Shown here: in pieces, positions 1-46,773 of the stretch
Position numbering within the stretch: the first letter of the stretch is position 1
Layout: the number at the start of each line of letters is the position of its first letter
From: a virus
Direction: 5' to 3' (one strand)
IMG/VR virus record: IMGVR_UViG_3300009130_000050
Span: 1-46,773 of that record
Length of the DNA: 46,773 bases
Position numbers and translations under genes: made by a program
Notes under the pieces: model-generated
Databases searched by the model: none
Seen by the model: the letters and a program-made list of their open reading frames with translations, nothing else
Told to the model about the DNA's origin: nothing

Positions 1-1121
1 CTACCCATGTTCTTGAGCTCGGTAAACACAACCCTACGTAAATGCGCGTCTGCTTTAATCTTATCCGCATATTCAACAACTCTCTTAGTAGCGTACACCT
101 CGCTCCTTAAGAAATGAAAAAAGTTCTTTTTTATAAAATCTCTAGCAGGCTTATACTTGGAAAAATCAGCGGGCGTGTAGTCTGAGGAAAGAGAAATCCT
201 CAAATCTTCGGAGTCTTGAAGCGAGTTAACTATTTCTTCTATACTCGTGTCCTTGTCCTTGTGTATTACACATCTGTTAAGTTTTCCAGACAGTATAGAT
301 CCAGGATTTTTCCTTACGTGCACACAGCCTGGACTCTCGGGACAATGAGTTAGATTTCTGGAATAGGATTCTATCGAGTTCCACATAGACTTGCAGAGTG
401 TCATGAAAGAGTCTGCAGGTTTGTAAGTGTCTAATCCGAAATAACTCTTTCTGTATTCTGAGTGTACCGGTATTTTGTTTACCCATTCGCTGTTTACGTG
501 AAACGCGTCTATGTACGCTACAGTGTGATGGTTCGCGTAGTAGGGAAAAAGTATATAATTATCCAGCTTATGAAACTTGTCGGCCTCTTTAGATTTCATA
601 GTCATGTAAAGAGATTCTTTGAGGCATTTCAATATCTCGGAACCAGACCCAGCACACAATATATTCTTGGCATGCGCCATAGGCAATCCTTTGGACGAGA
701 TGAACTCTCTAGCCTGTGCCAGTTTGCCGCTTGAGGCCATAGATAGGGACATACTGCGTAAACTCTCGATCAATTTATGATTGTGTTCTATATAGTTCGC
801 TATGGTTATGCGATTCCAAGCGATTGACTTGTAAAAAGAGTCGCCGGAACTCAAAAGATACCGCTCCATGACAAAATCCACGGCTTCTTGATAGCTTATA
901 TTTTCTTTATAACATAGGAAGTCAATTATGTTGCCACGGAACCACTCTTCGCTATAATATTGGGATATGAAATCGATCTCAGTTATACTTAGAAAATCTT
1001 TGTCGGATCGAGGGTTGCGTATGGTTGCGCAGCTAGGGGATAGAAATATCTCTATTCCGAGGTCTTGACACAATTTGTAAGGGGTGACAAGATTTAGAAG
1101 TAGGTTGACTTTATCCTGCAT
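1..1121 (-). CDS. DnaG-like primase-related protein, partial (C-terminus off the left edge)
   Basis: An uninterrupted minus-strand frame starts at the ATG at 1121-1119 and runs off the left edge, giving at least 373 residues. Around residues 45-80, ...FISQYYSEEWFRGNIIDFL followed by a SYQEAVDFV stretch resembles the C-terminal part of the DnaG CHC2 zinc domain (GDAIDFV...SFPEALEYL), but the zinc cysteines are not evident. Later, DNYILFPYYANHHTVAYIDA resembles the segment leading into Toprim, and CVIHKDKDTS followed by DYTPADF resembles Toprim D-x-D and kD-x-aD motifs. I infer a divergent primase-family protein, possibly catalytically altered. It is divergent from the 1143 gene with only 21 bases between the two start codons. 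The similarity is weak and could be coincidental. Confidence 0.5.
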   Translation of the reverse strand, partial: MQDKVNLLLNLVTPYKLCQDLGIEIFLSPSCATIRNPRSDKDFLSITEIDFISQYYSEEWFRGNIIDFLCYKENISYQEAVDFVMERYLLSSGDSFYKSIAWNRITIANYIEHNHKLIESLRSMSLSMASSGKLAQAREFISSKGLPMAHAKNILCAGSGSEILKCLKESLYMTMKSKEADKFHKLDNYILFPYYANHHTVAYIDAFHVNSEWVNKIPVHSEYRKSYFGLDTYKPADSFMTLCKSMWNSIESYSRNLTHCPESPGCVHVRKNPGSILSGKLNRCVIHKDKDTSIEEIVNSLQDSEDLRISLSSDYTPADFSKYKPARDFIKKNFFHFLRSEVYATKRVVEYADKIKADAHLRRVVFTELKNMG

Positions 1122-1142
1122 ATAATCAAAAATTTTTAAACA

Positions 1143-2171
1143 ATGGACTTCATAAAAGACAACAATCCAAAACTGATAAAGAGTGCGGAGACCATATTAG
1201 ACGGGTTTCCCGAATATGTTAAGCAGGCCGATGAGAGCCTAGAAGACTTAGACTCATCTGCATTTGCCGATGTGTTGTCGCGAGAGTTCCCTATAAATAG
1301 TAAGTCCAATACGTTTTTAAGTTATGCTTATTTCAAATCAGCATCAATAGTAAATAACGAGATCGAAAGCAAGATAAAGAAAGCCGGTGACAAATATGGG
1401 ATACAGGCAGACTTGGAAGAAGTCGAATCTGCATTTACCGCCAAGTCTGCTTCGGAAGAAGAGATTTCGAAAAACTTTGCACTTTCCGTAAACTATGGGG
1501 ATGAAGAGGGTGTGAGGTATTATTACCCCATTACAGACTCTTTTACTCTGGAGAAATCTTCAAGAGACCTCAACGATGACTTCGACCATATGCCAATAGA
1601 AGCCTTTAGACACGCCTCTTTGAATATAGTCAAGGCCGCAAGCTTTATGGGAGTGAAAGAAGACAAGCTTCCACCACGTGTTCTTAAAACAGGATGGAAC
1701 GGAGAGGTAAGTGTGAAGGCCGCATCAATAGCTGCTAAGCAACGCAAAGAGCGGCTTGGAGAAGCTGCTGGAGAAGTGTATGAAGAGATAGTTAAATCCG
1801 CATCTATAGACGTAGAGAACGCAGAAGACTATGTTAACCTGTTCGTAGATATGGACAGAATGAATTCAGTCGAGTACGACAAAGACATGCTGAATCCTTA
1901 CGAAGCATTTTATTCTGGACCGTCTGTAGACTCTGTAAAAAAACAGGCTAACGCTTACGTGCTAGTTTCAGACGCCCCAGTACCAATTGAAGAGTTTACC
2001 AAACTTGCCCAGGAGAAGATAGAAAAGAATTTTACAGCAGAAGAGGCAGAGTTGCTTATGCAGACAGTAAAGGCTGCTTCGGACGAAGGTGGCATAAGTG
2101 CTTCTGAAAAATTAGTGCAGTTTCCAAAAGAAACTCAAAAAAGATTATTAGGAGAAATAATAAGTGAGTAA
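1143..2171 (+). CDS. Probable virion-associated protein with repeated K-[SA]-[SA] motifs
   Basis: This 342-residue acidic, helical protein matches no family I recognise. Its striking feature is a recurring short motif: IKSAE (about residue 13), FKSAS (64), AKSAS (100), EKSSR (138), VKAAS (163 and 192), VKSAS (218) and VKAAS (313). The same motif recurs in the virion-like genes at 30-40 kb, so I infer a structural or internal virion protein that may be proteolytically processed or docked at these sites. No Shine-Dalgarno precedes the ATG; the leader is AT-rich and only 21 bases separate it from the divergent minus-strand gene. It overlaps the next gene by 8 bases. Confidence 0.75.
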   Translation: MDFIKDNNPKLIKSAETILDGFPEYVKQADESLEDLDSSAFADVLSREFPINSKSNTFLSYAYFKSASIVNNEIESKIKKAGDKYGIQADLEEVESAFTAKSASEEEISKNFALSVNYGDEEGVRYYYPITDSFTLEKSSRDLNDDFDHMPIEAFRHASLNIVKAASFMGVKEDKLPPRVLKTGWNGEVSVKAASIAAKQRKERLGEAAGEVYEEIVKSASIDVENAEDYVNLFVDMDRMNSVEYDKDMLNPYEAFYSGPSVDSVKKQANAYVLVSDAPVPIEEFTKLAQEKIEKNFTAEEAELLMQTVKAASDEGGISASEKLVQFPKETQKRLLGEIISE

Positions 2172-2895
2172 ATTTAAGAATAAAGCGTTATATGCCTTCG
2201 TAAAAATTGCTACGGCAGACGGGAATTGGTTTAATTATAAGAGCGGTCCGAATAAAGGGCAGCCCATGAGCAATGCGGACGTGAGGGCACACATGCAGAA
2301 GCTAGATCCTCAGTTCGCTAATTCCGGATGGCAGTTCGACAACTACATGAAAATGTCTTCTCCTCATGGAGTAGGAACTACAGCAGGAGCACACGCAGGA
2401 GTACCTTCTGGAGCACCTCAAGCACCTCAAGTGACCCAAGCACCTCGACGAGGAAGTGCATCTCAAGCACCTACTGCTACAAGACCACCCGCTGGTGGTA
2501 CTTGGTCCAGTCAAGGAAGAAGTCCTAGTACGGGGCAATCTAATCCTGGGCAAATTTGGGCCAGCAAAGGAGGAAGTCCTAATGCAGGACCGATAGGCAT
2601 TCATGGAGGGAAGCTACCCAGCCAAGATCCTTTTGCTAATCCAAAACCACCTGCCAACGAGCCTCGAATGATCCAGTCTCCTGACGGTAGCTGGTCTGTT
2701 CGACCTGCTGACGGTCAGATGTTTGGCGGCCTTCCTGGAAACCCTGTCGTGGGGAAACAGTCTCCGACGGGCATAGGGCCTTTACCAGGCGCACAAGCAG
2801 GAGTTCCAAGCCACGGTCCAGAAGGGCCTGCTTTGCCTCCGAATGCACAGCACGCTTGGAATAACAGGCCAGGTCAGTCTGGACAATGGAACTGA
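2164..2895 (+). CDS. Low-complexity Pro/Gly/Gln/Ser-rich protein
   Basis: The start is GTG at 2164, with AGGAG about 11 bases upstream inside the preceding gene. The first 75 residues look ordered (ALYAFVKIATADGNWFNY). The remainder, to residue 243, is low complexity: QAPQVTQAP, GGTWSSQGRSP, QIWASKGGSP and similar loose repeats rich in Pro, Gly, Gln and Ser. No signal peptide or membrane segment is seen. Such composition is common in phage tail or decoration linkers and scaffold-like proteins, but I cannot assign a role. It is translationally coupled to its neighbours (8-base overlap upstream, 10-base overlap downstream). The long opposite-strand open frame here is a by-product of the composition. 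Confidence 0.65.
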   Translation: MSKFKNKALYAFVKIATADGNWFNYKSGPNKGQPMSNADVRAHMQKLDPQFANSGWQFDNYMKMSSPHGVGTTAGAHAGVPSGAPQAPQVTQAPRRGSASQAPTATRPPAGGTWSSQGRSPSTGQSNPGQIWASKGGSPNAGPIGIHGGKLPSQDPFANPKPPANEPRMIQSPDGSWSVRPADGQMFGGLPGNPVVGKQSPTGIGPLPGAQAGVPSHGPEGPALPPNAQHAWNNRPGQSGQWN

Positions 2896-3098
2896 ATAAA
2901 GACGAGGATCCTCTTACAAAATTTACAAACGAGTTAATTTCTTTATACACTCGTTGGCAGATGGAGAGTGACCTTGTGAAGGAAGAGATGCTGGTGGCCA
3001 CGGAAGACGCCCTTACGGTCATAAACGGAGAGGTCATGATATGTTTCCCTCCGGATAACGACCTACTGAACTGGTGGTCTGAAAACGAAGACTTGTGA
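2886..3098 (+). CDS. Small acidic protein of unknown function
   Basis: A 70-residue, strongly acidic protein (MELNKDEDPLTKFTNELISL...) whose start lies 10 bases inside the preceding gene and whose stop overlaps the GTG of the next, typical of a coupled phage operon. It contains one probable amphipathic helix (about residues 10-35) and an acidic, Trp-containing C-terminus (LNWWSENEDL). I recognise no family. Its position in a short operon with the K-[SA]-[SA] protein and the 3095 gene suggests a shared morphogenesis or chaperone-like role; this is inference only. Confidence 0.55.
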   Translation: MELNKDEDPLTKFTNELISLYTRWQMESDLVKEEMLVATEDALTVINGEVMICFPPDNDLLNWWSENEDL

Positions 3099-3643
3099 AG
3101 TTGGACCGAAAAGAAGTTTTTAAAGCATTATCCGATGATGCTACATACGGTACTACTGCGCATGTTATAGCTCTAGGTACTTTCGGAGACGACATATATG
3201 ATATGGATCCTCTGGAGTTATTCATGAATTTAGAAGACGAGTATAAAGTAGAAATGTCTGAAGATGTCGCTGAGAAATTACAGGCCATACTTTTAGCAAC
3301 TACTACTGCCGCTTTCTTCGAGGACCCGGTAGCATTTCGTGCAATAGCCAACACATTGTTGGAAGGAGATCCGGGGTTCGATGGTTTCGATAATGTTACT
3401 ATACCTGAAGTTCTATGGTCTATATATGAGGTAGAGCTTAATCATGAGGGTACTGAATTTGCACCTGCAGTTGCAGCTCTAATAAATAAAGAGATAGACG
3501 ACGAAGGAGAGGATGTAGACACCTTAGATGAGGCCATGCATTCCTCATACCATCAAAGGGCCGTGAGGGCGCTTAGAAAAGAACTGGAAGAGCAGCTGGC
3601 AGCAATAGGCGTAGACGACTTTGCACTGCCTGAAGTAGACTAG
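3095..3643 (+). CDS. Acidic protein of unknown function
   Basis: A 182-residue acidic protein with a GTG start overlapping the stop of the preceding gene (GTGA). It is predicted mostly helical, contains an Ala-rich stretch (KLQAILLATTTAAFFEDPVAF) around residue 70, and ends in an acidic tail (DDFALPEVD). No membrane segment or catalytic motif is visible and I recognise no family. It is the last gene of the 1143-3643 block; 18 bases after its stop lies the first copy of the promoter-like element that precedes the tmRNA. Confidence 0.6.
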   Translation: MKLDRKEVFKALSDDATYGTTAHVIALGTFGDDIYDMDPLELFMNLEDEYKVEMSEDVAEKLQAILLATTTAAFFEDPVAFRAIANTLLEGDPGFDGFDNVTIPEVLWSIYEVELNHEGTEFAPAVAALINKEIDDEGEDVDTLDEAMHSSYHQRAVRALRKELEEQLAAIGVDDFALPEVD

Positions 3644-3661
3644 CAATAATAGTCTTGATTG

Positions 3662-3696
3662 TGCTATATATACTTGATTAGGATTTGTACCTAATC
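3662..3696 (+). promoter_or_regulatory. Phage promoter-like element (copy 1) plus hairpin, upstream of the tmRNA
   Basis: TGCTATATATACTTGA at 3662-3677 matches three other copies in the window (consensus TG[TC]TATATATA[TC][TC]TGA). It is followed by a perfect 7-bp inverted repeat, GATTAGG (3676-3682) and CCTAATC (3690-3696), then a T-rich stretch and the tmRNA 5' end at 3708. No sigma-70 -35 box lies at normal spacing, so a phage or alternative sigma factor is likely if it is a promoter. The hairpin plus T-run could also terminate transcription of the upstream operon. Confidence 0.6.
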
Positions 3697-3707
3697 GTTC
3701 TTTTTAT

Positions 3708-4110
3708 GGGGGTGACATGGATTCGATTGACGATCTAGTTCCTGCCAAAACACCAGCGGGGGATGAGTACTTGGCCTCCTTAACAATGTACTTACGCTAT
3801 GACCTGGCGAGTCTCACGACGATAAGGTTGTTGTTTTCGACGCTCCCTTGGCTTTGGCCAAGGCTGCCTGATCGAAGGCAACAAATCGCGCACCAGAGGA
3901 GTCTATAAAGCTGGGGCGATTTCCTTAGGCTCCAACCAGCCCTGACAAGCTTGCAATTCCGGACAGGGTCTAAAATAAAACGGAAACGATCGACTGAAAA
4001 TCTTTTGCTACTTAGATTCGAAGTTTAAACTCTAAAGTAGATATGCTGGTAAGACCTGGATTGGCAGGCAAGACGTTAAGACCCGGGTTCGACTCCCGGC
4101 ACCTCCACCA
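3708..4110 (+). ncRNA. ssrA: tmRNA (transfer-messenger RNA)
   Basis: This is a complete one-piece tmRNA of 403 nt. The 5' acceptor strand GGGGGTG (3708-3714) pairs with CACCTCC (4100-4106), including the G3-U wobble that alanyl-tRNA synthetase reads; discriminator A and an encoded CCA end it at 4110. TGGATTCGA follows the 5' strand as in bacterial tmRNAs. The T-arm is CCGGG-TTCGACT-CCCGG (4083-4099). CCTGCC (3741-3746) and GGCAGG (4063-4068) form part of helix P2. The tag reading frame ends GCT TTG GCC AAG GCT GCC TGA (3851-3871), giving a tag close to SHDDKVVVFDAPLALAKAA; the resume codon, near 3806-3814, is not certain. It would rescue stalled ribosomes and tag the product for proteolysis. 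It sits just downstream of promoter-like element 1. Open frames through it are spurious. Confidence 0.93.
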
Positions 4111-4144
4111 CTTCAATCAAACCTATAATAAGAAAGGAAGATTT

Positions 4145-4417
4145 ATGAATGAAGGAACAGACGTCACTCGCCTTTCGGATCTATCTCCGAAATGGCGTCA
4201 ACTTCCTCATATCAAAGTTGCTCTTAAAGAGCACTTGAAAGATATGATGGAAGCACTTGAGAGGGAGGATTCCGAACTCCTTCTCAAAGAAGCTACCGAT
4301 ACCATGTTGGTGCTTCAGGCATTCTTGGATCAGGAAGATCCGAGAAAAACTGTGGAAATGTGTGCTATACGTTTCCTCAAGTTCGAGTCAACTGGGTCAT
4401 TACCCCCGTTGGCTTAA
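4145..4417 (+). CDS. Small helical protein downstream of tmRNA
   Basis: A 90-residue protein. I chose the ATG at 4145 because AAGAAAGGAAGA lies just upstream; the longer in-frame extension would run through the tmRNA. The sequence is largely helical (PHIKVALKEHLKDMMEALE...) with no recognised domain. It is separated from the following gene by 177 non-coding bases that contain a tRNA-like fold. Codon choice begins to shift here towards the host-like pattern seen in the next gene. The function is unknown; position suggests expression from the same promoter as the tmRNA. Confidence 0.7.
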   Translation: MNEGTDVTRLSDLSPKWRQLPHIKVALKEHLKDMMEALEREDSELLLKEATDTMLVLQAFLDQEDPRKTVEMCAIRFLKFESTGSLPPLA

Positions 4418-4452
4418 CTGCTTAATGGGGAGTAGCGCCCCCAAAACTTTCC

Positions 4453-4525
4453 CCCCTGTAGCTTAAAACTAGTTAAAGCCCTCCAGTGCACGGGAGGAGA
4501 TTCCAGTATTTAATCTGGACAGGGG
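4453..4525 (+). other. tRNA-like cloverleaf in the 177-base gap between two genes
   Basis: The gap can fold as a cloverleaf. A perfect 7-bp acceptor-like stem forms between CCCCTGT (4453-4459) and ACAGGGG (4519-4525). Position 4460 is followed by a D-like arm GCTT/AAGC (4461-4464 and 4476-4479). An anticodon-like stem CCTCC/GGAGG (4480-4484 and 4493-4497) has an 8-nt loop, and a T-like stem CCAG/CTGG (4503-4506 and 4515-4518) has an 8-nt AT-rich loop. It lacks a canonical T-loop, a 7-nt anticodon loop with T33, and an encoded CCA, so it is not a normal tRNA. It could be a decayed tRNA, an mRNA leader structure, or an RNA partner of the downstream IS110-like protein. Confidence 0.45.
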
Positions 4526-4594
4526 ACTATTTCGCTAAGTCGTCTTTGAACGGCTGATTCAACAAGAACCCAAAATAAGGAAAGGGTAACTGAT

Positions 4595-5926
4595 ATGGAA
4601 GAAGAAGGAGAAGAAATGTTCGCAACTGCAGATGCGGACGAAACAGTAATGGATGAAACTGCGGACGAGGTCAGGTATGGCCTCGAAGACGAGCCTTGGT
4701 ATATGCGTGAGGTTCGTATGACTCTGGAGGAAGAGCTGCACGACGTCGATGTCGACGTTGTGACAAGAGCTGTCGAAGCTCTTTCTCAGATGTCCGGTAA
4801 CGGCCAGGCTGTACAGATCTGTGAGAAGATCAGTATGCCGAAGCTCGTTAACGAAGATGTCAAAAAGGCAGCAGAGGAGCTGGACCTGGATTCAACCAGG
4901 TTCTTGGTAGCGATGTACTACCGGTTCCAGAAGGCTCGCATGGCCTTCGACCAGCAGAAGAAGCACTTGAGCGAGGAAGCTCAGGGTAACCTCTGCGTGA
5001 CCGGATTCTCCAAGCTCTCGAGCAGCTGCGAGAAATTCGTCCACAGCATCATGGATCACTACTGCACGGTCCATCCCGTACTGAAGTGGTGTACGGCAAA
5101 CGTCGGGGTTGGTCCCGTTCTGTCGGCCGGACTCCTGGCTCACATTAGGATTATCGGAGACAACGGGCAGGTTGTTTGCCCGACTGCCGGACATATCTGG
5201 AGCTTCGCAGGCTGGGATCCCACTCGTAAGTGGATCTCTGCTAAACAGGGTCAAACGGCCCTGAAGAGACATGGGTTTGACCCGGGCTCGTTAAAGAAGG
5301 TTCCGAGAGAAACCATGCTTCAGATCGTAGAAGACCTTGGAGGAGATTCCAGGATCTTATTCGGCTTGAAGAACGCAGAAGTGGTCAAAGCCAAGGATCT
5401 CTATAACACCATTGTGAAGCGGCCCTTCAACGCAGAATTCAAGAAGCTCTGCTGGAAAGTTGGCGTGAGCTTCAAGAACACCTGTAACTCAGTGGATAAA
5501 CTAGGGGAGCGTTCCTACGGTACTATCTATAAGGAGCGCAAGGAAATGGAGACCCGGAAGAACGAGAACGGAGATTATGCTGACATTGCCAAAGACTTGG
5601 CAGGTACTGTAGGTGCTACCACTCATGCCCATAAGCACTACTCGGAGGGTCGCCTTCCCCCTGCTCACATACAGGCCAGGGCTCAGCGTTATGCAGTCAA
5701 GATTTTCTTGGCTCATTTGCACGAGGTAATGTTCCGGTACTACGTAGGAGAAGAACCTCCTCGTCCTTACCCGATCATCCATCAAGGACACGCTCACGAG
5801 ATCCGGCCGTTCGTACCGACCAAGATCGAAGAACTCGACGACTTCATTGCGGAGCAGGCCGTAAAGCAAGCTGCAAGGCAAGCTGCCAAGAAAGCTGCCA
5901 AGAAAGCTGCGAAGAAGTCTGATTAA
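4595..5926 (+). CDS. IS110-transposase C-terminal-domain (Transposase_20-like) protein
   Basis: This 443-residue protein matches the C-terminal half of IS110-type transposases: GVGPVLSAGLLAHI (about residues 171-184) is a helix-hairpin-helix like the family's PGIGPxTAAxLLAEI, followed by IWSFAGWDPTRKW and, later, a helical ARAQRYAVKIFLAHLH segment. The N-terminal RuvC-like DEDD nuclease domain of IS110 enzymes is absent; residues 1-130 are acidic and helical instead. The C-terminus is a basic AAKKAAKKAAKK tail. I infer a nucleic-acid-binding protein rather than an active transposase. GGAAAGG precedes the ATG. Isoleucine codons are about 13 ATC, 6 ATT and 1 ATA, opposite to the ATA-rich neighbours, pointing to recent transfer or selection for high expression. 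The strong terminator at 6008 follows. Confidence 0.75.
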   Translation: MEEEGEEMFATADADETVMDETADEVRYGLEDEPWYMREVRMTLEEELHDVDVDVVTRAVEALSQMSGNGQAVQICEKISMPKLVNEDVKKAAEELDLDSTRFLVAMYYRFQKARMAFDQQKKHLSEEAQGNLCVTGFSKLSSSCEKFVHSIMDHYCTVHPVLKWCTANVGVGPVLSAGLLAHIRIIGDNGQVVCPTAGHIWSFAGWDPTRKWISAKQGQTALKRHGFDPGSLKKVPRETMLQIVEDLGGDSRILFGLKNAEVVKAKDLYNTIVKRPFNAEFKKLCWKVGVSFKNTCNSVDKLGERSYGTIYKERKEMETRKNENGDYADIAKDLAGTVGATTHAHKHYSEGRLPPAHIQARAQRYAVKIFLAHLHEVMFRYYVGEEPPRPYPIIHQGHAHEIRPFVPTKIEELDDFIAEQAVKQAARQAAKKAAKKAAKKSD

Positions 5927-6007
5927 GAAAAAAAATCTGGACAGTATGTCTAATTTTGAGTACGGCTTGTTTTGTCTTTAATTAGACACAAACTAGACTG
6001 AACAAAA

Positions 6008-6054
6008 GGGAGTTGTCGGCGGCAATAAAAACCGCCGGCAACTCCCCCTTTTTT
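6008..6054. terminator. Strong bidirectional intrinsic terminator
   Basis: A 15-bp arm at 6008-6022 (GGGAGTTGTCGGCGG) pairs with 6032-6046 with one G-T wobble around a 9-nt loop, followed by T6 at 6049-6054; the AAAA before the left arm gives a short U-run for the opposite strand. It lies between the convergent ends of the IS110-like gene (plus) and the terminase gene (minus), as expected for a shared terminator. A second inverted repeat, TGTCTAATT/AATTAGACA (5947-5955 and 5980-5988), lies just upstream. Confidence 0.85.
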
Positions 6055-6067
6055 CGCTATCAGTGCG

Positions 6068-7924
6068 TCACATAGAAAAAGCTTCAGGTATTCCGTGTAT
6101 AGATGTGCCTCCCATATGTCCAGTAGTTATGGAACGCTTCATCCTTTCAAGCAATCCTTTGTCCTGGACTATGTTTTCCTGAAGAAACACACGTCCGACT
6201 ATGTATGCAAAATTGACCGCATGCAGTATGTCGTCAGACTTTGCCCCGTGCTTTCTGTATAAGAACCCAGTAGAACCACCCGGAGTTTCAGAAGGTACAC
6301 GTATCATGTTAAGAAAGTCTGACAAGTAAGAAGATATCTTTTCTCCGTTATGGTAAAATTCCCAGTCATAAGTTCGTATCCGGGATTGTCTGATAGCGTA
6401 GTATAAAGCTGTTATGGACTCCGTGCGATTCAGATTGTACATATTAAACAAATTAGGACTCTCCTTAAGGATATCTGTATTGGGTCCTCCGTATTTGAAT
6501 ATAAGGTTATTTTCTGGAGCCATCCTTTCACGCAAAAGCATATTGTAGGCGTATCCTACTCCGTAGTCAGCGCCTAACGCCATGCCGTTGTACTTATTGT
6601 GATGGTGTATTATGTCATCCGCTATGACTGGATACGACATACCCTCATAGCGCTTCAAATGTATTAACTCGAAGGAGTAGTCATGGTTAAGTCCTAGGAT
6701 TACATGTACTGTGTAAGATAGCTTGGTCTTGTTAGAAGTGTCATAGTCTGAACCTCCCCAGTCGCATCCTGAAAACACTCCCATGTATCGACCTTCTTGC
6801 GCTTTAGACTCATATGGCTCGGATTCTGACCCTAGTATGCATATACGCCTAAGATCTCCTTCTGTAATTTCTCTCTCTCCTTCTTGAGTGGGTATACCTA
6901 AGTTTTCTTGAAAAAATTTACGAGGATCTTGCTCGATTTTCTTTCTATATATTTCCTCCCACCGAATTCTGTTGTTAACCACAGCAGGTACGATCAACTG
7001 AGGTATATGGAAACCTATCTGCCCAAGCTTGAATTTGTGCTGGTCCAAGTGTTCAAAGTGACCTTTCTTGACGTCAAGTAAAGCACCGCACTTGGCACAG
7101 GACACTCCCTTTATCTGTATCATGTCCATAACACCGTGCTCAGGAGTGGGTATGTTGTCATGATTGCAAGAGTCACACCGCATGACCCAGACTCCTTGAG
7201 ACGAGCTGGAATACTTCTCTTCTAGCGCAGTATCAGTAGTGAGAGATGTGCCTGCGTAGAAAGTCACGGGATTGGAAGAGGCACTTTGAATTTCAGAAAC
7301 TTCGGGCTCGAATGTAGGATCAAAATTCTGATACTCGTCAAAGAGCAGCTCATCCGCAGATTTACCACGAATGTTAGATACCTGAGTGTCTACGTTAAAT
7401 AACTCGACACGCGATCCATTAGGGTACTCTTTTAAATAAAGATTCTGTCTGAACTTGTAGCTCTGTACGGGCATTCGAAAAGCCTGCTCTAGCTCTTTGA
7501 GCTTATTTGCATAAGTTTTCATTTGTTCGCTTTTGGGAGCTATATACAAGCTAGAAAACTTTGGTATTATGTGAGCAAACATTCTTTGCCTGGCTGCCAT
7601 AGTAGTAGATTTGGCTATCTGCCTACTCCCTCTTACCACCATGTACCCCCCTACATTAAGCGCCATTAAATGAAACGCATAAGGGAAGTTAGACAAAGTC
7701 ATAGGGTCATTCTTGGGGTAGGCTGGATAATAGTACGATAACAAGAATGAGGGGTTGTATTTACAATGACGTAACAGTAACTTCAGGGTGTCCTGGGCGC
7801 TTTCAAAATACTTGGGGCTTTTCTCAGCTCGCTCTGATAGGTGTTGAAATTCTCTAGTTAACCTTATAAGCTTATCTCTAAACTGTCCGTCAGTGCGTAC
7901 GGTATGTTCTAAATCAAAATACAT
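6068..7924 (-). CDS. terL: Terminase large subunit
   Basis: This 618-residue protein is the DNA-packaging motor. The ATPase domain shows a Walker A-type GSRQIAKST at residues 99-107 and Walker B LLFDEY at 193-198. Two C-x2-C pairs (Cys250/253 and Cys276/279) form a probable zinc knuckle inserted after the ATPase core. The nuclease domain has GCDWGGSD (Asp388), GADYGVG (about 448) and SDDILHAVNFAY (about 575), the usual three acidic clusters of RNase H-fold terminase nucleases. Length is typical. It is alone on the minus strand, converging on the shared terminator at 6008, and its start codon is 1 base from the divergent 7926 gene, so its promoter must lie inside that gene. No small terminase gene is recognisable nearby. 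Confidence 0.92.
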   Translation of the reverse strand: MYFDLEHTVRTDGQFRDKLIRLTREFQHLSERAEKSPKYFESAQDTLKLLLRHCKYNPSFLLSYYYPAYPKNDPMTLSNFPYAFHLMALNVGGYMVVRGSRQIAKSTTMAARQRMFAHIIPKFSSLYIAPKSEQMKTYANKLKELEQAFRMPVQSYKFRQNLYLKEYPNGSRVELFNVDTQVSNIRGKSADELLFDEYQNFDPTFEPEVSEIQSASSNPVTFYAGTSLTTDTALEEKYSSSSQGVWVMRCDSCNHDNIPTPEHGVMDMIQIKGVSCAKCGALLDVKKGHFEHLDQHKFKLGQIGFHIPQLIVPAVVNNRIRWEEIYRKKIEQDPRKFFQENLGIPTQEGEREITEGDLRRICILGSESEPYESKAQEGRYMGVFSGCDWGGSDYDTSNKTKLSYTVHVILGLNHDYSFELIHLKRYEGMSYPVIADDIIHHHNKYNGMALGADYGVGYAYNMLLRERMAPENNLIFKYGGPNTDILKESPNLFNMYNLNRTESITALYYAIRQSRIRTYDWEFYHNGEKISSYLSDFLNMIRVPSETPGGSTGFLYRKHGAKSDDILHAVNFAYIVGRVFLQENIVQDKGLLERMKRSITTGHMGGTSIHGIPEAFSM

Positions 7925-7925
7925 T

Positions 7926-8270
7926 ATGAGCGACGATACACTTTCTTACTCTTCAGGGTCCTCCGAAGCAATAAAATTCGGAAAATTAAATAGGTCTCCC
8001 GTGCTTTATTTAAGGCGCAGCAGGGTTAATGATTTTCCTAGACCTTTCGAAATGTCTGACAGGGAGAACGACGGTAGCTTCGCATGGGACGAACACCCTC
8101 CTCATGTTAGAGATACGATAAGGCCGGACTTAGGCAGAGGCAAGGGAAGGCGTTACCCAAACCATTGTAGTAAGAGCAGGATGGGGGCTATCGAGTGGCA
8201 GAATTTTAGAGTCTATAAGAAAAGACTATCTTTAAAGTGGATAAGGATGCGTGAATTGGTAATTGACTGA
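7926..8270 (+). CDS. Small basic protein of unknown function
   Basis: A 114-residue protein starting at the ATG at 7926. An in-frame upstream ATG at 7893 would push the start into the terminase gene on the other strand; I prefer 7926 (MSDDTLSYSSGSSEAIKF). The middle is rich in Arg, Asp and Pro and the C-terminus is basic (VYKKRLSLKWIRMRELVID). I recognise no family. It opens the long plus-strand replication block and is divergent from terL with only one base between start codons. Confidence 0.55.
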   Translation: MSDDTLSYSSGSSEAIKFGKLNRSPVLYLRRSRVNDFPRPFEMSDRENDGSFAWDEHPPHVRDTIRPDLGRGKGRRYPNHCSKSRMGAIEWQNFRVYKKRLSLKWIRMRELVID

Positions 8271-8302
8271 ATCCTCTTTGGCCCTTTATATGCTGTACAG
8301 TT

Positions 8303-8635
8303 ATGGGTTTAAGAAAAGATATGGGTATACCTGATGGCGGAAATGTCCGCCTTAAAGTTTCTCTTGAGCTGGTCACTGACCATCCTAAAGAAGGGAGCCG
8401 AAAGAAACTGGCAAAGGTGTCGTACGATAATGTACTACCCATGCTGCTCAAGTCTACGCACCTTAAAAATTCTGAGAGACTTTTCATATCGCATCTAAAA
8501 GATATGGCAGTGGGTCAGTTTCAAACTGACGTAGTGTGTTTAATTAATAACTTAATAAAGGAAGAATTGGCTGTGAATGAGGTAGAGCCAGAACAGGAGG
8601 TAATGCAAATAAGTGAAAAGGCCTCTGGAGATTAA
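8303..8635 (+). CDS. Small protein of unknown function upstream of the SbcD-like gene
   Basis: A 110-residue protein (MGLRKDMGIPDGGNVRLKVSLELV...) with an N-terminal beta-strand-like half, a helical middle (LPMLLKSTHLKNSERLFISHL) and an acidic tail. No catalytic motif is recognised. Its stop lies 5 bases before the TTG start of the SbcD-like nuclease, so it is probably co-translated with the nuclease and might be an accessory factor; that is inference from position. Confidence 0.6.
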   Translation: MGLRKDMGIPDGGNVRLKVSLELVTDHPKEGSRKKLAKVSYDNVLPMLLKSTHLKNSERLFISHLKDMAVGQFQTDVVCLINNLIKEELAVNEVEPEQEVMQISEKASGD

Positions 8636-8640
8636 AAAAA

Positions 8641-9705
8641 TTGATAATAATAGCAACCGCCGACAACCATATAGGTTTTAAACAATATGGTCTGAAGCAA
8701 CGAGAACGAGATATAGAAAACAGTTTCTGGAGAATACTGGAAACTGGTGTAAAAGAAAACGCCGCTGCAGTAACTGTAAGCGGCGATTTGCTTCATAGCG
8801 TTAGACCTACTTCATCTAGCATAGGGTTTTTAAGGAAATGCCAGCATTTCTTATACGACAACAACTTGCCGTGCTTAGTAAGCGAGGGTAACCATGATAA
8901 GTCTAACCCGCACTGGATAGCAAACATATCCAGTAAAGATAGAGACAAGGGTTTCGTATTTCTGGACAACGAGAGCTACGACCTGAATGGGTACAAAGTA
9001 TTCGCTAATTCCTTCACCACTAGAGAAGGGTTTCAGAAAGGTGCTTACGTTCCCGAGGGTACGGACCTATTACTTATGCACCAGCAATTTTCGGAGTTCG
9101 CTAATTTCCCTAATGACAAGATATTCGATTGCAGCGACTTTGAAAATATAGTTGATCCTTTAATGGTGATAGTTGGCGATATACACGTTACTTCTGACTT
9201 TACATGCGAAGGAGGTCACAGAGTTTTTTCTCCTGGGTCTTCCGAGCTTATGAGTGAAGGAGAGAGCGCAGAAAAATACGTCTACAGAATAGATACGGAA
9301 AGTAAGGATATTTCCAGACAAAGTATATCCACTCGAAAAGTACTTAGACATGAATTACGAAAAGAGTCGGATATAGAAAAATCGGTAGACGAAATGAACA
9401 AGTCTCCCGGGTCTCTGGTTTTCCTTAAATTCAATACTGCCATCGAAAATTTGATAAGCAGGGTCAGATCTGCAACCAGAGATTCTGGATGCATAATCAG
9501 GCCCAAGCCTATTATGGAGTATAACGGAAAAGAAATAACATTTTCTGAAGAAGCATCTGACGACGTATGTCTGGTAGAAGTACTTCAGGAAATGGTAGAT
9601 GGCAAACATCCGGTGTTTCAACTAGCTTCGCAACTTACTAACCCAGGGGCTGATGTAGTGAGCCTTATAGATGAGTTTGTAGACAAGCGAATAAGAGAAC
9701 TATAA
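8641..9705 (+). CDS. SbcD / T4 gp47-like Mre11-family recombination nuclease subunit
   Basis: This 354-residue calcineurin-like metallophosphoesterase shows the Mre11/SbcD motifs in order: ATADNHIG (D-x-H, about residues 6-13), SGDLLHS (about 47), EGNHDKS (about 81) and VGDIHVT (about 178). The last site usually reads GHxH; here it is GDIH, a noteworthy change. With SbcC it forms the complex that processes DNA ends for recombination-dependent replication. The assigned start is TTG at 8641, placing the invariant first motif at the N-terminus; no nearby ATG is better. It is followed 14 bases later by the SbcC-like gene, the standard gp47-gp46 order. Confidence 0.88.
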   Translation: MIIIATADNHIGFKQYGLKQRERDIENSFWRILETGVKENAAAVTVSGDLLHSVRPTSSSIGFLRKCQHFLYDNNLPCLVSEGNHDKSNPHWIANISSKDRDKGFVFLDNESYDLNGYKVFANSFTTREGFQKGAYVPEGTDLLLMHQQFSEFANFPNDKIFDCSDFENIVDPLMVIVGDIHVTSDFTCEGGHRVFSPGSSELMSEGESAEKYVYRIDTESKDISRQSISTRKVLRHELRKESDIEKSVDEMNKSPGSLVFLKFNTAIENLISRVRSATRDSGCIIRPKPIMEYNGKEITFSEEASDDVCLVEVLQEMVDGKHPVFQLASQLTNPGADVVSLIDEFVDKRIREL

Positions 9706-9719
9706 AATAATGTCAGGTT

Positions 9720-11966
9720 ATGTTGATAAAAGAAATTGAGTTAAAAAACTTCGGTATACACAGGAGCCTGAACTTCTCTGCAGGGTCAGAGCCTGTTATA
9801 GGACTCATAGGTAGGAATGGTTCAGGCAAGTCTACAATACTTAACGCCCTACGCTATGCATATACTGGAGATTTAGACGGCACTATAGAGAGTGCTGTAA
9901 CGGCTGGTCAGGAAAAAGGCTATGTCAGGGTTGAGTTCGAGAAGGACGGAGAAATTGGAATTCTTAAAAGAGATGTAGGAAAATCTCCTAGAAGAGAACT
10001 TACCTGGTCTGGAGAAAAATTCACATCAGTTAAAGATGTTGAGAACCGCTTATCCGAAATACTAGGCGTTGATAAAAAGGCGTTTTCTAATGCGTGTTTC
10101 TTAAAGCAAGGAAGCTTAAACGAACTGCTGTTCGGTACTGAGAGTAATAGAGAGCAGCTTTTTATAAAGCTGGTTAATTTGTCATTTCTAGAAAAGTTCT
10201 GCAGTTCCGTAGACTTGAAGATTAAAGCTATGACTGCAGGCATGGATGATCTTACATCTATAAAAGACGAGCTGTTACAACAGAAATCCGAGGAAATGGA
10301 AAGAATGGAAGATAGGAGTAAATTCTTAGATAGTCTTCCTGACCCAAGCAGTTCTTTTGAACTCTTGAACAAGCTGACAAACGTCATTATGACTTGTGAA
10401 GAACTCAGGAGGGTAAAGCTTAGCGCCACCAACAGAATTAACGAGCATAAGGAAAAGTTAAACACAGTATTGGCATCTCATGATGCGGCTTCTGTAGATG
10501 CATTGCATACAGAGCTTTCCAGACTTCAGGACAAGCAGAAGAGGCTCATAGAGACTCGCCAAATATTGGTGAGTTCCTTAAATGCAGCTAACGATCAAAA
10601 GAAGAAGATGGATATAGTAGAGAGCCTGCCCGGACAGATGGAGGAATGCTCGGATATAATACAAAGTATTAAAGAGGAGATAGAAGCTAGTTCTGAAAAG
10701 GATTACCTTAAGGAGGACGAAGTCGAGTTGCTCAGTAGAAGCGTCAATACAATATCTTTCGAACTTAAACAACTAGGAGACTGGTATTCTGTACAATCGG
10801 ACCATATGCGTTCGAATTTAGATAGGGCCGTATGTCCCACATGCAGGCAGGAAATAAAAGAACCTCCATCTCAAGAAAAACTTGAAGAGTTATCTGCGTT
10901 GATAAGGATGAAGGCTGAAGAAAAGCTCGATCTTGAGGCTAAGCTTGAGCAGGCTTCGTTCAATACAAAACTTAGGGATAGTAAGATAGCTGACCTTAAA
11001 TCTCAGATCGTGGCGGAGGAAGCCAGAAAGCACGAAATGGAGAGCACTTACAATGCACTTAAAGATGATAAAGGAGAAGGTTCAGAAGAGAACTCAAAGC
11101 TTATATCAGAAATAGCTGTGGACCTAGAGGCTAAGAACATAGTATTGTCAGAAACAACTGATAAGATCAAGACTCTAGAGGCAGACTTCTTAACTGCTAC
11201 CAGGTCTTCAACTATATGCACTGGCGAAGAGCAGAAGATTGCAGAAGGAGAGACTACTCTAGAAGTAGCTCAACAAGCCGAGAGTACCATTAAAAGAGAA
11301 TTAGAAGACGGGCTGAAGAAAATCGGTCTGGGTACCGAAGAAGGGTTGGCTTCTATAAAACTTAAGCTGGAAGAAATGTCAGAGAGAAGGGATGTAGAGA
11401 AAGGGAGATTAGTGCAGGCTGAAGAAGCACTTAGTAACATATCTTCCAGGCTATCTAAAGTAGACGCGAGTATTAAAGAGAACGAAAGTAAGTTACTAAT
11501 TGTAGAAGAGCTTAAATACCTTAAAGAGTTACTATCTAAGAAGGGCCTGCCTAGATCTTATATAGATAAGAAGTTTCACAGACTCGCTAAAATAACTGCG
11601 GAGAATCTAGCCATACTTAATTCGGACTTCACAGTAGACGTGAGTAGTGATGCTTTCTTGTCTTTCGTATTTGAAAGATTTGACGGGACTGCACAGGTCA
11701 GACTTCCCATGAGCAAAATGTCAGGGGGGCAGAAAGTAAGGTTATGTATAGCTTTTTTACTAGCGGTACAGCAAGACTTGGTTACAGAAGTAGGATTTCA
11801 AACTTTTGACGAGCCTTCGACTCATCTGGACGAAGAAGGTGTTGACAGACTGTGCTCTTTGTTTCAAAAGTTGCAGGAGATATTGAATACTGCGGAACAC
11901 CAAGTATGGGTATGCGATCATAATCCGATACTAGAAGGTTCGTTTAACAAGACACTTACTCTATAG
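9720..11966 (+). CDS. SbcC / T4 gp46-like Rad50-family ATPase
   Basis: This 748-residue SMC-like ATPase begins LIKEIELKNFGIHRSL and has Walker A GRNGSGKST at about residues 30-38, two long coiled-coil arms, a zinc hook CPTC at residues 372-375, the ABC signature MSGGQKVRL (about 668-676) and Walker B followed by the D-loop, FQTFDEPSTHLDEEG (about 698-712). It is shorter than E. coli SbcC and close to phage gp46 size. It partners with the preceding nuclease to resect DNA ends and load recombinase. The ATG at 9720 places the conserved N-terminal strand correctly. The next gene starts immediately after its stop. Confidence 0.93.
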   Translation: MLIKEIELKNFGIHRSLNFSAGSEPVIGLIGRNGSGKSTILNALRYAYTGDLDGTIESAVTAGQEKGYVRVEFEKDGEIGILKRDVGKSPRRELTWSGEKFTSVKDVENRLSEILGVDKKAFSNACFLKQGSLNELLFGTESNREQLFIKLVNLSFLEKFCSSVDLKIKAMTAGMDDLTSIKDELLQQKSEEMERMEDRSKFLDSLPDPSSSFELLNKLTNVIMTCEELRRVKLSATNRINEHKEKLNTVLASHDAASVDALHTELSRLQDKQKRLIETRQILVSSLNAANDQKKKMDIVESLPGQMEECSDIIQSIKEEIEASSEKDYLKEDEVELLSRSVNTISFELKQLGDWYSVQSDHMRSNLDRAVCPTCRQEIKEPPSQEKLEELSALIRMKAEEKLDLEAKLEQASFNTKLRDSKIADLKSQIVAEEARKHEMESTYNALKDDKGEGSEENSKLISEIAVDLEAKNIVLSETTDKIKTLEADFLTATRSSTICTGEEQKIAEGETTLEVAQQAESTIKRELEDGLKKIGLGTEEGLASIKLKLEEMSERRDVEKGRLVQAEEALSNISSRLSKVDASIKENESKLLIVEELKYLKELLSKKGLPRSYIDKKFHRLAKITAENLAILNSDFTVDVSSDAFLSFVFERFDGTAQVRLPMSKMSGGQKVRLCIAFLLAVQQDLVTEVGFQTFDEPSTHLDEEGVDRLCSLFQKLQEILNTAEHQVWVCDHNPILEGSFNKTLTL

Positions 11967-12431
11967 ATGTACATGTGCGCTACTATAAAACTTAGGACTA
12001 ACTTCTTAGGAAGTGGCCCAAGGCAAGCTGGTAGACGCACTCTTAAGAGAACTCCGGACAATCGGATCTCCATAGACGAGAATGAATGGAGATCCGATTT
12101 GTCTGAAGCTGCAAAAAGCCTTGGAATAGAAGCCAACATGAAATGTATAAAATTCGAAGAAGGATTTTATGCAGAAAAAACCTGCACTCTCAGAAGAACT
12201 TATAATAAGGTCAATGTTGAGATGTTCGAAGGGATACCGGCTCCTAGTATTTTAGACATATATATGTTTATGGATGAGAGAGTAGGAGAGGACATGACGC
12301 TCGATAACTTAAAAAAATCTCTCACGGTTTTTGGTAAATTTTTCGGAATATCGCAATTCGGTAAGAAATTTCAATGCGGTAGATTCGATGTGTTAGAATT
12401 AAAAGTTTTAAATAAAGATGACTATAAATGA
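11967..12431 (+). CDS. Protein of unknown function between SbcC-like and UvsW-like genes
   Basis: A 154-residue protein whose ATG directly abuts the SbcC stop and whose last codons overlap the next start (ATGA). It is basic at the N-terminus (RTNFLGSGPRQAGRRTLKR) and mixed alpha/beta thereafter (APSILDIYMFMDERVG...). I recognise no family. Its tight coupling to recombination genes suggests a replication or recombination accessory function, without direct evidence. Confidence 0.65.
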   Translation: MYMCATIKLRTNFLGSGPRQAGRRTLKRTPDNRISIDENEWRSDLSEAAKSLGIEANMKCIKFEEGFYAEKTCTLRRTYNKVNVEMFEGIPAPSILDIYMFMDERVGEDMTLDNLKKSLTVFGKFFGISQFGKKFQCGRFDVLELKVLNKDDYK

Positions 12432-13867
12432 AAATATATTGGTACAGCGGCAATTTAGTTGTCGTAGACTCTTTTGAAGAGTTAGAAAAATTTCTTACAA
12501 TGAGTAAGAAATCTCTAGAGTGGAACAGCTCTAGAATGAGAAGAGAGACAAAAAGGTACAGTCAGCCAGTTTTCGAAGTTCTTTATGAGGGTCCTGATAA
12601 CAGAACTATAATGACATTTCAGGGATTTAAAAACGATGTGTTGAGGCTAGCATGCAAACACAACAAACCTGTCGAGTTCTACGATTGCAGAAGAATCATG
12701 CCCGAACCTAGAATGAGTTTGGCGCACGGCTTCAGAAATGATCAGGAAAGTTTATTTAACGGGCTTCTGGATAAGGGCGAGTCGGGCATATTGAAAGCTC
12801 CGACTAGGTACGGCAAAACGGTAATGATGGTTAACACCATGAGGACTTTTCCCAGAGTCAGAACTGTTTTGGCTGCTCCAGGCGTGGACCTGCTGGGACA
12901 ACTAGTAGAAGAACTTAAATCATGGATGCCCGAAAGAGAGATAAAAGGTATCTTCACTGGCAGTAGAAACAGAGTACCTTCGGAAGATATAACTGTATGC
13001 TCTTTCGATTCGTTATCTAAAGTGAATCCAGAGAACGTACACTTACTTCTTATAGACGAGCCTCATGCAGCTGTGTCCGAGTCAAGGGCTCCGTTGCTTG
13101 CTGGATTTAAAAACGCCAGAATATATGGTTACGGAGCCACTCTTAAAGGCAGGTACGACGGCGCCGATAAATTGATAACGGGACTTATAGGACCTATACA
13201 CTCTGAAAGAACTTTTTCTGAGGCCGTGGAAGAGGGAGCTATCTGTCCGATAAAAGTTTCTTTTGTCAAAGTACCTTTTGAGCCTTTCATATGCCGAGAC
13301 CGAGCTACCGCTTACAAGAGATTGGTTTACAAGAACGATCAAGTCTTTAGTTTGGTAAGAGAAATAGCTAAGAACAAAATACCTCAGGACTGGCAAACTC
13401 TCGTATTCATAGACCAGAAGAAGCAAGCAGACACGATGTCGCAAACCGTAGAGGATTGCGAAGTAGCCATAGCTAGTAGGTTAAAGGTAAAGGAGAGGAA
13501 AGAGCTGTTTGAAAAAATGGCTAATAATGAGATCAAAAGATGTGTCGCCACCAGTATTTACGCACAAGGAGTAACATTCCCAGACCTGCGTGTAATGATA
13601 AACGCAGCAGGTGGTAGTGGATCCATAAGTAGTGTCCAGAAGCCCGGTCGTCTAGCTCAAGTACGTGAAGGCAAGGCCATGGGACACTTGGTTGACTTTA
13701 TGTTCGAACCCGTTTTCGACCATACTAGCTGGCAACAAAATACTAGTGGAGAAAATATGATGTGGTCTTTTGTAGTCAACGACTGTAAAGCTCGTCTCAA
13801 AGTTTACAAATCACTGGGATACGAAGTAGAGATCCTGGAATCAATAAATGACTTAAATCTGGAATAA
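12428..13867 (+). CDS. UvsW-like SF2 DNA helicase
   Basis: This 479-residue superfamily 2 helicase has motif I APTRYGKT (residues 124-131), motif II LLIDEPHA (DEPH, about 206-213), a motif III-like YGYGATLKG, TLVFIDQKK (motif IV region) and motif VI QKPGRLAQ. About 110 N-terminal residues precede the ATPase core, as in T4 UvsW, which unwinds recombination intermediates and R-loops and helps switch from origin-initiated to recombination-dependent replication. The role assignment rests on the SbcC/SbcD neighbours and domain size; another phage SF2 helicase subgroup is possible. It overlaps both neighbours by 1-4 bases. Confidence 0.82.
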   Translation: MKIYWYSGNLVVVDSFEELEKFLTMSKKSLEWNSSRMRRETKRYSQPVFEVLYEGPDNRTIMTFQGFKNDVLRLACKHNKPVEFYDCRRIMPEPRMSLAHGFRNDQESLFNGLLDKGESGILKAPTRYGKTVMMVNTMRTFPRVRTVLAAPGVDLLGQLVEELKSWMPEREIKGIFTGSRNRVPSEDITVCSFDSLSKVNPENVHLLLIDEPHAAVSESRAPLLAGFKNARIYGYGATLKGRYDGADKLITGLIGPIHSERTFSEAVEEGAICPIKVSFVKVPFEPFICRDRATAYKRLVYKNDQVFSLVREIAKNKIPQDWQTLVFIDQKKQADTMSQTVEDCEVAIASRLKVKERKELFEKMANNEIKRCVATSIYAQGVTFPDLRVMINAAGGSGSISSVQKPGRLAQVREGKAMGHLVDFMFEPVFDHTSWQQNTSGENMMWSFVVNDCKARLKVYKSLGYEVEILESINDLNLE

Positions 13868-14466
13868 TGCGCGATGAGTCGAATGACAGAAAAAAACTTG
13901 CACAAGAAATAAGAACCCTCTTTCAGAGGGAGAAAAGAGAGCAGTTAAAAAAGCCTTACAGGCCTCACCCTTCTCACGATACTGACGAAGTTTGGGAGAA
14001 GGCTGCATTAAAGTGCATGGAACTCGATGCTGATCCTTACAGTTTTGTTAGGTCAGCTTTCGAGTTCTGTTTAATAAACGCTAAAAATTCGAAAGGACCG
14101 TTCCCTAAACATTTAGGGAGCGGAGCTATGAATAGGTGGTACGCCAACTACGCTGGAGACAAAGATACTGGCGAAACGTGTGTCGAAGAAAACCTATCGC
14201 CTTTCGAAAGTCAGGTACGTTCTGATATAAATACGTTATCTCAAATGGCTTACAGTGCATTTATGTACCGGGGAGTGCCTATAGAAGATACGCTGTGCAT
14301 GGAGATAACTCCTGCCCCAGCGTATGCGAGATTCTTTCTTATGCCGGATGCTTTCATGGTACGGCATAAGTACAGGAAGCAAGTACTATATCAAGTAAGC
14401 AGGAACCCGAGTCTCGGAAAAGCTTTGGAAAGGCTTGGACTCAATATGGATAAATTATATGAATAG
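13867..14466 (+). CDS. Protein of unknown function upstream of the DnaB-like helicase
   Basis: A 199-residue protein with a basic, helical N-terminus (DRKKLAQEIRTLFQREKREQL) and a more ordered middle (WEKAALKCMELDADPYSFVRSAFEF). It overlaps the UvsW-like gene by one base and the helicase gene by eight. Gene position directly before a replicative helicase would suit a helicase loader or primosome component, but no motif confirms this. It has no ATPase motif. Confidence 0.65.
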   Translation: MRDESNDRKKLAQEIRTLFQREKREQLKKPYRPHPSHDTDEVWEKAALKCMELDADPYSFVRSAFEFCLINAKNSKGPFPKHLGSGAMNRWYANYAGDKDTGETCVEENLSPFESQVRSDINTLSQMAYSAFMYRGVPIEDTLCMEITPAPAYARFFLMPDAFMVRHKYRKQVLYQVSRNPSLGKALERLGLNMDKLYE

Positions 14467-15895
14467 ATTCGAAGATCTGGTTAAGTCGAATCCGGAGTTC
14501 TTTGAGGATCAGGTAATCGCCTGTTTTATAGCTAGTAAAGAGTTCACTCAGAACTATGCCCCATCGATTATAGAATATAATATGGCTCTAAGAGGAAGGC
14601 ATAAGCTTTCTCAGAACAAGAACCGTGTTGTGTTTGATGGGATCATGACGTTCCGAGAAGCAAACTCAGATACAGACCTAGTACCTCGAACGTGGATTGA
14701 CGACTATATCACAAATGCCCGGGATCAAGGTCGGTTACTGCCGGCAGAAGTAGCTACGATAGCGCAGCATCTTGATCACCTTTATGAGCGTGCCACGGAT
14801 ACTACGGTATCTACTATAGATGGAGCGCCGTTTAAAACTTGGTTCGATGTATCTCTGTCCGAAGACATCGTAAAATATGTAACTAATAACGAAAGCGATG
14901 TTTCTATCACAGACATAAAGTCTATGATAGCTAACGTAGAGAACATAGCTCCGGAAGACGAAGACTCCAGTGTAGTTAGTTTTGACCAGGCTATGATGCA
15001 CGACAAAGGCAACAACATAGCTAATGCCGTATCCAGCATAGGTAAACTTAACGTAGCCATGGGTGGAGGGTTTCGTATGGGAGAGTCAACTCTGATAGCA
15101 GGAGCTACTGGAGGAGGCAAAACTGTAATGGCAGCTATGCTTGCAATGGATTTTTGTCAGGCCGGTAGAAAAACGGTGTTCGTCACCACTGAACAGAAGC
15201 CTTACGAAATACTGCCACGTATATTCTCCAACAGGTGCTCCATACCTATGGACAAGTTTGAGGAAATGGGAGAAGGATGCATACTGCCACCTGCAGTCAC
15301 TAATGTACCGGACTACATGATCAACGTAGCCGCTACCAGGAACACGTTTGCAGAAACTCTTAAGTTCTTAGACTGGTCCAGCGCGTCTGGTAAAACTGCG
15401 GAAGACGATCTCGAAAGAGAACTCCTTAAGCTAAAAGAATCTTTCGATTTTGACTGTGTTATATTCGACTGGGTAGGAGGAGCTTTGTCTCGAACCAGAG
15501 ATACTCTTAGAGAGGTTTACTTAGATGCCGCGAACACACTGCACGACTTGGCTAAAAGACATAACTGGATAGTAGTTTTGTTTGCACAGTTAAACAAAAG
15601 ATTGTGTGCAGGCAAGAAATACTGTAACTCAACCATGCTGGCCGAATGTACGGCTATGGCGGATAATGCATCCAATGCCGTTTATATAAGTGCGTTAAGG
15701 TCGTCCGAAGATTCGGACTCTGCGACTAGCTATAACGAACTACAGTATTTTAATGTGGATAAGGCTAGAAAAGGCCCTAACGGCAGGTTTCAAATTGTTA
15801 GAGATTTCCGATATCAAAGGTTTATAGAACCTCATTTGCAAGCTGCTGCAAGAGCTGCAGTAGTTGCAGACAGTTCTCATCACCTGGCTAGGTAG
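14459..15895 (+). CDS. DnaB-like replicative DNA helicase
   Basis: This 478-residue RecA-fold helicase of the DnaB/gp41 group has Walker A AGATGGGKT (residues 214-222), FVTTEQKP (about 241), a Walker B-like CVIFDWVGG (about 332) and the sensor strand IVVLFAQLNK (about 370). The C-terminal core begins near residue 190 and is preceded by an N-terminal helical domain. I chose the ATG at 14459, overlapping the upstream stop (ATGAATAG), over a TTG at 14435. It would encircle the lagging strand and work with the primase at 17071. The C-terminus is an Ala-rich tail (AAARAAVVADSSHHLAR). Confidence 0.87.
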   Translation: MNRFEDLVKSNPEFFEDQVIACFIASKEFTQNYAPSIIEYNMALRGRHKLSQNKNRVVFDGIMTFREANSDTDLVPRTWIDDYITNARDQGRLLPAEVATIAQHLDHLYERATDTTVSTIDGAPFKTWFDVSLSEDIVKYVTNNESDVSITDIKSMIANVENIAPEDEDSSVVSFDQAMMHDKGNNIANAVSSIGKLNVAMGGGFRMGESTLIAGATGGGKTVMAAMLAMDFCQAGRKTVFVTTEQKPYEILPRIFSNRCSIPMDKFEEMGEGCILPPAVTNVPDYMINVAATRNTFAETLKFLDWSSASGKTAEDDLERELLKLKESFDFDCVIFDWVGGALSRTRDTLREVYLDAANTLHDLAKRHNWIVVLFAQLNKRLCAGKKYCNSTMLAECTAMADNASNAVYISALRSSEDSDSATSYNELQYFNVDKARKGPNGRFQIVRDFRYQRFIEPHLQAAARAAVVADSSHHLAR

Positions 15896-15900
15896 GCTTA

Positions 15901-16935
15901 ATGTCTAAAGAAAACTTGGTGTTCTCTTCCTCGCTGTCATATGCTTCGGGGAGAGGGGACTGGATACCGGAAATATATAAAAAGATATTCATGATCAAAG
16001 GGCATACGGATCTGGTCCTGTGTCATGTGTTCAGTAAAATTGTTTACTGGCACGCACCGGGTAAGACGGGTAAGAAAAAGTATGGAGGAAGCCTGCCTTT
16101 TCTAAGTAATAAGATATTGGCTGAGCAGACTGGTCTGTCTTTGAAGCAAGTACGAAGAGCTACTGAATCTCTGGAAAAGGACTATAAGTTCATAAAGCGA
16201 TCCAGGAATGGCAGGAAGACTCATTTCGACTTGAACAAAAATAAAATAACGGAAGTCTTTCTACCTCACATGAGAGAGATGGGTAGTGAAGATATTCTTA
16301 TTATGTCTTCCAAGACAGAAGATTCCAGTGTGCCCTCCAGGGCACACGAAGATAATTCCCGTTTGCCCTCTAGGGCACACGAAGGCAGTTTTGCGGGCCC
16401 TACAGGGCACGCGTATAACATAAAAGGAAATCATAAATTAAACACCGAAATTAAACTTGCTAAAAAATCTGATCTGGAATCAGAGTGCGAGGATAAGCTG
16501 TTTCAGTTAAAGTCTAACAGCATGTCAGAAGAAGATTATCTACTGGCATGTAAAAGCGTAAAAGTGTTTGTGACTACCCAGCTCTCCAATGACGTAGATC
16601 CGATTGCTATATTCAAAGATTTCTTAGCCAATCATTTGATAGATCAAGTAGCTTATCCTGGGTTCGCCAGACTGCACTGCATATGCAACATGGAAGTGTT
16701 TTCCGATATGAGTGTTGACGGTGTAAGAAAACTCTTGTACGTCGTGAAAGGTGAATGCGTAGGTAATCCGGAGTTGGCTAAGATGCTTGGTAAGTACTGC
16801 CCCAGTCTCGACTATGCGTCGGTAGGTTTGGATCTGAATGAATATGTGTGTAAATCGAAACAAGCTTTGTCCAAGATATTTGACGAAGCTCTGATAAAAA
16901 CGAAAGAATTGGAAAATTATGACAATGAAAGTTAA
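15901..16935 (+). CDS. Winged-helix replication initiator / replisome organizer, with embedded origin-like repeats
   Basis: This 344-residue protein has an N-terminal winged helix-turn-helix domain (about residues 35-120: LPFLSNKILAEQTGLSLKQV...ATESLEKDYKFIKRS), a linker (about 130-180) and a helical C-terminal domain, the same architecture as lambda O-type initiators. The linker-coding DNA holds three evenly spaced palindromes followed by an AT-rich tract, so the protein probably binds its own gene as an origin and recruits the upstream helicase. The ATG at 15901 lies 5 bases after the helicase stop. Its end overlaps a 55-codon gene by 11 bases. Confidence 0.72.
   Translation: MSKENLVFSSSLSYASGRGDWIPEIYKKIFMIKGHTDLVLCHVFSKIVYWHAPGKTGKKKYGGSLPFLSNKILAEQTGLSLKQVRRATESLEKDYKFIKRSRNGRKTHFDLNKNKITEVFLPHMREMGSEDILIMSSKTEDSSVPSRAHEDNSRLPSRAHEGSFAGPTGHAYNIKGNHKLNTEIKLAKKSDLESECEDKLFQLKSNSMSEEDYLLACKSVKVFVTTQLSNDVDPIAIFKDFLANHLIDQVAYPGFARLHCICNMEVFSDMSVDGVRKLLYVVKGECVGNPELAKMLGKYCPSLDYASVGLDLNEYVCKSKQALSKIFDEALIKTKELENYDNES
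16330..16471. repeat. Three palindromic iterons plus AT-rich tract inside the initiator gene: putative replication origin
   Basis: Perfect or near-perfect palindromes occur at 16330-16345 (GTGCCCT-CC-AGGGCAC), 16364-16377 (TGCCCT-CT-AGGGCA) and 16397-16408 (GCCCT-AC-AGGGC). Their centres are 33 and 32 bp apart, about three helical turns. An approximately 60-bp AT-rich stretch (about 16411-16471) follows directly. They encode a dispensable-looking linker (VPSRAHED, LPSRAHEG, GPTGHAY). This mirrors the lambda origin, where iterons and an AT-rich region lie within the O gene. Function as an origin is inferred. Confidence 0.6.
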
Positions 16936-17092
16936 CGATACCGCTGTTACGGAATGTAACGAAAAAATCAAAACCAAGGAAAGAGATATCAAATCAAGGG
17001 ACGACAAAAGACATATAGTTTCCCGACTGTCTCACGAGAAAGGCAAGTCTTCCATAAAAAGCGGGGGTAGATGGTGCCGACCCCGACGATAA
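16925..17092 (+). CDS. Small basic protein (55 aa)
   Basis: This short frame begins at the ATG at 16925, overlapping the initiator gene by 11 bases, and ends in TAA at 17090-17092, overlapping the primase-like gene by 22 bases. The 55-residue product is strongly basic (KTKERDIKSRDDKRHIV...SGGRWCRPRR). It fills what would otherwise be a gap in a tightly packed operon. Overlap spacing and composition make it plausible, but there is no homology evidence and no strong ribosome binding site. Confidence 0.45.
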   Translation: MKVNDTAVTECNEKIKTKERDIKSRDDKRHIVSRLSHEKGKSSIKSGGRWCRPRR

Positions 17093-18234
17093 AGTATACT
17101 TCTGCGGAAGAGGGAGACCTGGACGAAGAGGCGCTCATACTGGCGCAGATGTTGTCGGTCAGGCATGGTAACGTGAGAGTGGCGAGAGAAGCCAGCGGAG
17201 TACACTTCTACATAGCTTCGCCGGTTTGTCTGCAACAGTACGGTGACGACGAGTTGTGGAAGATGCACTTGGCTATAAACGTCGACAAGTATTTGCGTGA
17301 TCGCGAAGCCAACGACGTATGCGCATTGTGCATGAAGACGGACAGGCCTTATTCCATGTCTGACTTATTGTCTATGAAGAACCTTGAAAAGAGGGGATTC
17401 AAAGACGTGTCTCACATGATCACGATAAAGTCCGACGAGCAATATCTGGAAGAAGACGGTTTTGGCAACATGGTGCCCAAGTCTCCTGGAAAGATAATAC
17501 CCATCACCCAGCTTACGAGTACTCATCCCGTCATCCAATACGTGAAATCGAGAAACTTCGATCCTCAGCAGCTTGAGAGGCAATTTGCCGCTGCTTATTG
17601 TTATGAGGAGAGGGAGGATATATTCTACAGGAGGTTGGGAGGCGGGTTCAAAGCCACCCCCCAGGGACGCCTTATATTCTACGCCTACATAAACGGAGTC
17701 CGGAAAGGATGGCAGGCCAGGATACTCGAGTTCGTGGAAAGAGACGTAAAGTACTATTACCATCCCTACGTTGATCAGTGGATACCCATGGAATCAAAGA
17801 CACCCAGCGGATGGGTCACGATAGATCCTTCCGTGGAGAAGTGGGACCCAGCCAAATACGTTCTGGCCCATGGTGCCAAGAAAAACTCGTTTATAATGGG
17901 TTATGATGCAGCCGTGGATTTCAACAATGACCGCAAGGACAGGGTAATCGGTCTCACCGAGGGCCCTCTCGATGCGGCCAGGCTTGGCCCTCCGTTTTGT
18001 GCCGTAATGGGGAAGTTCCTGCATTACGACCAGGCCAAGTGGTGTAATGGATTCGACCGCGTCGTACTTGCAATGCAGAACGACGAGGCCAGTGAAGGTC
18101 TGGCTCAAAAGACCTCTTCTCTTCTTAGTGTAATGGGAATACCGCTCGAAGTGGTACGACCGCCCGAACAGTACAACGACTTCGGAGACATGCACCCGGA
18201 CGAGGTAACTCCAATACTAGAGAAAATATTATAA
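17071..18234 (+). CDS. Toprim-domain DNA primase-like protein
   Basis: This 387-residue protein has a C-terminal Toprim domain: EGPLDA with Glu297, a following CAVMGK, then LAMQNDEASEGLAQ (residues 334-347) and a final EQYNDFGDM. In most Toprim primases the second motif reads DnDxAG; here the first Asp is replaced by Gln336, so metal binding may differ. The region before it resembles the RNA polymerase part of DnaG-type primases (RLIFYAYINGVRKGWQARIL). It should lay down primers with the DnaB-like helicase. GGGGG sits 5 bases before the ATG. Codons are GC-richer than in neighbouring genes, and A-to-G third positions are common. Confidence 0.75.
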   Translation: MVPTPTIKYTSAEEGDLDEEALILAQMLSVRHGNVRVAREASGVHFYIASPVCLQQYGDDELWKMHLAINVDKYLRDREANDVCALCMKTDRPYSMSDLLSMKNLEKRGFKDVSHMITIKSDEQYLEEDGFGNMVPKSPGKIIPITQLTSTHPVIQYVKSRNFDPQQLERQFAAAYCYEEREDIFYRRLGGGFKATPQGRLIFYAYINGVRKGWQARILEFVERDVKYYYHPYVDQWIPMESKTPSGWVTIDPSVEKWDPAKYVLAHGAKKNSFIMGYDAAVDFNNDRKDRVIGLTEGPLDAARLGPPFCAVMGKFLHYDQAKWCNGFDRVVLAMQNDEASEGLAQKTSSLLSVMGIPLEVVRPPEQYNDFGDMHPDEVTPILEKIL

Positions 18235-18485
18235 TGCTCGTAAAAACAGTGTCAGAACCTCCTATTCTTGAAAAAGAAAAGAAGAGGAAAAGGTTCTTCA
18301 TGCACTACAACAAACAGAAAAAGATGATGACCGTTCATTGGAAAGGTCAGTGTATACCCGTAAAGGACATAACTTGTTATGCCGAAGTAGAAACCAAATG
18401 GAACTCCAGGCAGCCCTACATTGTTTTGCAGGGTTGGGCGCTGGAGGTTCTGGTCGTAAAGGACAGAGCATACGTACTCAAATGA
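18234..18485 (+). CDS. Small basic protein between primase-like and polymerase genes
   Basis: An 83-residue, Lys-rich protein (PPILEKEKKRKRFFMHYNKQKK...). The second half appears to be a small beta-rich fold (YIVLQGWALEVLVVKDRAYVLK). The ATG overlaps the primase stop by one base and the stop overlaps the polymerase start (ATGA), so all three are coupled. No family is recognised; a replisome accessory role is possible from position alone. Confidence 0.6.
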   Translation: MLVKTVSEPPILEKEKKRKRFFMHYNKQKKMMTVHWKGQCIPVKDITCYAEVETKWNSRQPYIVLQGWALEVLVVKDRAYVLK

Positions 18486-21400
18486 AAAAGAAACTATATC
18501 CGGAGGTCTTTGAAGACCTGGAGCCTCCGAAGAAACTCAATAAGAACAGGCGTATCAAAGGTGTGCTGCACCTGGCTGGCGTGGGTTCCGAAAATCCGGA
18601 TATAATGTTTGTAGGACCCGTAGCGCTGGAAGAAGAAATTTCGGACAGATCCTCTCCTGCAAGGCTTTTGAAAGGACCTGCTTCGAATCTGTTTCACCGC
18701 CTTGCTGCAAAAGCTGGATTGGACTCCAAGTCTTACTACTACACGACCGTAGTCAAGTATGCCAAGGAGAACCATAGAGACAGTGCCAGGCCCAAAGCCG
18801 AGGATGTAAGATGGTGTGCTGAAATACTCAAGAACGAGGTGGAAACAAAAAAACCCAAGCTCGTAGTGTGTATGGGAAAGTGTGCTTTTGATTTCTTCGT
18901 AGATTTCAGAACTACTTTCAAAAGCGTGCAAGGAGGATTCTTCAAGAGCGAGGAATACGGAGTGGACGTCTACGTAATGGACATAATAACTACTCCGTAC
19001 TACAAGCCCGAGTTCATAAACAGATTCCTAGTCGATCTGCATGCCGTAAAATCCTATATGGACGACATAAAAGGCATATCCGTACCCAAGGTTGCTTGTT
19101 CGTATCAAACCATAGACAAAGTTTCGGATCTCGTGTCCTGGATGTCAGGCATACTTTCCAGCGACGTCAAGATATTGAGCGTTGACTGTGAGTGGGGAGG
19201 TCTGACTCATATAGACGGTGAGCTTAGAGCCATACAGATATGCTGGAAGCCCGGTGAGGTCGTTTATCTTAGGTTTAGAGGCAAAGGAGGTGTCTGGGCA
19301 TTCGACGAGCCTATGAAGGACGTATACGGCCTTGTGGGAAACTTCTTGAACAATCCCAGGTTTAAGTTCGTAGGTCACAATATATCTGCAGATTTGGTAT
19401 GGATGCAGAAGCACCTTGGAGTAGATACTTACAGGAGGTCGTACTTCGACACCATGCATGCCGAGTTCCTTATGGACGAATACGCGGATCTCAAGCTTGA
19501 GAGGTTGGCTATGAAGTACACGGATTTGGGTCGTTATGACATAGATCTGCTGATCGCTAAGAAAAGTCTCAAGATAGGAAAGGACGAAGGTTACGAAAGG
19601 ATTCCTGACGAAGTACTCATACCTTACGCCTGCAAAGACGTGGACGTAGTCATGAGGGCTTATCCAATACTTATGCAAAAGCTTTTCGAAGCTGGTTTGG
19701 ACGGTTATTATTTCGACATAGCCCTGCCCTACGTTTCGGACGGATTTTCCGTCATGTCCGATACGGGACTTCCAGTCAACAGGGACTACCTTGACGCCAT
19801 GCGTGAAGTCTTCACTGATAACGAGAAACTTCTTTTGATGGATCTGCGTATAAGAGCCAAGCAAGAAGCTACGATGATACTGGGAGCCAGGCTGGCGGAA
19901 CTGGATCCTGAAGCAGGGTCTGTTTGCTTTCTTAAACTCGTGGAAGAAGATAACAAGCGTCTGGAGCTTGAAGATTCTTATGCCGAAGTGAGTCCTATGC
20001 ATGTGGACAACGCACCATGGGACATAGATTCTACTGTAGAGGAAGTTCTTAAACGGTACTCCGACGCCAGGGAGTGGAAAGTCATGTCCAGGAGCGAGTT
20101 TAGTGAATTCAGAGAATCAGTGGATAACTCCAGGAAAAAATGTCTAGGGCTTTTCAAGTCTTTCGTAGGTATGGAAAAGTTTTCCGAACTCCTTCCTGTT
20201 TTCGACCATTGGTGGGATGCCAACCAGCTAAACATCAGAAGCGACCAGCACAAACGCAGGTGGTTGTTCGACGTTAAGAAGTTCGTACCAGTAAAGACTA
20301 CCCGAAAGGATGGTATCCAGCTGCCGTGGGAAAAAGTATTGGAGTTTCCCGAAGATAAGCAGAAAGAGTTTTCTGCAGCTACGGACAAACAGACCATAAC
20401 CATATTGGCGGAGCAGTGTCCTCTTGTTACCAGAGTTCTGGAATTGAATTCCGTAGGCAACATAGTTAAAGCGTTTCTAAAAGGTCCTGATAAAGACGGT
20501 AACGAGCAAGGTTTGCACAAATGGGTACAGAGCAACGGCAGGTTGCATTGTAACTTCGCCTGCACTGAGACAGGTCGCCCCAGGACTTGGAACCCTAATG
20601 TACTCAACTATCCAAAAGCAATAACGAGGCCAATAGAAGCTGCATTCAAAAGACTTGGTCAGGATAAGCCGTTTAGTCTTCGTTCTTGTGTTCAAGCTCC
20701 CGAAGGCTGGTGCTTGGTAGATGCCGACTTGGAAACTGCCGAGGTTCTGGGACTTGCTTATATATCAGGCGATTCGGAAATGATACAGGTGTGCTCTTCT
20801 CTGGACGAGAAATTCGTACAGATTTTCCCAGACAAAGTTGAAGAGGAGGGTATACCTTGGCTTAACTTCAAAGGTATTGACTGTGCCCGAGTTGAGAATG
20901 TGGAAGGCAAGGATCATTTGATTCGACTGGACTCTTCGGGAAATTTTGTCAGACCTTTGAGAGATATGCATTGGGAAATGGCTGAGACTATGACTGGAAA
21001 GGATAGAGAAGAATTGGATTCGGACATAGACAGAGTTTCTGGAAAAATAGGTATGTTTTCCATACCTTACGGAGCTTCTGCTAATCTGCTTGAACGTACT
21101 ATAGAAGGCATAACTGGAACCAAACCTGAGGAAGGTACCGGGGACAGGCTTATAAACGCTTATAGTAAAAAGTTCCCAATAGCTGCTGCTTTCTTGGATT
21201 CTCAAGAGGACCGTGTCGAAGACCCTGGATACTACAGATCCATATCGGGTAGAGTCAGGCATTTCCACGTACACCGCATAGGAGACATAGACGGTTTGTC
21301 CAAGTACGCCAGGAATTCCATAATAGCTCCTCTTACCAGGGAAGCCAGGAACTATCCTATGCAGGAGATTGTTGCAGCTACCATGGCTAGGGCTATTAAC

Positions 21401-21658
21401 ATAATGACCGAAAAGATACGTGAAGAAAAACTTCTTGCCAGGCCCATGATATTACTTCATGACGCTATGACAGTGTTATGCCCTATGGAAGAGAGATGGA
21501 GAGTAAAGGATCTTATGCAGGAATGCATGAGTACTGAAAACAAATGGACCGTGAATAATAATACTTTCGGATTTGCCATAGACTCTGAATTTACTTTTAG
21601 ATGGGGAATGAAGCCCAGCGATGAAGAAAAGAAGATTCTCTACTCGAAGGATACTTGA
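18482..21658 (+). CDS. Family A DNA polymerase with N-terminal uracil-glycosylase-like domain
   Basis: This is the replicative polymerase, 1058 residues from the ATG at 18482 (upstream in-frame extension to 18338 rejected, since it lies wholly in the previous gene). Residues about 40-185 resemble family 4 uracil-DNA glycosylases (DIMFVGP, YYYTTVVKYA, KPKLVVCMGKCAFDFF), but the usual GExPG and H-P-S sites are altered (VGPVALEEE; TPYYKPEF, with Lys for the His), so it is probably not an active glycosylase. A DnaQ-like exonuclease follows (D235/E237 in VDCEWGG; GHNISADLVW; CKDVDVV). The polymerase has motif A DADLETAEV (747-755), motif B K855...PYGAS and motif C HDAMTV (993-998); the Glu normally in HDE is Ala. 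A promoter-like element follows its stop. Confidence 0.92.
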   Translation: MKKKLYPEVFEDLEPPKKLNKNRRIKGVLHLAGVGSENPDIMFVGPVALEEEISDRSSPARLLKGPASNLFHRLAAKAGLDSKSYYYTTVVKYAKENHRDSARPKAEDVRWCAEILKNEVETKKPKLVVCMGKCAFDFFVDFRTTFKSVQGGFFKSEEYGVDVYVMDIITTPYYKPEFINRFLVDLHAVKSYMDDIKGISVPKVACSYQTIDKVSDLVSWMSGILSSDVKILSVDCEWGGLTHIDGELRAIQICWKPGEVVYLRFRGKGGVWAFDEPMKDVYGLVGNFLNNPRFKFVGHNISADLVWMQKHLGVDTYRRSYFDTMHAEFLMDEYADLKLERLAMKYTDLGRYDIDLLIAKKSLKIGKDEGYERIPDEVLIPYACKDVDVVMRAYPILMQKLFEAGLDGYYFDIALPYVSDGFSVMSDTGLPVNRDYLDAMREVFTDNEKLLLMDLRIRAKQEATMILGARLAELDPEAGSVCFLKLVEEDNKRLELEDSYAEVSPMHVDNAPWDIDSTVEEVLKRYSDAREWKVMSRSEFSEFRESVDNSRKKCLGLFKSFVGMEKFSELLPVFDHWWDANQLNIRSDQHKRRWLFDVKKFVPVKTTRKDGIQLPWEKVLEFPEDKQKEFSAATDKQTITILAEQCPLVTRVLELNSVGNIVKAFLKGPDKDGNEQGLHKWVQSNGRLHCNFACTETGRPRTWNPNVLNYPKAITRPIEAAFKRLGQDKPFSLRSCVQAPEGWCLVDADLETAEVLGLAYISGDSEMIQVCSSLDEKFVQIFPDKVEEEGIPWLNFKGIDCARVENVEGKDHLIRLDSSGNFVRPLRDMHWEMAETMTGKDREELDSDIDRVSGKIGMFSIPYGASANLLERTIEGITGTKPEEGTGDRLINAYSKKFPIAAAFLDSQEDRVEDPGYYRSISGRVRHFHVHRIGDIDGLSKYARNSIIAPLTREARNYPMQEIVAATMARAINIMTEKIREEKLLARPMILLHDAMTVLCPMEERWRVKDLMQECMSTENKWTVNNNTFGFAIDSEFTFRWGMKPSDEEKKILYSKDT

Positions 21659-21668
21659 TCCTGTTTTG

Positions 21669-21715
21669 TGTTATATATATTTGACGACTCTTCTAGCTAG
21701 GAGTCGGTCGTCATC
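21669..21715 (+). promoter_or_regulatory. Phage promoter-like element (copy 2) plus hairpin, upstream of the SSB-like gene
   Basis: TGTTATATATATTTGA at 21669-21684 begins 11 bases after the polymerase stop. A hairpin follows with CGACTC and GAGTCG arms and additional imperfect pairing through GGTCGTC (about 21683-21712). It has no normally spaced -35 box. It lies about 180 bases upstream of the SSB-like gene, leaving a long 5' leader. Confidence 0.6.
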
Positions 21716-21800
21716 ACTAGTTTACCTGTCAGAAGAACAGGGGTTTAAATTATTATAAAATAAATATTGCAATGATTGATATTGTTAAATACTATTACAA

Positions 21801-21820
21801 TCGATTTCGAATGAAATCGA
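21801..21820. promoter_or_regulatory. Perfect inverted repeat in the leader of the SSB-like gene
   Basis: TCGATTTC-GAAT-GAAATCGA is a perfect 8-bp inverted repeat with a 4-nt centre, lying in an AT-rich leader 47 bases before the ATG at 21867. It could be an operator or an mRNA hairpin through which the ssDNA-binding protein regulates its own translation, as T4 gp32 does at its mRNA. No binding evidence is available from sequence. Confidence 0.4.
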
Positions 21821-21866
21821 CAGAAACTCAGAAACAACAAAAACATTAAAGAAAGGAATACAGAAA

Positions 21867-23168
21867 ATGAGTATGTTAATAGGTGGCTCTCAAGCCGAAA
21901 CCTCACGTGGATTCACCCATGGATTTTTTCATGACGGTACCGTATCCACTCAATTCACGCCCAAGAAGGAATACTATCTGCGTATACTTCCGGCGTTTGA
22001 CCAAAGCAAGGTAGGCACTCCCGAGTACAAGGAGTCCTGGGTACCTTACAGGGACAGGGAACTCCCCGAAGACATCGCCACTAAGACTCCTGGATTCACG
22101 TCCTGGTACTTCGTGGTACAGGGGTATACGTTCTTTGGCAGGGGCACGCATTCTTTGCTTTCGCCTTTGTCTTATCCGACTAAAGGAAGTCGCTCCGGTA
22201 TAGATCCTATATTCGATATCAGGAATTACTGCCGTAAGAGTGAAGATCCAAATCTTGTAGCTCTTGTAGACGACAAGGCTTCAAAAGGATCTCCGCCCGT
22301 TCCCAATGCACGTTACTACGTGTTGGTGAACACTCTGATGATGACGGACATGACTTCCCGGAATACCGAAAATCAAATTGGTATATTTACCAACGCAGCC
22401 TGGAATGATTTCAAAGGCAAGTTGGCATTGCGTGCGGGTCGTGGTGATGAGGTAATATCTGCAGATTGGGAGGATTTCCTTTACGGGGACATCACTCATC
22501 CTGAACAGGCTCTAGCCGTTCGTGTTAAGGAGGCTACTATGGAGTCCAATCCCAACATCAAGTTCGCCGGCATGTTCTTGTCGAATGTTGATGGTAGGTT
22601 GGACGGTCACCAAAAGTGGTCTATAACTGACACTGAAGACTCCGGTAAGTCGGTACTTCAGTCTCGTTATGAGATCGGCGACATGGATAACGTGACCAAG
22701 ATCTGGACTTACGACGAAATGTTGGATCTTGTCGTACAGGATGGTGTCGTACCTTACGATGTAATCGAGAGAGCTTGTGCTCCGTATGCTCCTAACGGCA
22801 TACCTTCGCAGAGTAGCTCTAGCAAATCTGCTGATTACTCTATTCCCAGTAACGATGTATCTCCCAGCAACAGCTTAAGTCCAGCTCCTGCCGCGGCTGC
22901 TCCAGCTCCTGCTGCGACTGCTCCAGCTCCTGCTGCGACTGCTCCAGCTCCATCTGAGCCTGCTCCTTCATCTGAAGAGACTGCAACTCCGGTAGCAGAG
23001 GCTGTTAAAGTAGAGCCCGCTGCTTCGACTGAAGCAGGCAGTGAAGCTGAAAAAGCTCGGTACGAAGAACTCGCTACCAAGTTCAGGGAATCTCCGTCGA
23101 ACCTGGATCCAAGTGAACTTCCAGAGTTTTTCAACCTTTGTTCCAAACTTGGAGTAAGCCCTACCTGA
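21867..23168 (+). CDS. Probable single-stranded DNA-binding protein (gp32-like role)
   Basis: This 433-residue protein has a compact beta-rich N-terminal region (residues 1-300: YYLRILPAF, SWYFVVQGYTFFGRG, RYYVLVNTLMM), a flexible linker of APAPAAT repeats (about 335-360) and an acidic C-terminal segment. This order, OB-like core, Pro/Ala linker, acidic tail, together with its own promoter and placement between DNA polymerase and RecA-like genes, fits a T4 gp32-type SSB. I cannot see a diagnostic OB motif, so the assignment is from architecture and context. AAAGGAA precedes the ATG. The gene is terminated by a strong hairpin at 23193 and uses more GC-ending codons than most neighbours, consistent with high expression. 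Confidence 0.65.
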   Translation: MSMLIGGSQAETSRGFTHGFFHDGTVSTQFTPKKEYYLRILPAFDQSKVGTPEYKESWVPYRDRELPEDIATKTPGFTSWYFVVQGYTFFGRGTHSLLSPLSYPTKGSRSGIDPIFDIRNYCRKSEDPNLVALVDDKASKGSPPVPNARYYVLVNTLMMTDMTSRNTENQIGIFTNAAWNDFKGKLALRAGRGDEVISADWEDFLYGDITHPEQALAVRVKEATMESNPNIKFAGMFLSNVDGRLDGHQKWSITDTEDSGKSVLQSRYEIGDMDNVTKIWTYDEMLDLVVQDGVVPYDVIERACAPYAPNGIPSQSSSSKSADYSIPSNDVSPSNSLSPAPAAAAPAPAATAPAPAATAPAPSEPAPSSEETATPVAEAVKVEPAASTEAGSEAEKARYEELATKFRESPSNLDPSELPEFFNLCSKLGVSPT

Positions 23169-23192
23169 AGTTAGGGGTATTGTGTGTGTTGT

Positions 23193-23229
23193 ACCCGGCT
23201 AGGATTAAAAACCCTAGCCGGGTATTTTT
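23193..23229 (+). terminator. Intrinsic terminator after the SSB-like gene
   Basis: ACCCGGCTAGG (23193-23203) pairs with CCTAGCCGGGT (about 23213-23223) around an A-rich loop, followed by ATTTTT. It isolates the SSB-like gene as its own transcription unit between promoter-like element 2 and the recombinase gene. Confidence 0.85.
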
Positions 23230-23255
23230 GACGAATATATAACTATAGAATTAAT

Positions 23256-24497
23256 ATGCCTAGAAAAAAGAAAACCGAAGAAAGCACTGCTTTTGATTTA
23301 TTAAATACCAGTGACTTTTCTTCCCAAGTTAAAGACACTATGATGACAATGGCTTCTAAAAGGAAAGCTGTTACCAATGTTTCCTCTATGCACGATGTGG
23401 CTAAAGAACTTTTAGTTTGGGATAACATATACGTCCAATCTGCCATAGGCATGAAAGGGTTCCCATACGGCACTTTAATAGAGCTTATAGGACAGGATGG
23501 TGTTGGAAAGACTTCTTTCCTGTTTACCGTAGCGGGCGAGGCTATGAGAGCCGGGTCTCCGTTTTTCTATGTCGAGACTGAGAACAAGCCTATGGACGAG
23601 GCTAGAGTTAAGCGATGCTTAAGCACGGACCCTAATATGGCGGACAAGATGTTCGACAAGATAACTGTACAGACATGCGACGACATACCTTCGATGATAT
23701 CAGGTATAGAGGACTATGTGGATGTGTGCAGGGACAAAGTTGGAGTGCCTCCGCATATACCTATAGTGTGTGCCGTAGACTCTTTCTCTAAGCTTATGGC
23801 GCCCAATGAGGCCGTAGGCAGATCCTTCTATTCAGACTCGGGTAAGAAGAATGAAGTTGGCGAGGCCAAGGTAAATTTCGGTCACTCAAAGTATGCGCAT
23901 CAATGGTGTCGTATGCTGCCTTCGTGGCTTAAGCAAAAAAATGTAATACTGTTTATAGTCAGTCACCAGAATCAGTCTGTATCGACGGGATTTGGTGGAG
24001 GTTCTTTTATGAGTGCGGAAGTCGCAGCTAGCTACAATCGCACTAAGATTGGGGGCAACGCCTTTAATCAGAATGCAGCGCTTCAACTTATCATAACTAG
24101 AAAAGGTTTGGCAAAGTTAGGTACTGAAAAAGTAGGTACTCTTATCAAAGCCACTGTAGCTAAGAATAGTTACGGCCCTGAGGGTAACATTTTCGAGTTT
24201 GAGATAGTGAGCAAACCTTACCTGGACACCGACACTTACTCGCAGCCATCCATGTACTTCGGTAACACGCTGGCATCTTGGGTATCTCAGAACGGTTATT
24301 TTGGAACTGTAGAAACTAGGAAACGTTATACTTGCGAAGAGATAGGAGCTGTTTCGGAAAAGGCTGACGCTTTCTGCACTTTGTTTAATGACAGTGATCT
24401 TCCTGACAAGCTGGGTACCCAGCTAAAGATAATAGGATACAGCGTTCCCGATACCGCCTCGGAAGAACTTGATAAAATAGATACCGATGCCGAGTAA
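23256..24497 (+). CDS. RecA/UvsX-like recombinase
   Basis: This 413-residue RecA-fold ATPase has Walker A GQDGVGKT (residues 79-86), FYVETENKPMDE (about 105-116; the catalytic-Glu region), Walker B IPIVCAVDSF (about 165-174), and FIVSHQNQS (about 228-236) followed by a SFMSAEVAASY loop-2-like segment. It would form filaments on ssDNA, coated by the upstream SSB-like protein, to start recombination and recombination-dependent replication. The leader after the terminator is only 26 bases, AT-rich, and has no clear Shine-Dalgarno. It overlaps the next gene by 11 bases. Confidence 0.85.
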   Translation: MPRKKKTEESTAFDLLNTSDFSSQVKDTMMTMASKRKAVTNVSSMHDVAKELLVWDNIYVQSAIGMKGFPYGTLIELIGQDGVGKTSFLFTVAGEAMRAGSPFFYVETENKPMDEARVKRCLSTDPNMADKMFDKITVQTCDDIPSMISGIEDYVDVCRDKVGVPPHIPIVCAVDSFSKLMAPNEAVGRSFYSDSGKKNEVGEAKVNFGHSKYAHQWCRMLPSWLKQKNVILFIVSHQNQSVSTGFGGGSFMSAEVAASYNRTKIGGNAFNQNAALQLIITRKGLAKLGTEKVGTLIKATVAKNSYGPEGNIFEFEIVSKPYLDTDTYSQPSMYFGNTLASWVSQNGYFGTVETRKRYTCEEIGAVSEKADAFCTLFNDSDLPDKLGTQLKIIGYSVPDTASEELDKIDTDAE

Positions 24498-24915
24498 GCT
24501 AAGCGACCATCAGCTATGCTCGATGTTCAAGTCAATAAGTGGTAATAAAGATTTCTCCGGATGCAGGAATGAAGACGAGATCTTGGAAGTCTTATACAAC
24601 TGTGATAATTTCAAAGCTTCGTTTTTTCATTCTGACACCTATGTAATAAGGGATAGGTACCCCATATATGTCGAGTTTAGCAGGGCAAATAAATCCGCCC
24701 TTGTCGATACTATGAAGGAGTCTATGGATTACACAGCTTTGGTTTCGGATTCAATACGACCGGGAAAAGATGGTTTGTTTTTCTTGCTGGCAACTTCAGA
24801 CGAGTCTTCCGTACACGACTGGATGTGCTCTCTTTCAAAGAAAGATATGCATTGTTGCGAGTTTGAGAACACTTACTACGTAGCTTCCCCGGTTATGTCG
24901 TTCTTTATTATATAA
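24487..24915 (+). CDS. Protein of unknown function in the recombination operon
   Basis: A 142-residue mixed alpha/beta protein, rich in Ser and Cys (MDYTALVSDSIR, FFLLATSDESSVHDWMCSLSKKDMHCCEF). The start lies 11 bases inside the recombinase gene. No family, membrane segment or zinc-binding arrangement is recognised. It is the first of three unknown genes between RecA-like and RecQ-like genes. Confidence 0.6.
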   Translation: MPSKLSDHQLCSMFKSISGNKDFSGCRNEDEILEVLYNCDNFKASFFHSDTYVIRDRYPIYVEFSRANKSALVDTMKESMDYTALVSDSIRPGKDGLFFLLATSDESSVHDWMCSLSKKDMHCCEFENTYYVASPVMSFFII

Positions 24916-24923
24916 CTAAATCC

Positions 24924-25397
24924 GTGCGTACTATTAACACTGTTGTAGAAAGTGGTTCCGCTTTCTATTTCCCTATAAGGCCTGATGTAGATGAGGCTGT
25001 AAGAGTTTACCATGTGGATAGGTCCTACTATGGAAACCCACTAGGTCCACTGCCTCTTGTAGAGCTTACAGATAATCTACCCATTTCACTCCTTCAAGTA
25101 CCTGGCCTGGTATGGGGGAGTAATCCTTCCATGTCTTCACGAGCAAAGACTAATTCTCCTTGCTTGGGTGACATGGTAGTGTGTGTAAAAAAAACAGGTG
25201 CTGTTACTTTAGGTTTCTTCACTTCTAGATATTATTGTGATGACTTTCTAGATAAATTTCCTTTCGTAGCCTGGCCTGAGTCTAAAAATACAAAGTTAAG
25301 TAAAAAGAATGGGTTCTTGTATTTTCCAGGCAGTTTCCTGGATCAAGGACTCTTGTACCAAGTTAAGGAGATTATGAAAAGAAATGGCAATACCTGA
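24924..25397 (+). CDS. Protein of unknown function in the recombination operon
   Basis: A 157-residue protein with a GTG start at 24924, since no in-frame ATG lies near the start of the open frame and the gap to the previous gene is only 8 bases. The sequence is beta-rich (GSAFYFPIRPDVDEAVRVYH, LGDMVVCVKKTGAVTLGFF), suggesting a small barrel-like or SH3-like domain, but no family is recognised. It overlaps the next gene by 14 bases. Confidence 0.55.
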   Translation: MRTINTVVESGSAFYFPIRPDVDEAVRVYHVDRSYYGNPLGPLPLVELTDNLPISLLQVPGLVWGSNPSMSSRAKTNSPCLGDMVVCVKKTGAVTLGFFTSRYYCDDFLDKFPFVAWPESKNTKLSKKNGFLYFPGSFLDQGLLYQVKEIMKRNGNT

Positions 25398-25929
25398 CCC
25401 CTACGTTAATGAAAGCTTTATAGTGGCTCATGTAGCCCATATGGCTATAGACCCTGGACAGCCGTCTGACGTACCGCCTTATGGCGAGGAGACCGAATCC
25501 TCCTTGTTTCCTGGAAGTGCTTACCTGGCTTACAAGTGTTACGAAGGTTTACATTCTTCGACCCCGACCAGCTCGTTTGAAGTACAAGTTGCTCACCAAG
25601 ATTCGGATGTGGATAATTTCATAGAGTCTTTGAACGACGAGTACTTGAGCACTGGAGGAATAATTGTGGGATGTCATCTTAAAAATGTTCTTTTCCGCAC
25701 AGCATGGTGGTATCATTTGAGAAAGCGACTTCCGCTGCCTGAGTTTGCAAGATTGTCTCAAAACATAGATATAGCAGACAAGTTCAATGGACCCGCCATA
25801 CTTACTGCGGAAGAGCGTTATTCTTTCCGCACGGACACGGCTTGCGAGTTACTAGGCTGCTCTGTCGAAGGAGACGCCCTGGACCAGCTTTGGTTCTTAT
25901 GTAAAAAACTTATGGAGTATAAAGCATGA
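25384..25929 (+). CDS. Protein of unknown function, possibly a degenerate exonuclease fold
   Basis: A 181-residue protein. The order AHMAIDPGQPS, IIVGCHLKNVLFRTAWW, then ELLGCSVEGDALDQLWFL loosely recalls the three motifs of DnaQ-type 3'-5' exonucleases (D-x-E; GHNxxFD; HxALxDA), but most catalytic acids are missing, so it is at best an inactive relative. It overlaps both neighbours by 4-14 bases and lies immediately upstream of the RecQ-like helicase. Alternative: an unrelated alpha/beta protein. Confidence 0.55.
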   Translation: MAIPDPYVNESFIVAHVAHMAIDPGQPSDVPPYGEETESSLFPGSAYLAYKCYEGLHSSTPTSSFEVQVAHQDSDVDNFIESLNDEYLSTGGIIVGCHLKNVLFRTAWWYHLRKRLPLPEFARLSQNIDIADKFNGPAILTAEERYSFRTDTACELLGCSVEGDALDQLWFLCKKLMEYKA

Positions 25930-27560
25930 GCAGGAGTAATACAGCTTCTTTAGAAGTACTAAGTTCGGGTTTCGACAAACTCCCTTCAGTCCTAGAAGAG
26001 CTCGGTTACGACTCTTTGAAGCAAGGACAGGAAGAAGCTGTCATGAACCTAATGTATCAGAGAGACACTGTATGTGTAATGCCTACAGGGTTCGGTAAGT
26101 CTGCGATATACATTGTCCCAGCACGCTGCCTACAGTGGAAGACTCTCATATTCTCTCCGCTTGTTTCTCTTATGAAAGACCAAGTAGAATCTCTGTGGGC
26201 TAAAAATTATACTGCCGGACAAGTGTCGAGCGGCCAGACGGACGCAGAGAATAACATGGTCTTGTCCGAGTGGGAGCGTGGCGAGGTGCAGTATTTGCTT
26301 GTAGCTCCGGAACGTCTTCAGAACAAAAGGTTTATTGAAGTCATAGAAAAAGCCAAGCCTGACCTCGTGGCAATAGACGAGGCCCACTGCGTAAGTCAAT
26401 GGGCCGACACTTTCCGACCGTCTTATGTAGACATAGGCAAGTTTGTATCTGAGCATGAGCCCAAAGTTGTGCTAGCCATGACTGCTACCATGACTCCAGA
26501 TATGGAGTCGGACGTGCGGAGGGTTCTGTCTATGGAGAATGCCGCTAAAATAGTTTATTACCCTCGTCGTAAAAACTTGGTTTTCGAAAACGAATCTTAC
26601 AGCCTAGTAGGTCTTAGAAACATACTTAACAGTGTGGATGGTCCTACTATAGTTTATTGTTCTACAAAGAAGAAGACTCATGAACTATATGATCAGCTTA
26701 AGTTTTCTATCGAAGGAGGGTGTCTGGTTTACAATGGAGGAATGTCTCCGGATGAGCGTACTACTAATCAGAATATGTTTATGTCTAATGATGTAAGAGT
26801 TATGTTTGCCACAAATGCATTCGGACTTGGAGTGGACAAGAGCGACATAAGGTGTATTGTCCATGTAGACTATCCTTCTTCTGTAGAGCAGTATGCTCAA
26901 GAGGCAGGCAGGGCAGGTCGGGATGGTAAAGATTCTAAGTGTTTCTTTCTAGACGACAGGTCTACTTTGGACACTCAGAGCTGGTTCATAGAAACTACTT
27001 TTCCTCCTACGGATATGGTCCAGTCTGTTTTTGCCTGGCTTCAGTCTGTAGCGGATAGTTCGAATGCCATCAGGGTCACGAATAAGAATATGTCTAAGCG
27101 CATAGGTATACATGAAGCTTATGTGTCTTCATGCTTGGGAGTTCTAGTATCTTCCGGTGTAGTCGAAAGAGACAGAGACACTTCTAAGATATGCAAGGTC
27201 AAGCTCTTGAGACAGCATCCTGATTCTGATATTCAGGATCTGGTATCCTCCATAGAGGATATAGGATTTCCCTCAGGTAGCGTAATAGAGTTCGACCTGG
27301 ATATACTTTCTTCCAGAACCGGAATTAAGTTGCAGAAACTCAAAGTTACTCTGAAAGAGCTTAACGACAATGACTATCTGGTTTATATCCCTCCATATAG
27401 GGGCAGTGTAACTCGAATAGTAGGGAGCATAAGTTCAGTAGATTTCGATAGACTTGAAAACAAGGCTAGAGAAGCTCATGCCAAGCTTAGAGACTTAGTA
27501 AATTTTATGGGTCTTGACAGCGAAGGTAAACATGATTTTCTGGAATCTTACTTTACATGA
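25926..27560 (+). CDS. recQ: RecQ-family DNA helicase
   Basis: This 544-residue SF2 helicase follows the RecQ pattern closely: LGYDSLKQGQEEAV (motif 0, about 27-40), motif I MPTGFGKSA (52-60), SPLVSLMKDQVESL (Ia), motif II AIDEAHCVSQW (about 142-152) with the RecQ aromatic-rich loop (SQWADTFRPSY), motif III AMTATMT, motif V FATNAFGLGVDKSD and motif VI QEAGRAGRDG. The C-terminal 180 residues contain winged-helix-like segments (NKNMSKRIGIHEAYVSSCLGVLVSSGVV) but no zinc cysteines. RecQ unwinds forks and joint molecules, complementing the UvsW-like helicase. It overlaps both neighbours by 4 bases. Confidence 0.92.
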   Translation: MSRSNTASLEVLSSGFDKLPSVLEELGYDSLKQGQEEAVMNLMYQRDTVCVMPTGFGKSAIYIVPARCLQWKTLIFSPLVSLMKDQVESLWAKNYTAGQVSSGQTDAENNMVLSEWERGEVQYLLVAPERLQNKRFIEVIEKAKPDLVAIDEAHCVSQWADTFRPSYVDIGKFVSEHEPKVVLAMTATMTPDMESDVRRVLSMENAAKIVYYPRRKNLVFENESYSLVGLRNILNSVDGPTIVYCSTKKKTHELYDQLKFSIEGGCLVYNGGMSPDERTTNQNMFMSNDVRVMFATNAFGLGVDKSDIRCIVHVDYPSSVEQYAQEAGRAGRDGKDSKCFFLDDRSTLDTQSWFIETTFPPTDMVQSVFAWLQSVADSSNAIRVTNKNMSKRIGIHEAYVSSCLGVLVSSGVVERDRDTSKICKVKLLRQHPDSDIQDLVSSIEDIGFPSGSVIEFDLDILSSRTGIKLQKLKVTLKELNDNDYLVYIPPYRGSVTRIVGSISSVDFDRLENKAREAHAKLRDLVNFMGLDSEGKHDFLESYFT

Positions 27561-28042
27561 GCTACGAATACAATTCTGAATTTCAGTTACATTTAAAGTA
27601 CTTGGTGGACATGGTAATCAAAGAGTCCTCAGGTACTCCATACTGGATAAGAAACGAGCATTTCGACAATGCTGATTGGCTAGATACTACAGGGCCTATC
27701 GCAGCAGGTTCGGAATGGGTTACATGTATGAACTGTGGTCAAAAAGTCGACATGAAGGAGACTGAAGTAAAAAATACGGGCTATGTAGAATACTTGGACA
27801 CCGTGACTAAGACTCCGTGCTGCAAGCATTTGATCGACCCAAAGCTCTGTCCTGCTGTTTGTGTAGGATGCAGAAGACTGGCATGTTTCTTTACGCCCCA
27901 TAAAAACGATACTGGTTTCGAGTATGTCCCAGGAATGTCATACCATCTAGACAGGTGTAGTAATTGCGACGGCCGTATGGAGATGTCATCTACCATACTA
28001 GAGCAAGTCGTACACAATAAGTTAAACAATATAAATGAATAA
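27557..28042 (+). CDS. Cysteine-rich, probable zinc-binding protein
   Basis: A 161-residue protein with many paired cysteines: CMNC (about residue 55), CC, CPAVCVGC, and CSNC near the C-terminus (YHLDRCSNCDGRMEMS). This suggests two zinc ribbons. The N-terminal 50 residues are ordered and acidic. The function is unknown; DNA or protein binding in the recombination operon is plausible, since its start overlaps the RecQ stop (ATGA). Confidence 0.65.
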   Translation: MSYEYNSEFQLHLKYLVDMVIKESSGTPYWIRNEHFDNADWLDTTGPIAAGSEWVTCMNCGQKVDMKETEVKNTGYVEYLDTVTKTPCCKHLIDPKLCPAVCVGCRRLACFFTPHKNDTGFEYVPGMSYHLDRCSNCDGRMEMSSTILEQVVHNKLNNINE

Positions 28043-28045
28043 ATT

Positions 28046-28252
28046 ATGTATTTTGATACAATTATCGTAGTGTTAGTGACAATGTTCGCAACTTTGGCTG
28101 CTGCCGAATGCGGGCTTACTTTAAAGAAGTCTGTAGCTCCCTTTAAACTTTTGTTTAGAGGCGTAGCCAAACTTTTCAACAATAGCAACAAGGAGGATAA
28201 AGAAGATGCCAAGGACGAAGAAAGAGAAAGAGCCAAGCCAGAAGGTCTATGA
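28046..28252 (+). CDS. Small membrane-anchored protein
   Basis: A 68-residue protein with an N-terminal hydrophobic segment (TIIVVLVTMFATLAAA, residues 5-20) and a charged C-terminal tail (KEDKEDAKDEERERAKPEG). It is either a single-pass membrane protein or a signal-anchored peptide. Its coding sequence supplies the strong AAGGAGG ribosome binding site of the next gene, with which it overlaps by 47 bases in another frame. Confidence 0.6.
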   Translation: MYFDTIIVVLVTMFATLAAAECGLTLKKSVAPFKLLFRGVAKLFNNSNKEDKEDAKDEERERAKPEGL

Positions 28253-28568
28253 AAAATTAGGTCCTTTCACCATAATGAAAAAGCCTTTCATCTCTAATGA
28301 AGGTTCTGATTTTTATATTGATGTAACTACTGAACAGGGAGATAACACTCAACATGCTTGTACAAAAGACCTTTATAAAGAGATAGTCACAGACCGCCTG
28401 TATTCCAATTACAGAGTGGCTTTCTACCTACACAGGGCAGGAGACTCATTGGTTACTAACATCTCTACCGAGCCTAAAAGACAATATAGTAGTGAGAGCT
28501 ACCAAGTAGAATACGAAGACGAGATGGTAGTGCCGGATAAGTCTGTATACAAAGACCCGGCAGACTAG
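28206..28568 (+). CDS. Protein of unknown function, end of the replication block
   Basis: A 120-residue protein with a basic N-terminus (MPRTKKEKEPSQKVYEK), a beta-rich core (PFTIMKKPFISNEGSDFYIDVTTEQ) and an acidic end. CAAGGAGGATAAAGAAG before the ATG is a strong ribosome binding site despite the 47-base overlap with the preceding gene. No family is recognised. Promoter-like element 3 begins 10 bases after its stop. Confidence 0.6.
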   Translation: MPRTKKEKEPSQKVYEKLGPFTIMKKPFISNEGSDFYIDVTTEQGDNTQHACTKDLYKEIVTDRLYSNYRVAFYLHRAGDSLVTNISTEPKRQYSSESYQVEYEDEMVVPDKSVYKDPAD

Positions 28569-28577
28569 TACGTTTCG

Positions 28578-28602
28578 TGTTATATATACCTGAGTAATCA
28601 GG
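28578..28602 (+). promoter_or_regulatory. Phage promoter-like element (copy 3) plus tetraloop hairpin
   Basis: TGTTATATATACCTGA at 28578-28593 matches the other three copies. It merges into a hairpin, CCTGA-GTAA-TCAGG (28589-28602), with a GNRA-type loop, then TTTT. It is 32 bases upstream of the 28635 gene, which has its own AGGAGG. Confidence 0.6.
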
Positions 28603-28634
28603 TTTTAACCCTTAAATAAGAAGGAGGAAATAGT

Positions 28635-29603
28635 ATGCCTAACAAACAAAAAAAGAAAAGACATACTGAGCCTTACTTACTGGTATCTCCCACGCTTATG
28701 TACGGAGAGGAAGAGTATATAGTTACGCCAGGAAGGAAGGTAAACTTAATTGACGGTATGTACGTGCAGTATACCGTGGTAGAGGTTGAGTTAAACCGAA
28801 AGCCGAATTGTACGGATAAATCCAAATGGTCCGTGAGTATCCTAGGAGACGGTAATACAAAATTCAAGTTACCCAGTCTTAATACAGCTAGGAGTAAATT
28901 CTTGGATTGTTATTCCGAACTGATACACCACAAGGATAAGTTGCTAAGCTCTAACTCACGTATAGTGAGAGCTGACGTATCTAAGTTCGGAGGTGTAGGC
29001 CTAGACTATGGGTCTGTATCCGGATGGGATAGCTCTTGTAAGAGTCACTCTCCTCCTATTACAGTAGGCGAAATCATACCTTGGTTCACAGGGTACGATC
29101 TGAGTCCAAAGGATTCATATTCTCAACCGGATCCTAGGCACGTCAATAATGACACTGGCAGTCTCTACCTGAATGTCTACAATGATCTATTCCGTAATTG
29201 TCATTTAGATATGGAGAATAGAATGGCACAGATCTCAGGCGTAGAGTTCCTATCGAACCGTGGGTCTAGGCCAAGCTACTATAAGGCGCCGTGTTTTCTA
29301 TACCATGCACTGCCAGACTACGCCGATGAGTTCAATTTGTCGGTTGACTCCGTTCTTAATTTCCTAAAGAACCAGGAATGCAACGGAAAACGTGCGACGA
29401 TATGGAATCCAAGAAGACAGTCCATAATGGCTAACGTAGGTACGCTCACTAGAGATCTATCTTTGAAAGATGGGAAGCTATTGAAGAATAAAGCGAAAAA
29501 CTTACTGTCGCCGGACATATACTGGGTGCCTTGTGCGAAACTTGAACACCTAGATGCTACTGCTATACGCATGTGCGTAAATATGCAGTCGGTATCTGTT
29601 TAA
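28635..29603 (+). CDS. Protein of unknown function driven by promoter-like element 3
   Basis: A 322-residue protein with a basic N-terminus (MPNKQKKKRHTEPYLLV), a beta-rich middle and a helical C-terminal region (SPDIYWVPCAKLEHLDATA). No known domain is recognised. AAGGAGGAAA lies at the correct distance before the ATG. It sits alone between promoter-like element 3 and an intrinsic terminator, so it is a monocistronic unit, possibly highly expressed. A structural or host-interaction role is possible but unsupported. Confidence 0.65.
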   Translation: MPNKQKKKRHTEPYLLVSPTLMYGEEEYIVTPGRKVNLIDGMYVQYTVVEVELNRKPNCTDKSKWSVSILGDGNTKFKLPSLNTARSKFLDCYSELIHHKDKLLSSNSRIVRADVSKFGGVGLDYGSVSGWDSSCKSHSPPITVGEIIPWFTGYDLSPKDSYSQPDPRHVNNDTGSLYLNVYNDLFRNCHLDMENRMAQISGVEFLSNRGSRPSYYKAPCFLYHALPDYADEFNLSVDSVLNFLKNQECNGKRATIWNPRRQSIMANVGTLTRDLSLKDGKLLKNKAKNLLSPDIYWVPCAKLEHLDATAIRMCVNMQSVSV

Positions 29604-29609
29604 TAAAAA

Positions 29610-29633
29610 ACGGGCTTCGTGCCCGTTTTTTTA
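29610..29633. terminator. Intrinsic terminator after the 28635 gene
   Basis: ACGGGC (29610-29615) pairs with GCCCGT (29621-29626) around TTCGT, followed by T7 and preceded by A6, so it can act on either strand. It begins just after the stop of the 28635 gene. Confidence 0.85.
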
Positions 29634-29641
29634 CCTATCAA

Positions 29642-29986
29642 ATGAAAAGCAAAATGAAAAACAAAGAAATAGAAGTTATAGAAACACAACCTTCGGTCAT
29701 GCTGGTAATAGGGTCAAATCAAGGCGAGGTTTTATACTTGTCACAAGTTGGTGGGTCAAACCTCATAGCACTTATAAAAGAACTCTCGGAGCTAGAGGAC
29801 TACCCTATTAGTGTACAGGACTATCAGCTTGATGACATAGGCCAGGAAATATATGTAATTGAGAATAAGGAATACCTGAAGTCTATAGTAGGAGTGTTCT
29901 CCAACATGTCGTGGAACACGGCCAAAGGAGTTGTAGGACTCCTTTCTAGAGAAGGCATAGTAGCTTCCTTAGTAGTGGCGTACTGA
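29642..29986 (+). CDS. Small protein of unknown function
   Basis: A 114-residue protein. The longer in-frame frame from 29573 would run through the terminator, so I use the ATG at 29642; a second ATG at 29654 is also possible, and neither has a clear Shine-Dalgarno. The sequence is alpha/beta (VMLVIGSNQGEVLYLSQVGG, IYVIENKEYLKSIVGVFSNM) with no recognised motif. Confidence 0.55.
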   Translation: MKSKMKNKEIEVIETQPSVMLVIGSNQGEVLYLSQVGGSNLIALIKELSELEDYPISVQDYQLDDIGQEIYVIENKEYLKSIVGVFSNMSWNTAKGVVGLLSREGIVASLVVAY

Positions 29987-30054
29987 TTTTTATGTTGACT
30001 AAGGTATGGTAGGACATAATAATCTTCTCTGTATTAATTTAATCCTAAATACTA

Positions 30055-30315
30055 ATGAGCAATAAACAACTGTCACAAGAAGAAATAGCTACAATGTTCA
30101 AGAAGGCTAATGCCCAAGGTTTCATAAACCACATGGTATCTGCAGCCGGAGCTACTGCCGACCAGGCTGCTGCTCTTTTTCAAAAGAGCGACGCTAAAGC
30201 TGACCAGCTCTTGGCCAAGAAAGCTTCCATAAGGGAAGTACTTCTCGAAGAGATCAACAAGTCTTCTGACACTTCTTCTCTTCCAGAGAATTTGAAGTCT
30301 GCTATTTCTAAGTAA
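30055..30315 (+). CDS. Small helical protein carrying K-[SA] motifs
   Basis: An 86-residue Ala-rich helical protein with LFQKSDAK, LAKKASIR and INKSSDTS, resembling the K-[SA]-[SA] motif of the 1143 and 38751 proteins, so it is a candidate small virion protein. The leader lacks a Shine-Dalgarno and reads TTTAATCCTAAATACTA before the ATG, a pattern shared with other genes in this region. The stop is followed by an AT-rich stem-loop at 30364. Confidence 0.6.
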   Translation: MSNKQLSQEEIATMFKKANAQGFINHMVSAAGATADQAAALFQKSDAKADQLLAKKASIREVLLEEINKSSDTSSLPENLKSAISK

Positions 30316-30363
30316 TTTTTTCTTAGTCTAGTTTGTACGGTTTTAGACGCCGTCGACAAAGTA

Positions 30364-30388
30364 CCTCGCAAATTTTTTATTTGCGGGG
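30364..30388 (+). terminator. Possible weak terminator
   Basis: CCTCGCAAA and TTTGCGGGG form a stem with a G-T wobble around TTTTTTAT. The following T-run is interrupted (TTCTATTG), so it may be a weak terminator or an mRNA structure before the 30416 gene. Confidence 0.4.
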
Positions 30389-30415
30389 TTCTATTGTTTA
30401 GTCTAAAAAATAAAT

Positions 30416-30988
30416 ATGAAATTAGACAGTCTGGACTTTAAAAGAAAAAAGCTTTCTGAGAGTATAAATTTATACAAATCTCAGTCTGGGCTGAGTTGGA
30501 AGGACCTGGCAGAGATGCTTGGTTTTTCTTATTTAAAGTTGAAGCGTTGGGCAGATGCATCCGCATTTCCTAAATCTGAGGAAGACCTGGACCGGCTGTG
30601 CCAGACACTGTCTCTAGACAAAGAAGACTTATTCAAAGTCCCATCCCTTTCGGATCTGTGCTTTCATTCTTTACAGGATTTGCTTGATTCTTATGCGGAA
30701 GCCTCTGGGGATCCGTCGACTCGTATTCGGACATTTTTAATGGTGGCCTCGTTAGTATATTCAAGGCTTCTTCAGATTCCGAATACAAGTCTCTTGATTA
30801 AGTCTTTCGAACCTTCACTGGGTAATATCGATGTTAAATCCGAGGCAGTGTTTTTTAACACTAATCCTTTTAGTCTGGTAGGGTGTCATGATTATATAAA
30901 GTACTACGATTATGCGGCTTTCTTAGAAAGCTCCACATACGATCTGAAAGTATTTAATTCTTCCGTGCTTGACTCTTTTGTGAAGTGA
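30416..30988 (+). CDS. XRE-like helix-turn-helix protein
   Basis: A 190-residue protein. Residues about 20-60 (SGLSWKDLAEMLGFSYLKLK...) look like a Cro/CI-type helix-turn-helix, followed by DLDRLCQTLSLDKEDLF, the usual last helix of such domains. The C-terminal 130 residues are unrecognised. It is probably a transcription regulator of the virion block, or a structural protein with a fortuitous resemblance. The leader is AT-rich without a Shine-Dalgarno. Confidence 0.6.
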   Translation: MKLDSLDFKRKKLSESINLYKSQSGLSWKDLAEMLGFSYLKLKRWADASAFPKSEEDLDRLCQTLSLDKEDLFKVPSLSDLCFHSLQDLLDSYAEASGDPSTRIRTFLMVASLVYSRLLQIPNTSLLIKSFEPSLGNIDVKSEAVFFNTNPFSLVGCHDYIKYYDYAAFLESSTYDLKVFNSSVLDSFVK

Positions 30989-31004
30989 TATAATTAATTT
31001 TTGT

Positions 31005-31421
31005 ATGGGAGTTAACATAGATAAGGGTACGCCTCCTCCCGAGGTACAGAGGCTTAAAAATATAGAGGAAGCCGTTTTATCCGGCGAAGATCTTCCTAAA
31101 AAAGAAGACGAATCTCCTCAACCTGTAAGAGAGGTTGTCAGGGCTGTAGAGGAAAAAGTTAATTTACAGAAAGTTACGCTCGAACACTCCTTGTATAGTA
31201 TATCTTGTGGTGCTCAGGACATATCTGTATCCGAGCATCAGATAGCTATAAAGCTACCGAAGACTTCTCACTTCTCTTTCGAGCCCAAAGTTAACAGTTC
31301 GTTTAAAATACATTTTTTAGGCAAGACGTACAAAGTGGTTTATTTGGGAGGAGTGTTCAGCTTCCCTAACGACAACACATGGGCTATAACCTTCCTCATG
31401 GACAAGAACGGAGATGATTAA
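31005..31421 (+). CDS. Protein of unknown function upstream of the portal gene
   Basis: A 138-residue protein with an acidic, Pro-rich N-terminal 50 residues (EDLPKKEDESPQPVREVVRAVEEK) and a beta-rich C-terminal 85 residues (HFSFEPKVNSSFKIHFLGKTYKVVYLG). No family is recognised. The leader reads TATAATTAATTTTTGT directly before the ATG, without a Shine-Dalgarno. It overlaps the next gene by 8 bases. Confidence 0.6.
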   Translation: MGVNIDKGTPPPEVQRLKNIEEAVLSGEDLPKKEDESPQPVREVVRAVEEKVNLQKVTLEHSLYSISCGAQDISVSEHQIAIKLPKTSHFSFEPKVNSSFKIHFLGKTYKVVYLGGVFSFPNDNTWAITFLMDKNGDD

Positions 31422-31626
31422 AAACTCTAGGATAGAGAAGGGGAAAACACCTGTCCCGTGTTCAGGTAAGTCTTGCGACGATATCGTAGACGGCGAGCCC
31501 GTTAACGAATGCTGTCCTAAGCCGAATAAAAGCTTTGATAAAATCGCCTCAATACTAGATAATGGTAATTCAGATGAAAAGAATTATCGAAAAAAATGCT
31601 CAAAAGAGCCTAGAGAGGACAGTTAG
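31414..31626 (+). CDS. Small cysteine-containing protein
   Basis: A 70-residue, Lys- and Cys-rich protein (KTPVPCSGKSCDD, NECCPKPNKSF, KKCSKEPRED). Five cysteines could bind a metal, but spacing is not a classic zinc ribbon. It overlaps the previous gene by 8 bases and lies 29 bases before the portal gene, whose ribosome binding site (GGGAGG) is in the gap. Function unknown. Confidence 0.5.
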   Translation: MIKNSRIEKGKTPVPCSGKSCDDIVDGEPVNECCPKPNKSFDKIASILDNGNSDEKNYRKKCSKEPREDS

Positions 31627-31655
31627 CCTCACTACAAGTATGAGGGAGGTCTGTT

Positions 31656-33479
31656 ATGGATAACTCCAATCTTCTAAAGATGTACATGGGCGGAGACGGC
31701 TCGAGCAATAAGTTCGATGATCCTTTTATGCTGCCTTCGAGTGACTACGTTCCTGAGGATCTAAAGTCTGCTCTGGATTTTTGCATGTTTCTATATTACC
31801 TGAACCCTCAGTACAGGAGAGCTTCGCAAAGGGTAATACGTCACTTCATAACAGAATTCGAATATCCTGGAGAAGGTTCTGCAGAAGAAAAAGACCGGCA
31901 GGACGATTATCTCAAGCATAACTTAAGACTGCATCAGGCTATGGCCGAGATGGGCGATGAGTGGTCTTGTTACGGCAACTCTTTCTACAGGATACACTTT
32001 CCTTTTGACCGGGTTCTCGTAGACGACAGAAGTGACAAGCTAGTAGAGTACTCTCTGGATATGTTCGAGGGCAGGGCTTCTTTCATACTCAAAGATATGA
32101 AGTATGAGATCCCGGACCCCAGGAATATGAAGAAAAAGATTAAACTACCTTTTCGAGATATTCCTGCTAAGGACAAGAACAGGATTAAACTTAGGAAGTT
32201 AGACCCTAGGGACGTTACTATAAGGCATAACTTCATATCCGGGTCCAACAGTTACATTTATGATTTTCCTAAAGAAGTAAGAAAAGATTGTGAAGATGGA
32301 AAGCTTTATGTAGTTAACGAAGTTCCTATAGCTATGCTTAAGGCTATTAAGGAAGATCAAGACTTTCTCTTCAATGCTGACGAGATGTTTCATTTTAAGG
32401 CCCCCACTGTTTCTGGAGTAAGTAACAAAGGATGGGGCCTACCAGAGACACTTGCTAACTACAGGTCTCTTCATCAGATACAGGTTTACCGTAAGATAGA
32501 CGAGGCTGTGGGTTTAGACTACATGGTACCTTTCAGGATATTCACACCTGAAGCCGGTAACAACGAAACTGGTGTCGTAAGAAACCTTGTACTCAGCCAG
32601 TGGAAGAGCCAAGTAGAGAAAGTGATAACCAATCGCCGCAAGGATAAATTTTCCATGCATGCATTCCCTTTCCCTCTCAAGTACCAAGAGTTTGGTGCCG
32701 ACGGTAAGAGTTTGGCTCCTAAAGATCTTATAGAGTACCAGACAAACAGTATGCTGGATGCAATGGGATACCCGGCTGAGTTATTCAAAGGGTCTCTTAC
32801 TGTTCAGCAAGTACCTACGGCTGTGCGTCTTTTTGAAAACAGTTTCATGTTCGTGCATCTCGGTCTAACTGATTTTGCTCAGTGGGTCTGCAAACGTATC
32901 GCACGTTATATGGAAGAGCCTTACATAGAGGTGTCTCTGCAGAAACCTTCTCTTGCAGACAATCTGGACAGGCAGAATGTTGTCATGCAACTTTCTTCTG
33001 CTGGAGAGATATCTAGGAAGAAGGCCTACTCTTGGCTCGGTATTACAGATGCCGTTGATGAGAAGAAAGAGCGACTTGAAGAGGATGCTGAGATCCAGAA
33101 AATCCAGATTAAGCAGGAAGAGGATTTGCGCAGAGAGATGGAGTCCGGGACCATTAACCAGCAACTTGATCAACAGGCAGCTGCACAACAGCAACAGCAA
33201 GGTGGAGGAGGAGGAGGTTCTCCTCCGGGCGGTAGTCCAAACCCTCAGCAGGCTCAGCAAGGTTCAGTCAATCCTATGGATGTGCAAGGACAGGCTCAGG
33301 AACTTGCCCAGCAATGGGCAGGACTTCCGGAAGGTGAGCGCAGAAAGTCCATGCAGCAGACTAAAGCCACTGATCAAACCTTATACTCTCTTGCAAAGCA
33401 GTTTCTCGACGAGATGAGGGACGGAGCTAAATCGCAAGGAGTTCAGCAAATGTACCAGCAGGCCCAAGGAGGTCAGTAA
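31656..33479 (+). CDS. Portal protein
   Basis: This 607-residue protein is the capsid-vertex DNA channel and packaging docking site. It shows typical portal signatures: an N-terminal wing with FCMFLYYLNPQYRRASQRVI, WSCYGNSFYRIHFP (about 100-113), DPRDVTIRH, a DEMFHFKAPT segment, and the clip/stem region ending GSLTVQQVPTAVRLFENSFM (about 377-397). The C-terminal 110 residues are Gln/Gly-rich low complexity (QQQQQGGGGGGSPPGGS). The organisation resembles portals of large myoviruses, though this is judged by eye. GGGAGG precedes the ATG. The opposite-strand terminase is 24 kb away, so packaging genes are split. Confidence 0.82.
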   Translation: MDNSNLLKMYMGGDGSSNKFDDPFMLPSSDYVPEDLKSALDFCMFLYYLNPQYRRASQRVIRHFITEFEYPGEGSAEEKDRQDDYLKHNLRLHQAMAEMGDEWSCYGNSFYRIHFPFDRVLVDDRSDKLVEYSLDMFEGRASFILKDMKYEIPDPRNMKKKIKLPFRDIPAKDKNRIKLRKLDPRDVTIRHNFISGSNSYIYDFPKEVRKDCEDGKLYVVNEVPIAMLKAIKEDQDFLFNADEMFHFKAPTVSGVSNKGWGLPETLANYRSLHQIQVYRKIDEAVGLDYMVPFRIFTPEAGNNETGVVRNLVLSQWKSQVEKVITNRRKDKFSMHAFPFPLKYQEFGADGKSLAPKDLIEYQTNSMLDAMGYPAELFKGSLTVQQVPTAVRLFENSFMFVHLGLTDFAQWVCKRIARYMEEPYIEVSLQKPSLADNLDRQNVVMQLSSAGEISRKKAYSWLGITDAVDEKKERLEEDAEIQKIQIKQEEDLRREMESGTINQQLDQQAAAQQQQQGGGGGGSPPGGSPNPQQAQQGSVNPMDVQGQAQELAQQWAGLPEGERRKSMQQTKATDQTLYSLAKQFLDEMRDGAKSQGVQQMYQQAQGGQ

Positions 33480-33593
33480 ACCACATACCATAGGTCTAGT
33501 TTTCTAATGAGAGAAAACGAAGGTCGCATGGGTGAGGGTCGTTCCGGATCCCGGTGGGGTACTTCATCTAAAGAAAATAAGGAGGAATTAGAG

Positions 33594-34700
33594 ATGAGTA
33601 AGAACATAAGAAAAGACAATCCGCTAACGGAGCGTAAAATGCTTCAAAAAGCACGTGAGTCCAATGAGGCTGCTAGGTTACTGTCAGATGCTGACAAAAG
33701 TCCTGGTTTGAAATTAGCCGTACCGGAGGATAATAAAAAACCCAAAGGTTTGTTCGTATGGGCATTGGGACTGTCTGCACTAACTGTAGCAGGATGCGCT
33801 GCTTTTTTCAGCGTACGAGGAATCAGCTTGCTGTTTGCAGGGTCTATGGCGGCAGTAGTAGTAATGGCTACGGGATTGGAATACGGTAAGCTTGTAGCCG
33901 CAAGTTATTTATACAGGTATTGGAGTAAAACTACTCTTATGCTTAAGTCTTATCTTATAACAGCAGTCGTAGTGCTTATAGGAGTAACGTCCCTTGGTAT
34001 ATACGGGTTTCTCAGCGACGCTTTTGAAAAAACTAGGACAGCGGTAGCTCTCTACGAAGAAAACATACTAGCTTTGGAGAAAGAGAATACTTTTCTCTAC
34101 AAGCAAATAGAATCTTCGGAAAACTCTGTGGACCAAGTTTCTGAGAAAGCTGACAGCGCTATAGAAAGTTATAAAGATATATATGACGACTTTATATCCC
34201 AGCAGAATGATCGCAGAGATGTTTTGATTTCCAGGAGAAACGAACTCGACGCCTCTGTTGCCGAGCTTGAGGCTAGCCCAGGTGGTCTATTCAGCAGCAA
34301 GAAAAAAAGAGTTGAGGAGCTTAAAACTTCTCAATCTCAAGAGCGCTCTTCCATAAGGGAATCTCTAAACGAGATAGAATCTCAGAATAAATCCGAGTAT
34401 GATTCTTTCTTAGCTAAAGTTAAAGCCTACAGAGACCGTAGTGAAGACGCAGCAGACAGCTTTGACGTAACCGAAGTTCGGTCCAAAATAAGCTCTAACA
34501 ATAACTCCATACTTGCGAACAAAGAGCTCATATCCAATACTGACATAGGTAGCTTTAAGTTTATAGCCACGGCTTTTGACGTTCCTCTGGATAACGTAGT
34601 CAAGTGGTTTATACTATGCATCGTCCTAGTCTTTGATCCTTTGTCCGTGACACTTGTTCTTGCATACAACGTCGCCCTGAAAAATGAAGAAGACAAATGA
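33594..34700 (+). CDS. Multi-pass membrane protein with long coiled coil
   Basis: A 368-residue protein. I chose the ATG at 33594 because ATAAGGAGGAATTAGAG lies directly before it; the ATG at 33507 would add 29 residues without such a site. Three membrane segments (about residues 53-72, 77-95 and 119-138) are followed by about 180 residues of charged coiled coil and a fourth segment near the C-terminus (WFILCIVLVFDPLSVTLVLA). The topology places the coiled coil on one side of the membrane. I recognise no named family; it may act in virion assembly at the membrane, infection-complex anchoring or defence. It overlaps the next gene by 4 bases. Confidence 0.7.
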   Translation: MSKNIRKDNPLTERKMLQKARESNEAARLLSDADKSPGLKLAVPEDNKKPKGLFVWALGLSALTVAGCAAFFSVRGISLLFAGSMAAVVVMATGLEYGKLVAASYLYRYWSKTTLMLKSYLITAVVVLIGVTSLGIYGFLSDAFEKTRTAVALYEENILALEKENTFLYKQIESSENSVDQVSEKADSAIESYKDIYDDFISQQNDRRDVLISRRNELDASVAELEASPGGLFSSKKKRVEELKTSQSQERSSIRESLNEIESQNKSEYDSFLAKVKAYRDRSEDAADSFDVTEVRSKISSNNNSILANKELISNTDIGSFKFIATAFDVPLDNVVKWFILCIVLVFDPLSVTLVLAYNVALKNEEDK

Positions 34701-35671
34701 CTAAAGAAGCTTATTCCTATTCCGATATTTACCTTGTGCCGGCTATGTCGGTATTGAAAAGTCGATCAGATGCATGTACTACCGTAGAACTTGGAGCCAA
34801 CAGGTTCAAGCTTCCTGTAATACCTGCAAATATGAAGTGCGTAATATCTTCGGATCTGGCTAAGTGGTTTTCGCAAAACGGGTATTTTTATTCAATGCAC
34901 AGGTTCGATGTAGATCCGCTTGAATTTTGTAAAAGAGCCCGAAAAGAGGAATGGACGACTTCTTCTATTTCTCTCGGCATAAAAGATTTTGAAGGTGTTG
35001 TTTACGATCAGCTTGTAAAGTCTGTCCTGTCGGGAGAGTCTAAATTAGACTATGTCACTATAGATATAGCGCATGGTCATACTGAGTGCATGAGGAGAGT
35101 ACTTAGGATCATTAAATCCGATCTGCCGAAAGTCTTTACCATTGCAGGTAACGTAGCTACTTCGAGAGCTGCTATGGATCTAGAGAGATGGGGTGCTGAT
35201 GCCGTTAAATGCGGTATAGGAGGCGGTGCTGCTTGTAGTACTCGATTTAAGACTGGGTTCAATGTTCCTATGTTTTCTTGTGTTCAAGATTGTTCCAGGG
35301 GGGTGCACGTACCTATAATAGCCGATGGAGGTATAGTACAGAATGGAGATATAGCCAAAGCTTTGGTAGCTGGAGCCAGTATGGTTATGTGCGGGGGTAT
35401 TTTTGCGTCTTGTAAAGATAGTCCTACGGAGTATGTAGAAGACGATTTGACTCTGTATGGTTATAGGAAAATATACTACGGATCTGCAAGTGAAAGGAAC
35501 AAAGGTTACAACCGTCACATAGAGGGTATGGAGATATCCGTAGACGGAAATGGCATGACTTATGAGCAAAAGCTTAAAGAGATAGAAGAAGATATAAGTA
35601 GTGCGATTAGCTATGCAGGAGGAACGGATCTTGAAGCTTTTTCCGGAGTTGGTTATAATTTTCGCAGATAG
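34697..35671 (+). CDS. GMP reductase / IMP dehydrogenase-like enzyme
   Basis: This 324-residue TIM-barrel enzyme shows the IMPDH/GMPR family motifs: [10 protein letters not shown]-like start, [12 protein letters not shown] (about 119-130), [11 protein letters not shown] (149-159), the active-site loop [12 protein letters not shown] with Cys180, PIIADGGI, and the phosphate-binding [21 protein letters not shown]. No CBS domains are present. The overall length and lack of CBS insertion fit GuaC-type GMP reductase (GMP + NADPH to IMP + NH3 + NADP+), although IMP dehydrogenase remains possible. Placed inside the virion-gene block, it may adjust guanine nucleotide pools during infection. All expected loop residues look intact, so it is probably active. 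Confidence 0.85.
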
Positions 35672-36151
35672 ATGCAGACATTAAGAGATTTACTGAAGAG
35701 CGACTACAAGCACATAACCGAGGCTTTGGATCTGCTATATAATAAACATGAGGAAGTGCAGATAGTACCCGAAGGTCCTTATGACAGAGGAAATTTGGAT
35801 TGGTTGTATCTCACTACCATAACTGAGCTTCTCGAGTCCGACCAATCCGATCCCGTTAACAAAGTCGTAATTTCGAAAGTACCTATAGATGAGTTTAATG
35901 ATTCTGAATATTACGACATATCTATAGTACCTGAAAAAGGTGACAGGCGTAGTTTGGAGTTTATCAAATGGATGGAAATTATCGACGCAGAGTTATCAGT
36001 CGAGTGCGGAGACTTACCGTATAGTGAAATTATATTTCTTATACTATGGGAGATGACTCTCCATGGCTTTACGGAAGAAGACAGGTCGAAGTCCAAACTT
36101 CTTTCGGAAAAAATATTAAAGAGTATCATTAAAGAAAAGTATGGTAAATAA
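35672..36151 (+). CDS. Protein of unknown function after the GMP reductase gene
   Basis: A 159-residue acidic protein whose ATG follows the previous stop directly. It starts MQTLRDLLKSDYKHITEAL and contains PYSEIIFLILWEMTLHGFTEEDR, reminiscent of a small family of uncharacterised proteins in which an LWEMTFYGF-like motif recurs; I cannot confirm membership. No membrane segment is present. It is the last gene of the portal-to-GMPR group. Confidence 0.6.
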   Translation: MQTLRDLLKSDYKHITEALDLLYNKHEEVQIVPEGPYDRGNLDWLYLTTITELLESDQSDPVNKVVISKVPIDEFNDSEYYDISIVPEKGDRRSLEFIKWMEIIDAELSVECGDLPYSEIIFLILWEMTLHGFTEEDRSKSKLLSEKILKSIIKEKYGK

Positions 36152-36177
36152 CTCATCTTTACTTTAATCTTTGTTGT

Positions 36178-36510
36178 ATGAATCATAAGGATTTAGCAAA
36201 AAATATATTAAGTAGGTTTAACATAGAGAAATCTGCAGATCATGTGAAGGAGGTTACGTCTTCTTCCGAAGCCGCCTCTTACATAGAGGATTTGGATTTA
36301 TGGACGGGAAAAGATAGTGTAGTAGACTCAGATGACTCTACCACAGATCTTTTTAATCAGGAGATAGCTGAAAAAGCTCAGCTCCCTCATCAGGAAGAGA
36401 ATACCGACTCTGGATCAGAAGAGTCTGACGAGTCCAAAGACCTGGACCAAGGGTATTCAGTGGACAAGAGTGATATGTACACTGGATCTGGAGACGGTCC
36501 AAAAATATAG
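36178..36510 (+). CDS. Small acidic protein with an N-terminal K-S-A motif
   Basis: A 110-residue, very acidic protein. The N-terminus (NILSRFNIEKSADHVKEV) contains the K-[SA]-[SA] motif at about residues 19-22; the rest is disordered-looking (SDDSTTDLFNQ, EESDESKDLDQ). It could be a scaffold or internal virion protein released by cleavage at this site. The leader reads TTTAATCTTTGTTGT before the ATG and lacks a Shine-Dalgarno. Confidence 0.55.
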   Translation: MNHKDLAKNILSRFNIEKSADHVKEVTSSSEAASYIEDLDLWTGKDSVVDSDDSTTDLFNQEIAEKAQLPHQEENTDSGSEESDESKDLDQGYSVDKSDMYTGSGDGPKI

Positions 36511-36521
36511 TAGTTTAGGAT

Positions 36522-37280
36522 ATGGCCTTCCCACCTTTAAACTTGCTCGCTCCTGATGGGCGTATGGGAAGCTCGGCTTCTCATGAGCTCGGCGTTTTTG
36601 CAAGAGATAAGGTTCTAGCCCCGATAATCCGGCCTTTCTATAACGCCACCCGTGACTCGGAGCATCTCCCAGGCTGGGCGAATAGTTTGGCTACTGGAGG
36701 GCTAGCCGGAGCTGCGATTGGTGCTTTGGTAAACAAACTCAGAGGAGGCAGTGCAGGCAAAGGCGCTTTATGGGGAGCAGGCATAGGGTCTCTAGGACTA
36801 GGCGCTCTGGGTTACATGTCCCGGAATGAAGATTGGGCTTCCAAGATACCAGGAATAGGTGGGATGTTCGCTAATCGAAATACTTTGGACAATCCCAAAA
36901 TCCCTCAGGTCGGAATCCAGGGAGCCACCTTTACTGACAAGACTCCAGAAGAACAAAGTCAGGCTCTTCTGAAAAGCAGTTCTACTATGGAAGTCATTTC
37001 CAAGATATATAACGATCATGCTTTGACTCTTATGCAGAAGCAGCATTTGGCTAACGAGGTACGTTACTTAGATACTTCAAAACAAAGGCAGTTAGACCAA
37101 ATAGTGTCAGGTGCATTTGGAGGCGGCATAGGATATTTAGTAGCCAAGTATTTACTGGGCATGGGTAAGTTTTCCACAGTACTGACTACAATAATTTCAG
37201 GACTCACGGCCGCAAATTTTTCAGGTGGTCCTAAGCCTAAACCTACTCATGATCAGTGGGGTAGGAAATATTATATGTAA
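36522..37280 (+). CDS. Glycine-zipper membrane-active or virion protein
   Basis: A 252-residue protein with several glycine-zipper helices: LATGGLAGAAIGALV (about 57-71), GKGALWGAGIGSLGLGALGY (about 77-97) and GGGIGYLVAKYLLGMG (about 200-215). It also carries LLKSSSTMEV (about 149-158). Such Gly-rich, membrane-compatible helices occur in phage ejection or internal virion proteins, but no named family is recognised. It is the first of five adjacent genes of this type. Confidence 0.6.
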   Translation: MAFPPLNLLAPDGRMGSSASHELGVFARDKVLAPIIRPFYNATRDSEHLPGWANSLATGGLAGAAIGALVNKLRGGSAGKGALWGAGIGSLGLGALGYMSRNEDWASKIPGIGGMFANRNTLDNPKIPQVGIQGATFTDKTPEEQSQALLKSSSTMEVISKIYNDHALTLMQKQHLANEVRYLDTSKQRQLDQIVSGAFGGGIGYLVAKYLLGMGKFSTVLTTIISGLTAANFSGGPKPKPTHDQWGRKYYM

Positions 37281-37282
37281 CT

Positions 37283-37879
37283 ATGATTGGCGGTGGGTAT
37301 AAAGGTCTGCTGTCGCGAATAGCTGCTGCTAAAGTACTAAGGCACCAGGTTCGACAAGATAATTCTGGTGCGTCGACTTTAGCTTCACTACCGGGCGTGG
37401 CTCTAATGACTGCAGGAGGTCCAGTCATGGTTCCCGTAGGTATGTTTACCAACGAGCTTTTGAATAATATTAGCATAAACGGTAAAGAACTCGAAGCTCG
37501 TGATAAACTCGATACTGCTGAGGCTGGTATACGAGCCAGGAGTTGGAAAGACCAGGCAATGGATGGTCTTAAGAAATCTCCGTTATGGGCACTTGGCGGA
37601 GCACTAGGAGGAGGTCTTGGCGGATATGCTCTGTCCAGAGGTCAGCTCCATCCTACAATTGCTTCTGCTTTGGCAGGCGGACTGACAGGCGCAGCCGCTC
37701 CGGTAGTTATGTCCCTATTATCCAAAGCTGTATTGAATAATGTATCTGAAGAAGCGGTTGAAGATGCTAAGGATAACATAGCTAAAAATCCTTTCACTAC
37801 TGCGATACCTCTTGTAGGAGACGCTATAACTGCCTCCGGAATACCATCTAATGCAATAGACAGGAAAATTGCCAATTGA
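37283..37879 (+). CDS. Glycine-zipper virion-like protein
   Basis: A 198-residue protein beginning 2 bases after the previous stop. It has WALGGALGGGLGGYALSRG (about 99-117), LAGGLTGAAAPVVMSLLSKAV (about 130-150) and a preceding LMTAGGPVMVPVGMFTNEL helix; LKKSPLWAL recalls the K-[SA] motif. The composition suggests membrane-inserting helices. The function is inferred only from similarity in composition to its neighbours. Confidence 0.55.
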   Translation: MIGGGYKGLLSRIAAAKVLRHQVRQDNSGASTLASLPGVALMTAGGPVMVPVGMFTNELLNNISINGKELEARDKLDTAEAGIRARSWKDQAMDGLKKSPLWALGGALGGGLGGYALSRGQLHPTIASALAGGLTGAAAPVVMSLLSKAVLNNVSEEAVEDAKDNIAKNPFTTAIPLVGDAITASGIPSNAIDRKIAN

Positions 37880-37910
37880 CTGTGAATTTTGTTTTTGATT
37901 TAATTTATAC

Positions 37911-38471
37911 ATGAATAAGGAAAAACAGTACGGAAAGGATCTAGGCATTTTATTCGGATCCCTGAGCTCTGGAATAAATCCTAGCGGAGTAAATGTCGAG
38001 GATGGCTATTCTTCTGCTTACGAGGAAGATTTTAGAAACAAGCGACATTCTCACATCATGAAAGCTGCCCGTATAATTGTCGCCGACCATCTTGGAGAAG
38101 ACTCTCTTTCGCTACGTCATCTTGACGCTTTGGCTAGTGTTAACAGGCACCATAGTTCTCATGTAAAGGAAGCTAGTGACTTAGTGTTCGATACAATTAA
38201 AAATTACAAGCCTATGTCTAAGAAGTCCAATTGGTCGCCCAATTGGTTGCTGGGGCTTTTAGGTACTGCAGGTTCTGGGGCCTTATGGGCCGGTGCCGGT
38301 GCGGCTGCTGGTGTTGGCGCTTTAGGAGGAGGTCTCTATCATCTTACTCAAAAAGAGGTTGAGGAGGAGAATGCTGAAAACGAAGTAAAGAAACGTAAGA
38401 TAGAGTATTACAAGAATCTAGCACGAGAGCTCAATAGAAACATGTCCAAGAAATATGACTATGCTGGGTGA
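37911..38471 (+). CDS. Glycine-zipper virion-like protein
   Basis: A 186-residue protein. Its central helix, LLGLLGTAGSGALWAGAGAA followed by AGVGALGGGLYHL, is strongly Gly/Ala-rich and membrane-compatible (about residues 115-147), and it is followed by a charged coiled coil (EEENAENEVKKRKIEYYKNL). HIMKAARII, HVKEASDLV and MSKKSNWS echo the K-[SA]-[SA] motif. The leader reads TTTAATTTATAC before the ATG and has no Shine-Dalgarno; TTGACT lies about 40 bases upstream. Confidence 0.55.
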   Translation: MNKEKQYGKDLGILFGSLSSGINPSGVNVEDGYSSAYEEDFRNKRHSHIMKAARIIVADHLGEDSLSLRHLDALASVNRHHSSHVKEASDLVFDTIKNYKPMSKKSNWSPNWLLGLLGTAGSGALWAGAGAAAGVGALGGGLYHLTQKEVEEENAENEVKKRKIEYYKNLARELNRNMSKKYDYAG

Positions 38472-38748
38472 AGCTGATTTGTCTCAGCCTTCTGTAGAAG
38501 GTCAGTTCTCAGAACACGAGGGTTCTTGGGAACTCTCTGAGTACATGGTCAAGGTTTACGACATGTCCAAAGACGAGCATTGCAAAGAGTACGAAGAGCT
38601 ATTGTCTTTAGCAGCTTCCTCAGATCCTTCTGTAGTAGTAGTTGAGCAGGACAGGCAGTTCTGCCAGAACACAGAGAATTGGAAGATTTTTCTTACTTGT
38701 GCACTGGTTAGGTATAAAGATTTACTGGATAAGAAAAAAGGAGTTTAG
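38455..38748 (+). CDS. Small acidic protein of unknown function
   Basis: A 97-residue acidic, helical protein starting 17 bases inside the previous gene (MTMLGEADLSQ...); an alternative in-frame ATG at 38461 is possible. It has no glycine zipper, unlike its neighbours, and one Cys-containing C-terminal helix (IFLTCALVRYKDLLDKKKG). It could be a chaperone for adjacent hydrophobic proteins; this is inference from its position. Confidence 0.55.
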   Translation: MTMLGEADLSQPSVEGQFSEHEGSWELSEYMVKVYDMSKDEHCKEYEELLSLAASSDPSVVVVEQDRQFCQNTENWKIFLTCALVRYKDLLDKKKGV

Positions 38749-38750
38749 AA

Positions 38751-40106
38751 ATGTCGGATAATAATGATCGTGATTTAATAACTGCACTGACTATGGACAA
38801 GTCCTCAGCGGACACTTCGAATGCGTTACGCTATTTGCTGGGTGGGGCCGCTGCTGGAGGTGGGCTAGCGGCACTATACAATTATATAAAAGATTTTCAA
38901 CAGCAGTCATCAGAGATTGAAGAAGAAGATGATAACGCCTCCAATCCTTCGGTCAGGCTAGTAGGCATGGACAAAGCTTCTAATGCAGAGACCTATGGAG
39001 ATGGTTCTTTGGATAAGATGCTGAGATGGGGAGCGGGAGGAGTGGGCCTTGGTCTAGGATATATGGGGGTTAAGGAGATCTACGACCGTATAAAAGAGAA
39101 GCGTCTTAATAAAGAGCTGGAGTCCTCTCAAGAACAATATCTTGAATCTCTGCACGCCAGGAGGGAGTCTGAGCAGAACAAGTACGCATCTCTTGATAAG
39201 GAGGCGGTTGTGGACACGACACTTGCAGGCGCTGGGTCATTACTTGTGGCTTTGGCATTGGCTAGTGGAGTTATAACTAACAAAGCACTAGGAGATGCTT
39301 TTCCTTCCATCAAGCCCGCAGGAAAGGGCGGCGATCTTGGAGGCAGGCCTATAGCTGTGAAGCGTCCAAGGAGATCAGACCCCATGGCCAACGAATCTCC
39401 TTCAGAAAACACGGTACTGGATGAAAACGGTAATGAAGTGAAAACAGTATCGCTGGACAAATCTTCGGATGCCAGGGATGACTCCGAAGAAATAGGCAAT
39501 CTTATACGCATGACTACTGCGGACGACTCTATATCTAAGAAGGCTGGATTCGATGATCTTATAAATGCCGTGGCTATGGGTAGGTCTGAAGAAATTAAGG
39601 ACTCCATCCCTTACGGTATAAACCAGGTTTTTCAAATAGTGAAAGGAGCCGGTATGGAGAAAGTTTCTTCGCTTTCGCGTGAGCTGGCAATAGAAGTCCT
39701 TTCCTCGGATCCTATGATGAAGGAAGCTTTTGCTCCTATATTTGCATCCGAGTATTATGAGATGAGCCCGTACATAGTTGACTCGGCTATGAAGTGCGAT
39801 CAGGATACTCGAGAAAACTTGTTGAAACTGGCCAGACATTTCAATGCAGAGTATAGGAAGTCTGTCTTTTCTTCTAGCGAAGATCTTGTTGAGTCTTACA
39901 GTTCTATGGATAAATCTGCTAGTACGGCAGTACCTACTTCGTTCCTTCAAGACGTTTTGGCAAAAGGTCATGGCTTTCATGCAAGCGGCGTAGATTCTTT
40001 GGAAGAAGGGGAGGACGAAGATAATGCGCAAGTCTCAGAAGGCGAAGAAGACATGGTGGAGGAGCCTGACGATCAGCCTGACATGATAGACGAGATGCTT
40101 GCATAA
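38751..40106 (+). CDS. Virion-like protein with glycine zippers and seven K-[SA]-type motifs
   Basis: A 451-residue protein. It repeats a short motif: MDKSSAD (about residue 15), MDKASNA (about 75), LDKEAVV (about 148), LDKSSDA (about 230), SKKAGFD (about 263), MEKVSSL and MDKSAST (about 390). It also has membrane-compatible Gly/Ala helices (LLGGAAAGGGLAALY, GAGGVGLGLGYMG, TLAGAGSLLVALALASGVI) and an acidic C-terminal tail. The motif spacing would cut the protein into segments if it were a protease site. It closes the virion-like block, with promoter-like element 4 starting 17 bases after its stop. Confidence 0.65.
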   Translation: MSDNNDRDLITALTMDKSSADTSNALRYLLGGAAAGGGLAALYNYIKDFQQQSSEIEEEDDNASNPSVRLVGMDKASNAETYGDGSLDKMLRWGAGGVGLGLGYMGVKEIYDRIKEKRLNKELESSQEQYLESLHARRESEQNKYASLDKEAVVDTTLAGAGSLLVALALASGVITNKALGDAFPSIKPAGKGGDLGGRPIAVKRPRRSDPMANESPSENTVLDENGNEVKTVSLDKSSDARDDSEEIGNLIRMTTADDSISKKAGFDDLINAVAMGRSEEIKDSIPYGINQVFQIVKGAGMEKVSSLSRELAIEVLSSDPMMKEAFAPIFASEYYEMSPYIVDSAMKCDQDTRENLLKLARHFNAEYRKSVFSSSEDLVESYSSMDKSASTAVPTSFLQDVLAKGHGFHASGVDSLEEGEDEDNAQVSEGEEDMVEEPDDQPDMIDEMLA

Positions 40107-40122
40107 ATTGCAGGCGTTTTTG

Positions 40123-40152
40123 TGTTATATATATTTGACGTCACTGACGTAA
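40123..40152 (+). promoter_or_regulatory. Phage promoter-like element (copy 4) plus inverted repeat
   Basis: TGTTATATATATTTGA at 40123-40138 is identical to copy 2. It is followed by overlapping inverted repeats (ACGTCA-C-TGACGT). It lies about 35 bases upstream of the TTG start of the DUF1064-like nuclease gene and probably starts the accessory block. Confidence 0.6.
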
Positions 40153-40172
40153 CTATTTACTAATTTTTACAT

Positions 40173-40547
40173 TTGAGGCGCTTTAACAAATACGGAGTAA
40201 GTCCTAAGGATCAGCGTACCGAGGATGGTATAGTATTCGCATCTAAATGGGAGGCAAAAGCCTACCTTATTTTGAAAGAGGAATTAGGTCTGGACAGCTT
40301 TACTCTTCAGCCGTCTTACGAGCTTCAAGAGAAGTTTAGGGACGAGGAGGGAAAAGCTATTCGTGCTATAAAATACGAAGCGGACTTTTTGGTGTACGAC
40401 GAATACATAGTGGATACGAAAGGCTTCGAAACCGACGTATTCAAAATGAAGGAGAAGATATTTAAATTCAAATTCGGCAAATCCATAATAAAACTCAAAA
40501 CCAAGAAACAATTAATGAAGTTTATTTCCGAGGTTAAGAGGGTGTAG
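40173..40547 (+). CDS. DUF1064-like small nuclease
   Basis: A 124-residue basic protein starting at TTG (40173): RRFNKYGVSPKDQR is close to the conserved N-terminus of phage DUF1064 proteins, followed by FASKWEAKAYLIL, YEADFLVYDEYIVDTKG and a Lys-rich C-terminus. The E...D-x-F...D-x-K arrangement fits a PD-(D/E)xK nuclease core, which may act on branched phage DNA. It stands alone between promoter-like element 4 and a terminator. The family name is recalled, not searched. Confidence 0.75.
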   Translation: MRRFNKYGVSPKDQRTEDGIVFASKWEAKAYLILKEELGLDSFTLQPSYELQEKFRDEEGKAIRAIKYEADFLVYDEYIVDTKGFETDVFKMKEKIFKFKFGKSIIKLKTKKQLMKFISEVKRV

Positions 40548-40580
40548 CAAAAAAACTTACCAACTTTAATTTATCTATTG

Positions 40581-40603
40581 GCCCGCTTTATGCGGGCTTT
40601 TTT
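40581..40603 (+). terminator. Intrinsic terminator after the DUF1064-like gene
   Basis: GCCCGC (40581-40586) pairs with GCGGGC (40592-40597) around TTTAT, followed by T6. It lies 5 bases before the next start codon, so the 40609 gene probably depends on read-through or a promoter within this spacer. Confidence 0.85.
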
Positions 40604-40608
40604 ATGCT

Positions 40609-41346
40609 ATGACAACAGAAGATAACTATACAGCACTGTGTTCTCTTATAGAAGAACATCAACGTCCTGAGCTCGTAGAGCCAGTAAACGGGTTTATAAC
40701 AAAATGGAAAGATCAGTTAGTATCTGCACCTGGCAGTACTAGGAAGCAGTATCATCACGCTTACGAGGGGGGTCTGCTCGCACATATACTTGAGACGTAT
40801 AACTTGGCTTTTGACATGATGAGTTCTGTCATGGAAAGACAGGGTAAAGACGTCAGTACCAGTTTCTGCTCGGAAGTTCATACTGAAGGGCTCTGGGCTT
40901 CTTGTATTCTCAATGTAGCTTTATTCCACGACATCCATAAAGTATTGGATCCTATGGGCGAGCCTCAGTATGTAGCAAACATACTTAAATCTGGTAGTCG
41001 TTCAGATGCGGTTCCATACAAGGTTAACCCCAGCTACATGTCTTGGGAAGGCAGTGCTTCGACTAAATTACTCAGTACTGTTGACGATGGAGGGTGTAGC
41101 GCTCTTACCTGGGCCCTATCCAACGGAGAGTTAACAGTTAAGAATGGAGGTATAAAAAGCCTCATGTCCCTGGCAGCTCATGCCCCGGATGTTTTAGACA
41201 ACTTATGCGAGTCCGAGCTTTATGCTATCAAGTATCACGGAGGAGCATACGAAACCAGCAAGTTTGATCTGCAGGGAAAAGAGAATTTATTGCAGATTGT
41301 TTTTCATGCAGCGGATATGATTAGCAGCAGGTCCGCGTCAGAATAA
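40609..41346 (+). CDS. HD-domain phosphohydrolase-like protein
   Basis: A 245-residue protein with HD-superfamily metal ligands in order: His49/His50 in YHHAYEGGLLAHI, His59, the HD pair His107-Asp108 in ALFHDIHKV, and a late VFHAADM (about 233-239). HD domains hydrolyse phosphoesters such as (d)NTPs or cyclic nucleotides; the phage substrate is unknown. The start lies just after the terminator, with no clear Shine-Dalgarno. It is followed by the TcmP-like gene. Confidence 0.7.
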   Translation: MTTEDNYTALCSLIEEHQRPELVEPVNGFITKWKDQLVSAPGSTRKQYHHAYEGGLLAHILETYNLAFDMMSSVMERQGKDVSTSFCSEVHTEGLWASCILNVALFHDIHKVLDPMGEPQYVANILKSGSRSDAVPYKVNPSYMSWEGSASTKLLSTVDDGGCSALTWALSNGELTVKNGGIKSLMSLAAHAPDVLDNLCESELYAIKYHGGAYETSKFDLQGKENLLQIVFHAADMISSRSASE

Positions 41347-41366
41347 TAGAAGGGATAGGATTAACA

Positions 41367-42299
41367 ATGGCATTAGCTGAAAGCGTACTTATAGGAGGGT
41401 CTTACGTACCCAAGGCAGGATTTTCAAAAGATTCTTTTGAGAAACAAAGGAGGCTGGAAAGGTTTGTACTGGCCCACGCCAGGTCTGTTGGAGAGACTAG
41501 CGAAGAACGTCCTTACATATTCGTGGATACCCACGGAGGATTAGGACTGTGGAAGAGTAAAAAAGAGAAAGCCTGCCTAGGTTCTCCGATACTCATACAC
41601 AGAATACTTGATCATCACGGGATAAGGTTTCGGGGTCTTGTATTTGAGAAACACACTCCTAGCTACGAACAACTGAAAATATGTTGTGCATTCGCAAGAA
41701 CTGGCGAAGTTCATGTCTACAACATGGACAACAGTAGGGCTGCTTCTGTGTTAGAGCAGTGGGCCAGGGAGGATCAGGTAAATCTGGAAGATCTTCCTGG
41801 ATTCATATATCAGGACTACACTGGTGGCGCTAGCGTACAGCAAGTTCGTCATCTCGGTTCTGGTCACAATATGGATTTGCTCATACATTTCTCTACACAG
41901 GGATCCAGGAGACAGAGGTGCAAGAAAGAAAAGCTTTCTACCGATCTGGATCTGATGGCGTTTGCTAACCAGTTAGGTCGGCAGCACTACTTCGTTTCCG
42001 AGCCCGTGGGCAGGCATAGTTTCATATTCCTGCATTGCACTAACAACAGTGACGAGCCTCTCACCGAAGACTTCGTGTCTGTAAATAGTGAAGAGGGCGT
42101 CAGAAGGATTGTAAGTGCCATATACACAAAAACAGACCATAAGGTCATAACGGACAGTATCCTACATGGCGATGTCTGCTTATGGGAATTTCTTAGGTCT
42201 TACCACACTGAACATCCTAGTCAGCAGGAGCTGATAGGAGAAGGAGACACACAGCACAGGCTTTCTCCTCCTCCGGTTGATTTCAACCCGTTTAAATAA
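41367..42299 (+). CDS. TcmP-like (three-Cys-motif partner) protein
   Basis: A 310-residue protein. FVDTHGGLGLWKSKKEKACLGSP...RGLVFEKHTPSYEQL (about 51-110) resembles the nucleotide-binding Rossmann start of TcmP and related methyltransferase-like proteins, D-x-FAGxG...GSP...F-x-E-x-D. The partner three-Cys-motif protein is not evident nearby. The C-terminal part has HGDVCLWEFLRSYH. A Ser/Pro-rich tail ends it. The similarity is modest; a methyltransferase-related fold is the broader call. GGGATAGGA precedes the ATG. Confidence 0.5.
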   Translation: MALAESVLIGGSYVPKAGFSKDSFEKQRRLERFVLAHARSVGETSEERPYIFVDTHGGLGLWKSKKEKACLGSPILIHRILDHHGIRFRGLVFEKHTPSYEQLKICCAFARTGEVHVYNMDNSRAASVLEQWAREDQVNLEDLPGFIYQDYTGGASVQQVRHLGSGHNMDLLIHFSTQGSRRQRCKKEKLSTDLDLMAFANQLGRQHYFVSEPVGRHSFIFLHCTNNSDEPLTEDFVSVNSEEGVRRIVSAIYTKTDHKVITDSILHGDVCLWEFLRSYHTEHPSQQELIGEGDTQHRLSPPPVDFNPFK

Positions 42300-42329
42300 A
42301 CACAAACAATCCAAACAAGGAAGGATATT

Positions 42330-43775
42330 ATGGACAAACAAACTAGAATAATACCCCTGGATGAAATAAGGTCTAGGGATTTCTTACCCGGAGAAATCGG
42401 ATGCGGTTACTTCGAGTATTCAGGCAAAGAAGGAGAAAAGCTCCAAAGTGCCGTGAGATGGTATATGCACGAGGATCGTGTCATTTATTTCTTCTGGAGC
42501 GATCTGTTGAAAATACTTGACACCATAATGGATCCGAGTAGCACGGAAGGCCTAGCTTACAAGGCTTTTTGCGAAGCTCATGACAATCAGGAACCTGACA
42601 CGATGGACGATCTTTATTTCGGGGGTCCTTGGGTCGGGCCTACGGTGAGCTTAGCTTCTCATGGCGACAGCTCTAAAGAGCCTGTCAGCTTCCGGACTCT
42701 TGACGAGTATGGAATTTTTGTAGCATTGACCGATATCCGTAAAGAGTTGTGTTTTGAAAAGTCCATAGACCGTACCGCAATGCTTCTGTTGATCAGTGAA
42801 CTTACACTCTGGTTGCGGAGCACTCTTTCAGCTATAAGGAAGACTGGAGAGTATACCGGTAACAGCAGCCTTAAGACCATACATGACTTGATGGCGTTTA
42901 TGGATTTGGTGCATGAACAGATTACTGAGAACTTCCAGAAACAGGATCTCAGGATAGAGGCCGAGAGGGAAGATCTGTCCAAGCAAATCGAGCTTGCCAC
43001 CGACAACATCATACGCCTGAAAGATGAAGTTCAGGCTCTTAAGGAAACCAGCAACGTCATTAAGGATCAGACTACTGCCCTTGGGTCCAAAGTATTCGAC
43101 TCTGTAATGCCGATGATCAACACCCCTCCCGAGGAGGATCAAGAGGTTGTTTACGAAGAGCCCAAGCCTAATAATCCGTGGACTGAAGAAGACTACGATA
43201 AGTTTCGGATGTACTTCGCACAGACAGCTCACATATTGGGTCAGCCTTTGAAGGTATGGATGAGTACTATATGGACTCTTATAAAAATGGAGTTCAAGTA
43301 CTGCCCCAGGGACATCAAGATTTCAGGAATAGGCTACAAGGCTTTTTGCAAAGCTCATGAGCAGGACCCTGATACTTATCCTGGGGACATGTCTTCTCTT
43401 ATAAAGGTAATGGACGACTACGTGTTCTGTAAGGATGATTCCGTGTCTCCCATAACTTCCACATTTGTGTGGCAGCAAGGCAAAGAGTTGTACAATAAGC
43501 TGTACAAGAGGCGCAACATCTACCGTAAGAAAACTGATGCTAAGTCAAAAGCCTCGGAAGATGCCGTGGCCAAGCAAAAGGAACTTCTACTGTCTGATTA
43601 TCAGAATTATTCTGATTTTGTAGAGGAGCACAAAGTATGCAGCATGCCCAGGGTTGCAGTAACTGTATCCGGGGATGTAGTCACAGAGTCCCTTGCGGAC
43701 AATGTAGACAGTTTGTTCTCGTTTTCATTCACAGGCGTAGGAGGTCGTTCTTGTTCTGAGGAGGATGCGATGTGA
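42330..43775 (+). CDS. Protein with internal duplication and central coiled coil
   Basis: A 481-residue protein built from two related halves: residues about 40-95 contain WSDLLKILDTIM...GLAYKAFCEAHDNQEPDTM, and about 310-360 contain MSTIWTLIKMEF...GIGYKAFCKAHEQDPDTY. A charged coiled coil (about 200-245, AEREDLSKQIELATDNIIRL) joins them. Only the N-terminal copy has a loosely Bro/Ant-like strand pattern (VRWYMHEDRVIYFFW). The function is unknown. AAGGAAGGA precedes the ATG. Its stop overlaps the GTG of the WGR-domain gene. Confidence 0.65.
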   Translation: MDKQTRIIPLDEIRSRDFLPGEIGCGYFEYSGKEGEKLQSAVRWYMHEDRVIYFFWSDLLKILDTIMDPSSTEGLAYKAFCEAHDNQEPDTMDDLYFGGPWVGPTVSLASHGDSSKEPVSFRTLDEYGIFVALTDIRKELCFEKSIDRTAMLLLISELTLWLRSTLSAIRKTGEYTGNSSLKTIHDLMAFMDLVHEQITENFQKQDLRIEAEREDLSKQIELATDNIIRLKDEVQALKETSNVIKDQTTALGSKVFDSVMPMINTPPEEDQEVVYEEPKPNNPWTEEDYDKFRMYFAQTAHILGQPLKVWMSTIWTLIKMEFKYCPRDIKISGIGYKAFCKAHEQDPDTYPGDMSSLIKVMDDYVFCKDDSVSPITSTFVWQQGKELYNKLYKRRNIYRKKTDAKSKASEDAVAKQKELLLSDYQNYSDFVEEHKVCSMPRVAVTVSGDVVTESLADNVDSLFSFSFTGVGGRSCSEEDAM

Positions 43776-44149
43776 GGCTCCATGAAAGGGTTCTACTTCA
43801 TTATTCCGACGACAAGAGCGACAAAGTGTACATAATGGATTTAATGGACCATGAGTCTTCTTCTGGTTCGTCTTATTCGTTAATAGCAAGTTGGGGCAGG
43901 AGGACTTCGCCCAGGTTAAGTATTCAAGTAAAGTGCGAGCGAGTACCTTATGCGTGCGCACATACAGAAATGAACAAATTAACCAGGTCGAAAGTCAAAG
44001 CCGGGTATGTGCCCAAGTCTCTCAGAGAGATTAACATACCCGGGTATAACACGGGGTCTACTAATCTAGTATACTCCACAACCAATAATAGAGAGGAAAA
44101 TAATGCGGTAGCTGTGGATGCTGATCGCACACATAGAGGATTATTATGA
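43772..44149 (+). CDS. WGR-domain protein
   Basis: A 125-residue protein with a GTG start (GAGGAGGATGCGAT directly before it). KVYIMDLMDHESSSGSSYSLIASWGRR (about 16-43) followed by TEMNKLTRSKVKAGY matches the WGR domain: the Trp-Gly-Arg core and the K...GY end. WGR domains bind DNA ends in PARPs and occur in bacterial predicted nucleases and ligases. Here it stands alone, so a DNA-end-binding or regulatory role is inferred. It overlaps both neighbours by 4 bases. Confidence 0.7.
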   Translation: MRLHERVLLHYSDDKSDKVYIMDLMDHESSSGSSYSLIASWGRRTSPRLSIQVKCERVPYACAHTEMNKLTRSKVKAGYVPKSLREINIPGYNTGSTNLVYSTTNNREENNAVAVDADRTHRGLL

Positions 44150-44559
44150 AATCAGAAATTGCACACGTAAACAAAAGCTTCGATCTAGAAGCTCAGCGCA
44201 AAGGACCTGCTTTTCCCATACACGAGGATATGGAGAGAACTTGGTTCGCAGGGTGGGTGTGTGAAGATGGCGTCGCCGCCTTTGGTCTCAAGACTGATAG
44301 GAATCGTTCAGACTACTACAGTTACGCGACTGAATACTCACAGAAGGACAAGGATTACTTGGGAGCTTATATAGAGTTTCCTCTGTCCGATACTGAGTTC
44401 GACATAGTCAGCGACATATGTGACGAGGAGGATCCACTGGCTTTGTACCATAGCGTGGTACACTACGCAGGTGGGGAGCTCCAGGTTCCTGAAGATCATA
44501 TAGAAGATTGGGAAAAAATTGGCGAGTTAATAGATAAAAAAAATAAGGAGGACGCATGA
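44146..44559 (+). CDS. Acidic protein of unknown function
   Basis: A 137-residue acidic protein (MERTWFAGWVCEDGVAAFGLKT...) with a beta-rich first half and a helical, acidic second half ending KKNKEDA. No family is recognised. It overlaps the WGR gene and the following gene by 4 bases each, so it is part of a coupled operon. Confidence 0.6.
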   Translation: MKSEIAHVNKSFDLEAQRKGPAFPIHEDMERTWFAGWVCEDGVAAFGLKTDRNRSDYYSYATEYSQKDKDYLGAYIEFPLSDTEFDIVSDICDEEDPLALYHSVVHYAGGELQVPEDHIEDWEKIGELIDKKNKEDA

Positions 44560-44795
44560 ACAACGTAGATATAAATACCGAGGCTGTACAAACTACATCC
44601 TCTAGTACAAGTGCACAGTCTACCGGAGATTTTCTGGTAACAAATATGAAGCTGATGAATCAGACTCAATTTGCTTTACAGGAAGCCTCTAGGCTGTTAC
44701 TTGATGAGCTCATAGGACTTCGTTCCGAGGTAGTGGATATGCGCAAGGATATAAATGAAATCAAGACAACTTTGCAGAATAGTTTAATGATGTGA
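44556..44795 (+). CDS. Small coiled-coil protein
   Basis: A 79-residue protein: a Ser/Thr-rich N-terminus (TEAVQTTSSSTSAQSTGDF) and a helical, coiled-coil-like C-terminal half (LLLDELIGLRSEVVDMRKDI) that probably oligomerises. AAGGAGGACGC lies before the ATG. Function unknown; coupled to both neighbours by 4-base overlaps. Confidence 0.6.
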   Translation: MNNVDINTEAVQTTSSSTSAQSTGDFLVTNMKLMNQTQFALQEASRLLLDELIGLRSEVVDMRKDINEIKTTLQNSLMM

Positions 44796-44986
44796 GTACG
44801 GAAAAAGAAGAAGAAGATTACGAACTGCTATTAAATTATTTGGAGAGTTATACGGATCTCCTGGCCACCAAAGGCCCGGACTCCGTCGAACTTGTCGTGA
44901 GTGAACTACGTGAACTTGTAATACTTGGCGATTTCTCTACACATGGACTGAGAGCATCTGAACTGAGTGCTTCTCCAGAGGTTTAA
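44792..44986 (+). CDS. Small acidic protein
   Basis: A 64-residue protein with a GTG start overlapping the previous stop. It is acidic and helical (STEKEEEDYELLLNYLESYTDLL). It ends 6 bases before the tRNA. No function can be assigned; composition and coupling support it as a real gene. Confidence 0.5.
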   Translation: MSTEKEEEDYELLLNYLESYTDLLATKGPDSVELVVSELRELVILGDFSTHGLRASELSASPEV

Positions 44987-44992
44987 CCAACA

Positions 44993-45068
<76 letters not shown>

Positions 45069-45094
45069 CTTAACTATAAAAACAACACAAAGCT

Positions 45095-45490
45095 ATGAAA
45101 AATAAGACCATAGAACACAGACCCGTCCGAATAGATGGGGTTACCGTAGAATACAGCCAAGAAGGAGCCGACGGCGTGACCAGGCAATACCGTAAACTCG
45201 TAGAGATATCTTACCCTGATACGGCTACTGACACTAAGCTGCACGTCTCTCAAGAGACTAGAATCGTAGGACATTTGGGACCTACGGAAGAGGATATCGT
45301 AAATTACGAGACCTTACCGGTTTACGACTTCTTGTCAGAGCTCATACGTCAGTTTAAGTCAACGCATTCGGCCTTGCAGCAAGAAGACAAGATTGAGCAG
45401 GAAGTTCCGGAAGAATACTGGGATGATCAGCTTGAGGAGTATGCTGACAAGATTTACGAAATACCGCCGGAGGAATTAAAAGATGCATGA
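45095..45490 (+). CDS. Protein of unknown function after the tRNA
   Basis: A 131-residue acidic protein with a beta-rich N-terminal part (HRPVRIDGVTVEYSQEGAD, YRKLVEISYPD) and a helical, acidic C-terminus (EYWDDQLEEYADKIYEIPP). No family is recognised. The ATG has no strong Shine-Dalgarno; the gene starts 26 bases after the tRNA CCA and overlaps the next gene by 8 bases. Confidence 0.55.
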   Translation: MKNKTIEHRPVRIDGVTVEYSQEGADGVTRQYRKLVEISYPDTATDTKLHVSQETRIVGHLGPTEEDIVNYETLPVYDFLSELIRQFKSTHSALQQEDKIEQEVPEEYWDDQLEEYADKIYEIPPEELKDA

Positions 45491-45923
45491 CCACGATATG
45501 GAGGAGTGCGAGGACCAACCAGGCTGGTATGAGTCTCAGTATACTCACAAACCCATTTGCGAGGTAATATCAGAGTATGAGGATGACGCCTCCAAGATCA
45601 GGGTGAACTGGGACGGTTCGATGGAGCTCGCACAAGGACGTTCGGTATGCGTTCCTGAGTTCCAGACAAACGTCTCATATGACGGTGCGGTTATAGTAAA
45701 TATAAAAACTCTGTTCATGACTCCCGGTATGGATTGGTGTATTCCCAGCAAAGAAAATTTCACATTGTCTCCGGACGATGCGGAAAATCTAGGCAACATG
45801 TTAATAGCCGCTTCCAAAGTAAGTTACGAAAAATGTGACGAAGCATTCAAGAAAATGTCCGAGGAGGCTGCAAAGAAGGAGGCAGATAATGAAACGAGAA
45901 GAGATACTGCAAACTCCTCCTGA
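45483..45923 (+). CDS. Protein of unknown function
   Basis: A 146-residue acidic protein (HDHDMEECEDQPGWYESQYTH...) with a compact alpha/beta middle (GAVIVNIKTLFMTPGMDWCI) and a charged helical C-terminus (EEAAKKEADNETRRD). CGGAGGAATTAAA lies at the ribosome-binding position. Not recognised. It overlaps the next gene by 35 bases, in another frame, and supplies its AAGGAGG. Confidence 0.6.
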   Translation: MHDHDMEECEDQPGWYESQYTHKPICEVISEYEDDASKIRVNWDGSMELAQGRSVCVPEFQTNVSYDGAVIVNIKTLFMTPGMDWCIPSKENFTLSPDDAENLGNMLIAASKVSYEKCDEAFKKMSEEAAKKEADNETRRDTANSS

Positions 45924-46110
45924 ACGCTTGCCTCTCATACTATCTGAATTTGATGAACTCACTACCCTCAGGGAATGGTTTGAACACCAAACCCCTGAGG
46001 GTAAGTGGGAGGCTTTCTTATTCTGCGTAGTAAATATGGAGGACAAAAAGCGTGGAGGCGGCGACTTAATGAAGTTTCTTAAATCCTACTCCACTTGGGG
46101 GAGTAACTGA
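45889..46110 (+). CDS. Small protein of unknown function
   Basis: A 73-residue protein (MKREEILQTPPERLPLILSEF...). I use the ATG at 45889 because AAGGAGGCAGATA lies directly upstream; the longer frame from 45835 has no such site. It is helical and ends in FLKSYSTWGSN. The stop overlaps the ATG of the next gene. Function unknown. Confidence 0.55.
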   Translation: MKREEILQTPPERLPLILSEFDELTTLREWFEHQTPEGKWEAFLFCVVNMEDKKRGGGDLMKFLKSYSTWGSN

Positions 46111-46274
46111 TGGGCTATCATTCAGAACTAAATGCTCGTAAATTACGATACCGTACTGCAGGTTGGGTAGAGAATCCTAACAGACATCGTTGCGGAAACT
46201 ATTGGAGTCATCCAGATTATCCGGATCAAAAGTTTTCGATATACGAAGTTGCGAAGTTATTTAATCAAAACTAA
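46110..46274 (+). CDS. Small basic protein (54 aa)
   Basis: A 54-residue protein starting at the ATG at 46110, overlapping the previous TGA (ATGA), with GGGGGAG upstream. The product (MGYHSELNARKLRYRTAGWV...) is basic and Tyr-rich. Its last codons run into the first boxes of the repeat array at 46258, which sit at the same 18-bp phase. No family is recognised. Confidence 0.5.
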   Translation: MGYHSELNARKLRYRTAGWVENPNRHRCGNYWSHPDYPDQKFSIYEVAKLFNQN

Positions 46275-46773
46275 CGACAGTATTATCATTAATGAATGAA
46301 CCACGCTACAAGCGAGTACCAAGGCGTTTGAATGAATCATGTCCCGAGAGAGTCCCACTTTTTTCGAATGAACCATGGGTCTAGATAGTAACATGATGTA
46401 GAAGTGAATCAAGCGACGAAAGCGCACCACAAGACCGGAATGAATCAGTGATTTCGACAGTAACATATTCGATGAATGAGCCATTACTACCGATAGTAAC
46501 AACAAGACAGAACGAAATCTTGATAGAAGAGAGCACCATTCCATCCGATTGAAACATAGCGGTAAAACGTAACAAATTATCCGATTGAATCACCCCTTTT
46601 GAAAGTCTCAGGTATGGCGAATGAATCAGAAAAAAGCTAGAGTCCCAATACCTGCGAATGAATTATTTATATGGATAGTAACATTATTACCGAATGAACC
46701 CAAACTACACGATATAAACAAATAGATGAAGTGAATCACATCCACAGCGAGTACCAATAGAGCCGAATGATCC
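46258..46773. repeat. Alternating 10-bp box array with an 18-bp step (36-bp period), continuing past the right edge
   Basis: Two 10-bp boxes alternate at 18-bp intervals: box A (consensus GAATGAATCA; copies at 46294, 46330, 46366, 46402, 46438, 46474, 46510, 46547, 46583, 46619, 46656, 46692, 46729 and 46765) and box B (consensus GAGAGTAACA/GATAGTAACA; at 46276, 46312, 46348, 46384, 46420, 46456, 46492, 46529, 46565, 46601, 46638, 46674, 46711 and 46747). The 8-bp spacers between boxes vary freely. Three single-base insertions shift the phase by one, and every reading frame is interrupted by stops over the array, so it is most likely a DNA element rather than a repeat protein. A weak extra box A overlaps the end of the last gene. 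Confidence 0.85.

Follow-up and report, generated by a model that had tools for sequence, protein, structure and literature searches.

Phages are known carriers of tmRNA genes, as an earlier note on the DNA analysed here had stated of a few of them, and 402 of 18,146 phage genomes are reported to bear one (PMC9004378). Full-length tmRNAs are described from huge phages (PMC7162821) and mycobacteriophages (PMC4131195, PMC3029335), and the phages listed with ssrA include the mycobacteriophages Bxz1, Catera, Wildcat and others, together with Bacillus phage G (PMC4131195). The tmRNA of methylophage Melnitz is described as permuted, two-piece and associated with a glutamine riboswitch, and it has been proposed to keep or redirect host translation (PMC9004378). 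A stripped form is the TLD-only tmRNA of mycobacteriophage DS6A (PMC4131195, PMC11915505); a DS6A-like TLD-only molecule is reported to be a strong inhibitor of tmRNA in both the charged and the uncharged state, an effect that may come from titration of SmpB (PMC4131195, citing Mao et al. 2009). In the literature consulted, which included little from subscription journals, the TLD-only forms found in print were that of DS6A, a single phage, and plastid examples (PMC4131195, PMC11915505).

The stretch of DNA considered here, hereafter the window, is a single linear virus record 46,773 bases long, in which a complete phage-encoded tmRNA had been read from the letters at positions 3708–4110. These coordinates proved exact: the Rfam model RF00023 matches the plus strand of 3708–4110 with 84.4 bits (E = 2.1e-31) against a curated cut-off of 47 bits, and the match covers the whole model (positions 1–374) without truncation. 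Its parts are assigned as follows.

3708–4110, plus strand: full-length tmRNA (ssrA) gene.
3708–3714, plus strand: 5′ strand of the acceptor stem, GGGGGUG with G3; 7 of 7 pairs with 4100–4106, G3-U70 included.
3758–3793, plus strand: pseudoknot 1 (GGGGG/CCUCC and GAGUAC/GUACUU; 5 of 5 and 6 of 6 pairs).
3806–3871, plus strand: tag frame GESHDDKVVVFDAPLALAKAA with stop codon UGA and resume codon GGC at 3806, placed by the spacing from pseudoknot 1 and by alignment.
3828–3884, plus strand: helix 5, within which the tag frame ends; 13 of 13 pairs, largely present in the minimum-energy fold.
3883–4040, plus strand: region able to form pseudoknots 2–4; the stems can be drawn, with a knot number not above that of shuffles.
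4083–4110, plus strand: T arm, 3′ strand of the acceptor stem and encoded CCA; 4080–4110 is identical in several viral tmRNAs.

The tRNA-like domain has the GGAUUCGA D loop and a T arm with 5 of 5 pairs, and both the G3-U wobble and the encoded CCA named in the earlier note were recovered, the latter as ACCA at the 3′ end. What identifies the gene is the covariance-model match together with this domain, and not fold energy or pseudoknots 2–4: the whole RNA folds with a free-energy z-score of only −1.54, 7 of 100 shuffles being equally good, and a mechanical finder sees no fewer disjoint knots in 49 of 200 shuffles. ARAGORN, which is a usual tmRNA detector and not a defining feature, misses the gene even at a lowered score threshold; such misses are common, because it calls only 84 of 119 viral and 99 of 118 bacterial loci with a tmRNA 3′ end, among the matches listed. 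The window gene is confirmed as a real, full-length, one-piece phage tmRNA gene, and as such it is one new example among the full-length phage tmRNAs already known.

Like the tmRNAs of Bxz1, Catera, Wildcat and phage G, the window RNA is phage-encoded, but it belongs to a different phage group, its 21-residue tag starts with Gly, and neither the tmRNA nor half the window had a nucleotide match in INPHARED. It likewise differs from the two-piece Melnitz tmRNA in being one-piece, and Rfam found no glutamine-riboswitch-like element with it. No close relative was found in the searches made; ten viral contigs share its 5′ end, and the four of these called by ARAGORN carry other tags. In global alignment, the nearest tmRNAs all stand near 60% identity, three of them viral (L046, L059, L018) and three from Puniceicoccales/Opitutia (L185, L294, L282). 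Some of the one-piece Opitutia/Puniceicoccales tmRNAs (L282, L185, L242) share with the window a Gly resume codon and a style of tag (GESNVISFEPELEALAA; ...MSKAA), whereas the identity to them is at most about 60% in global alignment and the Rfam score is much lower, lying below that of every cellular Opitutia-class tmRNA among the matches listed (131–193 bits). A score this low for a full tmRNA, an unseen promoter and a fold no better than shuffles would suit a decaying passenger, that is, a host-derived, non-functional copy retained by chance. Nevertheless, such a copy is quite improbable, because the acceptor stem with G3-U70, the T arm, the CCA end, pseudoknot 1, the resume site and an open tag frame have all stayed intact, and they have done so in a sequence distant from all other tmRNAs found.

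A tmRNA resume site is marked by a pseudoknot 1 about 12 nt upstream and by an A at position −4. Both marks accompany the GGC at 3806, which is separated from the end of pseudoknot 1 (3793) by a 12-nt spacer and preceded by ..ACCU, with A at −4, and which falls near the resume positions of L185 (GGC) and of L018 and L046 (both GCT) in an alignment of ten tmRNAs. A covariance model had been suggested as the means of fixing the resume codon; since the model's alignment does not display the tag region, the frame was set instead by pseudoknot 1, the 12-nt spacer, the A at −4 and the tmRNA alignment. The resulting tag of 21 residues (3806–3868) ends LALAKAA, as the ending ...ALAKAA read beforehand had it, and the stop codon UGA (3869–3871) lies in the loop of helix 5. 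Inspected by eye, this alignment also points to a start too far downstream in the tags given by ARAGORN for L046, L059 and L073. A further ARAGORN tag, ADINWKGRYLHTRKIFFI, assigned to L067 (9179–9589, minus strand) and L110 (3524–3934, minus strand), looks misplaced.

The tag had been called unusual, with the suggestion that it may redirect rescued proteins to different host proteases. In a tag survey, one tmRNA 3′-end pattern retrieved at least 119 viral and at least 118 bacterial loci, to which tags were assigned by ARAGORN; the survey is coarse, because viral contigs may include prophage pieces with a host tmRNA and because some ARAGORN tags are misplaced. Among the matches listed, 33 of 50 distinct viral tags end in LAA versus 38 of 60 bacterial ones, on which count an avoidance of LAA ends by viral tags as a class was rejected. 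The proportions also speak against an alternative reading in which the phage tmRNA outcompetes that of the host and swaps in a tag less readable by ClpXP-type proteases, thereby sparing or altering truncated phage proteins. In keeping with such a swap, the window tag ends AKAA and not ALAA, and odd ends (LVA, TVA, KAA) do occur among viral tags; however, KAA also ends 2 of the 60 distinct bacterial tags among the matches listed, and the window tag is Opitutia-like, so that the swap appears unlikely and the claim of redirected proteolysis is weakened. The comparison with tags of candidate hosts came out divided: the window tag resembles tags of Opitutia (Verrucomicrobiota), namely GESNVISFEPELEALAA (L282), GENNIVEFAPQGELMAA (L242) and the SKAA-ending tags of L185 and L243, but it is unlike ANEELALAA, the commonest tag in the best 30 of the tmRNAs from 188 Opitutia-class genomes. 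The resemblance hints at an Opitutia host for the phage, which it would not prove.

The contig as a whole carries terminase, SbcCD-like, helicase, primase, DNA polymerase and other phage families, and the tmRNA occupies a slot that is bounded and filled by the following genes.

3095–3643, plus strand: conserved phage gene forming the upstream border of the cargo slot, 58–70% identical in L002, L132, L133 and L134.
4145–4417, plus strand: open reading frame of 90 residues in the same cargo, without a family over the cut-off.
4595–5926, plus strand: Tas protein of the TIGR-Tas kind, 443 residues, in the same cargo (NF052498, 132.6 bits against a cut-off of 100; phrog_4285, 4.3e-27).
6068–7924, minus strand: terminase large subunit forming the downstream border of the slot (phrog_675, 1.2e-37), 63–70% identical in four relatives.

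A search of IMG/VR with the terminase returned four relatives at 63–70% identity, and the same four were returned by two-phage and five-phage terminase profiles; the terminase profile matched none of 11 other records bearing a tmRNA or a mini-tmRNA. A homologue of the 3095–3643 gene stands beside the terminase in all four relatives, and the content in between varies from fewer than 100 bp (L134) to one ORF of about 320 residues (L133) or an ORF of 93 residues (L002), the window slot holding the tmRNA, the 90-residue ORF and Tas. Because both flanks are syntenic with the relatives and the content between them differs, the tmRNA is taken as phage cargo. Virus records of this kind come from metagenomes and may be fragments, which leaves room for cellular DNA misjoined to a phage contig or for a host ssrA picked up where the phage had integrated; yet the slot is enclosed by homologues of the flanking genes in the four relatives, and no integrase occurs among the 29 window proteins searched, so that the probability of this reading is close to nil. 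On the same absence, together with phage-syntenic flanks, the reading as a leftover of phage integration at the ssrA gene of a host was rejected. In having a tmRNA and no integrase found, the window resembles methylophage Melnitz (as described in PMC9004378).

The larger gene of the pair that the earlier note had remarked downstream of the tmRNA (4595–5926) is this TIGR-Tas-type RNA-guided protein. It bears a Lys/Ala-rich repeated tail (5864–5916), no TIGR-like repeat array was seen within 3640–6070, and a search for viral relatives of the protein gave nothing useful. The name IS110 transposase, after the title of one weak PDB match, was rejected in favour of the NCBIfam assignment to TIGR-Tas. 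Elsewhere in the window, a GMP reductase gene is found at 34697–35668 on the plus strand (NF003966, 348.5 bits against a cut-off of 344), and four viral loci (L018, L025, L067, L110) have a homologue of it close to a tmRNA.

The promoter that had been ascribed to the tmRNA is not supported. A scan of both strands of 3400–4700 gave no sigma-70-like site, where 1.5 are expected by chance, and a sigma-70 promoter of its own was rejected; the host may use other promoters. A terminator-like hairpin at 3675–3697 is not above chance (2 terminators found against 1.3 expected). A very strong hairpin (z −5.7) with a T run, at 6001–6053 where the Tas and terminase genes converge, is likely a two-way terminator.

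The RNA gene, its parts and its place in a phage genome are established. As for its function, the most probable explanation is that a full-length, one-piece tmRNA is carried as cargo of a tailed phage beside the terminase and serves the host-assisted rescue of stalled ribosomes; from these features, we infer its transcription, charging, tagging and benefit in the following manner. The window tmRNA would most likely be transcribed during infection and charged with alanine by the host AlaRS. SmpB is absent from all five records searched (the window and the four relatives, all of which may be fragments), so that host SmpB would be needed if the RNA works, and would be loaded onto it. The RNA would then rescue ribosomes stalled on broken mRNAs and add its tag to the rescued proteins; since the tag resembles host-type tags, the proteolysis of tagged proteins would probably be left to host proteases. 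The benefit to the phage would be more rescue capacity during the degradation of host and phage mRNAs.

A different arrangement is found in a relative, phage record G003 (167 kb), whose terminase is 70% identical to that of the window. No full tmRNA was found in this record, and its sole tmRNA match to RF00023 has 71 nt and 60.3 bits (L135:1501–1571, minus strand, corresponding to G003 105004–105074). This mini-tmRNA consists of an acceptor stem with G3-U70, a D loop, a short helix 2 with a small loop, a T arm and CCA, and nothing else, thus being a complete tRNA-like domain without a tag domain. Its fold z-score is −3.85, equalled by 0 of 200 shuffles, and its minimum-energy fold is not tRNA-like. 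The mini-tmRNA stands away from a slot of the window type, at 105 kb versus a terminase near 163 kb. The closest named parallel is the TLD-only tmRNA of DS6A, likened here by its description (PMC4131195, PMC11915505), whereas the window RNA is full length. A relative with the tRNA-like domain alone, and the inhibition of tmRNA reported for a DS6A-like molecule (PMC4131195), make it conceivable that the window RNA, too, mainly titrates host SmpB or ribosomes in the manner of a TLD-only RNA, its tag frame being incidental; that is very unlikely, however, because pseudoknot 1, the resume site and the tag frame are kept, all of them superfluous in a titrating RNA.

Mini-tmRNAs of this kind extend beyond G003. 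A pattern in which both ends of the tRNA-like domain lie 12–42 nt apart, with CCA, matches 44 viral contigs and none in a collection of 84,980 prokaryote species with one genome each; the collection does respond to a tmRNA pattern, at least 118 stretches having been retrieved with another one, which supports the zero. Without the CCA requirement, 102 viral contigs carry 70 distinct sequences of 64–84 nt, 49 of them long and 21 short; this wider pattern refers to viral contigs alone, and the zero in prokaryotes to the CCA-ending pattern. In 29 CCA-ending minis, 98.3% of cells are paired versus 71.6% in shuffles, with a covariation score of 0.732 versus 0.168 that is reached by 0 of 500 shuffles, and all six helix 2 pairs show changes on both sides; the overall number of pairs with both-sided changes, 11, does not exceed that in shuffles (317 of 500). 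Across all 70 minis, helix 2 is paired in 464 of 490 cells versus 235.7 ± 11.6, and the acceptor pair 5:68, which the pattern leaves free, forms a standard pair in every one of the 70 and occurs in all four Watson-Crick types. Much of the acceptor and T-loop sequence is imposed by the pattern and therefore proves nothing there. The class is shown to exist in phages and to be under structural selection.

A covariance model built from the 29 CCA-ending minis (R1) scores 61.6–84.3 bits on all 58 mini loci outside the building set, which were found by a related pattern and are therefore no independent discovery, and nothing above 43.1 bits on the 118 bacterial tmRNA loci among the matches listed; the line between minis and others, about 50 bits, was chosen after the scores were seen. 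The G003 mini-tmRNA, whose sequence is among the 29, scores 71.3 bits, with other matches in the same search at 34.4 bits or less. Moreover, R1 recovers minis missed by the pattern, namely 11 with another D loop at 52.8–56.4 bits among the 119 viral loci (among the matches listed), one of 112 nt in L126 at 56.7 bits and another in G219. A second type of mini, which combines the D loop AUUGGUAAGC with an inner hairpin, occurs in L042, L051, L082, L095, L033, L083, L061, L037, L069, L111 and L116, nine of these eleven sequences having been read. A search of 177 Opitutia-class genomes with R1 was empty; it had no internal positive control, and R1 finds the G003 mini-tmRNA elsewhere. In INPHARED, no place covered 80% of a mini query, and ten candidate places scored at most 34.4 bits with R1.

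The carriers of these RNAs are tailed phages of several kinds, judging from their genes. When 28 proteins from mini contigs, chosen by size or by proximity to the mini, were compared with PHROGs, 3 of 28 were without a family, and the contigs were found to encode terminase (L155, L148, L147, L144, L171), portal (L385), major head protein (L350), head protease (L390), DnaB helicase (L164, L340) and exonuclease (L342, L348, L363, L169), among other products. The 103 mini loci (102 contigs, G003 counted twice) fall into 24 protein-linked sets, one of which comprises 68. Nine of the 70 distinct minis overlap an upstream ORF by a single base, the final one of its stop codon (e.g., L342:2048–2130, L348, L363, L164, L385), so that a cut at the 5′ end would strip the stop and leave the mRNA non-stop; a parallel is the smpB-ssrA overlap reported for Carsonella (PMC4131195). 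An inner hairpin of the form A-R-R-CC(N3-7)GG at positions 28–39 is present in 27 of the 49 long minis versus 7% of shuffles, and it may possibly be a protein-binding site.

Both forms occur together in record G219, which carries a full tmRNA (L018, 1302–1677, minus strand) with the tag ANNIVRFEDFTACGEELALAA and a mini-tmRNA (L407, 1501–1573, plus strand). This is the one record with a mini among 35 picked from the full-length and 5′-end sets, and none of 21 large mini records searched has a second RF00023 match over the cut-off; the records are fragments, and the absences therefore weigh little. The window and G003 use one tool each and G219 uses both, a distribution that suggests a strategy of 'block the host's system, run our own'. 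The chances are about even for a joint reading in which phages regularly target trans-translation, either through a full replacement tmRNA or through a TLD-only mini that would block host tmRNA-SmpB, and in which the minis make up a class of phage-borne RNA that is widespread. The blocking role of the minis is assigned by analogy and may apply; a blocker and a replacement in the same lineages would suggest that phages take over ribosome rescue.

Taken alone, the window RNA is one more phage tmRNA, at a clear locus. The comparison between the window and G003 matters more, because one lineage has a full tmRNA and, in a relative, the stripped domain of the type reported as a blocker, and minis occur in many tailed phages. 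This comparison makes the role of phage tmRNA directly testable: the mini-tmRNA would halt tagging by the host, and the full RNA would replace it.

What the first reader, a model, noticed from the sequence alone, without database searches (positions are those of the whole stretch)
4418..5926. Domesticated IS110-type C-terminal domain gene with a structured non-coding leader
The protein keeps the helix-hairpin-helix part of IS110 transposases but lacks the DEDD nuclease, and has an Ala/Lys tail. IS110 elements use a bridge RNA made from non-coding sequence next to the transposase gene; here 177 non-coding bases with a cloverleaf fold lie just upstream. A repurposed RNA-guided or RNA-binding system is possible. 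Codon use (13 ATC, 6 ATT, 1 ATA for Ile) marks it as foreign or highly expressed.
Basis: partly seen in the sequence, partly recalled or inferred. Interest (0 to 1): 0.7.

Follow-up and report, generated by a model that had tools for sequence, protein, structure and literature searches.

The report
Phage TIGR-Tas RNA-guided system, distant array
A phage gene that looked like a leftover transposase is a TasA protein of the RNA-guided TIGR-Tas family (described in 2025), and its guide-RNA array is not the leader in front of the gene but a 36-base repeat array about 40 kb away, at the other end of the contig.

Summary
The ORF at 4595-5926 is real. It is not a domesticated IS110 transposase. It is a nuclease-less Tas protein (TasA) of the TIGR-Tas family (NCBIfam TIGR_Tas_endo, 132.6 bits against a cut-off of 100; fold matches TasH/TasR at Z 14-16 and IS110 at about 11). 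The 177-nt leader is not detectably conserved in any relative, folds no better than shuffles overall (z -0.75), holds no TIGR unit, and its cloverleaf occurs at about the rate found in shuffles. A dual-repeat TIGR array lies at 46259-46773: 14 edge and 14 loop repeats of 9 nt with 9-10-nt spacers, period 36, running off the contig end. Searching viral contigs with the array's DNA pattern alone recovered Tas genes in 20 of 21 contigs with such arrays and 0 of 50 without (P about 1e-16). In 72 of 79 nearest Tas relatives an array of the same consensus lies beside tas on the same strand. Here tas and its only visible array are 40.3 kb apart; three other contigs look similarly unlinked. A sister phage lacks tas, array and tmRNA, and tas has foreign codon use. 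Targets were sought and not found. New member of a known kind.

The parts
4595..5926 (+). tasA gene, 443 aa: acidic N-terminal extension (1-95, mostly low-confidence in the model), coiled coil (98-159), Nop/HhH core (about 165-210 and 276-403) with a 62-aa insertion (about 214-275), Ala/Lys helical tail (411-442)
   Evidence: NCBIfam NF052498.1 TIGR_Tas_endo 1.9e-38, 132.6 bits; AF2 model pLDDT 72.7; VIA-align Z 16.0 TasH, 14.1 TasR, 10.5-11.1 IS110; alignment A2
46259..46773 (+). TIGR dual-repeat array: 14 edge repeats (consensus AATGAAYCA) and 14 loop repeats (consensus ANAGTAMCA), 27 complete spacers of 9 nt (three of 10); first edge repeat degenerate; runs off the contig end
   Evidence: period-36 self-match 0.573 against a maximum of 0.482 in 100 shuffles; unit pattern 3 matches against 0 in 100 shuffles; parsed by dynamic programming
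46295..46330 (+). first well-formed TIGR unit: edge AATGAACCA, spacer A CGCTACAAG, loop CGAGTACCA, spacer B AGGCGTTTG
4418..4594 (+). non-coding leader of tasA; part 4453-4525 can fold as a loose cloverleaf (possibly a decayed tRNA); Shine-Dalgarno-like GGAAAGGG before the ATG
   Evidence: best TIGR-unit score -0.3, i.e. no unit; no similar sequence in some 230 fetched loci
3708..4110 (+). tmRNA gene directly upstream in the same block (neighbour, not part of the TIGR system)
   Evidence: Rfam RF00023, 84.4 bits, model positions 1-374 of 374
4145..4417 (+). 90-aa ORF between tmRNA and tasA, no family, no relative near other tas genes
6001..6053 (+). inverted repeat (22-nt arms, 82% complementary) ending in a T run; probable terminator downstream of tasA
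   Evidence: inverted repeat I2; T run read; not listed by the consensus terminator scan

Best explanation
The gene encodes a TasA, the nuclease-less effector of a TIGR-Tas system, carried by a tailed phage. The array at 46259-46773 is read as one precursor RNA and cut within the edge repeats into tigRNAs of about 36 nt. [quoted passage not shown] The two 9-nt spacers pair with opposite strands of one 18-bp DNA site. Having no nuclease, the complex binds, unwinds and probably bends DNA and so blocks or modulates a process there (transcription, replication or recombination of a rival element, the host or the phage itself). Shown here: protein family and fold, absence of a recognisable nuclease domain, existence and repeat structure of the array, genetic association of this array type with this protein type, physical separation of array and gene on the contig. 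Taken from the published relatives: tigRNA length, dual-strand pairing, dimer, DNA bend. Inferred: that this TasA uses this array over 40 kb, and that its effect is by binding.
For: NCBIfam TIGR_Tas_endo above its curated cut-off. Sequence match to TasR 9MTY and structural matches led by TasH and TasR, above IS110. Array statistics. Array-first search of viral contigs followed by a separate Tas search: 20/21 contigs with arrays carry Tas, 0/50 pattern-hit contigs without arrays do (Fisher P 9e-17). A profile built from this window's array and two others finds arrays beside tas in 72/79 nearest Tas relatives, all on the same strand. Targeting rules and array architecture from PMC12045711.
Against: No array lies beside this tas gene, unlike most relatives, and the array runs off the contig, so neither its end nor its terminator is seen. 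Two edge repeats are imperfect (AACGAAATC, AATGAACCC) and three spacers are 10 nt. No expression data. No target found in the window or in 2.1 Mb of related phage DNA above controls. No very close relative of this Tas was found (best 45% identity in alignment A2; deep long branch in the tree).
Confidence: 0.92

Rival explanations
1. Domesticated IS110 transposase whose upstream 177-nt leader is a bridge-like guide RNA.
For: Nop/HhH similarity to IS110; a cloverleaf in the leader.
Against: The TIGR-Tas model clears its cut-off while neither NCBIfam IS110 model is reported even at E 1, in contrast to real IS110 proteins such as TurkishDelight gp49. TasH/TasR are the best folds. Leader not found in any relative, with no excess folding overall.
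Confidence: 0.03
2. Orphan TasA: the gene is a recent foreign acquisition that lost its own array, and the array at the right end is a remnant or serves another protein, or TasA uses arrays of other phages or the host.
For: Foreign codon use of tas; array 40 kb away; sister phage lacks tas, array and tmRNA.
Against: The window array has the repeat consensus found beside 72 of 79 Tas relatives of the same family; no second tas-like gene was found in the window; arrays far from a single Tas gene also occur in other contigs.
Confidence: 0.07
3. The leader cloverleaf is a decayed tRNA belonging to a tmRNA/tRNA cluster, unrelated to the Tas function (concerns the leader only; compatible with the main explanation).
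For: Position downstream of a tmRNA; near-tRNA arm lengths.
Against: ARAGORN and Rfam do not recognise it; loose cloverleaves arise in shuffles about 0.7 times per strand.
Confidence: 0.3

Closest known systems
TIGR-TasA with dual-repeat array (PMC12045711, e.g. FpTIGR)
   Same: solo Nop-domain protein without nuclease; dual 9-nt repeats with 9-nt spacers, 36-nt unit; degenerate first edge repeat; found in tailed phages
   Different: array about 40 kb from tas instead of adjacent; 443 aa with acidic N-terminal extension, 62-aa insertion and Ala/Lys tail; edge box D is UG but the loop repeat has AG in that place
TasR (PDB 9MTY) and TasH (PDB 9W02-9W04, 9VZX, 21KL)
   Same: coiled coil and Nop core, Z 14.1 and up to 16.0
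   Different: no RuvC or HNH domain recognised; N-terminal 95 residues mostly of low model confidence
IS110 family (IS621 8WT6/8WT9, ISCro4 9T56)
   Same: Nop-like RNA-binding core, Z 10.5-11.1
   Different: no DEDD/RuvC domain, no IS110 profile match reported, no bridge-RNA evidence
Mycobacteriophage, Gordonia, Rhodococcus and Arthrobacter phage proteins filed as transposase or DNA-binding (e.g. Pinto gp70, Talia1610 gp255)
   Same: same TIGR_Tas profile (Talia1610 gp255: 188.6 bits)
   Different: short form, 227 aa in Talia1610, about 27% identical to the window protein; arrays not examined here

Membership tests
TIGR-Tas (dual-repeat type) | Nop-domain Tas protein recognised by the family profile | tested here: met
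   NF052498.1 132.6 bits against cut-off 100; fold Z 14-16 with TasR/TasH
TIGR-Tas (dual-repeat type) | array of two alternating 8-12-nt repeats separated by 9-nt (up to 12) spacers | tested here: met
   14 + 14 repeats of 9 nt, spacers 9-10 nt; shuffle controls
TIGR-Tas (dual-repeat type) | array close to the tas gene (typical in PMC12045711, not stated there as a requirement) | tested here: not met
   40.3 kb apart on the contig; no unit in 4418-4594, 5926-6068 or 3643-4145. The published array search covered 5 kb on each side of tas
TIGR-Tas (dual-repeat type) | box D (UG) and box C (CCA) motifs, co-varying between edge and loop repeats | tested here: inconclusive
   edge repeat UGAAYCA fits; loop repeat AGUAMCA keeps box C (NCA) but has AG for UG; the paper says the motifs can diverge
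TIGR-Tas (dual-repeat type) | array processed to 36-nt tigRNAs bound by Tas | not testable with these tools
   needs small-RNA sequencing
TasA subtype | no HNH or RuvC nuclease domain | tested here: met
   no Pfam or NCBIfam nuclease-domain match; residues 1-95 outside the Tas structural matches and mostly below pLDDT 50
IS110 transposase or derivative | DEDD (RuvC-like) N-terminal domain and IS110 profile match | tested here: not met
   no NF033542 or NF051857 match reported at E up to 1, unlike a genuine IS110 protein
IS110 transposase or derivative | bridge RNA in adjacent non-coding sequence | tested here: inconclusive
   leader not conserved and not unusually structured overall, but no RNA data
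tRNA (leader) | recognised by tRNA models | tested here: not met
   ARAGORN and Rfam find only tRNA-Met at 44993; no tRNA match in the leader at relaxed threshold
TIGR stem-loop array type | tandem palindromic stem-loops with box C/D beside tas | tested here: inconclusive
   no tandem stem-loops seen near tas in repeat scans; no dedicated model available

The most novel reading that the evidence does not exclude
Phage TIGR systems can be organised in trans: one TasA gene, which can be acquired on its own, serves unlinked and dispersed arrays elsewhere in the genome, so that protein and guide repertoire evolve separately. Arrays more than 5 kb from tas would be missed by a search confined to the tas neighbourhood.
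Probability: 0.4. Interest if true: 0.6.

Novelty: new member of a known kind. Interest (0 to 1): 0.45.

Why it matters
The natural role and targets of nuclease-less TasA proteins are open questions in the 2025 paper that described TIGR-Tas. This case adds a divergent phage TasA with its array, and shows a simple way to find more: scanning viral contigs for the array's DNA pattern recovers Tas systems, including some where gene and array are far apart. It also corrects a likely mislabel, since such genes are filed as 'transposase' in PHROGs and in phage annotations.

Tried and rejected
(1) Leader as bridge or guide RNA: no conservation, no excess folding overall, no TIGR unit on either strand. 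(2) Natural targets: the 18-bp rule (spacer A followed by the reverse complement of spacer B, gap 0-2), plus other arrangements as controls, over the window and 2.1 Mb of fetched loci with 2084 units gave no excess over controls. The one near-match in the window lies inside the array itself. (3) First impression that many large phages have only distant arrays: on checking, four of these contigs (G002, G005, G006, G007) also have an array next to tas, so only three others (G004, G008, G009) look unlinked like the window; a diverged array near tas could have been missed by the profile. (4) The 90-aa ORF as a partner gene: no relatives near other tas genes and no match to the Tas N-terminal extension. 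(5) PADLOC: no match. (6) Single-protein searches for relatives found nothing; only the array pattern and then a Tas alignment worked. (7) TurkishDelight gp49 and several other phage 'transposases' are ordinary IS110, not Tas. (8) Archaeal Nop5 is not among the listed structure matches; that shows nothing either way.

Full report
What was checked. The window is a 46,773-base virus record of a tailed phage (terminase, portal-like and replication genes). The ORF 4595-5926 (+, 443 aa) exists as described, with an Ala/Lys tail. Its codon use is foreign to the window: Ile ATC/ATT/ATA 13/6/1 against 87/116/485 in the other genes (P about 6e-12).

What the protein is. Pfam finds nothing and PHROGs calls it 'transposase' (phrog_4285, 4e-27). 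NCBIfam names it TIGR_Tas_endo, 132.6 bits, above the curated cut-off of 100. The only convincing PDB sequence hit is 9MTY, which is the TasR structure of the TIGR-Tas paper (PMC12045711). An AlphaFold2 model from 11 aligned relatives (mean pLDDT 72.7, core mostly 80-95) matches TasH (Z up to 16.0) and TasR (Z 14.1) ahead of IS110 recombinases (Z 10.5-11.1). Residues 1-95 are mostly of low confidence and lie outside these matches, so no nuclease domain is recognised: the protein is of the TasA type.

Where the guide RNA is. TIGR-Tas systems use arrays of two alternating short repeats with 9-nt spacers. A periodicity scan of the whole window found one at the right end, 46259-46773, period 36: 0.573 self-match against at most 0.482 in 100 dinucleotide shuffles. 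Parsed, it has 14 edge-type repeats (AATGAAYCA), 14 loop-type repeats (ANAGTAMCA) and 27 complete spacers, 24 of them 9 nt and three 10 nt; the first edge repeat is degenerate, which fits the truncated first edge repeat reported for other arrays. It runs off the contig end.

Link between this array type and this protein type. A DNA pattern taken from the array alone was run over viral contigs. Of the loci returned, those with true arrays by profile came from contigs of which 20 of 21 carry a Tas gene, whereas 0 of 50 contigs that matched the pattern without an array do (Fisher P 9e-17). Caveat: the array set was chosen on DNA except L111, which was added after its tas gene was seen; leaving it out gives 19 of 20. 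Conversely, searching with the Tas alignment gave 79 new loci, of which 72 have an array of the same consensus beside tas, always on its strand and mostly within 0-200 nt.

Gene and array are far apart here. No unit lies in the non-coding stretches around tas (best scores at or below 0.1); the array starts 40.3 kb downstream. The sister contig (60 kb, IMGVR_UViG_3300025770_001265) is collinear over most genes and has about 14 kb to the left of the part matching the window's first gene, so if the two genomes are collinear the array is not next to tas around the other way either (inference). That sister has no tas, no tmRNA and no array of this type, though it too is a fragment; together with the foreign codon use this suggests that tas was acquired. 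Among other contigs, G004, G008 and G009 also show arrays far from tas and none found near it; G002, G005, G006 and G007 have both. The published array search covered 5 kb on each side, so a far array would not have been seen.

The leader. 4418-4594 is not conserved in about 230 fetched loci, does not fold better than shuffles overall, and its cloverleaf part is of a kind that shuffled sequence gives about 0.7 times per strand. It is not called as tRNA. It may be a decayed tRNA near the tmRNA at 3708-4110; there is no evidence that it is a guide.

Mechanism. By analogy with characterised relatives (PMC12045711), tigRNAs of about 36 nt bind a Tas dimer and the two spacers pair with opposite strands of an 18-bp target; without nuclease the expected outcome is binding, unwinding and bending of DNA, and hence interference or regulation. 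Targets were sought in the window and in 2.1 Mb of fetched loci without excess over controls. The role therefore remains inferred.

Tree. The window Tas is a deep, long branch within the array-associated family (support 0.88 for the group with all but four large-phage sequences), and shares its insertion (53-95 residues) with 18 others in the set.

Limits. No expression data; contig incomplete; box D of the loop repeat deviates (AG for UG); the profile could miss diverged arrays; supplementary tables of the paper were not read.

Noticed in passing
window 3708-4110 (+): A full-length tmRNA match (Rfam RF00023, 84.4 bits) in the phage; ARAGORN does not call it.
   Followed up: partly
L105 2318-4450 (+): A TasA homologue of about 711 aa interrupted by an intein-like insertion in its conserved core (between 'LKVLC' and 'CWKLGQSF').
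   Followed up: no
window 16322-16384: Two tandem 33-nt repeats carrying a perfect hairpin (GTGTGCCCTCCAGGGCACAC) inside the CDS 15901-16935; could be origin iterons within a replication gene, as in lambda O. Not tested.
   Followed up: no
L012 and phage records H72-H131: 85 phage records, mostly mycobacteriophages, match Talia1610 gp255 (a profile-confirmed TasA) and are annotated as transposase, DNA-binding or hypothetical protein.
   Followed up: partly
window 44993-45068: tRNA-Met (CAT) gene about 1.2 kb before the TIGR array.
   Followed up: no
window 3095-3643: 182-aa protein with a weak acyl-carrier-protein match (PHROG 5934, 4.5e-4), conserved next to the terminase in the sister phage (58% identity).
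   Followed up: no

Follow-up and report, generated by a model that had tools for sequence, protein, structure and literature searches.

A candidate replication origin of phased palindromes inside the initiator gene of an uncultivated phage

The window, meaning the whole stretch of DNA analysed here, is a 46,773-base record of an uncultivated virus. Its replication locus holds the features below, where L002 and L004 are uncultivated relatives.

14459-15895, + strand: DnaB-like replicative helicase (PHROG 19, E 4e-27; Pfam DnaB_C, 2.5e-12)
15901-16935, + strand: winged-helix initiator gene, 344 aa, carrying the putative origin (PHROG, hhalign, BLASTP and BFVD matches)
15958-16275, + strand: predicted winged-helix DNA-binding domain, about residues 20-125 (AlphaFold helices and beta-hairpin)
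16330-16345, + strand: box 1, GTGCCCTCCAGGGCAC, 7 of 8 pairs symmetric (9 of 10 as a 20-bp extended dyad, 16328-16347)
16363-16378, + strand: box 2, TTGCCCTCTAGGGCAC, 6 of 8 pairs symmetric, in register with L002 6575 and L004 7293
16395-16410, + strand: box 3, GGGCCCTACAGGGCAC, 6 of 8 pairs symmetric, in register with L002 6607 and L004 7325
about 16413-16473, + strand: AT-rich tract, probable DNA-unwinding element, 78% A+T, with an imperfect 13-bp repeat
16429-16929, + strand: C-terminal helical part, about residues 177-343 (AlphaFold, moderate confidence)
17071-18234, + strand: primase with a TOPRIM domain (PHROG 47, E 1e-17; weak Pfam Toprim matches)
18494-21658, + strand: family A DNA polymerase with an N-terminal UDG-like domain (Pfam DNA_pol_A, 5.5e-31; UDG, 1.5e-11)

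The helicase start was taken as the ATG at 14459; the mechanical start is a TTG at 14435. A sequence-only reading of this DNA had placed the initiator gene between DnaB-like helicase and primase genes, and the PHROG and Pfam matches bear this out. The gene order helicase-initiator-primase is common to the window and to L002, L003, L004 and L020. Upstream of the helicase, a 199-aa gene (13867-14466) has no PHROG or Pfam match and is a candidate place for a helicase loader; L003 has a similar-looking protein at the matching position (5812-6387). Elsewhere in the window, a transposase-like gene (4595-5926; PHROG 4285, E 4e-27) adjoins the terminase large subunit gene on the opposite strand (6071-7924). 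Tandem 21-bp repeats at 22880-22984 encode a low-complexity linker, rich in Ala and Pro, in the C-terminal region of the product of gene 21867-23168. No other periodicity in the window is as strong as that of a degenerate, apparently non-coding tandem array at 46278-46773 (lag 36, z 8.5), with roughly 13 units by eye, which continues past the end of the record. Its 36-bp units carry two conserved blocks about 18 bp apart, TGaTTCATTCG and tGTTACTaTC on the - strand.

In PHROG, the 15901-16935 protein matches several families of replication initiators, O-like and others (E 2e-4 to 3e-3), including PHROG 678, 'replication initiation O-like' (E 2e-4), and PHROG 345 (E 1.4e-3). Its N-terminal domain matches an Acinetobacter phage DnaD-type initiator (hhalign 96.6%), and BLASTP pairs the protein with ORF9 of Bacillus phage PM1 (E 2e-7). 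When the predicted structure was compared with viral models by Foldseek, the top BFVD match was the PM1 DnaD-like protein (E 1.1e-4). Fold searches of the PDB returned only generic winged-helix proteins (MarR, ArsR, TFE) with weak E-values. Therefore, we base the fold assignment on the sequence profiles and the BFVD match to PM1.

Our AlphaFold prediction runs from the winged helix (pLDDT 77-94 over residues 71-120) through disorder at residues 130-179 to the helical part. The C-terminal half has no Pfam match, including to the DnaD (DnaB_2) C-terminal domain, and may be a diverged helical domain; we propose that the helical part is the helicase-contacting region. The three boxes fall on residues 143-170, within the predicted disordered linker. 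That the palindromes lie in the linker of a winged-helix initiator, as proposed from the letters alone, is supported by the predicted disorder and by the distant DnaD-like and O-like homology.

The boxes, their spacing and their uniqueness were computed from the DNA itself. The initiator gene contains three near-perfect palindromes with 16-bp cores and the core sequence GTGCCCTnnAGGGCAC, spaced 33 and 32 bp from start to start. These are the spacings given in the sequence-only reading, which also had the start of box 1 right but placed boxes 2 and 3 at 16364 and 16397, one or two bases off. Across the whole 46,773-base record, GCCCTnnAGGGC occurs without mismatch only at the three box sites. 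When up to three mismatches were allowed on both strands, a longer box pattern gave 7 matches versus 0.56 expected, a number that none of 100 shuffles reached.

The total palindrome count of the gene is unexceptional (P 0.12-0.19). After this plain count gave no signal, we adopted a tandem-palindrome score, which looks for two similar palindromes 18-45 bp apart. By this score, boxes 1 and 2 are the top pair of the entire window, and shuffling codons while keeping the peptide reaches the window's score in 3 of 1000 trials. For direct repeats, codon shuffling gives P values that are modest in several genes (0.04 in the window, 0.07 in L003). The signal is one palindrome repeated, rather than palindromes in general.

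The repeats could be a by-product of a repetitive linker peptide, kept for the protein rather than the DNA. Boxes 1 and 2 do share one reading frame and each encodes PSRAHE, and AHE..FAGP.G is common to the linkers of the window and L002. However, in box 3 the DNA recurs in another frame and is read as GPTGHA, which indicates that the repeating unit is the DNA motif, not the peptide. The same holds for L002, whose frame offset (0 then 2) matches. Moreover, peptide-keeping shuffles seldom reach the score of the window and never reach that of L002 or L020, and the peptides of L003, L020 and PM1 are entirely different while the repeats are still present. We consider a peptide origin of the repeats very improbable.

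The palindromes could also act as RNA hairpins in the mRNA, controlling translation or termination. The box stretch is predicted to fold strongly as RNA (z -6.2 in the window, -4.9 in L002), but copies of a palindrome are mutually complementary, so strong folding is automatic. Folding is unexceptional in L004 (z -1.3) and weak in L020 (z -2.4, with a near-empty centroid), and a search for terminator-like sites gave none at the boxes. Together, these points leave the hairpin explanation with hardly any likelihood.

An AT-rich tract of about 60 bp right after the palindromes had also been reported, and it is borne out. Positions 16414-16473 are 78% A+T, which places them in the top 0.3% of the record's 60-bp windows by A+T, and no other 60-bp stretch of the gene is less stable. 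In the window, L003, L020 and qsb1, the 60 bp 3' of the last box rank with the least stable DNA of the gene; in L002 and L004 they are not its least stable part. Identity at lag 13 is 0.57 in the window's tract; a 12/13-bp periodicity is strong in phages PM1 and qsb1 and no more than suggestive in the window and its group. The GC skew of the window does not switch at 16.4 kb; this carries little weight, since almost every gene between 8 and 46 kb is on one strand.

A protein scan of IMG/VR with the initiator found no close relatives. Therefore, relatives were reached through PolA, primase and helicase, with the polymerase as the anchor for L002, L004 and L003 (60%, 61% and 42% identity to the window in the polymerase, respectively). 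A search of IMG/VR with the paired window box returned three unrelated GC-rich stretches with no initiator and was discarded. L022, L025 and L009 had no clear phased repeats by eye and were left out, as was L008, whose record starts too near the primase. Between the helicase and primase genes of L022 (7201-8260), two overlapping ORFs of 121 and 270 aa take the place of the initiator, which suggests a winged-helix protein and a C-terminal protein encoded apart.

The sequence-only reading had called for a comparison of spacing and boxes in related phages. At the same place in the gene, L002 carries two very strong palindromes of a different sequence, around CCCATATGGG and 32 bp apart, and within its 167-kb record GCCCATATGGGC occurs only at these boxes. 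In a DNA alignment they are in register with boxes 2 and 3 of the window, from which they differ by 7 and 5 substitutions. Despite these changes, which fall on both arms, the symmetric pairs, 6 of 8 in both window boxes, number 7 and 8 of 8 in L002 (P 0.0012 and 0.0001 under a simple null of random substitution). Thus the architecture is kept while the boxes change, and the changes keep the symmetry. Drift of the palindromes under a conserved linker peptide, which had been named as evidence against an origin, is not what we see: the letters differ in L002, and palindromy, spacing and frame offset are kept.

The other relatives vary in strength. L004 has TACAAATTTGTA at the matching place with a poor partner 32 bp upstream (6 of 8 and 4 of 8 symmetric pairs, respectively), and its tandem-palindrome score is not above chance. 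Because its boxes are weak, the L004 case rests on position and would not convince by itself. L003 carries three 21-bp iterons, TGG(c/t)(a/g)AAAACCACA, at the corresponding place. L020 has four boxes, CACGACAAATTG(t/a)CG, that are 24, 21 and 21 bp apart, are followed by CATATATATAAAAAG and occur nowhere else in its 125 kb. Its protein cannot be aligned to that of the window, so L020 counts by synteny only. Across the whole locus, the tandem-palindrome score peaks at the box site in the window, L002 and L020.

We also compared cultured phages with homologous initiators. The best direct repeat lies just past the winged helix in PM1, Geobacillus PT9.1 and Exiguobacterium 23 (22 bp each) and in Acinetobacter IME-AB2 and qsb1 (23 bp each). 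Overall, 10 of the 12 genes compared have their best-scoring repeat pair there, although L004, L003 and qsb1 among these 10 miss P 0.05 by codon shuffling. Eggerthella phage LE2-3 has no comparable repeat just after the winged helix. The DnaD-like initiators of PM1 (ORF9), Acinetobacter and Geobacillus phages resemble that of the window in having a homologous winged helix followed by iterons in the same place, several with an AT-rich tract. They differ in their 22-23-bp iterons, about two helical turns rather than three, in their C-terminal parts, and in having loader or helicase genes next. No origin is annotated in the PM1, Acinetobacter and Geobacillus regions examined.

A 12-bp repeat (about TACAGAGAWTAC, read TTENTTEITT) stands after or instead of iterons in the PM1, Acinetobacter and SpaA1 initiators, and is possibly a conserved unwinding element. 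It lies at L026 5841-5886, at L018 2959-2982 and in L029 (the SpaA1 P41 gene). In PM1 and qsb1 the 12-bp-repeat tract follows the iterons, and in SpaA1 the best repeat is the tract itself.

Might the palindromes instead be intragenic operators, used by the winged-helix protein, or by some other regulator of the phage, to control how the replication operon is transcribed? The closest PDB folds are MarR/ArsR-type winged-helix repressors, which bind palindromes as dimers. However, the boxes lie some 430-510 bp into the reading frame, and promoter-like sites in the region number 8 versus 7.9 expected by chance, with none at the boxes. An operator would also sit poorly with 2-4 phased copies, with an adjoining AT-rich tract in several relatives, and with genes annotated as replication initiators. 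We regard operators as an unlikely explanation.

Origins inside initiator genes, with phage-specific iterons, are already established or proposed for lambda, P22, L and SPP1 (PMC6022878, PMC7466680, PMC8022706, PMC6316719). In lambda, the origin lies within the coding sequence of gene O, where the part for the DNA-binding N-terminus gives way to that for the partner-binding C-terminus; its dyad-symmetric boxes are repeated, each binds a dimer of O, and an AT-rich tract follows (PMC6022878, PMC7466680). P22 and phage L have an O-like initiator gene (gene 18 / gene 12) with its own iterons in the coding region, which shares a module with a DnaB-type helicase gene of the phage, and the iteron sequence varies between phages (PMC8022706). 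The oriL of SPP1, in gene 38, combines direct repeats bound by gp38 with an AT-rich unwinding element (PMC6316719). Judged from the DNA, the boxes and AT-rich tract of the window very probably form a phage replication origin inside its own initiator gene, working like those of lambda, P22 and SPP1 oriL.

At such an origin, dimers of the 15901-16935 protein would use the N-terminal winged helix to bind the three palindromes. With a spacing of 32-33 bp, about three turns, the boxes would share roughly the same helical face, so that the dimers could stack into a single nucleoprotein complex. This complex may then strain the neighbouring AT-rich tract (16413-16473) until it melts. Recruitment of the phage DnaB-like helicase would fall to the C-terminal helical part, with the phage primase and polymerase to follow. 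We infer the direction of replication, as well as binding, melting and hand-over, the latter three from lambda O (PMC6022878, PMC7466680) and SPP1 gp38 (PMC6316719). Because the DNA at the boxes encodes a disordered linker, the boxes and the DNA-binding specificity of the protein could change together within one transferable gene.

The parallel with the lambda O gene, drawn earlier with the proviso that the boxes differ, is supported by the linker boxes, the AT-rich tract, the distant O-like homology and the flanking helicase and primase genes. Both lambda and the window have several dyad boxes at regular spacing in the initiator linker with an adjoining AT-rich tract. However, the lambda origin is built from four iterons (six in Stx phages) with a hyphenated dyad of 18 bp, and its AT tract measures 39 bp, whereas the window has three boxes of another sequence at 33/32 bp, and its protein shows only distant homology to O-like profiles. 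Lambda takes the host DnaB through gpP, whereas this phage encodes its own helicase, primase and polymerase. P22 and L differ in their repeats of about 20 bp (P22) or 11 bp (L); the window has the order helicase, initiator, primase, plus its own primase and polymerase. SPP1 has oriR and a separate loader, gp39, whereas in the window we found no second copy of the boxes and recognised no loader.

Two things set the window apart: palindromes spaced at roughly three turns, and a lineage with its own helicase, primase and polymerase. In the open literature on DnaD-type phage origins with iterons, we found no account of this lineage. We tentatively suggest that it could represent a distinct sub-type of in-gene origin, although this is doubtful. 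In such a sub-type, palindromic dimer sites 32-33 bp (three turns) apart would load a phage-encoded replisome (helicase, primase, UDG-PolA) without a recognisable separate loader, and box and winged helix would change together between close relatives.

These results provide a concrete, testable origin candidate for a phage lineage known from metagenomes alone. They also suggest a rule for finding origins in phages with DnaD- or O-like initiators, namely to seek 2-4 phased repeats, often with AT-rich DNA behind them, just past the winged helix. Related phages whose boxes differ at the matching place offer natural material on how an initiator and its target change together.
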